A DNA stretch of 40,281 bases from Desulfovibrio sp. (GTDB lineage Bacteria; Desulfobacterota; Desulfovibrionia; Desulfovibrionales; Desulfovibrionaceae): assembly GCA_031269345.1 (NCBI GenBank), contig JAISZH010000183.1, positions 1 through 40,281 on the forward strand, written 5' to 3'. A program made the translations under genes and the position numbers. A model generated the notes under the pieces. The model saw only the letters and a list, made by a program, of their open reading frames with translations, did no database searches and was not told the DNA's origin. Shown here in pieces: positions 1 through 40,281 of this stretch. Position 1 is the stretch's first letter, and every line of letters starts with the position of its first letter.

Positions 1-437
1 TGGCGTCGTCACTACGTCTATAACACGCTGAAAATATTTGAATATTTTATAGTGTTGCGGGACAGAAATTTTCAAATAATTTCACAGTATTATCAACCAT
101 ATGACGACACCATCTAGATGACTTTTCAGCATTCCGGTCAGAATCGCGCCCATCCGCCTGACAGCGGCCGGGGTAGCCTGCCCCGAACGCGCGCTGCTCT
201 GGAATTGGAATCGCCGACTTTTCCTTAATGCGCCACGCAACAAAGCGAGCTCACAAGAATAGTCGGATATGAGTGAACATTCCCTCGCCGGACCTTTTAC
301 CGAAAAACAATTTTTATGCGATATTGCGCCTCAACTTGGCGGATTATGGTTTCCCCGGGACATTGACAAGACCGGGATATAAGATGTAGTGAAGCCGGGC
401 TCGGAAAGAGCGTCTCAAAGTTTTGGCGGGATCGGAC
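1..437. other. AT-rich leader before yceD, no supported gene
   Basis: No convincing gene is seen in this stretch. The first 120 bases are clearly AT-rich compared with the genes to the right. They contain an imperfect hairpin at 22-56 (arms AAAATAT and ATATTTT, with outer AACAC and GTGTT). The 11-mer at 1-11 is repeated in inverted orientation at 102-112 with one mismatch. A 37-codon reading frame starts at ATG 269 and stops at 382, but it has no ribosome-binding site and no recognisable sequence, so I do not call it a gene. A possible but weak promoter is noted separately at 363-392. Confidence 0.6.
363..392 (+). promoter_or_regulatory. weak candidate promoter for the yceD-rpmF-plsX operon
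   Basis: A perfect TTGACA lies at 363-368 and a poor -10-like TAGTGA at 387-392, with 18 bases between them. A TATAAG at 378-383 is too close to the -35 to pair with it. It lies about 45 bases before the yceD start, which is a sensible place, but the -10 match is poor. This is an inference. Confidence 0.25.
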
Positions 438-1100
438 ATGGATGGCGGCTGGACAGGATTGCAAAGTATTCCCCCTGAGGGAAAGACCTTCATTTTCGAC
501 AATCCGGCGGTCTGGCGGGAACCTATGGAGGAATTCTCCATCGTCTGTCTGGTCCTTGAACCTCTGCGGGCGGAAATATTTGTTCTGCCCCAGAATGACG
601 GCGTGCTTTTTCAGGGGCGACTCACGGGACGGGTGGCCCTGCCCTGCGATCGTTGCGCCGATGACGCCGTGGTGGATCTGGACTACGAATTTAACGAATT
701 CGAACCATATCCCGCCTTGGTCCCGCGCGGACCGGCAGCAGCAACGGAGCGCAGGACGCCGGAAAAACACGGCCTTGGCGGCGGTCGGCGTATTGATTAC
801 GCGCAGGATGAGACCTGCGAGGATATGCAGGTCATCCGCGCGGCTCCATACGGACGGGACATTGAGATAAACCCCGCCGCCCTGGCCTGGGAAGAATTTG
901 TGCTCGCGCTTCCGGCAAAACCCCTGTGTAGAAACGATTGCCGTGGTCTGTGTCCGGTCTGCGGCAAAAACAACAACCGAGAATCCTGCTCCTGCGCGAA
1001 CGAAGGCGCAGACCCCCGCCTGGATGTCCTGCGCGGGATCAAAGTGGGGAAGGAAGGCGGCAAGCCCGCAAGGAAACGAAATGGCCGTTCAGCAAAATAA
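438..1100 (+). CDS. yceD: DUF177 / YceD family protein
   Basis: This encodes a 220-aa protein of the YceD (DUF177) family, cytoplasmic proteins usually encoded next to rpmF and linked to 23S rRNA accumulation or ribosome assembly. The start at ATG 438 is preferred because the N-terminus then begins a few residues before the conserved IPPEGKTF segment; a TTG at 423 is the in-frame alternative. Two cysteine motifs are visible: CDRC near the middle, and a C-terminal group ([13 protein letters not shown] followed by CSC) typical of the family and probably metal-binding. The stop overlaps the start of rpmF by 20 bases, so the two are translationally linked. The family assignment is solid; the molecular role is only broadly known. 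Confidence 0.9.
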
Positions 1101-1257
1101 AAAATCCAAATCCAAAAAGGGGATGCGCCGCTCCCACCACCATGTTCCTGTTCCCGCGCTTGTGCTTTGCAAATGCGGCAACCCGACCAGACCGCACGCG
1201 CTGTGCCCTGTCTGCGGGACTTACCGCGGACGGGAATACGCCCCCGCGGCGGAATAG
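1081..1257 (+). CDS. rpmF: 50S ribosomal protein L32
   Basis: This is a 58-aa basic protein of the large ribosomal subunit, the normal length for L32. The N-terminus carries the family signature of a lysine-rich start followed by [10 protein letters not shown]. The C-terminal half has the zinc-ribbon cysteines CKCG and CPVCG. The ATG at 1081 lies inside the end of yceD, and the stop codon is followed by plsX two bases later. This yceD-rpmF-plsX arrangement is common in bacteria and couples ribosome and membrane-lipid synthesis genes in one transcript. Confidence 0.97.
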
Positions 1258-1259
1258 GA

Positions 1260-2306
1260 ATGTCGAGCGTTTCTCCGGTCATAGCGGTGGACGTGATGGG
1301 GGGAGACTTCGGCCCTTCGGTCGTCATACCCGGAGCGTTGGCCGCCGCCCGCGCAGGCGGTTTCACCGTGCTTCTGGCCGGCGACAAAGACATCGTGGGC
1401 AAGGAACTCGACAAACACGACCGCCAGGGCGTTTCCTGCGAGATCGTCCACGCCTCCGAGGTCGCCCTCATGGGAGAAAAGCCCTCGGAAATCCTGCGCC
1501 GCAAGAAAAACTCCTCGATCCAGGTGGCCTGCCGTCTGGTCAAGGAAGGCAAGGCGCAGGGAGTGGTCAGTCCCGGACATTCCGGGGCAAGCGTGGCCTG
1601 CGGCATGTTCATAATGGGCCGGATGCCCGGCATAGACCGGCCCGCCCTGGTTTCGGTGCTGCCTTCGGAAAAACAGCCCACGGTGGTTCTGGATGTCGGA
1701 GCGAACGTAGACAGCAAGGCTTACCACCTGCTCCAGTTCGGCCTGATGGGCGACGCTTTCGCCAAAACGATCCTGGAACGCCCGCATCCGACCATCGGCC
1801 TGCTCTCCATAGGCGAGGAGGAAGGAAAAGGGAACACACTGGTCAAAGAAGCCTATGACCTCTTCAAACTCGTGCGCAACGTCAATTTCGTCGGCAACGT
1901 GGAAGGCCGGGACATTTTTACAGGGGATGTGGACATCATCGTCTGCGACGGCTTTGTTGGCAACGTGGCCTTGAAACTCTCGGAAGGCCTTTCCTCCTCT
2001 ATCTCGCGGCTGCTTAAACGTGAACTGTTGAACAGCACGCTCGCGGCGAAAATAGGCTCAGTTCTGTCCAAGGGCGCCTTCGCCCGCTTCGCGCGTTTTG
2101 TGGATTACGCCGAGTACGGCGGCGCACCATTGCTGGGCTTGCAGGGCGTCGTGATCGTCTGCCACGGACGCTCGAATCCCAAAGCTGTGTGCAACGCGGT
2201 CAAAATGGCCGCCGCCTTTGTAAGCAAAAACACCAACGAACGCGTGAGCGCCAATATTGCAGCCAACGAAGAGCTGAACCGCTTCGGCAAAGCCGTAAAA
2301 GCCTGA
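1260..2306 (+). CDS. plsX: phosphate acyltransferase PlsX
   Basis: PlsX converts acyl-ACP plus phosphate into acyl-phosphate, the donor used by PlsY in the first step of phospholipid synthesis; it is a peripheral membrane enzyme. The 348-aa length is normal. Family features visible are IAVDVMGGDFGP at the N-terminus, VVSPGHSGA with the small-residue turn, DVGAN, and the C-terminal EYGGAPLLG motif. The start at ATG 1260 places the conserved N-terminus eight residues in. It begins two bases after rpmF, so translation is likely coupled. The following gene, fabH, supplies the pathway that makes its substrate. Confidence 0.96.
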   Translation: MSSVSPVIAVDVMGGDFGPSVVIPGALAAARAGGFTVLLAGDKDIVGKELDKHDRQGVSCEIVHASEVALMGEKPSEILRRKKNSSIQVACRLVKEGKAQGVVSPGHSGASVACGMFIMGRMPGIDRPALVSVLPSEKQPTVVLDVGANVDSKAYHLLQFGLMGDAFAKTILERPHPTIGLLSIGEEEGKGNTLVKEAYDLFKLVRNVNFVGNVEGRDIFTGDVDIIVCDGFVGNVALKLSEGLSSSISRLLKRELLNSTLAAKIGSVLSKGAFARFARFVDYAEYGGAPLLGLQGVVIVCHGRSNPKAVCNAVKMAAAFVSKNTNERVSANIAANEELNRFGKAVKA

Positions 2307-2357
2307 AGCGGAAGCCGCCCGCCTTTTATTCCCGGAAGCAAGGAGCAGGCCCATCAT

Positions 2358-3380
2358 ATGACGACATATTCTTCCATAGGCGGATACGGATTCGCCGTTC
2401 CGCCGCAAGTGCGCGAAAACTCGTATTTCACGGAAAAAACCGGCGTCAGCGCCGAATGGATAGTCTCGCGCACCGGCATATCCGCAAGACACGTGCTTGA
2501 AAACGGGCAAACAGGAAGCGATCTCGCGAAAGACGCCGCTCTGATGGCCCTGGCGGCCTGCGGACGCGAGGCGAAGGAAGTGACCCATATCCTTTACGCG
2601 ACCTGCACGCCGGATTCCATGTGCCCGTCCACGGCCTGCGCGCTCGCGCACAAACTTGGCGTAAAAGGCATCATGGCGGTGGACGTGAACGCGGCCTGCT
2701 CCGGGTTCATCAACTGCCTGGAACTGGCGGACGGGCTTACGGCGCGCGATCCGCTTGCCTGCGTGCTCCTGGTGGCGGCGGAAAGTCTTTTCTATCGCTG
2801 CAATGTTGAAGACGCCTCCACGGCCGTGCTTTTCGGGGACGGGGCCGGAGCCGTTATTGTCGAATGCCGGAAGACCGATGGGACGCCGCGCCGGCTCCCA
2901 AAAGCCGGACTGCCCAAAGCTGAACTGGTGGACGTGCTGCTCGGCTCGGACGGCAGCCTGGGGGGCCATCTGCTGATGGACGGGGGGTTCGCATCCCTGC
3001 CTTACAAGCTTGGCGAGACTGTCGGTCCCGAATATTTCATCCGCATGAACGGCGGGCTGGTGTTCAAGAACGCCGTGCGCCGCCTTACGGAGTGCAGCGC
3101 GGAAATCCTGAAGCGCAACGGATACGGGGTGGAACAGGTCGACCTCTTTGTCCCGCATCAGGCCAACCTGCGCATCATTGAGGCCGTAGGCTCAAGACTG
3201 GGCATAGGGGAAGAGAAGGTATTCCTTAACGTTCACAAATACGGCAACACTTCGGCGGCCTCCGTACCCATCGCCCTGGGAGAGGCCCTGCGTGAAGGGC
3301 GCATCCGTGAAGGGACGCTGGTGCTTATCAGCACTTTTGGCGGAGGGCTGACCTGGGGTTCGGCCCTGTTGAAATTTTAG
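2358..3380 (+). CDS. fabH: beta-ketoacyl-ACP synthase III
   Basis: FabH starts fatty-acid synthesis by condensing acetyl-CoA with malonyl-ACP in the cytoplasm. The 340-aa protein is slightly longer than the E. coli enzyme. The catalytic triad is readable: Cys114 in NAACSG, His267 in PHQANLR and Asn297 in KYGNTSAA. The stretch between Cys and His contains a short extra basic segment (around residues 174-192), which accounts for the added length. The ATG at 2358 follows an AAGGAG ribosome-binding site at about 2339-2344. It sits between plsX and fabG in the same orientation. Confidence 0.96.
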   Translation: MTTYSSIGGYGFAVPPQVRENSYFTEKTGVSAEWIVSRTGISARHVLENGQTGSDLAKDAALMALAACGREAKEVTHILYATCTPDSMCPSTACALAHKLGVKGIMAVDVNAACSGFINCLELADGLTARDPLACVLLVAAESLFYRCNVEDASTAVLFGDGAGAVIVECRKTDGTPRRLPKAGLPKAELVDVLLGSDGSLGGHLLMDGGFASLPYKLGETVGPEYFIRMNGGLVFKNAVRRLTECSAEILKRNGYGVEQVDLFVPHQANLRIIEAVGSRLGIGEEKVFLNVHKYGNTSAASVPIALGEALREGRIREGTLVLISTFGGGLTWGSALLKF

Positions 3381-3457
3381 GCCGCGCGTCCGCATAAGCT
3401 TTACCCGCCCTGGTGCGCGGGCGAAAAGGCAAAAACGGAGCGCATGCGGGAAGGAAA

Positions 3458-4201
3458 ATGAGCGAAAATAATCTTACAGCCCTTGTCACCGGCGCCTCGC
3501 GCGGGATAGGCAGATGCATCGCGCAAACCCTCGGAGCGACCGGCTATCAGGTCTATCTGACCTATGCAAGCCAGGCGGCGCAGGCCGAGGCCGTTGCGGA
3601 GGAAATCAAGTCCGCCGGCGGCAGGGCCAAAGCCTTCCGGCTGGAGCTCGGAGACGCCAAGGCCGTCACCGCCTTTTTCGCCTCGGAGATCAAAGACAGA
3701 ACGGATTTGCACGTCCTGGTAAACAACGCCGGCATCACCGCGGATTCCCTGCTTATCAGCATGAAAGACGGAGACTTTGACAAAGTGTTGGATGTTGATT
3801 TAAAAGGCGCTTTCATATGCATGCGCGAGGCCGCAAGAATCATGATCCGACGCAGGGCGGGACGCATTGTGAACATAGCGTCCGTGGTGGGGCTGACCGG
3901 AAACCCCGGGCAGGCGAATTACAGCGCCGCCAAGGCCGGGCTCATCGGACTGACCAAAACTGCGGCCAAGGAACTGGCCGGGCGTAAAATTACGGTAAAC
4001 GCCGTTGCTCCGGGGTTTATAGAAACCGATATGACCGGCGCTTTGCCGGAAAACGTCAGGACGCAGTATCTGCAAACCATCCCGCTCAAACGTTTCGGGA
4101 CGCCTGAAGATGTCGCCGGGGCTGTTCTCTTTCTCGTCTCGGATCAGGCCGGGTATATCACGGGACAAGTATTGTCGGTCAACGGCGGCCTCTACTGTTG
4201 A
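3458..4201 (+). CDS. fabG: 3-oxoacyl-ACP reductase
   Basis: FabG reduces 3-oxoacyl-ACP to 3-hydroxyacyl-ACP with NADPH. It is a 247-aa short-chain dehydrogenase/reductase of normal length. The cofactor motif TGASRGIG is at the N-terminus, NNAG in the middle, and the catalytic Ser, Tyr and Lys lie in the NIAS and YSAAKAG segments. The start at 3458 follows AAGGAA at 3451; an upstream in-frame ATG at 3413 would add a basic, non-conserved tail and is rejected. acpP begins 45 bases downstream. Confidence 0.96.
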   Translation: MSENNLTALVTGASRGIGRCIAQTLGATGYQVYLTYASQAAQAEAVAEEIKSAGGRAKAFRLELGDAKAVTAFFASEIKDRTDLHVLVNNAGITADSLLISMKDGDFDKVLDVDLKGAFICMREAARIMIRRRAGRIVNIASVVGLTGNPGQANYSAAKAGLIGLTKTAAKELAGRKITVNAVAPGFIETDMTGALPENVRTQYLQTIPLKRFGTPEDVAGAVLFLVSDQAGYITGQVLSVNGGLYC

Positions 4202-4246
4202 ACTTAAACCTTAACCAGCTTGCTACCGCAACAACCAGGAGGACAC

Positions 4247-4480
4247 ATGTCTGTCGAAGCCAAAGTGCAGAAAATCATCATGGATCAACTGGGCATTTCC
4301 GCTGACGAGATCCACCCGGAGGCATCCTTCGTGGAGGATCTGGGGGCGGATTCCCTCGACCTTACGGAATTGATCATGGCCATGGAAGAGGAATTCTCCC
4401 TGGAAATAGACGACGAGGAAGCCCAGAAACTCCTCAAGGTAAAGGATGCCGTTGCTTACGTTGAAAAGCACGTCAAGTAA
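4247..4480 (+). CDS. acpP: acyl carrier protein
   Basis: This is a 77-aa acidic acyl carrier protein that holds growing acyl chains on a phosphopantetheine arm. The attachment serine is Ser36 in the [12 protein letters not shown] motif. The strong ribosome-binding site AGGAGG at 4237-4242 sits five bases before the ATG, in keeping with the high expression usual for ACP. A long GC-rich inverted repeat follows in the gap before fabF and may set transcript levels. Confidence 0.98.
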
Positions 4481-4499
4481 GCCCCGGACACGATCCCTG

Positions 4500-4557
4500 T
4501 CTTGCGGCCCGTGGCGCCGTGTTAAGGATTGCGCCGCTCGCCTTGGCGCCCGCAAGA
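4500..4557 (+). other. hairpin between acpP and fabF
   Basis: Two nested inverted repeats face each other across the acpP-fabF gap: TCTTGC (4500-4505) with GCAAGA (4552-4557), and GGCGCC (4513-4518) with GGCGCC (4545-4550). There is no T-run directly after it, so it is not a typical intrinsic terminator. It may be a processing or stability element that lets acpP be expressed more strongly than fabF; that role is an inference. Confidence 0.35.
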
Positions 4558-4595
4558 TTTCAGGCGGGCTTAAACCTTTTTGAGGAACACCGGAT

Positions 4596-5843
4596 ATGAC
4601 CAGAAAACGCGTGGTGATAACCGGGCTGTCGGCGATTTCTCCCATTGGAGGAAATATTGCCGAATCCTGGGATAACCTTCTGGCCGGCAAATCGGGCGTA
4701 GCGCCGATAACGCTTTTCGACGCTGGCGCTTTCGCCGCGCGTATAGCCGGCGAGGTAAAAAATTTCGATCCGGAGGCTTACGGTCTGCCCGTCAAACAGG
4801 CCAGACGCATGGACCGCTTTGCGCAATTCGCGGTGTCAGCCGCGCTTATGCTGCTCAAAGACGCCGGATTCGCCGTCAACGATGAAAACGCCGAAGATGT
4901 TTCCGTTATTCTCGGGATCGGGCTCGGCGGGCTGAAAACCATTGAAGTATTTTACTCCCGGTTGCTTGAGGCCGGACCTGGCAAAATCTCCCCCTTCATG
5001 ATCCCCATGCTCATTTCAAACATGGGGCCGGGGCAGGTTTCAATTTTCACGGGCGCCAGGGGCGAAAACGTGGTCACGACCAGCGCCTGCGCGTCTGCCC
5101 TGCACGCAATCGGCTACGCCTATACGGAAATTCTTCTCGGAAGAACCGCTTACGCCATCACCGGCGGGGTGGAATCCGTGATAACCGCTATGGGCATATC
5201 CGGGTTCACGGCCTTGAAAGCCCTCTGTACGGCCAATGAGAACCCGGAAAAAGCCTCCCGGCCCTTTGACCTCAACCGCAGCGGCTTCGTGATGGGAGAA
5301 GGCGCGGCCATGCTCTTTATGGAGAGCCTGGAATCCGCGCAAAAACGCAACGCGAAAATCTATGCGGAAATAGTCGGCTTCGGCGCGACCGGCGACGCTT
5401 TTCACATGACCGCTCCGCGCAACGACGGAGAAGGCATGGCCGGGGCCATGCGCAAGGCCGTCGCGGACGCGGGGCTGACCCCGGACGTGGTCGGACATAT
5501 AAATGCCCACGGTACCTCCACCCCGCTCAACGACATCGCCGAAACCAAGGCCATCAAGAGCGTCTTCGGGAAAAGGGCCTATGACATACCCATCTGTGCG
5601 AACAAAAGCCAGATCGGGCACCTGCTCGGGGCGGCGGGAGGCATGGAAAGCGCATTCACCATACTCGCGCTGCATACCGGCATCATTCCGGGGACGATAA
5701 ACTATGAAACGCCAGACCCGGAATGCGATCTCAACTACATGACGACCGGGCCGAAAAAAATCCGGGCCGAATACGCGCTGTGCAATTCCTTCGGCTTCGG
5801 CGGCACCAACGCCTGCGTTCTGTACAGGCATTGGGCCGGGTAG
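4596..5843 (+). CDS. fabF: beta-ketoacyl-ACP synthase II
   Basis: FabF elongates acyl-ACP chains by condensation with malonyl-ACP. The 415-aa protein has the normal length of the KAS I/II family. The catalytic residues are visible: Cys165 in TTSACASA, His305 in NAHGTSTPLND and His342 in KSQIGHLLGAAGG. The N-terminus RKRVVITGLSAISPIG is typical, which supports the ATG at 4596, preceded by a GAGGAA ribosome-binding site. It follows acpP by 115 bases and precedes glyA. Confidence 0.96.
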   Translation: MTRKRVVITGLSAISPIGGNIAESWDNLLAGKSGVAPITLFDAGAFAARIAGEVKNFDPEAYGLPVKQARRMDRFAQFAVSAALMLLKDAGFAVNDENAEDVSVILGIGLGGLKTIEVFYSRLLEAGPGKISPFMIPMLISNMGPGQVSIFTGARGENVVTTSACASALHAIGYAYTEILLGRTAYAITGGVESVITAMGISGFTALKALCTANENPEKASRPFDLNRSGFVMGEGAAMLFMESLESAQKRNAKIYAEIVGFGATGDAFHMTAPRNDGEGMAGAMRKAVADAGLTPDVVGHINAHGTSTPLNDIAETKAIKSVFGKRAYDIPICANKSQIGHLLGAAGGMESAFTILALHTGIIPGTINYETPDPECDLNYMTTGPKKIRAEYALCNSFGFGGTNACVLYRHWAG

Positions 5844-5867
5844 TCCCGGCTTCAGACGGCGCCGTTC

Positions 5868-5911
5868 ACCGGGCAAGGCAAGACCGCCCGGCAAAGCGGC
5901 CTTGCCCCGGT
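5868..5911 (+). other. strong hairpin between fabF and glyA
   Basis: ACCGGGCAAGGC at 5868-5879 pairs with GCCTTGCCCCGGT at 5899-5911, one bulge aside, enclosing a 19-base loop. There is no T-run after it, so it is more likely an mRNA stability or processing hairpin, or a weak attenuator, than a full terminator. glyA starts 30 bases further on. Confidence 0.4.
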
Positions 5912-5941
5912 CCCGGCTGAATATCAACAAAGGTATCTATC

Positions 5942-7180
5942 ATGGATGAACTTCTTCTCCGCGATCCGGAGGTAGCCGGGGCGATCTGCATGGAAACCCG
6001 GCGCCAGTTGACAAAGCTTGAACTCATAGCCTCGGAGAACTTCGTATCTCAAGCGGTACGCGAAGCCCAGGGCAGCGTTCTCACCCACAAGTACGCCGAA
6101 GGCTACCCGGGGAAACGCTATTACGGCGGCTGCGAATGCGTGGACATGGCTGAAAACCTCGCCATATCCAGAGCGCGCGAACTGTTCGGCGCGGACTATG
6201 TGAACGTACAACCCCACTCCGGCAGTCAGGCCAATATGGCCGCCTACCTTGCCACGGTTGATATGGGGGCTGTTATTCTGGGCATGAACCTTTCTCACGG
6301 CGGACACCTGACGCACGGCAGCCCGGTCAATTTTTCCGGACAGTTCTACAAATTTCACTCTTACGGCGTGAACAGGGAAACAGGTTGCATAGACTACGAT
6401 GAACTCCTGACCCTTGCGCGCAGGCACAGACCGGCGCTGATCGTGGCCGGGGCGAGCGCCTATCCCCGCACCCTGGATTTCGCGCGCTTCCGCGCCATCG
6501 CCGACGAGACGGGGGCAAAACTCATGGCCGACATGGCCCACATCGCCGGACTCGTCGCCGTGGGACTGCATCCCACCCCGGTCGGGCAGGCGCATGTGAT
6601 AACCACCACCACGCACAAAACCTTGCGCGGCCCGCGCGGCGGCATGATTCTGGCTGATGGCGACCTGGAAAAAAACCTGAACGGCAAAATCTTTCCCGGC
6701 ACTCAAGGAGGTCCGCTCATGCACGTTATCGCCGCCAAGGCCGTGGCCTTGGGCGAGGCGCAAAAACCGGCCTTCCGGCGCTATCAGAAAAAAATCCTGG
6801 AAAACGCCTCCACCCTCGCGGCAGAACTCTCGGCAGCCGGCTTCAACCTCGTCTCCGGCGGCACAGACAACCATATGATGCTCATAGACTTGAGCAACAA
6901 GGGCATAACTGGAAAAGAGGCAGAAGCCGCCATGGACAAGGCGGGCATAACGGTAAACAAAAATACCGTGCCTTTTGAAACGCGTTCGCCTTTCGTGACC
7001 TCCGGCATCCGCATCGGAACCCCGGCCCTGACCACGCGCGGCATGGGCGCGCGCGACATGCGCAAAATATCCGGCTGGATCGTGGAAAGCATCGAATCCT
7101 GCAACAATGAAAGCCGTCTGACTTCCATCTGCCGCAAGGTGGAGAAGTTCGCGTCAGCCTTCCCGCTCTTCGCCTGGTAG
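5942..7180 (+). CDS. glyA: serine hydroxymethyltransferase
   Basis: GlyA is a cytoplasmic pyridoxal-phosphate enzyme that interconverts serine plus tetrahydrofolate with glycine plus methylene-tetrahydrofolate. The 412-aa length is normal. The PLP-binding lysine is Lys226 in [14 protein letters not shown]. Other family marks are LIASENF near residue 30, the [13 protein letters not shown] segment and HSGSQAN. The stop at 7180 lies 16 bases before the next gene. It supplies the one-carbon unit used by thymidylate synthesis, which fits a dCMP deaminase as its neighbour. Confidence 0.97.
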
Positions 7181-7196
7181 CCCGCCGGGGCATGTC

Positions 7197-7691
7197 ATGA
7201 CGCGTCTGCCCTGGCCGCTCTATTTCATGAACATCACCCATCTGGTGGCGGAACGCTCCACCTGTCTGCGCCGCAAGGTCGGGGCGATTGCGGTCAAGGA
7301 CAAGCGCATTCTGGCCACCGGATATAACGGGGCTCCTCGCAACATACGCGATTGCCTGGAAATAGGAAGTTGCCGGCGCATGCGCGAGGGCGCTCCTCCC
7401 GGAGAACGGCATGAGCTGTGTCGCGGCATTCACGCCGAACAGAACGTGATCATCCAGGCGGCGGTACACGGAGTTTCCCTGGAAAAAGCGGTGGTCTACT
7501 GCACCCACCAGCCCTGTTCCATCTGCTCCAAAATGCTTATAAACTGCGCTGTGGAAGCCGTTTATTTCGAAACCGCCTACCCGGACCCCATGGCAGTGGA
7601 ATTGTTCGCGGAGGCGGGAATAACACTGGCCCGCCTTGACGGATTACCGGAGTGCGCGTGTCCCGGAGAGAGCACCCTTTCCATGGCCTGA
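7197..7691 (+). CDS. dCMP deaminase family protein (ComEB-like)
   Basis: This 164-aa zinc-dependent cytidine/deoxycytidylate deaminase probably converts dCMP to dUMP for thymidylate synthesis. The zinc site is visible: HAEQN holds the ligand histidine and the proton-shuttling glutamate, and PCSICSKM holds the two cysteines. The N-terminal RSTCLRRKVGA and ATGYNGAPR segments match dCMP deaminases rather than tRNA adenosine deaminases or RibD. The ATG at 7197 follows glyA by 16 bases. Its 3' end overlaps the ribD start region by about 34 bases, implying coupled translation. Confidence 0.9.
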   Translation: MTRLPWPLYFMNITHLVAERSTCLRRKVGAIAVKDKRILATGYNGAPRNIRDCLEIGSCRRMREGAPPGERHELCRGIHAEQNVIIQAAVHGVSLEKAVVYCTHQPCSICSKMLINCAVEAVYFETAYPDPMAVELFAEAGITLARLDGLPECACPGESTLSMA

Positions 7692-8859
7692 TGCTTGAAG
7701 CCGTGTCTTTGGCGGCAAAGCACAAATTTCAGACCGGGCCGAACCCCTGCGTGGGCGCCCTGCTGGTTCGCGACGGCATGATTGTGGCTTGCGGCGCGCA
7801 CAAGGGCGCGGGTATGCCCCATGCGGAAATTGAAGCCTTGGAAGATGCGCGGCGCAAAGGGATTGATCCGGCGCAATGCGTATGCCTGGTCACACTTGAA
7901 CCCTGCCGCCACCAGGGACGGACGCCGCCCTGCACCGAGGCGCTGCTCGCCGCAGGCATAAAAAAACTCGTCGTAGGCGCCCTTGATCCCAACCCCGAGG
8001 CCTCGGGCGGCGCCGAATTTCTGCGCGCGCGCGGCCTTAGCGTGGAATGCGGAGCGGCGGAGGATGAATGCCTGGACCTCATAAGCGATTTCATCACCTG
8101 GCAAACCACCGACCTGCCCTACACCATTCTCAAACTGGCCTCCACCCTGGACGGGCGCATCGCCACGCGCACCGGTCACTCCAAATGGATCAGCTCGGTT
8201 CAGTCACGAAGACATGTGCATGAACTGAGGAGGAAAGTCCAGGCGATCATCGTGGGCGGCAACACCTTTTACAGGGACGACCCCATACTGACTGCCCGCC
8301 TTTCAGACGGCGAAGGGACCGAAGAAGACCTTTCGCCCGAACAGCCCCTGGCAGTGATCGCGACCTCCCGCCTGCCCGACGCCGACCTGCCTATGCGGCT
8401 TCTACGCAAAGGACGCAAGCGCCTGATCTTCTGGACGACAGCGGCCCTGGCCGCCGGCCCCAAGGCTGAACAACTGCGCCGCAAGGGCGTGCGCGTGCTC
8501 GGACTGACCGGCGACGCTCCAGGCAACAAACATACGGCAAACTTGCGCTCCGAGCTTGATCTGCGCGCCGGGCTTGTCTGGCTGCGCGAAAATCTCGGCT
8601 GCCTCCATGTGCTTTGCGAAGGCGGCGGACGCCTCGGGCTTTATCTGCTCAACAAAGGGCTGGCCGGGGAATTTATCCTGCACCTTTCGCCCAAAATCCT
8701 GGGCGACAACGACGCTGTCCCGCTTTTCAACGGCCTCACCCCGCAAAGCATCGATCAGGCCCTTAACCTGCGCTTGACCGAAACCGCCCGACTGGGGCCG
8801 GATATCATGCTGGTCATGCGCCCCTCGCGCCACGAGGCGAAAACACCGGAGACGCCCTT

Positions 8860-8875
<16 letters not shown>
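7658..8875 (+). CDS. ribD: bifunctional riboflavin deaminase/reductase
   Basis: RibD carries out two consecutive steps of riboflavin synthesis: deamination of the pyrimidine intermediate, then NADPH-dependent reduction of its ribosyl side chain. The N-terminal deaminase domain has HAEIEAL, and PCRHQGRTPPCTEAL as zinc ligands. The C-terminal reductase domain has LASTLDGRIATRTGHSKWI and CEGGGRLG. I chose GTG 7658 because GGAG at 7649-7652 is correctly spaced and the PFHGLMLEAV segment aligns with family N-termini. GTG 7652 and ATG 7691 are alternatives. It overlaps ribE by 16 bases. Confidence 0.93.
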
Positions 8876-9661
<786 letters not shown>

Positions 9662-9681
9662 CCAGGAAAAGCCTGGTTTTT
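9662..9681 (+). terminator. possible weak intrinsic terminator between ribE and ribBA
   Basis: CCAGG (9662-9666) and CCTGG (9672-9676) form a five-base stem with a five-base loop, followed directly by TTTTT (9677-9681). The stem is short, so termination would be partial at best. It could lower ribBA expression relative to ribD-ribE. It also resembles the start of the tail region of the E3 repeat. Confidence 0.4.
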
Positions 9682-9750
9682 CAAATAGTTATTGGTGGTG
9701 ATTTCGTTTCCGCCACCTCAATTCGCTTTCTATCGAAGGTGAATTGGTAT
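9665..9750 (+). repeat. partial copy of repeat E3 upstream of ribBA
   Basis: Bases 9698-9750 closely match the right-hand half of the E3 repeat at 35120-35172. They share the AATTCGCTTTCTATCGAAG core, a preceding CCGCCA, and the GAATTGGTAT end. The 30 bases before it, with a TTTTTCAAA run, resemble the middle of E3. The AT-rich hairpin at the left end of E3 is missing, so this is a truncated copy in the same orientation as the one before hmcE. It lies 74 bases upstream of the ribBA start. Confidence 0.65.
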
Positions 9751-9824
9751 GAAAACCCACGGGCGGAACACGCCCCGCTTCGCGGATTGGAAACGAGGGG
9801 ATCTTGATTCAAACGGGAGGAACC

Positions 9825-11063
9825 ATGCCCATCTGCAAAACCGAGCAGGCCATAGAAGAAATCCGCAATGGACGCATGATCATTCTGGTGGATGACGAGG
9901 ACCGGGAAAACGAAGGCGATATCACCATCGCCGCCCAGTTTTGCACCCCTGAGGTCATAAACTTTATGGCCACGCACGCCCGCGGACTGATCTGCCTGCC
10001 TCTGTCCCCGGAATTGTGCGACCACCTGCAGCTTCCCCTTATGACCAAACGCAATGAATCCGGTTTCGGCACCAATTTCACGGAATCCATTGAGGCCCGC
10101 CACGGGGTGAGCACCGGCATTTCCGCATTTGACCGGGCCACTACCATCCTGACCGCCGTGGCCGACAACGCCAGACCGGAAGATCTGGTCAGGCCGGGGC
10201 ATGTTTTCCCCCTGCGCGCGAAAAAAGGAGGAGTCCTGGTGCGGGCCGGGCAGACAGAGGGCGGAGTGGATCTGGCGCAACTTGCGGGAGTAAAACCCGC
10301 AGCCGTCATCTGCGAGGTGCTGAACGAGGACGGAACTATGGCCCGGATGCCGGATTTAATTGTTTTCGCAAAAAAACATAACCTGAAGATTGCGACCATC
10401 AAGGACATCATCCGCTATCGCATGCAAAGCGGGCTGCTTTCGGTAAAACGTCTGGCTCAGGCCAGGCTGCCCACGCGTTACGGAGAATTCACGATTATCG
10501 CCTATGAAAACGAACTGCACGACGACACTCACGTGGCCATAGTCAAAGGCGAGCCGAGTCCGGATACGCCTACTCTGGTGCGGGTACACAGCGAATGCCT
10601 GACCGGCGACGTCTTCGGCTCTTTGCGTTGCGACTGCGGCGGGCAGATCTCCGCGGCGCTCGCGCGCGTGGAGCAAGAAGGCGCCGGGGTTGTGCTCTAC
10701 ATGCGCCAGGAGGGGCGCGGCATCGGCCTTGCCAACAAGATCAGGGCCTATGCCTTGCAGGACAGCGGCATGGACACAGTTGAGGCCAACAAGAAGCTCG
10801 GATTCCAGGCCGACTTGCGCGATTACGGTATAGGCGCGCAAATTCTTGTGGATCTGGGCATACGCAAGATGCGGCTTATGACCAACAACCCCAAAAAAAT
10901 TGTCGGCCTGGAAGGCTACGGTCTGGAAGTGACCGAACGCATCCCCCTGGAACTTGAGGTCGGCGAATTCAACGCGGCCTATCTGCAAACCAAGAAAGAC
11001 AAAATGGGGCACCTGCTGTTTCTCGACAAATGCCCGAACTGCAACCAGGGACACTCTTCCTGA
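9825..11063 (+). CDS. ribBA: bifunctional 3,4-DHBP synthase / GTP cyclohydrolase II
   Basis: This fusion supplies both inputs of riboflavin synthesis. The N-terminal half (about residues 1-200) is 3,4-dihydroxy-2-butanone-4-phosphate synthase, with the acidic [10 protein letters not shown] loop and the RHGVSTGIS segment. The C-terminal half is GTP cyclohydrolase II, with zinc cysteines in [26 protein letters not shown] and TNNPKK. The 412-aa length is normal for RibBA. ATG 9825 is preceded by GGGAGGAA; a TTG at 9804 is rejected. Unlike its neighbours it does not overlap the preceding gene, because repeats occupy the gap. No FMN riboswitch core was found upstream. Confidence 0.96.
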
Positions 11064-11092
11064 GGCATAGCAAACCTTATGCCGGAGACCTT

Positions 11093-11566
11093 ATGAAAAC
11101 CTCGCTCATCACCATTGACGGCCGGCTCTCCGCCTCTGGACTGAAAATCGCGCTCGCTGCCAGCCGCTTCAACTCCATAATTGTGGAGCGCCTTGTGGAC
11201 GGGGCCGTGGACTACCTCGTCCGCCACGGACTTGAAGAAGAAAACCTCACTCTCGTGCGCCTTCCCGGCGCCTTTGAGCTGCCTCTGGTCTGCCAGAAGC
11301 TCGCCCGCAGCGGAAAATTCGACGGCATTGCGGCTTTGGGGGCAGTGATCCGCGGAGCGACGCCGCATTTTGACTTTGTGGCCGCAGAGGCAATCAAAGG
11401 ACTGGCCCAAGTGGCCCTTGACACCGGCGTCCCCATCGGCTTCGGCCTGCTCACCACGGACAATGTCGAACAGGCCGTGGAACGCGCCGGCTCAAAGGCG
11501 GGCAATAAAGGCGCAGATGCCGCGGCCGCCATGCTCGAAACCATCCGGGTGCTTGAGCAACTGTAG
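11093..11566 (+). CDS. ribH: 6,7-dimethyl-8-ribityllumazine synthase
   Basis: RibH condenses the RibD-derived pyrimidine with dihydroxybutanone phosphate from RibBA. The 157-aa protein has the typical motifs [12 protein letters not shown] near the N-terminus, LPGAFELPL around residue 58, [12 protein letters not shown] and [14 protein letters not shown] 11093 follows CCGGAG. The stop is one base before nusB, giving the ribH-nusB pairing common in bacteria. The usual catalytic His position, in the RGATPHFD segment, is intact. Confidence 0.97.
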
Positions 11567-11567
11567 G

Positions 11568-12068
11568 ATGACGGCGGGCAAAAAACAACACCGCCGGGCG
11601 GAACGGACTTTCGCCTTCAAGGTGCTTTACAGTTTGAGCTTTTCTCCGGCAACGTGCGTAGACTCCCTGCGCCAGGCGTTCCTCAATTTCCCAGAGCGCC
11701 CTGACGGTCTGCCTGCCGAGAACAATTATGCCTGGAGTCTTGTCCTTGGCGTATGGGAAAAACGGGAGCAACTGGACGCGGATCTGGCATCCCATCTGCG
11801 CAATTGGCGGATGGAACGCGTGGGCAGGGTGGAAAGCGCCATACTGCGCATCGCCCTTTTTGAATTGAGGCGCAACGCGCCGGACGTCCCGCCCAAGGTC
11901 GTCATCAACGAAGCTGTGGAACTGTCCAAGCTGTACGGCGACGACAAGTCGGGAATATTTGTGAACGGGGTGCTGGACAATGCGGCGAAACTCGCCCGCA
12001 GCGAAGAAAACCCGCAAGAACCTGTCCGTCAAATCCATGCGACTGCAAAACCCGCATACAAGCCATGA
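11568..12068 (+). CDS. nusB: transcription antitermination factor NusB
   Basis: NusB is an RNA-binding factor that, with NusE (S10), binds boxA RNA and prevents premature termination on rRNA operons. The 166-aa protein is all-helical in the family. Visible marks are RRAERTFAFKVLYSL at the N-terminus, and the RVGRVESAILRIALFEL and VVINEAVELSKLYG segments in the C-terminal half. The ATG at 11568 follows the ribH stop with one base between, with only a weak ribosome-binding site, so translation is probably coupled. The stop overlaps the leuS start (ATGA). Confidence 0.95.
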   Translation: MTAGKKQHRRAERTFAFKVLYSLSFSPATCVDSLRQAFLNFPERPDGLPAENNYAWSLVLGVWEKREQLDADLASHLRNWRMERVGRVESAILRIALFELRRNAPDVPPKVVINEAVELSKLYGDDKSGIFVNGVLDNAAKLARSEENPQEPVRQIHATAKPAYKP

Positions 12069-14569
12069 AATACGATCCTCACGCGCTTGAAGACAAATGG
12101 CAGAAATTCTGGGAGCAAAACCGTTCTTTCCAGTGCCGGGAAAAAAGCTCCAAACCCAAGTACTACTGCCTGGAGATGTTCCCCTATCCTTCGGGGAATA
12201 TCCACATGGGCCACGTGCGCAATTACGCGATAGCCGACGTAGTGGCGCATTTCAAAAGAATGCAGGGTTTCAATGTTCTGCATCCCATAGGCTGGGACGC
12301 CTTCGGCCTGCCCGCCGAAAACGCGGCCATCAAGCGCGGCACACACCCCGCAAAATGGACGTACGCCAACATAGACCACATGCGCTCCCAGTTGCAACGC
12401 CTGGGTTTTTCCTATGACTGGAGCCGGGAAATAGCGACCTGCGACCCTGAATATTACCGCTGGGAGCAGCTTTTCTTTCTGAAATTCCATGAACTGGGAC
12501 TGCTGTTCCGCAAACAGGCCCCGCAGAACTGGTGCCCGCGCTGCAACACTGTGCTCGCAAACGAACAGGTCGTGGAAGGCCTCTGCTGGCGTTGCGAGTC
12601 CGTTGTTGAACAAAAGGAGCTGACGCAGTGGTTTTTGCGCATCACGGACTACGCGCAGGAGTTGCTGGACGACCTGGAGAAACTGGAGGGAGTCTGGCCG
12701 GAACGGGTCATCGCCATGCAGCGCAACTGGATGGGCAAATCCATCGGAGCCGAAATCCGCTTCGGCATCGAACAAAGCGACAAGTTCCTGCCGGTTTTCA
12801 CAACCAGACAGGACACTGTCTTCGGCGCGACCTTCATGAGCATAGCCCCGGCCCACCCTCTGCTTGACGAAATAACCGCCGGAACCGGCCGGGAAGCGGA
12901 AGTCGCGGAATTCACCGCAAGGATCCGTAAACGCGACCCCAGGGATCCGGACGGTGAAGCGCAGGAAAAAGAGGGCGTGTTTACAGGCCGGCACTGCGTC
13001 AATCCTTTCAGCGGAGAGCGCATGCCCATCTGGGTGGCGAATTTCGTGCTTTCCGGCTACGGGACTGGAGCCGTCATGGGGGTCCCCGCCCATGACCAGA
13101 GGGATTTTGAATTCGCGAAAAAATATTCCCTGCCCATCCGGGTGGTCGTCCAGCCCGCCCATCTCGCGCCCCTGGACCCATCGCTCATGACGCAGGCCGA
13201 GACGGACGCCGGCATCATGGTCAATTCCGGGAAATTCAGCGGTCTGCACAGCGATGAAGGGAAACTGCGCATAGCGGATTTTCTGGAAGAGAAAGGCATG
13301 GGAAAACGGAGCGTAAACTGGCGGCTACGCGACTGGAACGTCTCGCGCCAGCGTTACTGGGGCACGCCCATCCCCATTGTCTACTGCGAAAAATGCGGGG
13401 TGGTGCCGGAAAAGGAAGAAAACCTGCCCATCCGCCTGCCGCAGGATCTGGCCGTTTACCCGGACGGGCGCTCGCCCCTGCCGGACTCCCCGGCCTTCTA
13501 CGAATGCTCCTGCCCGAAGTGTGGGGGCAAAGCAAGGCGCGAAACCGACACCTTCGACACCTTTGTGGAATCCTCCTGGTATTTCGCCCGCTACACGGAC
13601 CCGGTCAACACAAAGGCGCCATTCGACAAGGGGAAGATTTCCTACTGGATGCCGGTAGACCAATACATAGGGGGCGTCGAACACGCCATTCTCCACCTCC
13701 TGTACGCGCGTTTCTTCATCAAGGCGCTACGTGACGCCGGCTTTATGCCGAAACTGCAGGGCATGGATGAACCCTTCGCCAATTTGCTCACCCAGGGAAT
13801 GGTGCTCAAGGACGGCAGCAAAATGTCCAAGTCCAAGGGCAATACCGTGGACCCGTCGGAAATGATCGGCAAATACGGAGCAGACACCGTCCGGCTCTTC
13901 TGCCTTTTCGCCGCTCCTCCGGAACGGGACTTTGACTGGACTGATTCCGGTATCGAAGGGGCCTATCGCTTCATTAACCGAGTCTGGCGGCTGGCAATCG
14001 GACTCGCCGGCAAGGTTCCGGCGGTTGACGCCTGCACGGCCTCGCCGGCCGACGCCGCACTGCCGAAAGCGCGCTCTCTGCGGCAAAAGGAGCACGCCAC
14101 GGTGAAGAAAGCCGGAGAGGATATCTCCGGGCGTTTCCAGTTCAACACCGCGATCTCCGCCGTCATGGAACTGGTGAACCTCATGTATCTGGTCAAAGAC
14201 GAACTGCTTGCGGACGAGGGAGGCAAACGTGTCCTCGGCTCGTCCCTGTTCACCGCCCTCACCCTGCTTTTCCCCTTTACCCCGCACATCTGCGAGGAAC
14301 TGCGCGAACTGCTCGGCTCGCCCCTGCCTCTTTTGGGAAGGTCCTGGCCAAACTACAGCGAAAGTGCGCTGAGTGCGGAAAAAATAACCATAGTGCTCCA
14401 GGTGAACGGGAAACTCCGGGGCAAAATCGAGGTGGCTGCGGATGAAGATGAGGAGATCGTGAAACGCGCGGCCCTGGACGATCCTCATGTGCGGAAACAT
14501 ATTCAGGGGCTCGACGTAAGAAAGGTGGTATATGTCCGGGACAAGCTCGTCAATGTGGTCGCGGGATAA
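12065..14569 (+). CDS. leuS: leucine-tRNA ligase
   Basis: LeuRS charges tRNA-Leu with leucine in the cytoplasm. The 834-aa protein is a class I synthetase of bacterial type. The HIGH motif is present as HMGH in YPSGNIHMGHVRNY (about residue 45) and KMSKS in KMSKSKGNTVDP (about residue 585). The editing domain carries the threonine-rich TRQDTVFGAT and the VPAHDQRDFEFA segment. The C-terminal anticodon-binding region runs to the end with no truncation. The start overlaps the nusB stop by four bases. The 3' end overlaps the lipoprotein gene. Confidence 0.98.
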   Translation: MKYDPHALEDKWQKFWEQNRSFQCREKSSKPKYYCLEMFPYPSGNIHMGHVRNYAIADVVAHFKRMQGFNVLHPIGWDAFGLPAENAAIKRGTHPAKWTYANIDHMRSQLQRLGFSYDWSREIATCDPEYYRWEQLFFLKFHELGLLFRKQAPQNWCPRCNTVLANEQVVEGLCWRCESVVEQKELTQWFLRITDYAQELLDDLEKLEGVWPERVIAMQRNWMGKSIGAEIRFGIEQSDKFLPVFTTRQDTVFGATFMSIAPAHPLLDEITAGTGREAEVAEFTARIRKRDPRDPDGEAQEKEGVFTGRHCVNPFSGERMPIWVANFVLSGYGTGAVMGVPAHDQRDFEFAKKYSLPIRVVVQPAHLAPLDPSLMTQAETDAGIMVNSGKFSGLHSDEGKLRIADFLEEKGMGKRSVNWRLRDWNVSRQRYWGTPIPIVYCEKCGVVPEKEENLPIRLPQDLAVYPDGRSPLPDSPAFYECSCPKCGGKARRETDTFDTFVESSWYFARYTDPVNTKAPFDKGKISYWMPVDQYIGGVEHAILHLLYARFFIKALRDAGFMPKLQGMDEPFANLLTQGMVLKDGSKMSKSKGNTVDPSEMIGKYGADTVRLFCLFAAPPERDFDWTDSGIEGAYRFINRVWRLAIGLAGKVPAVDACTASPADAALPKARSLRQKEHATVKKAGEDISGRFQFNTAISAVMELVNLMYLVKDELLADEGGKRVLGSSLFTALTLLFPFTPHICEELRELLGSPLPLLGRSWPNYSESALSAEKITIVLQVNGKLRGKIEVAADEDEEIVKRAALDDPHVRKHIQGLDVRKVVYVRDKLVNVVAG

Positions 14570-15098
14570 GGCAAAGAAGCCGCGCGGATCAGGACGGCGC
14601 GCGCGGCTGCTGCCCATTTTCGGCCTCTGTCTGGCCTTAACGCTGTTCTGTGCCGGCTGCGGCTACACATTGGCCTCGGATTCGCCTTCGGTGCTGGGCG
14701 TGGGCACAAAAACCCTGAAAATCAAGGGCGTGGACTATCCGACCCTGCAACCCTGGCTGCCCAACTCAATCCGCTCCATCCTGCGCGACGAAGTGGGGGC
14801 GCGTTATCTGGCGCAATGGGTGGACAGCGGCCCGGCAGATTTTGAAATCCAGATCAACGTAACTTCTTTTACGAACCGCACCTGGATCAGCTCGGAGGTG
14901 GACACGACGCAGCTTTTCGCGGCGACCATGACCTTGGAGGCCTTGCTCTATAGCGGGACCGACAACAAAGAAATCTGGCGCTCCGGCGCGATCAGCTATT
15001 CGGAATACGAGGCGCAGATAGACGAGAAAACCGCTTCCGCGTCCATAATCCGGCAAATCATTCGGCGCCTGTGCGACAAAATGCGCAACACCTTTTAG
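14532..15098 (+). CDS. lptE: LptE-like LPS-assembly lipoprotein
   Basis: This 188-aa protein starts with a basic segment (residues 10-26), a hydrophobic core and a lipobox-like LFCAGC with the candidate lipidated Cys43, so it is probably an outer-membrane lipoprotein. The CGYTLAS start of the mature part and the place between leuS and holA match LptE, the plug and partner of LptD in LPS assembly. AAAGGTGG before ATG 14532 supports that start; ATG 14553 is an alternative. LptE proteins diverge strongly, so identification rests largely on context. Its TAG stop lies inside the left arm of a perfect 15-bp palindrome. Confidence 0.8.
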   Translation: MSGTSSSMWSRDKAKKPRGSGRRARLLPIFGLCLALTLFCAGCGYTLASDSPSVLGVGTKTLKIKGVDYPTLQPWLPNSIRSILRDEVGARYLAQWVDSGPADFEIQINVTSFTNRTWISSEVDTTQLFAATMTLEALLYSGTDNKEIWRSGAISYSEYEAQIDEKTASASIIRQIIRRLCDKMRNTF

Positions 15099-15126
15099 AG
15101 CAATTTCAAAGTGAAATTGCTCTAAA
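15094..15126 (+). repeat. minimal E1-type palindrome overlapping the lptE stop codon
   Basis: The 15-base arm at 15094-15108 (TTTAGAGCAATTTCA) is followed by a three-base loop and its exact complement at 15112-15126. The arm has the same AGAGCA-TT-CA layout as the ends of the E1 element, so this looks like the two ends of E1 joined without its middle. There is no T-run after it. The lptE stop codon TAG is at 15096-15098, inside the stem. The same stem may act as a transcript end or stability hairpin before holA. Confidence 0.75.
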
Positions 15127-15144
15127 TGTTACGGACTGCTAGAA

Positions 15145-16137
15145 ATGTCCCGCCCGGCCTTTACCATCTGCATCTGCCCGGACAGCCGCCTTTTGCGGCA
15201 AAAACTGGACACCCTGCTTGCCCTGCACTCGCCGGGGCAAGACGGCGGCTGGCGGCGGACGGTCTTTTGGGGGGATGAGGGTCTGGGCGCCTCCTTCTGG
15301 CAAGATCTCACCCTGCGAACTCTTTTCGCCCTGCCCAAAGCCCTGGTGCTACGCAAAGCGGAGTCCCTGCCCGCAGAGGTGTTTGAAAAACAACTCTCCC
15401 CCGCCCTCCTGGCCTGTCTCGGGCAAAAGGGCCAGGCAACCAATACCCTGACCTGGCCGATAATCTGCCTGGAAAACGAATTTGACAGGGAAAGGCCCAA
15501 AGTGCCGGCGCACATCCAGCGTCTGCCATTTTACCGGAAGGCGGAAGAACTGGGACTTATGGACGTCTCGCCGCCGCTTTCGGGAAAAAGAATTTCCGAC
15601 TACATCAAAAGCGAGGCTGCAAGGCTGGGCATAAAGCTTGAAAACCGGGAAATTTTCGTTCTTGGGGAATCCCTGCCGCCCGACGCTTCCCTGATCAGCA
15701 TGGAAATGGAAAAACTGGCCCTGTCCCGCGACGCCGGGGGAAAACCGGCAAAGGAAGCCCTGGCCCAGGCCGGCGACGGGCAATCTCCGAATAACTTTGA
15801 AATGCTGCGCCTTTTGCAGCGCCAAGGGAAAAGCCTGGAGGTCTGGAAACGCATCCTCAAGGACCGGGTGACCGGGAAAAACCAGGTTTTCGCCTTCCTC
15901 GCCCTCCTCTTGCGTGAAGCGCGCATTCTCCGGCAATGTCTCAAAGGGCCGGAACCGACCCTGCGGGACGCCGACCTGCGGCAGAAAAAACATGTCGCCC
16001 AGAAACTGGGAGAGGCAAGGATCGCCTCCCTGTGGGATATCGCCCTGCGGGCGGACAAGGGCATAAAGTCCGGAGAACGCGATGTCGATCAGGCCATGGA
16101 CCTGCTTGCGGCCGATTTGTTCAACCTCTTCAAGTAG
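15145..16137 (+). CDS. holA: DNA polymerase III subunit delta
   Basis: The delta subunit is part of the clamp loader and opens the beta clamp for loading onto DNA. The 330-aa protein fits the family length. The N-terminal part resembles the degenerate AAA+ region of HolA. The C-terminal part has the helical segments [19 protein letters not shown] and a long region ending in [12 protein letters not shown], typical of HolA C-termini. Motifs are weak in this family; position after lptE is a strong supporting argument. The ATG at 15145 has only a poor ribosome-binding site. The gene ends directly at a repeat block. Confidence 0.85.
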
Positions 16138-16317
16138 TGTCGCGTCAAGCGGCAATAGAGCACTTAACGCTTGAAACGGTTCGCTTACGGCGGGCAAAGC
16201 CCGCCAGCTCCTGTTTCGCTGCAAGGATTTGCCCGCAAATCCTTGCAGAGCGTTTGTCAAGTGTGAAATTCTCCAGTCGCAAGCCCGCAAGAGGGTGCGC
16301 GCCGCCGCAGGCGGCGT
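16138..16317. repeat. copy of repeat E2 split by an inserted E1 element
   Basis: Bases 16138-16158 match the reverse complement of 22549-22569 at 19 of 21 positions. Bases 16275-16317 match the reverse complement of 22506-22548 at 40 of 43. In the 22.5-kb copy these two parts are contiguous. Here they are separated by 116 bases (16159-16274) that are an inverted copy of the E1 element. The dinucleotide AG is present on both sides of the insert. The palindromic GCCGCC-GCA-GGCGGC core is at 16301-16315. Confidence 0.75.
16159..16274 (-). repeat. composite palindromic repeat E1, full copy, minus strand
   Basis: This is the reverse-complement copy of the element at 9506-9629. It retains the GCAAGGATTTG hairpin, the GGCGGGC hairpin and the GAAACGG/CTGTTTC outer stem (one mismatch), and ends in AGAGCACTT on the left and AATTCTC on the right. 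Sequence identity over the 95-base shared core is 90 of 95 by hand count. It interrupts a copy of repeat E2. Confidence 0.85.
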
Positions 16318-16445
16318 GCGCGCGGTAAAAAACCGCGTTTATTGCCGTGCGATCTTATCGCTTAAAACTAAGCTAATGCGTAGTTTTAAGCGATACATGG
16401 CAGTAGCTCGAACCCGGATAAAAAAAGCCTGAAACAGCCTCAAAT
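16318..16445 (+). other. hairpin-rich region upstream of the lon promoter
   Basis: CGCGGT (16321-16326) and ACCGCG (16332-16337) form a short hairpin followed by TTT, which could be a weak terminator for holA. A perfect 15-base inverted repeat follows: TATCGCTTAAAACTA at 16356-16370 faces its complement at 16381-16395 around a ten-base loop. A 17-base direct repeat (AAAGCCTGAAACAGCCT) appears at 16424-16440 and again at 16451-16467, the second copy lying between the lon -35 and -10 boxes. Confidence 0.6.
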
Positions 16446-16473
16446 TTGACAAAGCCTGAAACAGCCTTATTAT
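16446..16473 (+). promoter_or_regulatory. sigma-70 type promoter of lon
   Basis: A perfect -35 box TTGACA at 16446-16451 is followed 16 bases later by TATTAT at 16468-16473, with TATACA at 16471 as a shifted alternative. The spacer is almost entirely the second copy of a 17-base direct repeat whose first copy lies 27 bases upstream, so the repeat could be an operator. The start codon of lon is about 90 bases downstream. No CIRCE element was found. Confidence 0.65.
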
Positions 16474-16483
16474 ACAATTACAG

Positions 16484-16502
16484 GGCGAAACAAGGTTTCG
16501 CC
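16484..16502 (+). promoter_or_regulatory. hairpin in the lon 5' untranslated region
   Basis: GGCGAAAC (16484-16491) pairs with GTTTCGCC (16495-16502) around a three-base loop. It starts about ten bases after the -10 box, so it would be at or near the 5' end of the lon mRNA. It could be a stabilising 5' hairpin or a repressor-binding dyad; the sequence does not distinguish these. Confidence 0.45.
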
Positions 16503-16561
16503 GCCATATTCAAGTTTTATCCCGAATCTCTACCCGCAAATACTTAAACAACGAGGCCCTT

Positions 16562-19063
16562 ATGACATATATACAGGATTCCGCGCACCCCTGCCGCCTT
16601 GCCCCGGAGCCGGCGTCAGACCCGGAAACGCCGCAGGGAGGAAGCGGACATCAGGAATCGGAAACAGACAGCCGCCCGGAACTGCCGGGACACGTCCCGG
16701 TATTGCCGGTTCGTGACGTCGTCATCTTCAATTACACCATACTGCCCCTGTTTGTGGGCAGGGATTCCTCAGTCAAGGCGGTGGAGGCCGCGCTTCAGGG
16801 CAACCGTTATCTCTTCATCCTGACCCAGAAGGACGAGCAGACTGAAAAACCCGGCCCGGACGATCTGCACAAGATCGGCACAGTGGTCATGATCATGCGC
16901 GTCCTGAAACTCCCGGACGGACGCCTGAAGCTGCTTGTGCAGGGGGTAAGCAGGGCTCGCACCCTCGCCCTTTTCGAGGACAAACCCTATATGGAGGCTG
17001 AAATCCTGGCCCTGCCGGAACAGGAAAACATTGCTCCGAGCGTGGCCACGGAAGCCATGATGCGCGCCGCCCGCGAACAGAGCGAACGCATCCTGGCCCT
17101 GCGCGGCATGGCTTCCCCGGATATAATCAATGTGCTCAATTCCATAGAGCACCCCGGACGCCTTTCGGATCTCATCGCCTCCAACCTGCGTCTCAAAACC
17201 CTCGAGGCTCAGGAACTGCTTGAGTGCCTTGACCCGGTAGCGCGCCTGAAACTCGTCAACGATCACCTCGCCAAAGAGGCGGAGGTGGCCTCCATGCAGG
17301 CGCACATCCAGGAAACCGCCAGGGAGGGCATGGACAAGGCGCAACGGGAATATTACCTGCGTGAACAGATCAAGGCCATAAAGAAGGAACTCGGCGAAAA
17401 GACCGTAAATGAGGACAACGAGCTGGATGAACTCGCCAAAGCCCTGGAAGACGCCAAACTGCCCCCGGATGTGCGCAAGGAGGCGGACAAGCAGTTGAAA
17501 CGCCTGTCCGCAATGCACCAGGAATCTTCCGAGGCCGGAGTCGTGCGCAATTATCTGGAATGGATAGCCGAACTCCCCTGGTCAAAAACTTCGCGGGACC
17601 GCCTGAACATCATCACCGCCAAAAAAATTCTGGACGAAGACCATTACGGACTGGAAAAAGTCAAGGATCGCATCCTGGAATTTCTTTCCATACGCAAACT
17701 CAACCCCAGGTCAAAAAGTCCGATTCTCTGTTTTGTCGGCCCTCCCGGGGTGGGGAAAACCTCGCTCGGCCGTTCCATAGCAAGGGCCATGGGGCGGCGC
17801 TTTCAGCGCATGTCCCTGGGCGGCATGAAAGACGAAGCGGAGATACGCGGGCACAGGCGCACCTATGTGGGCGCCCTGCCAGGGCGCATTATCCAGTGCA
17901 TCAAGCAGGCCGGAACGCGCAACCCCGTACTCATGCTGGACGAGGTGGACAAGATAGGCTCGGACTTCAGGGGGGACCCGTCCTCGGCCCTGCTGGAGGT
18001 GCTGGACCCGGAGCAGAACTGCAACTTCAGCGATCATTTCCTGAACCTGCCCTTCGACCTGTCCAAGGTCACCTTCATCTGCACCGCCAACTATCTGGAA
18101 AACATCCCCGCGCCGTTGCGGGACCGCATGGAGATCATCCGGCTCCCCGGCTATACGATGCAGGAAAAGATCGGCATCGCCAACCGTTATCTGACGGGCA
18201 GACAGAAAAAGGAAAACGGCCTGAAGGACAAGGACCTGAAGCTTGATGACGCGGTACTGAAAGAAATCATCCGAAGCTACACCAGAGAAGCCGGGGTACG
18301 GAGTCTTGAGCGCGAGATAGGAAGCATCTGCCGAAAGCTTGCCAGAAAAAAGGCGGAGGGCGACAAGGGTCCCTTCACGGTGGATGAATGTTCCCTGAAA
18401 GACCTGCTCGGCGTTCCCCGTTTTCTGGACGACGACGTCGACAGCAAGCCCTTGCCGGGACTGGCTGTCGGCCTTGCCTGGACCCCGCACGGCGGCGAGG
18501 TGCTGAATGTCGAGGTTTCCACCATGCCCGGCAAAGGCGGCTTAACCCTCACCGGACAGCTCGGCGACGTGATGAAGGAAAGCGCCCAGGCGGCGGTGAC
18601 TTATGCCCGCAGCCACGCTGCGGCTTTGAGCATAGACCCGAAATTCAACGCCAAAACGGATCTGCATGTGCATGTGCCGGCAGGCGCCACCCCCAAGGAT
18701 GGTCCCTCGGCGGGGGTCACTCTGGCCGTGGCCCTCATTTCCGCCCTGAGCGGAAAGGCAGTGCGCAAAGGTTTGTGCATGACCGGGGAGATCACCTTGC
18801 GCGGTCGGGTTCTGCCGGTCGGCGGCATAAAGGAAAAAATCCTGGCCGCGGTCGCTCACGGGCTTTCCGATGTGCTGATCCCGCAACAGAACAAAAAGGA
18901 CCTTGAGGAGATCCCCGCCGATCTGCTCGGACAAATCAGAACTCACACGGTGGATAACCTGGAAGACGCCCTGGCCTTTGCCTTTCCGGGACAAAAAGGC
19001 CCGGCCGCGCGCAAGGGCAGTAACAGGGCGGCGGAGCCTTACAGAGTGAGCGCGTCGTTGTAA
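16562..19063 (+). CDS. lon: ATP-dependent protease Lon
   Basis: Lon is a cytoplasmic AAA+ serine-lysine protease that degrades misfolded and regulatory proteins. At 833 aa it is longer than E. coli Lon, mainly through about 45 extra N-terminal residues before the conserved [21 protein letters not shown]. Walker A is GPPGVGKTS (Gly393 to Thr400, Lys399) and Walker B is LMLDEVD. The protease dyad is Ser716 in KDGPSAG and a lysine of the GGIKEK motif (757 or 759). ATG 16562 follows a GAGG. It has its own promoter and converges with the glycosyltransferase gene, 12 bases apart. Confidence 0.98.
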
Positions 19064-19075
19064 CGCGAGCCGGTT

Positions 19076-20290
19076 TCATGGCAGCAGCGCTTCCAGCGCA
19101 TCCATGCTGGCCTGCAACGAAAAGCGCCGGGCGAAAGCCCTGCCCGCCAAACCCATGCTGCGCATTTGCCCGGGATCCCCGGACAAGGCGAGTACGGCTT
19201 CAGCCATCAGGGTCAGCCCGTCTTTTTGCTCCATCTTTACCCCTTCGCCCGCAAGAAAGGAGGCGCGTTCTTCCGCGCGCCCCCGCCCTTTGCCGGGGAA
19301 ACGAAAAAGTTCCTCATCGGGCGGCGGGAACAATTTGCCGTTTCCTCCGGGGCCGTCTAGCACCAGTTCGGGAAGATTGCTCACGGCAAAGGCGAACACG
19401 GGCTTTTGAGCCAACATGGCCTCCAGCAGCACGTTGCCGAAACCCTCCCAGAGCGAGGTCAGCGCGAAAAGGTCAATACTGCGCCAAAAAGGAGCTAGGT
19501 CCGGCAGAAAACCGCAAAAGAGCGCCTTGTCGCCAAGGTCCAGACTGGCCGCCAGCTTTTTGAGTTCCGCTTCCCGCTCACCGGTACCGGCGACAAGAAT
19601 GCGACAGTCCAGACCGGAATCAAGCAGCCGTCTGCCAAGGTAGAGGAGCCGGTGTTGCCCTTTTTGCTTGTTCAGCCTGCCCGCATTGCCGATGACAAAG
19701 GGTCTTCCGCCGGATTGCGCCGGAGGGAAAAAAAGCTCGCCCCTGGCGGCCGCTCCGGCCAGACCCGCGTCAAAAGCGTCAACGTCGATGCCGTTGTACA
19801 AGACGCTTATACGCTCCGGGTCTATTATAGACGGGTTGTTGACAAGCGCCTGGGCCTTTGTGGCTTCAGAATTGGCGATAAATCTGGTGATCACCTTGCC
19901 GAACAGATAGCGGTTCAGCCAGGTGTCTCGCACAGGCAAGGCGCTGCCGCGCCGGTAGACGACATGCCGGACACCGGCATTTTTAGCCGCTGGAGCCGCG
20001 GCTTTCAGGTCGGCAGGCAAGTTGGCGACAAGCGCGTGTACCGCGTTGCGCCGGAAGAAGCGGCGCAGGCGCAGACAGGTGATCGGGTTAAGGAATGACA
20101 ATCTGCCCAGGGCGAAGGGAACGCGTTCCACGCCGTCCAACTGCGCCGCGCGTTCATACAGGACCCCTTTTGGGTGGCAGAGCAGGAACACGCGCCAGCC
20201 TCTGGCCGCAAACGAACGAGCTGCGGCGTAGTGCCATTGTTCGCCTCCTCCCCAAGGAATGGCGCTATTGCAAAAGCAGACGCTTTTCAT
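19076..20290 (-). CDS. glycosyltransferase family 4 protein
   Basis: This 404-aa protein has the two-domain GT-B layout. The N-terminal domain has the glycine-rich WGGGEQW loop near residue 13. The C-terminal donor-binding domain has GNAGRLNKQKGQ, VAGTGERE and the E-x7-E motif in LWEGFGNVLLEAM, which together define GT4-type retaining enzymes. It probably adds a sugar to lipopolysaccharide or another surface glycan; the sugar cannot be predicted. It lies 51 bases downstream of a polytopic membrane protein gene on the same strand and is probably co-transcribed with it. An LPS core transferase is the best guess. Confidence 0.85.
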   Translation of the reverse strand: MKSVCFCNSAIPWGGGEQWHYAAARSFAARGWRVFLLCHPKGVLYERAAQLDGVERVPFALGRLSFLNPITCLRLRRFFRRNAVHALVANLPADLKAAAPAAKNAGVRHVVYRRGSALPVRDTWLNRYLFGKVITRFIANSEATKAQALVNNPSIIDPERISVLYNGIDVDAFDAGLAGAAARGELFFPPAQSGGRPFVIGNAGRLNKQKGQHRLLYLGRRLLDSGLDCRILVAGTGEREAELKKLAASLDLGDKALFCGFLPDLAPFWRSIDLFALTSLWEGFGNVLLEAMLAQKPVFAFAVSNLPELVLDGPGGNGKLFPPPDEELFRFPGKGRGRAEERASFLAGEGVKMEQKDGLTLMAEAVLALSGDPGQMRSMGLAGRAFARRFSLQASMDALEALLP

Positions 20291-20341
20291 CCAAAATTCA
20301 TTACCTCTGTATCGGTCTTTGTTCTTTTGTTGGGGTATAGC

Positions 20342-21709
20342 TTACACTCCTGTCTGAATTTTGGGGAGTACCCCTCCCGCGTTTACGCGCAACAAAGACA
20401 CGAGCGCCCAGGACAGACCGAACGCAACGGCAAAGAAAAACCAAAACAGGTAGCGCCGCTGGATATCCGGTACGGCTGCCGCATACGGCAATACGTAGAG
20501 CAGACCGGAAAGGGCAACGAGATATGGAGCCGGTTCGTTGCCTTTTTTCCTGATCAGCAGGGCAAAGCCAGTTGCGACAAGTAGCAGCCCGGCCGCGAAA
20601 TACAACGCTCCGGTGAACCCCATGAAAGAATACTCGCGCAGCAGATCGACGAAGATTTTTTTATGGATGCCTAGATATGCCCCGAACTGTCTTATGATTT
20701 TGTCCATCCAGGCTGATCGCAATTCGTCAAAGGCCCGCGGGTCTTCGGAAAAATCGTGGTGCAACACCGGAGCGCCCTGTCCGGCGTAATATTCATTTAT
20801 AAAGGCGAATGACATCTGTATATACACCGGCTTCTTGTTGTAAAAGCGAAAGAAAACATCCTCGGTCAGCGGGTCCCAGCTTCGCCCTGCCGGTAGCGGC
20901 GGCAAATCAAAAGTTCCGGTTTTGTAATTGAGCTTCCAGAAATCCGTGAAAATAATCTCCTGCAAAGGGTATTGTTTTTCAGCTTTCAGCACGCCGTAAT
21001 TTACCTGGTTGATGCCGAAGAGCAAGGCGGCCCAGATTGCCAGCACGCCGGACGCCAGCAGGCGCGGGCTCAAACCGGGCCTGATCCTCAGCAGCAGCAA
21101 CGCCAGCATGGGAATGAGCGCGAAAAGGGCATTGTGCCGCACCGCCGTCCCATAGAACAACAAAAGCAGGCAGACAGGGCAGACCAGAGCCTTGCCGGGA
21201 ACCGATTTCGGAAAGTTCAGCATCAGGCCGAGGGCCAGAACATACCCGGCCATCATGGCTGTGTCCTTGAAGATAAACCGGGTTATGGGCACCATTTCAA
21301 ACAGGCCGAAAAACAGCAGGACGCCGGAAAAAAGCGCCAGCTTCCAGCGCGGCAGCCCGACGAAGGAACGCAGGAAAGGCTTTGCGGCCCTCAACATCAA
21401 GGCAAGACCGCCCCAAAGCATGGCGGCATGCACGATGTAGAGCACGCCGGAACCTGTAACCCGCATGCCGGTTAACCCGTTCCAAACAGAATTGACCAGA
21501 CGCCAAAAAGCGGCAAATACCGGCGGGTGCCAGTCGCGATAAATACCGGAAAGCACTTGCGCGTGCTGGTCGACAGTGTCGCTGTCCCATTCCCCCGGAA
21601 AGCGGATCGCCAAAGCCGCCAAACAAATCAACAGGGCGTAAAACGGCCAGCGCCCGGCCTGCTTCGCGTCCGCCACCCCTTCTTTCAGGCTTATCCAGAT
21701 TTTCGTCAT
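20342..21709 (-). CDS. polytopic membrane protein, possible GT-C type glycosyltransferase
   Basis: This 455-aa protein has about ten to eleven hydrophobic segments, roughly from residue 24 to the C-terminus. A short acidic stretch with GEWDSDTVDQH comes after the first segment, where GT-C glycosyltransferases carry their catalytic acidic residue, followed by DWHPPVF. This layout resembles GT-C or O-antigen-linked membrane proteins, but no clear family name can be given from reading alone. ATG 21709, after GAGGGG, is preferred over the upstream 21760 start. The neighbouring GT4 gene supports a surface polysaccharide role. Confidence 0.7.
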   Translation of the reverse strand: MTKIWISLKEGVADAKQAGRWPFYALLICLAALAIRFPGEWDSDTVDQHAQVLSGIYRDWHPPVFAAFWRLVNSVWNGLTGMRVTGSGVLYIVHAAMLWGGLALMLRAAKPFLRSFVGLPRWKLALFSGVLLFFGLFEMVPITRFIFKDTAMMAGYVLALGLMLNFPKSVPGKALVCPVCLLLLFYGTAVRHNALFALIPMLALLLLRIRPGLSPRLLASGVLAIWAALLFGINQVNYGVLKAEKQYPLQEIIFTDFWKLNYKTGTFDLPPLPAGRSWDPLTEDVFFRFYNKKPVYIQMSFAFINEYYAGQGAPVLHHDFSEDPRAFDELRSAWMDKIIRQFGAYLGIHKKIFVDLLREYSFMGFTGALYFAAGLLLVATGFALLIRKKGNEPAPYLVALSGLLYVLPYAAAVPDIQRRYLFWFFFAVAFGLSWALVSLLRVNAGGVLPKIQTGV

Positions 21710-21837
21710 TACAGCCCCTCCGCCGTGGCGCGCGATACAACACGACGCGCCCCGGCTCATTGACTTTCACGCAACGCGCGAGCCCGCGCAATGCCGGTTA
21801 TTTCAATAACAGGCCGTTGCGGGGACAAACGCGCGAT

Positions 21838-22353
21838 TCACACCAGTTTGTCGAAAATCAGCGTGTAGAGACTTCTTATGCTCAAGGACAATTTGAGACG
21901 CAGGCGGGCGAAATCTCTGGCCGACCTGGACAAAAGTCCGGCCATATGCTCGGCCACAGGCAGAAAATCAGCGTCTTTTCTGAGTTTGAGCAATTCAGCG
22001 TAGGCGTCGACGCGGGCGACCAGCTTTTCCGCTTCCCGACCACTGCCGACAAATCTTGCGTCTTCCCGCAGGGCAGCAAAAAACTCCGCGGCCTGATCCG
22101 GAAAAGATTTTTGCAGGGCCAGTTCCCACAGGGCTATAGCCAGGGCGTTGAATTCCCTGATGCATTTACGGCGCCGGAAAAAACTCAGACGCCCCACCCC
22201 GATGAAAGAAAGCTCCTCCTCAAAGTTCAGACTCAAATACAGGGCGAGGAATTGTCTGATGACCTCTTCCGCGCTATAATTGACAACGCTGATGCGCGTT
22301 TCTGCACGCGCTTCGGTTTCGGAAACGGCTGTCGCCGTATCGAACTGGGACAT
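21838..22353 (-). CDS. hypothetical protein, 171 aa, helical
   Basis: I do not recognise this protein. It has 171 residues, is rich in Ala, Leu, Glu, Arg and Phe, and appears almost entirely helical. It has no signal peptide, no membrane segment and no cysteine motif. A basic patch (FFRRRKC) lies near residue 60 and an R/L-rich stretch near the C-terminus. The ATG at 22353 follows AGGAAAGG; an upstream ATG at 22386 has no such site. It is separated from the membrane protein gene by 128 bases and ends the minus-strand group. The composition looks like real coding sequence. Confidence 0.65.
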   Translation of the reverse strand: MSQFDTATAVSETEARAETRISVVNYSAEEVIRQFLALYLSLNFEEELSFIGVGRLSFFRRRKCIREFNALAIALWELALQKSFPDQAAEFFAALREDARFVGSGREAEKLVARVDAYAELLKLRKDADFLPVAEHMAGLLSRSARDFARLRLKLSLSIRSLYTLIFDKLV

Positions 22354-22404
22354 CGCCTTTCCTGAAAGAATTTCGAGACTCGGCACATCGGGCTTGCGGC
22401 CGAT

Positions 22405-22610
22405 GGTTACTGATTTCTGCAGAAATCAGTAATGAGATGTCACGCCTGTACTGTCATAGCAGGCGTGAAGATCGCAAAGCAAAAAACACAGTTTTTGCTT
22501 TGCTCACGCCGCCTGCGGCGGCGCGCACCCCCCTGCGGGGTTGCGACTATTGTCGCGTGACGCGACAGTAAACGCAAATTGGCATCAATAGCTAAACTGC
22601 TCTAACAGAA
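22405..22610. repeat. block of consecutive palindromes including repeat E2
   Basis: Five or more palindromes follow each other between two divergent genes. They are: a perfect 26-base palindrome at 22407-22432 (arms TTACTGATTTCTG); CACGCCTG (22441) facing CAGGCGTG (22460-22467); GCAAAGCAAAAA (22474-22485) facing TTTTTGCTTTGC (22492-22503); GCCGCC-TGC-GGCGGC (22508-22522); and TGTCGCG-TGA-CGCGACA (22551-22567). The last two make up repeat E2, whose split copy is at 16138-16317. The block ends with AACTGCTCTA, the terminal motif of repeat E1. The remaining bases of the 303-base gap show nothing else. Confidence 0.8.
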
Positions 22611-22656
22611 AGCCCCAAGCGCGGGCAAGAAAAAAATATTCGGGAACCTCCCCAAA

Positions 22657-23442
22657 ATGCGCGAAAACACCGAAGAAATCCTGCCTCTGTCCGCGGTTGC
22701 GGCCAGATCCTTGTTTCCGCGCGGACTAACGCAGGCGAAAGACGCCTTTCGTTTTTCCAGCGAATCTCTGCTGCTGGCCTCTTTCGCATCTTTGAAAAAC
22801 GGCGGACGCCTCCTTGATTTGGGAACAGGCTGCGGAGTGACGGCCCTGGCCGCGCTCTGTCTTGAGCCTTCTCTGCGGGCGGTCGGAGTCGAAATTCAGG
22901 CCGAATCCGCGCAAGCCGCAAAACGCAACGCCGCAGCCCTGGGTTTTGCCGACGCTTTCCGCATCATCAACGCCGACCTGGACGATGCGAGACTCTTCGA
23001 GAGGCTTGACGCCCATTCTTTTGATCTGGTGCTTACCAATCCTCCCTACCGCCAGCCGGAAAAAGGAAGGCTGCCGAAAAGCCGCTCCCGCCGCATCGCG
23101 CTCTTTGAAGAAAGCGGCGGCCTTGATATTTTTTGCCGAACGGCATACAAATCCCTGACCGATTCAGGACGCTTCCTGATACTCTACCCGGCCGCGCGAT
23201 CAGACGAACTCGCTGACGCGCTGGAAAAGGCCGGACTTGTTCCTTTGCGCAAACTCTTCCTGCGCGCCCGGCCGGAGAAAGCGGCTAAACTGGTTCTGAC
23301 AGAAGCGGAGATTGCCGGGAAAACCCGGAAAAACAGGCCGCGCGAAGACACTCTGGTCTTGCACGCCGCCAAGGGCGGGTTCAGTTCCGAGGCCTTGGCT
23401 TTTTGTCCCTTTCTCGCCTGCAATACAGGGCGGAAGAGGTAA
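22657..23442 (+). CDS. class I SAM methyltransferase, TrmN6-like
   Basis: This 261-aa protein is a Rossmann-fold methyltransferase. The SAM-binding LLDLGTGCGVTAL is at about residue 52, and the amino-methyltransferase motif NPPY at about residue 128. The combination resembles tRNA1(Val) adenine-37 N6-methyltransferase (TrmN6/YfiC) and related enzymes, for which an N6-adenine target is expected. Substrate cannot be settled from sequence alone; RNA and protein N-methyltransferases share NPPY. The start at ATG 22657 has a weak ribosome-binding site. It is followed 59 bases later by uvrA. Confidence 0.8.
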   Translation: MRENTEEILPLSAVAARSLFPRGLTQAKDAFRFSSESLLLASFASLKNGGRLLDLGTGCGVTALAALCLEPSLRAVGVEIQAESAQAAKRNAAALGFADAFRIINADLDDARLFERLDAHSFDLVLTNPPYRQPEKGRLPKSRSRRIALFEESGGLDIFCRTAYKSLTDSGRFLILYPAARSDELADALEKAGLVPLRKLFLRARPEKAAKLVLTEAEIAGKTRKNRPREDTLVLHAAKGGFSSEALAFCPFLACNTGRKR

Positions 23443-23501
23443 TTTCGTAACACTCCCACCACCAAATCCGCCGTCCGCTCTTTTTGACAACAGGAAGCAA
23501 C

Positions 23502-26405
23502 ATGGGTTTTATGCCGAATACCGATGAGAAAAACGCTGTCGCGCCCCGGGAAGTTATACATATTGAGGGGGCGCGCCAACACAATCTAAAAAATCTGACC
23601 TTGGACATCCCGCGCAACGAACTGGTCGTCATCTGCGGCCCCTCCGGGTCCGGAAAGTCTACCCTGGCCTTTGACCTGGTCTATGCAGAAGGCCAACGGC
23701 GCTACGTGGAATCCCTCTCGGCCTACGCGAGGCAATTCCTGCCCCAGATGGACAAGCCGGACGTGGACAAAATAGAAGGGCTTACCCCTGCGATCTCCCT
23801 CGAACAGCAGACGGCAACCCGCAATCCCCGCTCCACTGTGGGCACGGTGACGGAGGTATACGATTTCCTGCGCGTCTTCTTCGCCCGTCTGGGCACAATG
23901 CACTGCCCGCGTTGCGGCGAAGCCATAGAGGCCAGGAGCACGGACGAGATCATCAATGACATCCTGACCTTGGGAGACGGGTCGCGCTGCATGATCCTGG
24001 CGCCTCTTGCCGTCATGCAGAAAGGCACGCATCAGGACCGCTTCAAAAAGCTCAAAGCCGAAGGCTTCGCCAGAGTGCGCGTCAACGGAGAAATCTGTTC
24101 TCTGGACGATGCTCCGGCCCTGGATAAAAACAAAAAGCACAATATAGAACTGGTCGTGGATCGTTTGACGATACGCGAAGGCATAAGGGGAAGACTGGCC
24201 GATTCCGTGGAACTGGCTCTGAAATACGGGGGCGGGGATCTGATCGCCCTGGTTCCCGGAGAAAACAAAACTCCGGACCGCACCTTTATTCACTCCACCT
24301 CCGCGACCTGCGCGGAATGCAAACTCGGCCTGCCAAAGATGACGCCGCAGCTATTCTCCTTCAACGGGCCGCAGGGCGCCTGCCAGCGTTGTCTGGGGCT
24401 TGGTACGGTGGAATACTTCGACCCGGCCCTGATCGCCCCCAACCGCGGATTGTCCTTAAGTTCCGGAGCGCTGCTGCCGTGGAAAAATCCCCGGGTCTAC
24501 CAGCGTTACAAAGCCGAACTGGAAGCCTTCGCGCAGCGCTTCAACCTCGGCCTGTCCTCACCTCTCTCCGATTACGGGGAGGAAGCCCTGCGCGCCCTTT
24601 TCCACGGAGAATCCGCTCCGGGAGTGGCGGCCCAGGCAACAGAAGGGAGTCTGCGCCGCAACTGGCTGGGCGGTACTGTGCAGGCGCGCGGCGGAAAAAG
24701 CGGCGGGGACGGGACACTCTGGCCGGGAGTGATAACCCTGCTTGAAAAAGGACTGCAGTATGGAGACGCATGGAGAGACGAGCTTTCCCGCTACCGCCAC
24801 AACACGGCCTGCCCGGAATGCGCCGGGGCGCGCCTTAATGAAACTGCCCGCGCCGTGCGCGTCGACGGCCTGTCCATAGTAGAGTTCTGCGCCCTGCCCG
24901 TGGCGCGTGCCCTGAAATGGCTGTCCGCGCGTTCCTTCAGCGGACGCAAAACGCGCGTGGCCAACCCCCTGCTCAAGGAACTGAACCACCGCCTGCACTT
25001 TATGGTCCAGGTCGGACTGGATTACATCTCCCTGAGCCGCGCCATGTCCACACTCTCCGGAGGAGAGGCCCAGCGCATCCGCCTGGCCTCCCAGCTCGGC
25101 TCCGGGCTTGTCGGCGTTACATATGTCCTGGACGAACCCTCCATAGGCCTGCATCCGCGCGACAACGTCCGTTTGCTGGACAGCCTGCGCGACCTTCAGC
25201 AGCGCGGCAACACGGTGCTGGTCGTGGAGCACGACGAACCCACCATCCGCTCCGCGGATACGGTCATGGAACTCGGTCCGGGCTCGGGGGAAAAAGGCGG
25301 CGAAATCGTCTTTTGCGGCACAGTGCCGCAACTGCTGCAAAACAAAAATTCCCTCACGGCCGGATACCTGCGCAAAGACCTTCGCATCCCCAGGCCGGAA
25401 AAACGCCGTTCCCCAAAGAGGGAAATCGTATTAAAAAAGGTCAGCACCAACAACCTGCGCAACATAGACTGCCGCATACCCCTGGGGGTGCTTACCTGCG
25501 TCAGCGGAGTCTCCGGCTCCGGAAAAAGCTCTCTGGTAGTGGACACTCTCTACAAGCATATCGCCCTGCACAAGGGACTGAAGGTGGAAAACCCCGGCAG
25601 CATCGGCGGCATAAGCGGCATTGAGGCCGTAGAACGCATAACCGCTATAGACCAGACCCCCATAGGACGCACGCCACGTTCCAATCCCGCCACCTACACC
25701 AAGGTCTTCGACGAGATACGCGCTATCTTCGCGAGCAGCCAGGACGCGAAAAAACGCGGCTACAATCCGGGCCGCTTTTCCTTTAACGTAAAGGGCGGCC
25801 GTTGCGAGGCCTGCGGAGGCGACGGGCAGATTCGCGTCGAGATGCACTTTCTCCCCGATATTTTCGTGCAGTGCGACGTCTGCGGGGGAAAACGCTACAA
25901 CCACGAAACCCTTGAGGTACGCTACAAGGGCCTGAACATCGCCGAGGTTCTGGAACTTACGGTGCAGCAGGCGCGCGACTTTTTTGAAAACTACCAGGGC
26001 CTGAACCGGAAACTGTCCATGCTTGCGGAAGTGGGTCTTGAATATCTGCGCCTCGGCCAACCGGCGCCCACGCTTTCCGGAGGCGAGGCCCAGCGCATAA
26101 AAATTTCCCGCGAACTGGGTAAACGCAGCCTGCCCGGCGCGCTCTACGTTCTGGACGAGCCGACCACCGGACTGCACATGCATGAGGTCGGCAAGCTGAT
26201 CAGCGTCCTGCACGAACTGGTGGAGCGGGGGGCAACGGTCGTGGTCATCGAACACAACGCCGACATGATTTCCTGCGCGGATTACGTCATCGATCTCGGT
26301 CCGGGCGGAGGCGAAAACGGCGGTCTTGTCATATCCTCCGGCACGCCGGAAGAGATCAGCCAGGACCCGAACTCCGTGACCGGCGCCTTTCTGAGCCTCA
26401 TATGA
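23502..26405 (+). CDS. uvrA: excinuclease ABC subunit A
   Basis: UvrA is the damage-recognition ATPase of nucleotide excision repair and works as a dimer with UvrB. The 967-aa length is normal. Both ABC modules are intact: Walker [10 protein letters not shown] (residues 46-54) and GVSGSGKSS in the second half, with signatures [15 protein letters not shown] and [15 protein letters not shown]. Zinc-finger cysteine pairs appear as CPRC, CAEC, CPEC and CEAC/CDVC. ATG 23502 follows AGGAAG; a TTG at 23484 is rejected. Its stop overlaps the cobB start (ATGA), an unusual partner for a repair gene. Confidence 0.97.
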
Positions 26406-28054
26406 ACCTTCCCCGTCTGACTTTGGCCGCCTCGCGCAGCGGGGCAGGAAAAAGCACTCTTGCGCTTGTCCTGCTGGCCGCAATGCGCCAACGGGGACTG
26501 GAGGTTCAACCTTTCAAGGCGGGGCCGGACTACATCGACCCCACCCTGCACAGAGCCGCCTGCGGCCGGCCTTCCTACAACCTGGACGCCTTTCTCCTGC
26601 CCGGACGGACAGTCCGCGGCCTCTTTCTCCGGCATGCCCCGCCCGCGCCCGGTCTGTCCATTGTGGAAGGGGTAATGGGACTTTATGACGGTCTGGGGGC
26701 AGGGGTCGTGGCCAGCACCGCCCATGTCGCCGCCCTGCTGAAAAGTCCGGTGGTCCTGGTTGTGGACGCCAAAGGCCAGGCCATGAGCGCCGCGGCCCTC
26801 GTGCAAGGATTTGCGCGCTTTCGCCCGAAAGAGAGAAACGGGGTGAATCTGAAATCACTCAATATAGCCGGGGTAATTTTCAACCGCGTAGCCGGGGCGG
26901 GACAATACGCGCTCCTGCGCCGGGCGGTGGAAGACAACTGCGCCATCCCCTGTCTGGGCTACCTGGCAACCGCCTCCCCCACTCTGCCGCAGCGCCATCT
27001 GGGCCTGGTTCCAGCTCAGGAAATGCCCGGCCTGGAAGCGCATATCCGCACTCTGGCCACCCTGGGCAAAAAAACGCTGGATTTGGACGGCCTGATTGAG
27101 ATCGCCGGGGCCGCGCCCGACTTCAATGCCCAGCCCTTGCGAACCGTAGCGACGTCCCCCGTCTTATGGGACTCCACCTTCCGGAAGGCCGGTGAATCCA
27201 TGCCCGGCCCCAGGGAACCCGACCCCCGGAAGGCTGAAAGCACGGCAAGGAGCAAAGAAAAAAGGCGCCCTCCGGTATGCCTCGGAATCGCGCAGGATGC
27301 GGCCTTCTCCTTTTATTATCAGGACAACTTCGACTATCTGCGTGAACTCGGAGCGCGGATAATCTTTTTCAGTCCCCTGCGCGACTCTTCCCTGCCCCCG
27401 AACTTGGACGGGGTCTTCCTCGGCGGAGGTTTTCCGGAAATATTCGCGCCTGAGCTCGAAAACAACCGCTGTTTCCGCTCCTCCCTGTTCCACGCCTTGG
27501 AAGAAGGCATGCCGGCCTACGCCGAATGCGGCGGACTGCTCTATCTCTGCAAAAGCCTCACCCCCCTGCTCCGTCCGGAAAACCCGGCGTCTTCTCTCCT
27601 TACAAAGAACGAAGGGGAGGCGCCCGGATTGCGGCCGGGTTCATCCACCCCGGACAAGGGGCTGGCGACGGAGGATCGGGCCTATGCCATGTGCGGATTT
27701 TTCCCGCACGCGGCGCAGATGACGCCCAGACTGCAAACCTTCGGCTACGCGCGCGCCCGCCTGCGCGCGGCCTGTCCGCTGGGACCCGCACAACGCTCCT
27801 TTTCCGCTCACGAATTTCACTATTCTCGCATTGTCGCTCCGGAAGAGGAAAACGACTCATCCCTGCTTTTCCCGCTTATGGATATGGAAAAACCCGACGG
27901 CCGCGCGTGGAGCGGCGGGCTGTGGAAAAAAAACACCGTTGCCGGCTACGCCCATCTTTATTTTCGCGGCTGCCCGGAGGTCATGGCCTCTTTTTTGGCC
28001 CTCTGCAGCGCTTTGCGCAAAGGGGGAAAAAAACGAGGGGAACGCATATGCTGA
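26402..28054 (+). CDS. cobB: cobyrinic acid a,c-diamide synthase
   Basis: CobB/CbiA amidates the a and c carboxylates of cobyrinic acid (or the cobalt-free ring) using glutamine and ATP. The N-terminal ATPase has SGAGKST at residues 13-19 and FKAGPDYIDP around residue 40. The C-terminal glutamine amidotransferase domain has GGGFPE and the nucleophile region YAECGGLLYL. The 550-aa length exceeds the usual 450-470, owing to two low-complexity insertions (near residues 265-290 and 395-425). Sulfate reducers usually make the cobalt-first (anaerobic) corrinoid, so CbiA would be the equivalent name. It overlaps uvrA and cobQ. Confidence 0.92.
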   Translation: MNLPRLTLAASRSGAGKSTLALVLLAAMRQRGLEVQPFKAGPDYIDPTLHRAACGRPSYNLDAFLLPGRTVRGLFLRHAPPAPGLSIVEGVMGLYDGLGAGVVASTAHVAALLKSPVVLVVDAKGQAMSAAALVQGFARFRPKERNGVNLKSLNIAGVIFNRVAGAGQYALLRRAVEDNCAIPCLGYLATASPTLPQRHLGLVPAQEMPGLEAHIRTLATLGKKTLDLDGLIEIAGAAPDFNAQPLRTVATSPVLWDSTFRKAGESMPGPREPDPRKAESTARSKEKRRPPVCLGIAQDAAFSFYYQDNFDYLRELGARIIFFSPLRDSSLPPNLDGVFLGGGFPEIFAPELENNRCFRSSLFHALEEGMPAYAECGGLLYLCKSLTPLLRPENPASSLLTKNEGEAPGLRPGSSTPDKGLATEDRAYAMCGFFPHAAQMTPRLQTFGYARARLRAACPLGPAQRSFSAHEFHYSRIVAPEEENDSSLLFPLMDMEKPDGRAWSGGLWKKNTVAGYAHLYFRGCPEVMASFLALCSALRKGGKKRGERIC

Positions 28055-29595
28055 GAGGCAGGGCAAAGCAGGCCGGCAAACTGATGGTTCAGGGTACGGC
28101 CTCATCCGTGGGCAAAAGCCTGCTGGTGACGGCCCTGTGCCGAATTTTCGCCCTGCGGGGCATCAAAGTCGCCCCTTTCAAGGCCCAGAACATGTCCCTC
28201 AACTCCTTCATCACCTCCCAGGGGCACGAGATAGGACGAGCACAGGCCGTGCAGGCCGAAGCCGCCGGGATAGACCCGAGCTGCCTGATGAACCCCGTCC
28301 TGCTCAAACCCACCGACGAATGCCGCAGTCAGGTTATAGTGAACGGCGTTGTCTACGCCACGCTCTCGGCGCGCGAATATTACCGAAAAAAGCCGGAGTT
28401 GGCGCAAGAAGTCGCAAACGCCTTCAAAACCCTGGCAAAGTCCTACGAACTCGTCATCATAGAAGGCGCGGGAAGCCCGGCGGAAATAAACCTGCGCGCG
28501 CACGATCTGGCGAACATGGGCCTTGCGGAGATGATCGACGCCCCGGTGCTCCTGCTGGGTGATATCGAGAGGGGCGGCGTTTTCGCCTCACTTTTCGGGA
28601 CCTTCAAACTCCTGAAAAGAAGGGAACAGAGGCGCATCAAAGGCTTTATCATCAACAAGTTCCGCGGAGATCCGGATATCCTCACGCCGGGGATTGCGGA
28701 AATGGAACTGCTGATCGGCCGCGGGTGCCTTGGCGTGCTGCCCTGGTTTACGCCGGAGATCGACGAGGAGGACAGCCTCAGCGAGCGCCTGCGCCCTTCC
28801 GCGCCGCGCAAAGGCGGAGAGCCGGAACTGGATGTTGCCGTCATTCGCCTGCCCTTTCTTTCCAACTATACGGATTTCTCCGTTTTCGATCTTTTCCCGG
28901 AGGTTGAACTGCGCTATGCGGATCAGCCCGAAACCATAGGCAAACCCGATCTCCTGATCCTGCCGGGCAGTAAAAATACCCTGAACGACCTGGAATTTTT
29001 GCGCTCTTCAGGCCTTTTCGGGCATATTACACGCCTGCGCGGCGCAGGCGTGCCAATCATCGGGCTGTGCGGCGGCTTTCAGATGTTGGGCCGGCTGGTC
29101 CGCGATCCCCTGGGAGTGGAAAGCGGCTTGGGCGAAGCCGCCGGCTTCGGTTTCCTGGATATGGAGACGATTTTCGAGGAAGGCAAACGCGCCACTCAAA
29201 CCCGTGTGCGGATCGGGGAAACGGCCGCACGCGCCGGGCTGGCGCGCGGCGCGAAAGGCCTTGAACTATCCGGTTACGAAATACATATGGGGCGCAGCTT
29301 TTCCAGGCAGGGAGCCCTTCCGCCCTTCGCCATGGACGCGCAGGGAAGCGGGGAAGGGGCGGTAAACGGGGACGGGACCGTAATTGGCAGCTATCTACAT
29401 GGGTTTTTTGACAATGTTGACTTCACCTCCATCCTCCTGAACAATCTGCGCCGCGCAAAGGGCCTTGCTCCCAAAGCCGCGCCCGCATTGAGCTATGCCG
29501 ACTTCAGACGCGGAGCCTATGACCGCCTCGCCCGGACAGTGGAGACCAGCCTGGACATGGAGGCTATCGACAGAATCATCGCGGACCGCCGGTGA
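28048..29595 (+). CDS. cobQ: cobyric acid synthase
   Basis: CobQ/CbiP amidates the b, d, e and g side chains of adenosylcobyrinic acid a,c-diamide. The 515-aa protein has the N-terminal dethiobiotin-synthetase-like ATPase (VQGTASSVGKSLL, then FKAQNMSLNS) and a C-terminal amidotransferase. Its nucleophile lies in IIGLCGGFQMLG (about residue 338), and GSYLHGFFDN carries the conserved histidine. ATG 28048 is preferred because it matches the family N-terminus and overlaps the cobB stop by seven bases. Cobalamin is used by many sulfate reducers; only these two genes of the pathway are in the window. Confidence 0.96.
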   Translation: MLRGRAKQAGKLMVQGTASSVGKSLLVTALCRIFALRGIKVAPFKAQNMSLNSFITSQGHEIGRAQAVQAEAAGIDPSCLMNPVLLKPTDECRSQVIVNGVVYATLSAREYYRKKPELAQEVANAFKTLAKSYELVIIEGAGSPAEINLRAHDLANMGLAEMIDAPVLLLGDIERGGVFASLFGTFKLLKRREQRRIKGFIINKFRGDPDILTPGIAEMELLIGRGCLGVLPWFTPEIDEEDSLSERLRPSAPRKGGEPELDVAVIRLPFLSNYTDFSVFDLFPEVELRYADQPETIGKPDLLILPGSKNTLNDLEFLRSSGLFGHITRLRGAGVPIIGLCGGFQMLGRLVRDPLGVESGLGEAAGFGFLDMETIFEEGKRATQTRVRIGETAARAGLARGAKGLELSGYEIHMGRSFSRQGALPPFAMDAQGSGEGAVNGDGTVIGSYLHGFFDNVDFTSILLNNLRRAKGLAPKAAPALSYADFRRGAYDRLARTVETSLDMEAIDRIIADRR

Positions 29596-29730
29596 ACCAC
29601 CTGAAAGACAAGAGGCTGAAAAGCCTTGCCTGCTGCTTGCGCCCGGCGTCCGCGCCGTCTATCTTTTCCGCAACTTTGCCGCGCGGCCGCTGGTCTCTTG
29701 CCGGGGTACGCGCGGTCTTTCTTGAACGGG

Positions 29731-30480
29731 ATGGAGCTTATGGGCAAACAGGATCCTGAAAAAAGCCGGTTCCCCACGGAAAGCGCCGGGAGGAGCGCCG
29801 GGGAGGAAAAAGACCAGCCTCGGTTTGGTGCCGTCATCTTCGACCTGGACGGCACGCTGCTTGACACACTGGAAGACCTTGGCAGGGCCATGAACGCCGC
29901 CCTGCTTGATTTCGGCTACCCGCCCCACCCACTTGCCGCGTACAAGCGCATGGTGGGGAACGGCCTTGAGACCCTCGTCGTCCGCGCACTGCCCACCGGA
30001 GCGGACAAAGAACCAAGTGGGCGCGTCGAGGCCCTGACCGAGGCCATGCGCGCCATCTACCAGGAAAGGGCCATGGAGGCCACCCGGGTCTATCCGGGGA
30101 TTTGCCGCCTGCTCGCCGCCGTGCGGGCGATGGGACTAAAAAGCGGAGTGCTCACCAACAAACCCGACCCGGCCACGCAGCTTGTACTCCGGCATTTTTT
30201 CCCCTCTCACACCTTCACTGCCGTGCAAGGGGCAAGGCAGGGCACACCGCTCAAACCCGATCCGACCTCCGCTCTGACCATGGCGGAGGAGTTCGCCTTG
30301 CGCCCGGAGCGGATTCTCTATCTTGGGGACAGCGATGTCGACATGCAAACGGCGAAGGCGGCAGGCATGTACGCCGTGGGCGCGGTCTGGGGTTTCAGAA
30401 CCGCCGAGGAATTGCTGGCAAGCGGAGCGGACGCGCTTTGCGCGCACCCGCAGGAGGTCGCCGCCCTCCTGACCGGATGA
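29731..30480 (+). CDS. gph: HAD-family phosphoglycolate phosphatase
   Basis: This is probably phosphoglycolate phosphatase, which recycles 2-phosphoglycolate formed in DNA repair and other oxidative reactions. The 249-aa protein has HAD motif I FDLDGTLLDT, the motif II/III lysine-bearing TNKPD and LKPDP, and motif IV GDSDVDMQTA. Start choice is uncertain: ATG 29731 and ATG 29740 are nine bases apart, and neither has an ideal ribosome-binding site; upstream codons back to 29626 look non-coding. Its stop codon falls at the start of a tandem 63-bp duplication. Other HAD phosphatases of this type act on different sugar phosphates. Confidence 0.85.
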   Translation: MELMGKQDPEKSRFPTESAGRSAGEEKDQPRFGAVIFDLDGTLLDTLEDLGRAMNAALLDFGYPPHPLAAYKRMVGNGLETLVVRALPTGADKEPSGRVEALTEAMRAIYQERAMEATRVYPGICRLLAAVRAMGLKSGVLTNKPDPATQLVLRHFFPSHTFTAVQGARQGTPLKPDPTSALTMAEEFALRPERILYLGDSDVDMQTAKAAGMYAVGAVWGFRTAEELLASGADALCAHPQEVAALLTG

Positions 30481-30598
30481 GTCCCGGCCTCAGGGCAGCG
30501 CCGGACGCCCCCGTTCCCCGCATTCCGCGGCGTCACCGGATGAGGCCCGACCTCAGGGCCGCGCCGAACGCCTCTGTTCCCTGCATTCTGAGGCATCC
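30473..30598. repeat. tandem 63-bp duplication spanning gph and VKOR-like 3' ends
   Basis: Bases 30473-30535 and 30536-30598 align without gaps, with about 53 of 63 identical by hand count. The first copy begins in the last codons of gph and then runs through non-coding DNA. The second copy encodes, on the minus strand, the last 16 or so residues of the VKOR-like protein. Translated in the same frame, the first copy gives a similar peptide ending in its own stop. Confidence 0.8.
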
Positions 30599-31575
30599 GC
30601 CCCCTGCCGGCAACTGGCCAATTCACCCGTGCCCTGAAGCAGTTCCTGAAGGGAATCGCGATTTTCGGACCCGGAGAGGCGCGCCCGACCTTCCGGAGAT
30701 ATTGCCCGCCCGCCCGGAGCGGTCTCATTTTGCCCATGACCTTTGGAGGAACCGGCCCCAAAACCCGGCATCCCGTTCACCTGGATGAGAGGCAAAGACC
30801 CAAACCCCTGGCGCAGCAGGAGGGCTTTGTTGCGCAACAATTGCACATGTAAAAGAGCCTTTCGGAAAACCGACATGTCAGGCACGGGCACGGAAGGGTC
30901 AAGACTGCGCTCCACGGCTTCGCGCACGGGCCGGCCGGCGCTCAACTGGGCTTGAAGCTTCACTATGCCGTCCACATCGCCGGAGGCCTCGGCCACCGGA
31001 TAGAGCAGAGCGGATTCGCCGAAAGAAATCAGGGCTTCGCGGCAGGCCGGGCAGGAGGGGGAAAAGAACAGCCGGACTTCCTGACGGGAACGTCCGCCCA
31101 AGGTGTAGCGCGGAAGGGTCTCATCCGCCGCAAAGACGCAGTTGGCAAGAAAAAGCCCGAACCAGACCGGCAAAAGCAGAGATGGATTGTTTTCCGCCAG
31201 AAACCAGCCGTCACGCACACCGCGCAGGCTATAGTACACCAGCCCGAACAGGGCGGCGACCACCAGGCAGTCGAAACAGGGGGCGAAAAAGAGCATGACG
31301 AGCAGCAAAACCGCGTCCAGCGCAAGGGCCACCATGGACAGAAAACGTGCCGCCACCTTTTTGCCGCGCAGGCAAAGAATCGTTATCAGGAAAAAACAGG
31401 CTCCTCCGATCCACCACAGGGAAATGCCGCCTATGGCATTGCCCCGGAACAGGGCACAACCGGAGGTAAGGCAGGGAGCCGGGGTTGACGTGGGAAAGGC
31501 CATCCATCCGCACCAGGCAAGCCCCAGAAGGGAAAAACCCAAGGTCGGCCAAATGGATTGATTGCGCGAAACCAT
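30553..31575 (-). CDS. VKOR-like membrane protein with C-terminal thioredoxin-like domain
   Basis: This 340-aa protein has four to five membrane segments in its first 155 residues, then a periplasmic-type domain. Cys35 and Cys40 (PCLTSGCALF) and a CxxC at Cys100-Cys103 (CFDC) in a membrane segment match the loop pair and active site of vitamin K epoxide reductase homologues, which do the DsbB job of passing electrons to quinone. Residues from about 165 carry FFSPSCPACRE, a thioredoxin CPAC motif (Cys175, Cys178), with a PLIQVNG cis-proline region later. It probably forms disulfides in exported proteins. The C-terminal 70 residues look low-complexity and partly come from a duplication. Confidence 0.75.
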   Translation of the reverse strand: MVSRNQSIWPTLGFSLLGLAWCGWMAFPTSTPAPCLTSGCALFRGNAIGGISLWWIGGACFFLITILCLRGKKVAARFLSMVALALDAVLLLVMLFFAPCFDCLVVAALFGLVYYSLRGVRDGWFLAENNPSLLLPVWFGLFLANCVFAADETLPRYTLGGRSRQEVRLFFSPSCPACREALISFGESALLYPVAEASGDVDGIVKLQAQLSAGRPVREAVERSLDPSVPVPDMSVFRKALLHVQLLRNKALLLRQGFGSLPLIQVNGMPGFGAGSSKGHGQNETAPGGRAISPEGRARLSGSENRDSLQELLQGTGELASCRQGADASECREQRRSARP

Positions 31576-31641
31576 GCGCTTCCGGGCTCCTCAGAACAGT
31601 TGGCGTTATCGCTTGCTGCTCCAGCTTATCAATGCAAATTA

Positions 31642-31673
31642 TTTCATTACCAACCTGACGGTTAATTATGAAA
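31642..31673. promoter_or_regulatory. dyad, copy 1, possible operator
   Basis: TTTCAT (31642-31647) faces ATGAAA (31668-31673), and AACC (31652-31655) faces GGTT (31660-31663), giving a 32-base interrupted palindrome. A second copy 326 bases away matches it at 23 of 33 positions, with several changes in one arm matched by compensating changes in the other. It lies 67 bases upstream of the VKOR-like start codon. Confidence 0.45.
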
Positions 31674-31967
31674 TGGCTTCAATATTTGACGACTGCGGCA
31701 AAACGTAGTTCTACATTAACATTTTGGAATATTTGGTATTTCTGTGCGGCATCCTGTCGCGTCGTTCCAATTCCAGATACAAATCATGAAAATTTGTCCT
31801 TGGGGTGGAAAGTGTATGTCTTATGCCGCCCAAGGTAAAGCGTTAATTTCGGCGGATTCGGGGCAGGCGCACCTTATCCCGGCCGCCCTGCGGCGCCGGG
31901 CAAGGCCGGCGCGGCGGCAAATCCGCCGTGGGCGATCCGGAAACCACGTTTTTCTGTGAAACGATCC

Positions 31968-31999
31968 TCTCATGGTCAACGGGCAGGTTGATTATGAGA
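31968..31999. promoter_or_regulatory. dyad, copy 2, possible operator
   Basis: TCTCAT (31968-31973) faces ATGAGA (31994-31999), and CAAC (31977-31980) faces GTTG (31987-31990). Arm spacing is the same as in copy 1. Relative to copy 1 the changes keep the palindrome (TTTCAT/ATGAAA becomes TCTCAT/ATGAGA), which suggests selection on the dyad, either as a protein-binding site or as an RNA hairpin. Confidence 0.45.
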
Positions 32000-32375
32000 C
32001 AGCTTGCAAACGGCGCAGTCCGGAAATTATCCGGCCAGACAAGTCGTACCCTGTTTCCCCGTCCTGAAAAAAATATGCATTTCCCGGCTTGCAAAAAATT
32101 ATACTTTGCATTAATGGAGTATACAGCCATGTTACATTGCATCAATGCGCGAGATAAAAAATATTCCTGCCATGTATGCGGGCATACCTGCCGTTCCATG
32201 GGTTTTCTGCCTCTATCTCCGTCCGGCGTTATATTACGATAAAACATATCCACAATGTAATAAAAAGTCAGCAGGGTATCTGACATGAAGCATAAAGTCC
32301 ATCCGCTGCACCGGATGCATCCCGCAAGCGGAGAAATTTCCCGCTTGAGACGTCTTGCGGGTCTTAACCATACTG

Positions 32376-32515
32376 ATACCAATTTGCTTGCGACAGAAAG
32401 CGAAATGGGATGGCGGAGGCGAAGCCGGCGCCCGCAAATTTTTGAAAAACCAGGCGCCTGTTTTTCAAAAACTTTGGCGTCTCGCATTCAAACTCGTTTG
32501 AATGCAACTTGGTAT
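32376..32515 (-). repeat. composite palindromic repeat E3, inverted copy before hmcB
   Basis: This 140-base element is bounded by ATACCAA (32376-32382) and TTGGTAT (32509-32515). It is the reverse complement of 35032-35172, with roughly 90 % identity by hand alignment and three small gaps. Internal hairpins include GCATTCAAAC facing GTTTGAATGC near 32484-32505 and a TTTTTGAAAAA/TTTTTCAAAAA pair. It ends 14 bases before the hmcB start, directly against the GAGGG ribosome-binding site, so it forms part of the hmc leader. Confidence 0.85.
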
Positions 32516-32529
32516 GAGGGATTTGCCGC

Positions 32530-33636
32530 ATGCGACGCAGAAAATTCCTGTCCCTGATCAGCGCCGGCAGTTTGGGTACGGCCCTCGCCCCCCGAACTGG
32601 GACCGCGGCAGCGACCATTTCCGGACACCCGGAGACACTCGGCGTCCTGCATGACAGCGCACTCTGCATCGGGTGTCGCAAATGCGAAGCCGCCTGCCGG
32701 GAAGTGAACAACCTGCCCACGCCGGACAAATATAAAACCCCGGAAAAACCCTTTACGGACCTTTCCGTGCTGGAGCGAAAACGCCGCACGGACTTCCAGA
32801 GATTCACGGTCGTCAACAAGTATCGGAGCAAAGACGGACGGACTGTATTCCGCAAGTTCCAGTGCAACCATTGTCAGGAACCAGCCTGCGCCTCGGCCTG
32901 CTTTGTGCGGGCTTTGGTGAAAACGCCGCAGGGGCCGGTAATCTACAAGCCGGATCTGTGTGTGGGCTGTCGCTACTGTATGATTGCCTGTCCTTATTAC
33001 GTCCCGGCCTATGACTACGGCAACGCCGGCAATCCCCTGGTCTACAAATGCACCATGTGCGCGCCGCGTCTTGCGCGAGGCCAGGCGCCAGGTTGCGTGG
33101 AGAACTGTCCGACGGACGCCCTTGCCTTCGGCAGGCGCCTTGACCTGTTGGAGCTTGCCCGCGCGCGCATAGCCGCTCACCCCGGCCGCTATACGCCGCG
33201 CATCTACGGCGAGCAGGAAATGGGCGGAACGAACTGGCTCTATCTTTCCCCGGTTCCGCATGAGGAACTGGGACAGCCCAGGCTCGGCAAAATCCCGGCC
33301 CCGGAACTCACATCCGGCGCACTGGGGGCCGTAGCCATAGTGGCCGGGCTCTGGCCGGCGTTTCTGGGTGGCCTCTATTGCATCAGCAGGCGACGGGACA
33401 AAACAGCGGAACAGGATGCCGCGCTGGCCGCCGCAACGGCGCGGGAAACGGCCGAGGCCGAGGCGCAGGAAACATTGCGACAGGCCCTCGCCAAGGCGGA
33501 GAAAGAAAAAGAAGCGGCCATTGCGCGCGAAGTGAAAAAAGCCAGGGAGGAAGCCGCTCGCGAGTTTGAGGAAAAAGCCGCGCCACAGGCAAAAGAAGAG
33601 AGCACGCCGCCCCCGGCAGGAGAACCCTCCTCATGA
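32530..33636 (+). CDS. hmcB: Hmc complex periplasmic 4x[4Fe-4S] subunit
   Basis: HmcB is the Fe-S subunit that links cytochrome HmcA to the membrane part of the Hmc complex. The N-terminus MRRRKFLSLIS is a twin-arginine signal, so it is exported folded. Four ferredoxin clusters are readable: Cys46-49-52-56, Cys112-115-120-124, Cys144-147-150-154 and Cys174-177-189-193. A hydrophobic anchor at about 263-285 is followed by an Ala/Glu/Lys-rich coiled coil (290-355) and a proline-rich tail. Length 368 aa agrees with HmcB. The ATG at 32530 has GAGGG ten bases upstream. It overlaps hmcC by four bases. Confidence 0.92.
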   Translation: MRRRKFLSLISAGSLGTALAPRTGTAAATISGHPETLGVLHDSALCIGCRKCEAACREVNNLPTPDKYKTPEKPFTDLSVLERKRRTDFQRFTVVNKYRSKDGRTVFRKFQCNHCQEPACASACFVRALVKTPQGPVIYKPDLCVGCRYCMIACPYYVPAYDYGNAGNPLVYKCTMCAPRLARGQAPGCVENCPTDALAFGRRLDLLELARARIAAHPGRYTPRIYGEQEMGGTNWLYLSPVPHEELGQPRLGKIPAPELTSGALGAVAIVAGLWPAFLGGLYCISRRRDKTAEQDAALAAATARETAEAEAQETLRQALAKAEKEKEAAIAREVKKAREEAAREFEEKAAPQAKEESTPPPAGEPSS

Positions 33637-34814
33637 ACGCCACTACGGACAGAAAAAAAACCGCCCTGTTGGAACTGTTGCGCACACCCGGCAACATTCT
33701 TACCGCTTTCATCCTGGCCCTGGGCCTTTGCATCACCGTGCTGCGCTTCACCAAAGGCCTGGCTGGAGTGACGAACCTTAACGACAACTATCCCTGGGGC
33801 ATATGGATAAGCTTTGATCTGCTCTGCGGCGTAGCCCTGGCCGCCGGCGGCTATGCCGCCACCACCGCCTGCCATCTTTTCGGACTCAAAGATTTCCGCA
33901 CATCCGTGCGTCCGGCCGTAACCTCGGCCTTCCTCGGCTATGCCTTTGTGGTCCTCGCCCTGCACTACGACGTGGGCCAACCCTGGCGTCTGGTCTATCC
34001 GATCTTTCTCTCGCAGGGGACGAGCAGCGTGCTTTTTGAAGTCGGTCTGTGCGTATTCATATATCTCTCCGTGCTGGCGCTGGAATGGTCAATTGCGGTC
34101 TTTGAAAGGCTGGGCTGGAAAAAAGCCCGCGCCCGCATCGTCCGGCTGACCATTCCCCTGACTGTGCTGGGGGTAATCTTGTCCACCATGCACCAATCCT
34201 CGCTTGGAGCGCTGTACCTGATCGCCCCGTCCAAAATGCATCCTCTCTGGTATTCTCCTTTTATCCCGGTGTTCTTTTTTGTCTCCAGCATCTTCGCCGG
34301 CATGAGCATGGTCATTTTCGAGGGAAGTCTGGCCCATCGTTTCCTGCGCGGACAGATGGACGAGGAACACATCCGGCGGGGTGACGCCGTAGTCTTCGGT
34401 TTCGGCAAGGCCGCCTCCATTACCATGCTGGGTTACCTCCTCATCCGCCTGTACGGCGTTGCCCTGGACGACAACTGGAGGTTTCTGCCCACCGGCTACG
34501 GTCTGTGGTTTATTGCGGAACTCGCGGGTTTTGTGGCCTTGCCTTCCTTTCTGTACGCCTTGGGAGTGCGGGAAAAAAACACGCGCCGCATCCGCTTTGC
34601 CGCGCTTCTCACCATTGCCGGCATTGTGCTGAACCGCTTCAACGTCAGCCTGGTGGCCTTCAACTGGCAACTGGCCCCGGAGGAAAAATACTTCCCCCAC
34701 TGGATGGAAATAGCCGTTTCCGCGTTCATCGTGACGCTGATCATCACCGCCTACCGCCTTATCTGCGCTTATATGCCGATACTGCGCGATGATCCGGATT
34801 TTGAAACGCACTAA
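33633..34814 (+). CDS. hmcC: Hmc complex NrfD-like integral membrane subunit
   Basis: HmcC belongs to the NrfD/HybB (PsrC-like) family of quinone-interacting membrane proteins. The 393-aa protein has about ten hydrophobic segments spread over residues 18-385, with short charged loops. The segments NDNYPWGIWISFDLLCGVAL and LSTMHQSSLGALYLIAPSK are characteristic of the HybB/NrfD type. It starts within the hmcB stop (ATGA), so the two are translated together. In D. vulgaris the equivalent protein binds the Fe-S subunit at the periplasmic side; whether it moves protons is not settled. Confidence 0.93.
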   Translation: MNATTDRKKTALLELLRTPGNILTAFILALGLCITVLRFTKGLAGVTNLNDNYPWGIWISFDLLCGVALAAGGYAATTACHLFGLKDFRTSVRPAVTSAFLGYAFVVLALHYDVGQPWRLVYPIFLSQGTSSVLFEVGLCVFIYLSVLALEWSIAVFERLGWKKARARIVRLTIPLTVLGVILSTMHQSSLGALYLIAPSKMHPLWYSPFIPVFFFVSSIFAGMSMVIFEGSLAHRFLRGQMDEEHIRRGDAVVFGFGKAASITMLGYLLIRLYGVALDDNWRFLPTGYGLWFIAELAGFVALPSFLYALGVREKNTRRIRFAALLTIAGIVLNRFNVSLVAFNWQLAPEEKYFPHWMEIAVSAFIVTLIITAYRLICAYMPILRDDPDFETH

Positions 34815-34858
34815 AGGCGCATGCCGCATGCCCACGCAAGCGGCGGGAGAACGGATTT

Positions 34859-35002
34859 ATGGACAATGTATTTTACTCGTTGCAGGATTTCATGCTCCAC
34901 ACCAAGACCCTGACCTATATTCTCATGGGTCTTGGTCTGCCGGCCATGTTGGGCTGGTGGCTTTTTCTGACGGGGCGGGACGAAGAAATCCGCAAATACT
35001 GA
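34859..35002 (+). CDS. hmcD: Hmc complex small membrane subunit
   Basis: This 47-aa protein is easily missed. It has a short N-terminal part, one membrane segment (about residues 20-40, TYILMGLGLPAMLGWWLFL) and a charged end (GRDEEIRKY). Size, single span and position between the NrfD-like and cytochrome-b-like genes match HmcD of D. vulgaris. ATG 34859 is preceded by GGGAGA nine bases upstream. It starts 44 bases after hmcC. A 203-base gap that holds repeat E3 then separates it from hmcE, an interruption not expected inside this operon. Confidence 0.85.
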   Translation: MDNVFYSLQDFMLHTKTLTYILMGLGLPAMLGWWLFLTGRDEEIRKY

Positions 35003-35031
35003 ATCTGGCCCGTGGCCGTCCGCGTCGTGTG

Positions 35032-35172
35032 ATACCGAGCTGCATTCAAACGTGTTTGAATGCAGACGCCAAAGTTTTTGAAAAACAGGCGAAGCCCGAT
35101 TTTTCAAAAACCTGCGGGCGGCGGCTTCGCCTCCGCCATCCCAATTCGCTTTCTATCGAAGCGAATTGGGAT
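35032..35172 (+). repeat. composite palindromic repeat E3, plus copy inside the hmc operon
   Basis: Four hairpins stand in a row within 141 bases. Arms are: TGCATTCAAAC (35041-35051) facing 35054-35064; GTTTTTGAAAAA (35074-35085) facing TTTTTCAAAAAC (35100-35111); a GGCGG/CCGCC stem with TTC loop near 35116-35136; and a perfect 14-base stem at 35138-35151 facing 35159-35172 with a seven-base loop. The outer ends are ATACCGA and TTGGGAT. It is the inverted partner of 32376-32515. It contains no reading frame. Confidence 0.9.
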
Positions 35173-35176
35173 GAGA

Positions 35177-35185
35177 GGGGGGGGG
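35177..35185 (+). repeat. G9 homopolymer tract before hmcE
   Basis: Nine consecutive G residues lie between repeat E3 and the AAGGAG ribosome-binding site of hmcE at 35193. Long G runs are prone to slipped-strand change. Here a length change would alter the leader of hmcE but not a reading frame. Confidence 0.8.
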
Positions 35186-35205
35186 ACGTGTCAAGGAGAA
35201 ATACC

Positions 35206-35895
35206 ATGAAACAAACACTAGCTTTTCTTGCCGGACCGGGGCTGACCGCCGCTCTGCTGATCTTTTTCTGCGGACTGACGTTCAAGCTGGTCTGGTATTT
35301 CAGGGGACTTGACTGGCGGCTGGAGCGCGTTGCCTACCGGCCGCAGATGTCCGCCGGCATGGCGGGCGGCCTGCATTCCATCTACAGATGGCTTTTGCCT
35401 TACGGCACACACGGCTGGCGCTCCCATCCCCTCCTGACTCTGTATTTTTTCCTGTTCCACGCGGGACTTGTTCTCCTGCCTCCCTTTCTTCTGGGACATA
35501 CCGTTGTCTTCGGGCAAATCTTCGGCTTCAGTCCGCCCGCCCTACCCCAGCTTGCAGGGGACGTGCTGGCGGTGCTGTCCCTGATCGGCGGCCTTCTTCT
35601 TCTCCTGCGCCGCGTCTCCCTGCCGGAGACGCGCCTGCTCGGAACATTCAGCGATTACGCGCTTTCGTCTATTGTTCTGCTGGTGCTGGTCAGCGGGCTT
35701 CTTGCCCGTATGCATACGGAAAACTACGATCTGTGGCTGCTCCTGCATATCGCGGCCGGTGAACTGACGCTGATTCTCGCGCCTTTCACCAAACTTTCCC
35801 ACATGGTTCTGTTTTTCGCCGCCCGTTGGCAACTGGGCGCCGATTACGCCGTTAAACGCGGCGGACACAGACGCGGCCCCTGTTTCCCATGGTAG
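35206..35895 (+). CDS. hmcE: Hmc complex cytochrome-b-like membrane subunit
   Basis: HmcE is an integral membrane subunit related to the gamma subunit of respiratory nitrate reductase and to DsrM/TmcC. The 229-aa protein has five or six hydrophobic segments. Histidines at the ends of the helices (FFLFHAGLVLL, LLLHIAAGELTL, KLSHMVLFF) are good candidates for b-haem ligands. ATG 35206 follows AAGGAGAA with ideal spacing; longer upstream reading in this frame passes through repeat E3 and is rejected. hmcF follows 29 bases later. It would carry electrons across the membrane between the HmcA/B side and HmcF. Confidence 0.9.
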   Translation: MKQTLAFLAGPGLTAALLIFFCGLTFKLVWYFRGLDWRLERVAYRPQMSAGMAGGLHSIYRWLLPYGTHGWRSHPLLTLYFFLFHAGLVLLPPFLLGHTVVFGQIFGFSPPALPQLAGDVLAVLSLIGGLLLLLRRVSLPETRLLGTFSDYALSSIVLLVLVSGLLARMHTENYDLWLLLHIAAGELTLILAPFTKLSHMVLFFAARWQLGADYAVKRGGHRRGPCFPW

Positions 35896-35924
35896 CCTGA
35901 TGCGGACGGAAAAAGGAGAAACGC

Positions 35925-37307
35925 ATGCCTGAAGGGAAGTTCTGCAACAAAAAGCCCGTCAACACCGAAGAGGACTTGAAGTCCCTGCTCGCGGACAAAG
36001 GCGGCAAACAATATTACATGGAAATGGCCGAATTGGAGGTAGACGTGCAGAAGCTCCAGGACGCTTTGCGGCGGACCTGCGCATCGCGCACGCTTACCTG
36101 GCTGGAAATCTGCGCCCGTTGCGGCATGTGCGCGGAAAGCTGTTTTTTTTACCGGATCAGCAACCGCGACCCCGAACAAGTGCCGGCTTTCAAGATCCAG
36201 AGTACCTTGGGCGAGATCGTACGCCGCAAGGGGAATGTGGATAACGCCTTTATGCGCCGCGCCATGGAGTACGCCTGGGCACGCTGCACCTGCTGCAACC
36301 GCTGCGGAATGTTCTGTCCGAACGGCATTGACACAGGGGTCATGTTCAGCTACCTGCGCGGCCTGCTCTACGCCCAGGGATTTGTCCCCTGGGAACTTAA
36401 GATCGGCGCGGGAATGCACCGCGTCTACCGCGCGCAGATGGACGTGACCAGCGAAGACTGGCTGGAAACCTGCGAATGGATGGTCGAAGAAAACAGCGAG
36501 ACCTGGCCGGGGCTGGATATCCCGGTAGACCGGCAGGACGCGGACATCATGTACACCTTGAATGCCAGGGAACCCAAACACTATCCCGAAGACGTGGCCG
36601 AAGCCGCCATCCTCTTCCATCTTGCCGGTGAAAACTGGACGGTGCCCAGCGAAGGCTGGGAGCAGACCTCGCTCGCCATGTTCGCCGGAGACTGGGAAGC
36701 CTGCAAACTCAGCGTGGAAAACGTGTATGCGGCTATTGAACGCCTGAGACCCAAACGCGTAATCGGCACGGAATGCGGCCACGCCCATCGGGCGACCGTT
36801 GTCGAAGGTCCTTACTGGGCGGGACGTCCGGACGGCAAACCCCCGACGGAGTATATCCATTATGTGGAATGGGTGGCGGAAGCCCTGCGCACCGGCAAAC
36901 TGAAGATCGATCCTGACAAAAAAATCAAGGAAAAAGTCACGTTGCAGGACAGTTGCAATTACGTGCGCAACCACGGGCTTGCAAAGTACACGCGCGAGAT
37001 CATGAGCTACATAGTGGAAGAAGGCTGTTTCGTGGAAATGACGCCGAACAGGGAATACAACTACTGTTGCGGCGGCGGCGGCGGTTTCAACGGCATCGGA
37101 CTGTTCCGCGCCCAACGCAATCAGGCGCTGAAGGCCAAAAGAGACCAGATCGCAGCCACCAAAGCGTCGCTCGTGATCGCCCCCTGCCACAACTGCTGGG
37201 ACGCCATCCGCGACCTGGAGGAAGAATACAGACTCGGCATCCGCTGGACTTTTCTCAAACCTTTGCTGATCAGCATGGTCATCGTGCCGGAACATCTTGC
37301 CGGCTGA
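35925..37307 (+). CDS. hmcF: Hmc complex cytoplasmic HdrD-like Fe-S subunit
   Basis: HmcF resembles heterodisulfide reductase subunit D (also DsrK and TmcB). The 460-aa protein has no signal peptide. Two [4Fe-4S] sites are Cys63-66-69-73 and Cys121-124-127-131. The C-terminal CCG region includes [22 protein letters not shown] and PCHNCWD, likely to hold the non-cubane cluster of this family. It would exchange electrons with a cytoplasmic thiol/disulfide partner or with the sulfate-reduction pathway. A T8 run at 36143-36150 within codons 73-75 is slip-prone. A hairpin follows the stop before hmcA. Confidence 0.92.
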
Positions 37308-37310
37308 CGA

Positions 37311-37332
37311 CAGGTTTCCGCACGGAAATCTG
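37311..37332 (+). other. hairpin between hmcF and hmcA
   Basis: CAG and TTTCCG (37311-37320) face CGGAAA and CTG (37323-37332), separated by a two-base loop and one internal G-T mismatch. It begins three bases after the hmcF stop. A run of seven T residues is seen near 37354, too far away for a regular terminator. It may reduce read-through or stabilise the upstream message. Confidence 0.4.
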
Positions 37333-37395
37333 CCGGATTTGCATGATTGAGAGTGTTTTTTTGAGGAACAACGAATATTTCAGCAAGGATAGGAC

Positions 37396-39072
37396 ATGGT
37401 AAAAGGGTTTATACGGCAAAGCGCGCTCATTTTTACCGCGCTGGCTTTCTGTCTTGTTTTTTCTGCCGGGGGCAGAGCTTTATCCGCATCCCCGACCGAA
37501 AAGAGCGCGGCGGCCGCGCGGGAAAAAACCGGTATTCTGCGCATCAAGCCGGTTGCCGTGCAAGAGGGAGAACTTGCCCCTGTCCCCTTTGATCACGAAC
37601 GGCACACGTCCGCGTTAGACGGCATCCGCTCCTGTGCAAACTGCCACGAAAAGCGCGATACCGACGCTTATTCCCCGGTTTTTAAATCGGTGGAAGCCTC
37701 GGATGCAAAAGGGCGCATGCTGGAATTCCACAACGCCTGCGGAAGCTGCCACGCCCAATTTCGGGAAGGAAACAAGCCATCCGGGCCGGTGGGCGCGCAA
37801 TGCCGCTCCTGCCACACCGCTCCAGTTCCAGGGGGAACGCGCGCCGACGGCGGACTGGACCTTTTTCTCCATTACCGGCATATCACGGCCATGGCTTTTG
37901 ACACCCAATCAGACCGGCCATGCGCAACCTGCCACCATGAGATCAAGACCCCGCTGCCCGGACCGCTGACGGAGGCTTCCTGTAGAAGCTGCCACAGGGA
38001 AAACCCCGCCGGCAAACCGCTCTCCTTTGCAAAACTCGCCCACAACCGCTGTATTTCCTGCCATCTGGACAAGGCCGCGGGCACCCAGGCAAAAGGTCCA
38101 GTCACCTGCGCCGGATGCCATGACCCAGACCTGAAGAAAACTTACACGCGCCCGGTCACATTCCCCCGTCTCGCCGCCGGGCAGCCTGAGGCCTTACTGA
38201 TGCCTGCGCGGGAGCAAAAACTTCCCATCTCCACACGGGTTCCGGAGGCAACAAGTCAGGAAAACACCCAAAGGGGCGCGACGGGGCCGGTCGCATTCAA
38301 CCACGCCCTGCACGAGCGCAACACCGCCGCCTGCCGAAGCTGCCACCACGCGGCCACGGAAGCCTGCTCGGCATGCCACACCCTGGAAGGGACCGAAGGC
38401 AGGCCCACGCTGTTCCAAGTCATGCACGCGCCTGCTTCGGAGCGGTCCTGCTTCGGCTGCCACGAAACGCGAAAAACCCGGGAGGAGAACTGCGCAGCCT
38501 GCCATACACCCCGGAAAGCCGAGCGCGTCTTTGCCTCAGACTGCGCCCTCTGTCATGCCGTTCTCCCTGTTGACACATCGCATATGGCAAGCGCCGGGGA
38601 AAAGAAAGCCCTGGCCGAAAAACTCCTCGCCGCCCGCGCGGCCGCGCGGCCAAAAAGCGTGCCCAAGGCACCGGAAACCGTGTTCATCGGATCGATCAGC
38701 AAGGAATATGCGCCTGCAATCTTTCCACACGGACGTATCGTCAAGGCGCTGGAAAAGGGGATTACGGATTTCTCGCCCGCCTGGTCCGGCCTGCACGCCG
38801 CCAAAGACGCCCTGTGCGGTTTTTGCCACCACTACAGCCCTGTAGCGGCCAACCCGCAACGCTGCGTAAGCTGCCACGCTCCCTACTTACCCACCGGGAA
38901 AACGCCGGACCGGAAAATGTGGGAGAAAGGCGCGCCACGGGGCTTGAAACAGGCCTATCACCAACAGTGCATGGGGTGCCACGAACGGATGAACCTGAAA
39001 GAACCGGCGTCCGCCGATTGCGTAGCCTGTCACGCCCTGCCCGCTGAAGCTCATTTGCAGGCCGGACAGTAA
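37396..39072 (+). CDS. hmcA: sixteen-haem high-molecular-weight cytochrome c
   Basis: This 558-aa protein carries a Sec signal peptide (charged MVKGFIRQ, a hydrophobic core, cut near Ala31) and sixteen CxxCH motifs, the number found in HmcA of D. vulgaris. Histidine pairs ahead of motifs, such as FDHERH and FNHALHERN, are the usual distal ligands for bis-His haems of the c3 type. It is periplasmic and would take electrons from hydrogenases through type I c3 and pass them to HmcB. ATG 37396 follows AAGGATAGG. Notably it is the last gene here; in D. vulgaris it is the first. Confidence 0.94.
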   Translation: MVKGFIRQSALIFTALAFCLVFSAGGRALSASPTEKSAAAAREKTGILRIKPVAVQEGELAPVPFDHERHTSALDGIRSCANCHEKRDTDAYSPVFKSVEASDAKGRMLEFHNACGSCHAQFREGNKPSGPVGAQCRSCHTAPVPGGTRADGGLDLFLHYRHITAMAFDTQSDRPCATCHHEIKTPLPGPLTEASCRSCHRENPAGKPLSFAKLAHNRCISCHLDKAAGTQAKGPVTCAGCHDPDLKKTYTRPVTFPRLAAGQPEALLMPAREQKLPISTRVPEATSQENTQRGATGPVAFNHALHERNTAACRSCHHAATEACSACHTLEGTEGRPTLFQVMHAPASERSCFGCHETRKTREENCAACHTPRKAERVFASDCALCHAVLPVDTSHMASAGEKKALAEKLLAARAAARPKSVPKAPETVFIGSISKEYAPAIFPHGRIVKALEKGITDFSPAWSGLHAAKDALCGFCHHYSPVAANPQRCVSCHAPYLPTGKTPDRKMWEKGAPRGLKQAYHQQCMGCHERMNLKEPASADCVACHALPAEAHLQAGQ

Positions 39073-39141
39073 TGCTGTTATTTATAGAAGTGCTCTCCAA
39101 AATTTGGACAGGTGTGATACCAGCATCTGAACTAAAGGGGT

Positions 39142-39420
39142 GTGCCCCTGCTCAAACAAAAAAAACATGCCTCGGTGTTTAAGGCCAAGGTGGTCTTGGC
39201 GGCGCTTTCCGGCGAAAAACCCATTGCGGAACTGAATTCAGAATTCTGGGTCCATCGGACGCATATCCACCGATGGGTCAAGAGCCCAAGGACTCAACGG
39301 CAGGCATTTTTCCGGCGAAGTCAAAACGGAAGAGGCGAAGAGAGCAAAGGAGATCAACACTCTGCACGACAGAACCGGCCAGCTCACAGTGGAACGCGAT
39401 TTTTTAGCTGAAGCCTGGGG
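39142..39420 (+). pseudogene. IS3-family transposase OrfA remnant, frameshifted
   Basis: The N-terminal part shows the OrfA helix-turn-helix: FKAKVVLAALSGEKPIAEL, then VHRTHIHRWVKS. At about 39305-39311 the frame shifts; the continuation in another frame reads FSGEVKTEEAKRAKEIN and then TGQLTVERDFLAEAW, the leucine-zipper end of OrfA. One frameshift therefore splits the protein. A GTG at 39142 is the apparent start. Confidence 0.8.
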
Positions 39421-39445
39421 GAGCCGTAAGCCTGTCCCGCAGGCA

Positions 39446-39993
39446 GAGCATTGTCCGTACAGATCATGCCAAGCTCTGCCTTGTCCGCCAATGTGCGTTG
39501 CCCGGCATCTCCCGCTCCGGCCTGTATTCACGCGCCCAAGGGCAAATCGGATCTGAATCTGGTTCTGATGCGCGGGCATCACGTACATCCCCATGCGCAA
39601 ATACTTCTTGTACTTGGTGGCCATCATGGACTGGCACAGCCAAAAAGTCCTGTCTTTGCGTCTTGCCAACAGCATGGACACAGATTTTTGCATCGCGGCT
39701 CTGGAAGAGACCTTGACGAAATACGCTTCTCCGGATATCTTCAATCCCGACCAAGGCAGTCAGTTTATCAGTTTTGCGTTTACCAATGTCTTACGCGAGC
39801 AGGGTATCCGCATCTCTATGGGCGGACATGGTCGCTGGGTGGACAATGTTTTTATCAAACGCCTCTGGGGCTCACTGCAGTATGAACGCGTGTATCTCAC
39901 GCCTACGAAACCGGCTCGGAAGCCCAGGCAGGTATCGACAGGTAGATCGACTTTGACGACCACCGGCGACCCCATGGCAGCTTGGTGGGATAA
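39446..39993 (+). pseudogene. IS3-family transposase OrfB remnant, deleted and mutated
   Basis: The start of OrfB is readable (AKLCLVRQCALPGISRSGLY, near 39470-39530). An internal deletion then joins it to the catalytic domain, ITYIPMRKYFLYLVAIMDWHS. Of the DDE triad only the second Asp (DQGSQF) remains: the first is Gly (GITYIP instead of DITYIP) and the Glu is Lys (FIKRLW instead of FIERLW). A frameshift near 39895 and a TAG at 39943 break the C-terminus, which would have read HRRPHGSLVG. The transposase is dead. Confidence 0.8.
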
Positions 39994-40096
39994 CCTCGGA
40001 TATGTACAATAAGCAGGATTTTTTAAAGGCAACCTGATAAGAGAAAAGACAAACCAAGAAACCGCTGTTACCTGTCCGAACAACGGAGACCACCTC

Positions 40097-40281
40097 TCAT
40101 TTCTTCATCTTTCGGTACAGTGTTGCCTTATGTGTACCGAACGTCTTGGCGGCCTCACCGTAATCCCCATCATATTCTTCCAATGCAGTTCGGATGATTT
40201 CTTTCTCGTATACCGCCACACGTTCAACCAAAAACCTTTTATCTGTTAAGGCGGCTTTGGAAATCGGCTGCCGTGAGAGAA
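40097..40281 (-). CDS. C-terminal part of a Fis-type HTH regulator (runs off the window)
   Basis: The minus strand reads without a stop from the window edge to TGA at 40097-40099. It encodes VYEKEIIRTALEEYDG, then YGEAAKTFGTHKATLYRKMKK, the helix-turn-helix of the Fis family that closes sigma-54-dependent activators such as NtrC-type response regulators. Only about 61 residues are in the window, so the receiver or AAA+ domains cannot be seen. It points towards hmcA across the dead IS element, whose right end lies five bases from this stop codon. The HTH itself is intact. Confidence 0.75.
   Translation of the reverse strand, partial: LSRQPISKAALTDKRFLVERVAVYEKEIIRTALEEYDGDYGEAAKTFGTHKATLYRKMKK

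Follow-up and report, generated by a model that had tools for sequence, protein, structure and literature searches.

The four-hairpin repeat E3, two inverted copies of which surround hmcB, hmcC and hmcD in the 40,281-nucleotide stretch of DNA analysed here (the window), is most probably a MITE that is moved in trans by a transposase of the IS630 family, duplicates a TNA target and is tolerated in frame inside genes; we assign to this reading a probability of roughly 0.87. That the repeat may be mobile and non-autonomous was already supposed in the first-pass annotation of the window, and this idea is now strongly supported by the number of dispersed copies, terminal inverted repeats, TNA duplications and empty sites in relatives, with further support from a related element nested inside an E3 copy and from an IS630-type partner having common ends with E3. 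All these features, as well as the copies lying in frame within genes, are read directly from nucleotide sequences. The window represents contig C122 of one fragmented Desulfovibrionaceae assembly (G000; 2.63 Mb, 203 contigs), and the closest matches to its hmc locus among named genomes come from Desulfovibrio and Desulfovibrionaceae assemblies.

The inverted pair noticed at the first reading is real: copy 1 (32377–32514, plus strand, 138 bp) and copy 2 (35033–35171, minus strand, 139 bp) agree at 128 of 142 aligned positions. As annotated, copy 1 adjoins the ribosome-binding site of hmcB (32530–33636), stopping 15 bp upstream of its ATG codon at 32530, and copy 2 lies in the gap of 203 bp that separates the stop codon of hmcD (35000–35002) from the ATG of hmcE at 35206. 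Other genes of the plus strand used as context are hmcC (33633–34814), hmcD (34859–35002) and hmcE (35206–35895). The gene hmcA (37396–39072) is found here after hmcF, giving the order B-C-D-E-F-A; in relatives it directly precedes hmcB. Immediately downstream of hmcA (39142–40012) there are open reading frames which, judged by eye, resemble a broken IS3-type transposase.

The presence of four hairpins per copy was also borne out. In copy 1 they occupy positions 32379–32408, 32412–32432, 32436–32474 and 32484–32505 of the plus strand, the first of them being mobile alone as a 34-bp unit in the sister genome G003. Compared with shuffled sequences, copy 2 folds far better (z = −6.8), and the advantage of copy 1 is only moderate (z = −2.7). 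When 26 copies are aligned, the four helices have 94.4% of their cells paired and seven pairs changed on both sides, while sliding the helix partners by one column left no more than 56% of cells paired. The scores registered by cmsearch for copy 1 (152.8 bits, E = 2.7e-35) and copy 2 (158.2 bits, E = 1.3e-36) were obtained with a model whose alignment itself includes both of them.

It was suggested at the first reading that E3 now supplies leader RNA structures. In its general form this explanation implies that both copies, whatever their origin, are retained as leader or intergenic RNA affecting stability, attenuation or translation of hmc transcripts. Stable predicted folds and the small distance from copy 1 to the hmcB start, with a TGA duplication overlapping the ribosome-binding stretch, are in line with it, and an influence on transcript stability has been reported for ERIC repeats (PMC2229807). 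However, the same structure is present in E3 copies at unrelated sites, including those within genes, the region does not exceed shuffles in the number of terminator-like matches, and four distinct relatives have hmcD–hmcE gaps free of E3, which span 11, 11, 33 and 112 bp versus 203 bp here. These sizes were read from the sequences directly, as the hmcD and hmcE queries were out of frame in the gene-order search. The Rfam search for a leader RNA gave nothing. Thus, neither conservation at orthologous positions nor affiliation with a known RNA family, which characterise conserved leader RNAs and riboswitches, was found for E3. Since the hairpins are common to all copies, the relatives have no E3 between hmcD and hmcE and Rfam contains no match, the leader-RNA role is unsupported, and we regard it as very improbable. 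Local consequences of insertion are another matter: a polar effect on hmcE-F-A is possible, and the duplicated TGA in the ribosome-binding stretch of hmcB may influence translation of this gene.

Mobility of E3 is supported by its distribution. About 54 distinct places in the genome, bearing whole, partial or degenerate E3, were collected by a DNA search (40 scored copies), repeat analysis of the window and two peptide searches, and dozens of them had escaped the first-pass annotation. One such copy is in the window itself: it is decayed, belongs to the minus strand and extends approximately from 9607 to 9749, the recognisable part being about 9663–9749 (42.3 bits). Short length (138–141 bp), the absence of a transposase gene and this abundance correspond to what is expected for MITEs. 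Among 59 genomes searched, the native one included, E3 matches were registered in six, all of one genus. Copies abound in two of them, G003 and G008. A third, G006, contains a sister element that keeps the ends and has another middle part (L075, L081, L086 and L092, which have the same right end and plan), so the cargo amplified between common ends seems to vary from species to species. Spread by plasmids was also considered, and the plasmid records searched gave no match.

Besides E3, the window contains other repeats. A second multi-hairpin family at 9506–9662 and 16158–16251 has the form AGTTCACGAATGAAA...GCAAGGATTTGCGGGCAAATCCTTGC...CGGGCTTTGCCCGCCG and includes a 94-nt inverted pair (96%); similar sequence was seen within or beside E3 copies at loci L023, L030 and L142. 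One more inverted pair of 57 nt (16275–16331 and 22492–22548; 86% complementary) has many GC hairpins.

Being oriented alike, E3 copies read TNA-TACCAA...TTGGTA-TNA, i.e. they combine the terminal inverted repeats and the target-site duplication by which MITEs are recognised. The central base N is identical on the left and right in 40 of the 42 copies having TNA on both flanks, versus a mean of 15.9 agreements after shuffling, with none of 20,000 trials reaching 40. A longer inverted repeat would give complementary N, and such pairs were registered in no copy. The agreement in 40 of 42 cases and the absence of complementary pairs together testify to a 3-bp TNA target duplication. Both copies at hmc are flanked by TGA/TGA: the duplications assigned on the basis of these TNA statistics occupy positions 32374–32376 and 32515–32517 for copy 1, the latter lying within the GAGG-like ribosome-binding stretch of hmcB, and 35030–35032 and 35172–35174 for copy 2. 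The most direct evidence for target duplication is provided by locus L164 of G003, where a 109-bp element with E3 ends interrupts an E3 copy in the loop of its hairpin 1, so that CTGC-TGA-AAGC turned into CTGC-TAA-[element]-TGA-AAGC, the duplication having one changed base. This AT-rich element with E3 ends was observed in at least five more places of G003 (L165, L166, L168, L171 and L176).

In the same genome E3 ends bound even smaller units: a lone hairpin of 34 bp and a 69-bp fusion of both end hairpins. Near-perfect lone hairpins of 34 bp with TNA duplications are found at L160:758–797, L161:737–776 and L162:4095–4134, and they are possibly the smallest mobile unit of the E3 system. Occurrence of the end hairpin on its own, joined to the opposite end and as part of the complete 141-bp element, as well as the palindromic, dispersed and mosaic nature of E3, resembles REP/REPIN-like palindromes, which are moved by RAYT, a Y1 tyrosine transposase, through single-stranded DNA. 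Such elements have no target duplication, though, whereas a 3-bp duplication is present at nearly every intact E3 copy, and the E3 termini are common with those of a DDE transposase. Since both of these properties point to a DDE element, movement of E3 by RAYT seems to us very improbable.

The candidate DDE transposase was found in G003 next to the terminus TACCAAGTTG[CT]AATCAA. It was assigned to the IS630 family by NCBIfam (124.7 bits with a cut-off of 100) and spans two frames around nine consecutive A. Proteins 83% and 69% identical to it adjoin TACCAAGTTGCGATCAA in G140 and TACCAAGTTGCAATCAA in G138, respectively. Full-length cousins, with transposases 39–40% identical, measure 1096 bp in G085 (ends TACCA...TGGTA, duplication TCA/TCA) and 1095 bp in G087 (TACCA...TGGCA, TGA/TGA). 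A complete insertion sequence with both TACCAAGTTGC ends was not recovered, because the copies in G003 are truncated or run off the contig, and only these more distant cousins are complete. Terminal repeats common with an IS630 element, which are expected for an IS630-derived MITE, were found in sister species and not in G000, where our search revealed no intact transposase with E3-type ends. The IS630-type DDE_3 gene of this genome (L222) was tried as a partner and rejected as having no matching ends. An IS1031-like (IS5-type) transposase, suggested by the TNA target, was discarded too, as PF13340 matches in the genus have no E3-type ends. The other property expected for IS630 derivatives, a 2-bp TA duplication, is replaced in E3 by 3-bp TNA. 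IS630 and ISY100 duplicate TA (PMC2170065), thus the TNA of the E3 subgroup is a departure, and a limited literature search gave no description of a 3-bp TNA duplication in IS630.

Based on these data, one can assume, by analogy with RUP and IS630-Spn1, that an IS630-type transposase acting in trans was probably responsible for the spread of E3, and that E3 may be idle now in G000, where no matching transposase was found. In the proposed mechanism a string of four hairpins ending in TACCAA...TTGGTA would be recognised in trans by the DDE transposase of this family and inserted at a TNA trinucleotide, which becomes duplicated. Two copies at hmc would then be independent insertions, whose opposite orientation around hmcBCD is happenstance. 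It was suggested at the first reading that the pair could recombine and flip hmcBCD relative to hmcEFA. An invertible switch of this kind, turning the operon on and off, agrees with their inverted position and 90% identity, but is very improbable: relatives keep hmcB-C-D-E-F collinear in one gene order only, the copies have no more than 28 bp in common as an uninterrupted exact match, E3 pairs within 3 kb occur elsewhere in the genome as well and roughly at the frequency expected by chance (six seen versus about three expected by chance for 54 places in 2.63 Mb; P ~ 0.10), and no recombinase gene was noticed beside the pair among the listed open reading frames, as read by eye.

The consensus E3 together with the duplication makes up 144 bp, or 48 codons, and has one stop-free frame per strand. 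Such an insertion, when it occurs in coding sequence, could be translated through, which would let E3 copies persist not only between genes but also within conserved protein-coding ones. Candidates for in-frame location, picked by simple search for open reading frames, were considered only as such, and Pfam domains around the copies were then taken into account. In G000 in-frame copies were found in comEC (pieces of the Competence domain and Lactamase_B around the insert), a gene of an MMPL exporter, a gene in which radical-SAM domains flank the copy, cbiG (the N and mid domains of CbiG ahead of the element, the C domain behind it), hflX and a gene of a PMT-type glycosyltransferase. Those of G003 reside in an MBOAT gene and in one that encodes HisKA and receiver domains. 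Among genic copies a clean empty site is available for hflX only, which in this respect joins the hmcD–hmcE gap: the protein of the near relative G006 (89% identical) aligns on both sides of the insertion and has no E3, and in alignment with eight further members of the genus the E3 peptide is present only in G000, within a variable linker. The cbiG gene of G006 is also free of E3, but the adjoining stretch is missing there too. Directly upstream of E3 in cbiG of G000 (L301, contig C82) there are about 38 further in-frame codons, which are missing in G006 and resemble a stretch of another long open reading frame (G000:C121:1327–1440); perhaps this is a second in-frame repeat.

Judging by these genes, host proteins may tolerate the predicted E3 peptide. 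Extragenic copies showed a weak excess of open frames over simulated ones (33 versus 25.3 ± 3.3 and 37 versus 30.0 ± 3.0; P ~ 0.015 each), but we do not claim selection for open frames outside genes, because some of these copies came from a peptide search biased towards open frames and the copies share ancestry. A broader generalisation, to which we give even odds, is that E3 is a protein-coding palindromic element like those of Rickettsia, that an IS630-type TNA-duplicating subgroup moves units down to 34 bp, and that the 144-bp form persists partly owing to its 48 in-frame codons, which add a peptide to conserved proteins in a lineage remote from Rickettsia.

Among known systems, an analogy for movement in trans is offered by RUP of Streptococcus pneumoniae (107 bp, 108 copies), which is thought to be moved by IS630-Spn1 (PMC2229807). 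Like E3, it is a small non-coding repeat with terminal inverted repeats common with an IS630-family element, has TA at its very ends and inserts into other mobile elements; unlike E3, with its TNA target and one open frame per strand, it inserts at TA and none of its six frames is free of stops. The putative partner resembles IS630 and ISY100 in the combination of NCBIfam transpos_IS630 with Pfam DDE_3 beside E3-type termini and, in the G003 copy, in two-frame reading around an A-run, but those elements duplicate TA (PMC2170065), whereas the subgroup discussed here and its MITEs duplicate TNA. E3 directs attention to a subgroup of IS630 whose 3-bp TNA duplication is unusual. The hmc operon itself bears the footprints of two transposon insertions rather than a demonstrated switch. 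ERIC/RU-1 of enterobacteria (127 bp) is also a palindromic MITE, mostly intergenic, with some in-frame fusions (PMC2229807, PMC10969869); its ends are different, and it has no demonstrated relationship to E3. The best-known examples of palindromic elements placed in frame inside proteins come from Rickettsia; they are 105–146 bp long and lie in frame in protein genes (PMC2229807, PMC10969869). E3 has similar size, is palindromic and occurs both between genes and as in-frame fusions, with predicted translation, in conserved genes, although this likeness concerns behaviour only. The review PMC2229807 gives the target duplication of the Rickettsia elements as unknown, and neither it nor PMC10969869 names a transposase for them, whereas E3 has TNA duplications and a candidate IS630-type partner. 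A comparable family with visible duplication, empty sites and a candidate transposase thus makes both movement of such elements and their tolerance by host proteins testable at the bench.
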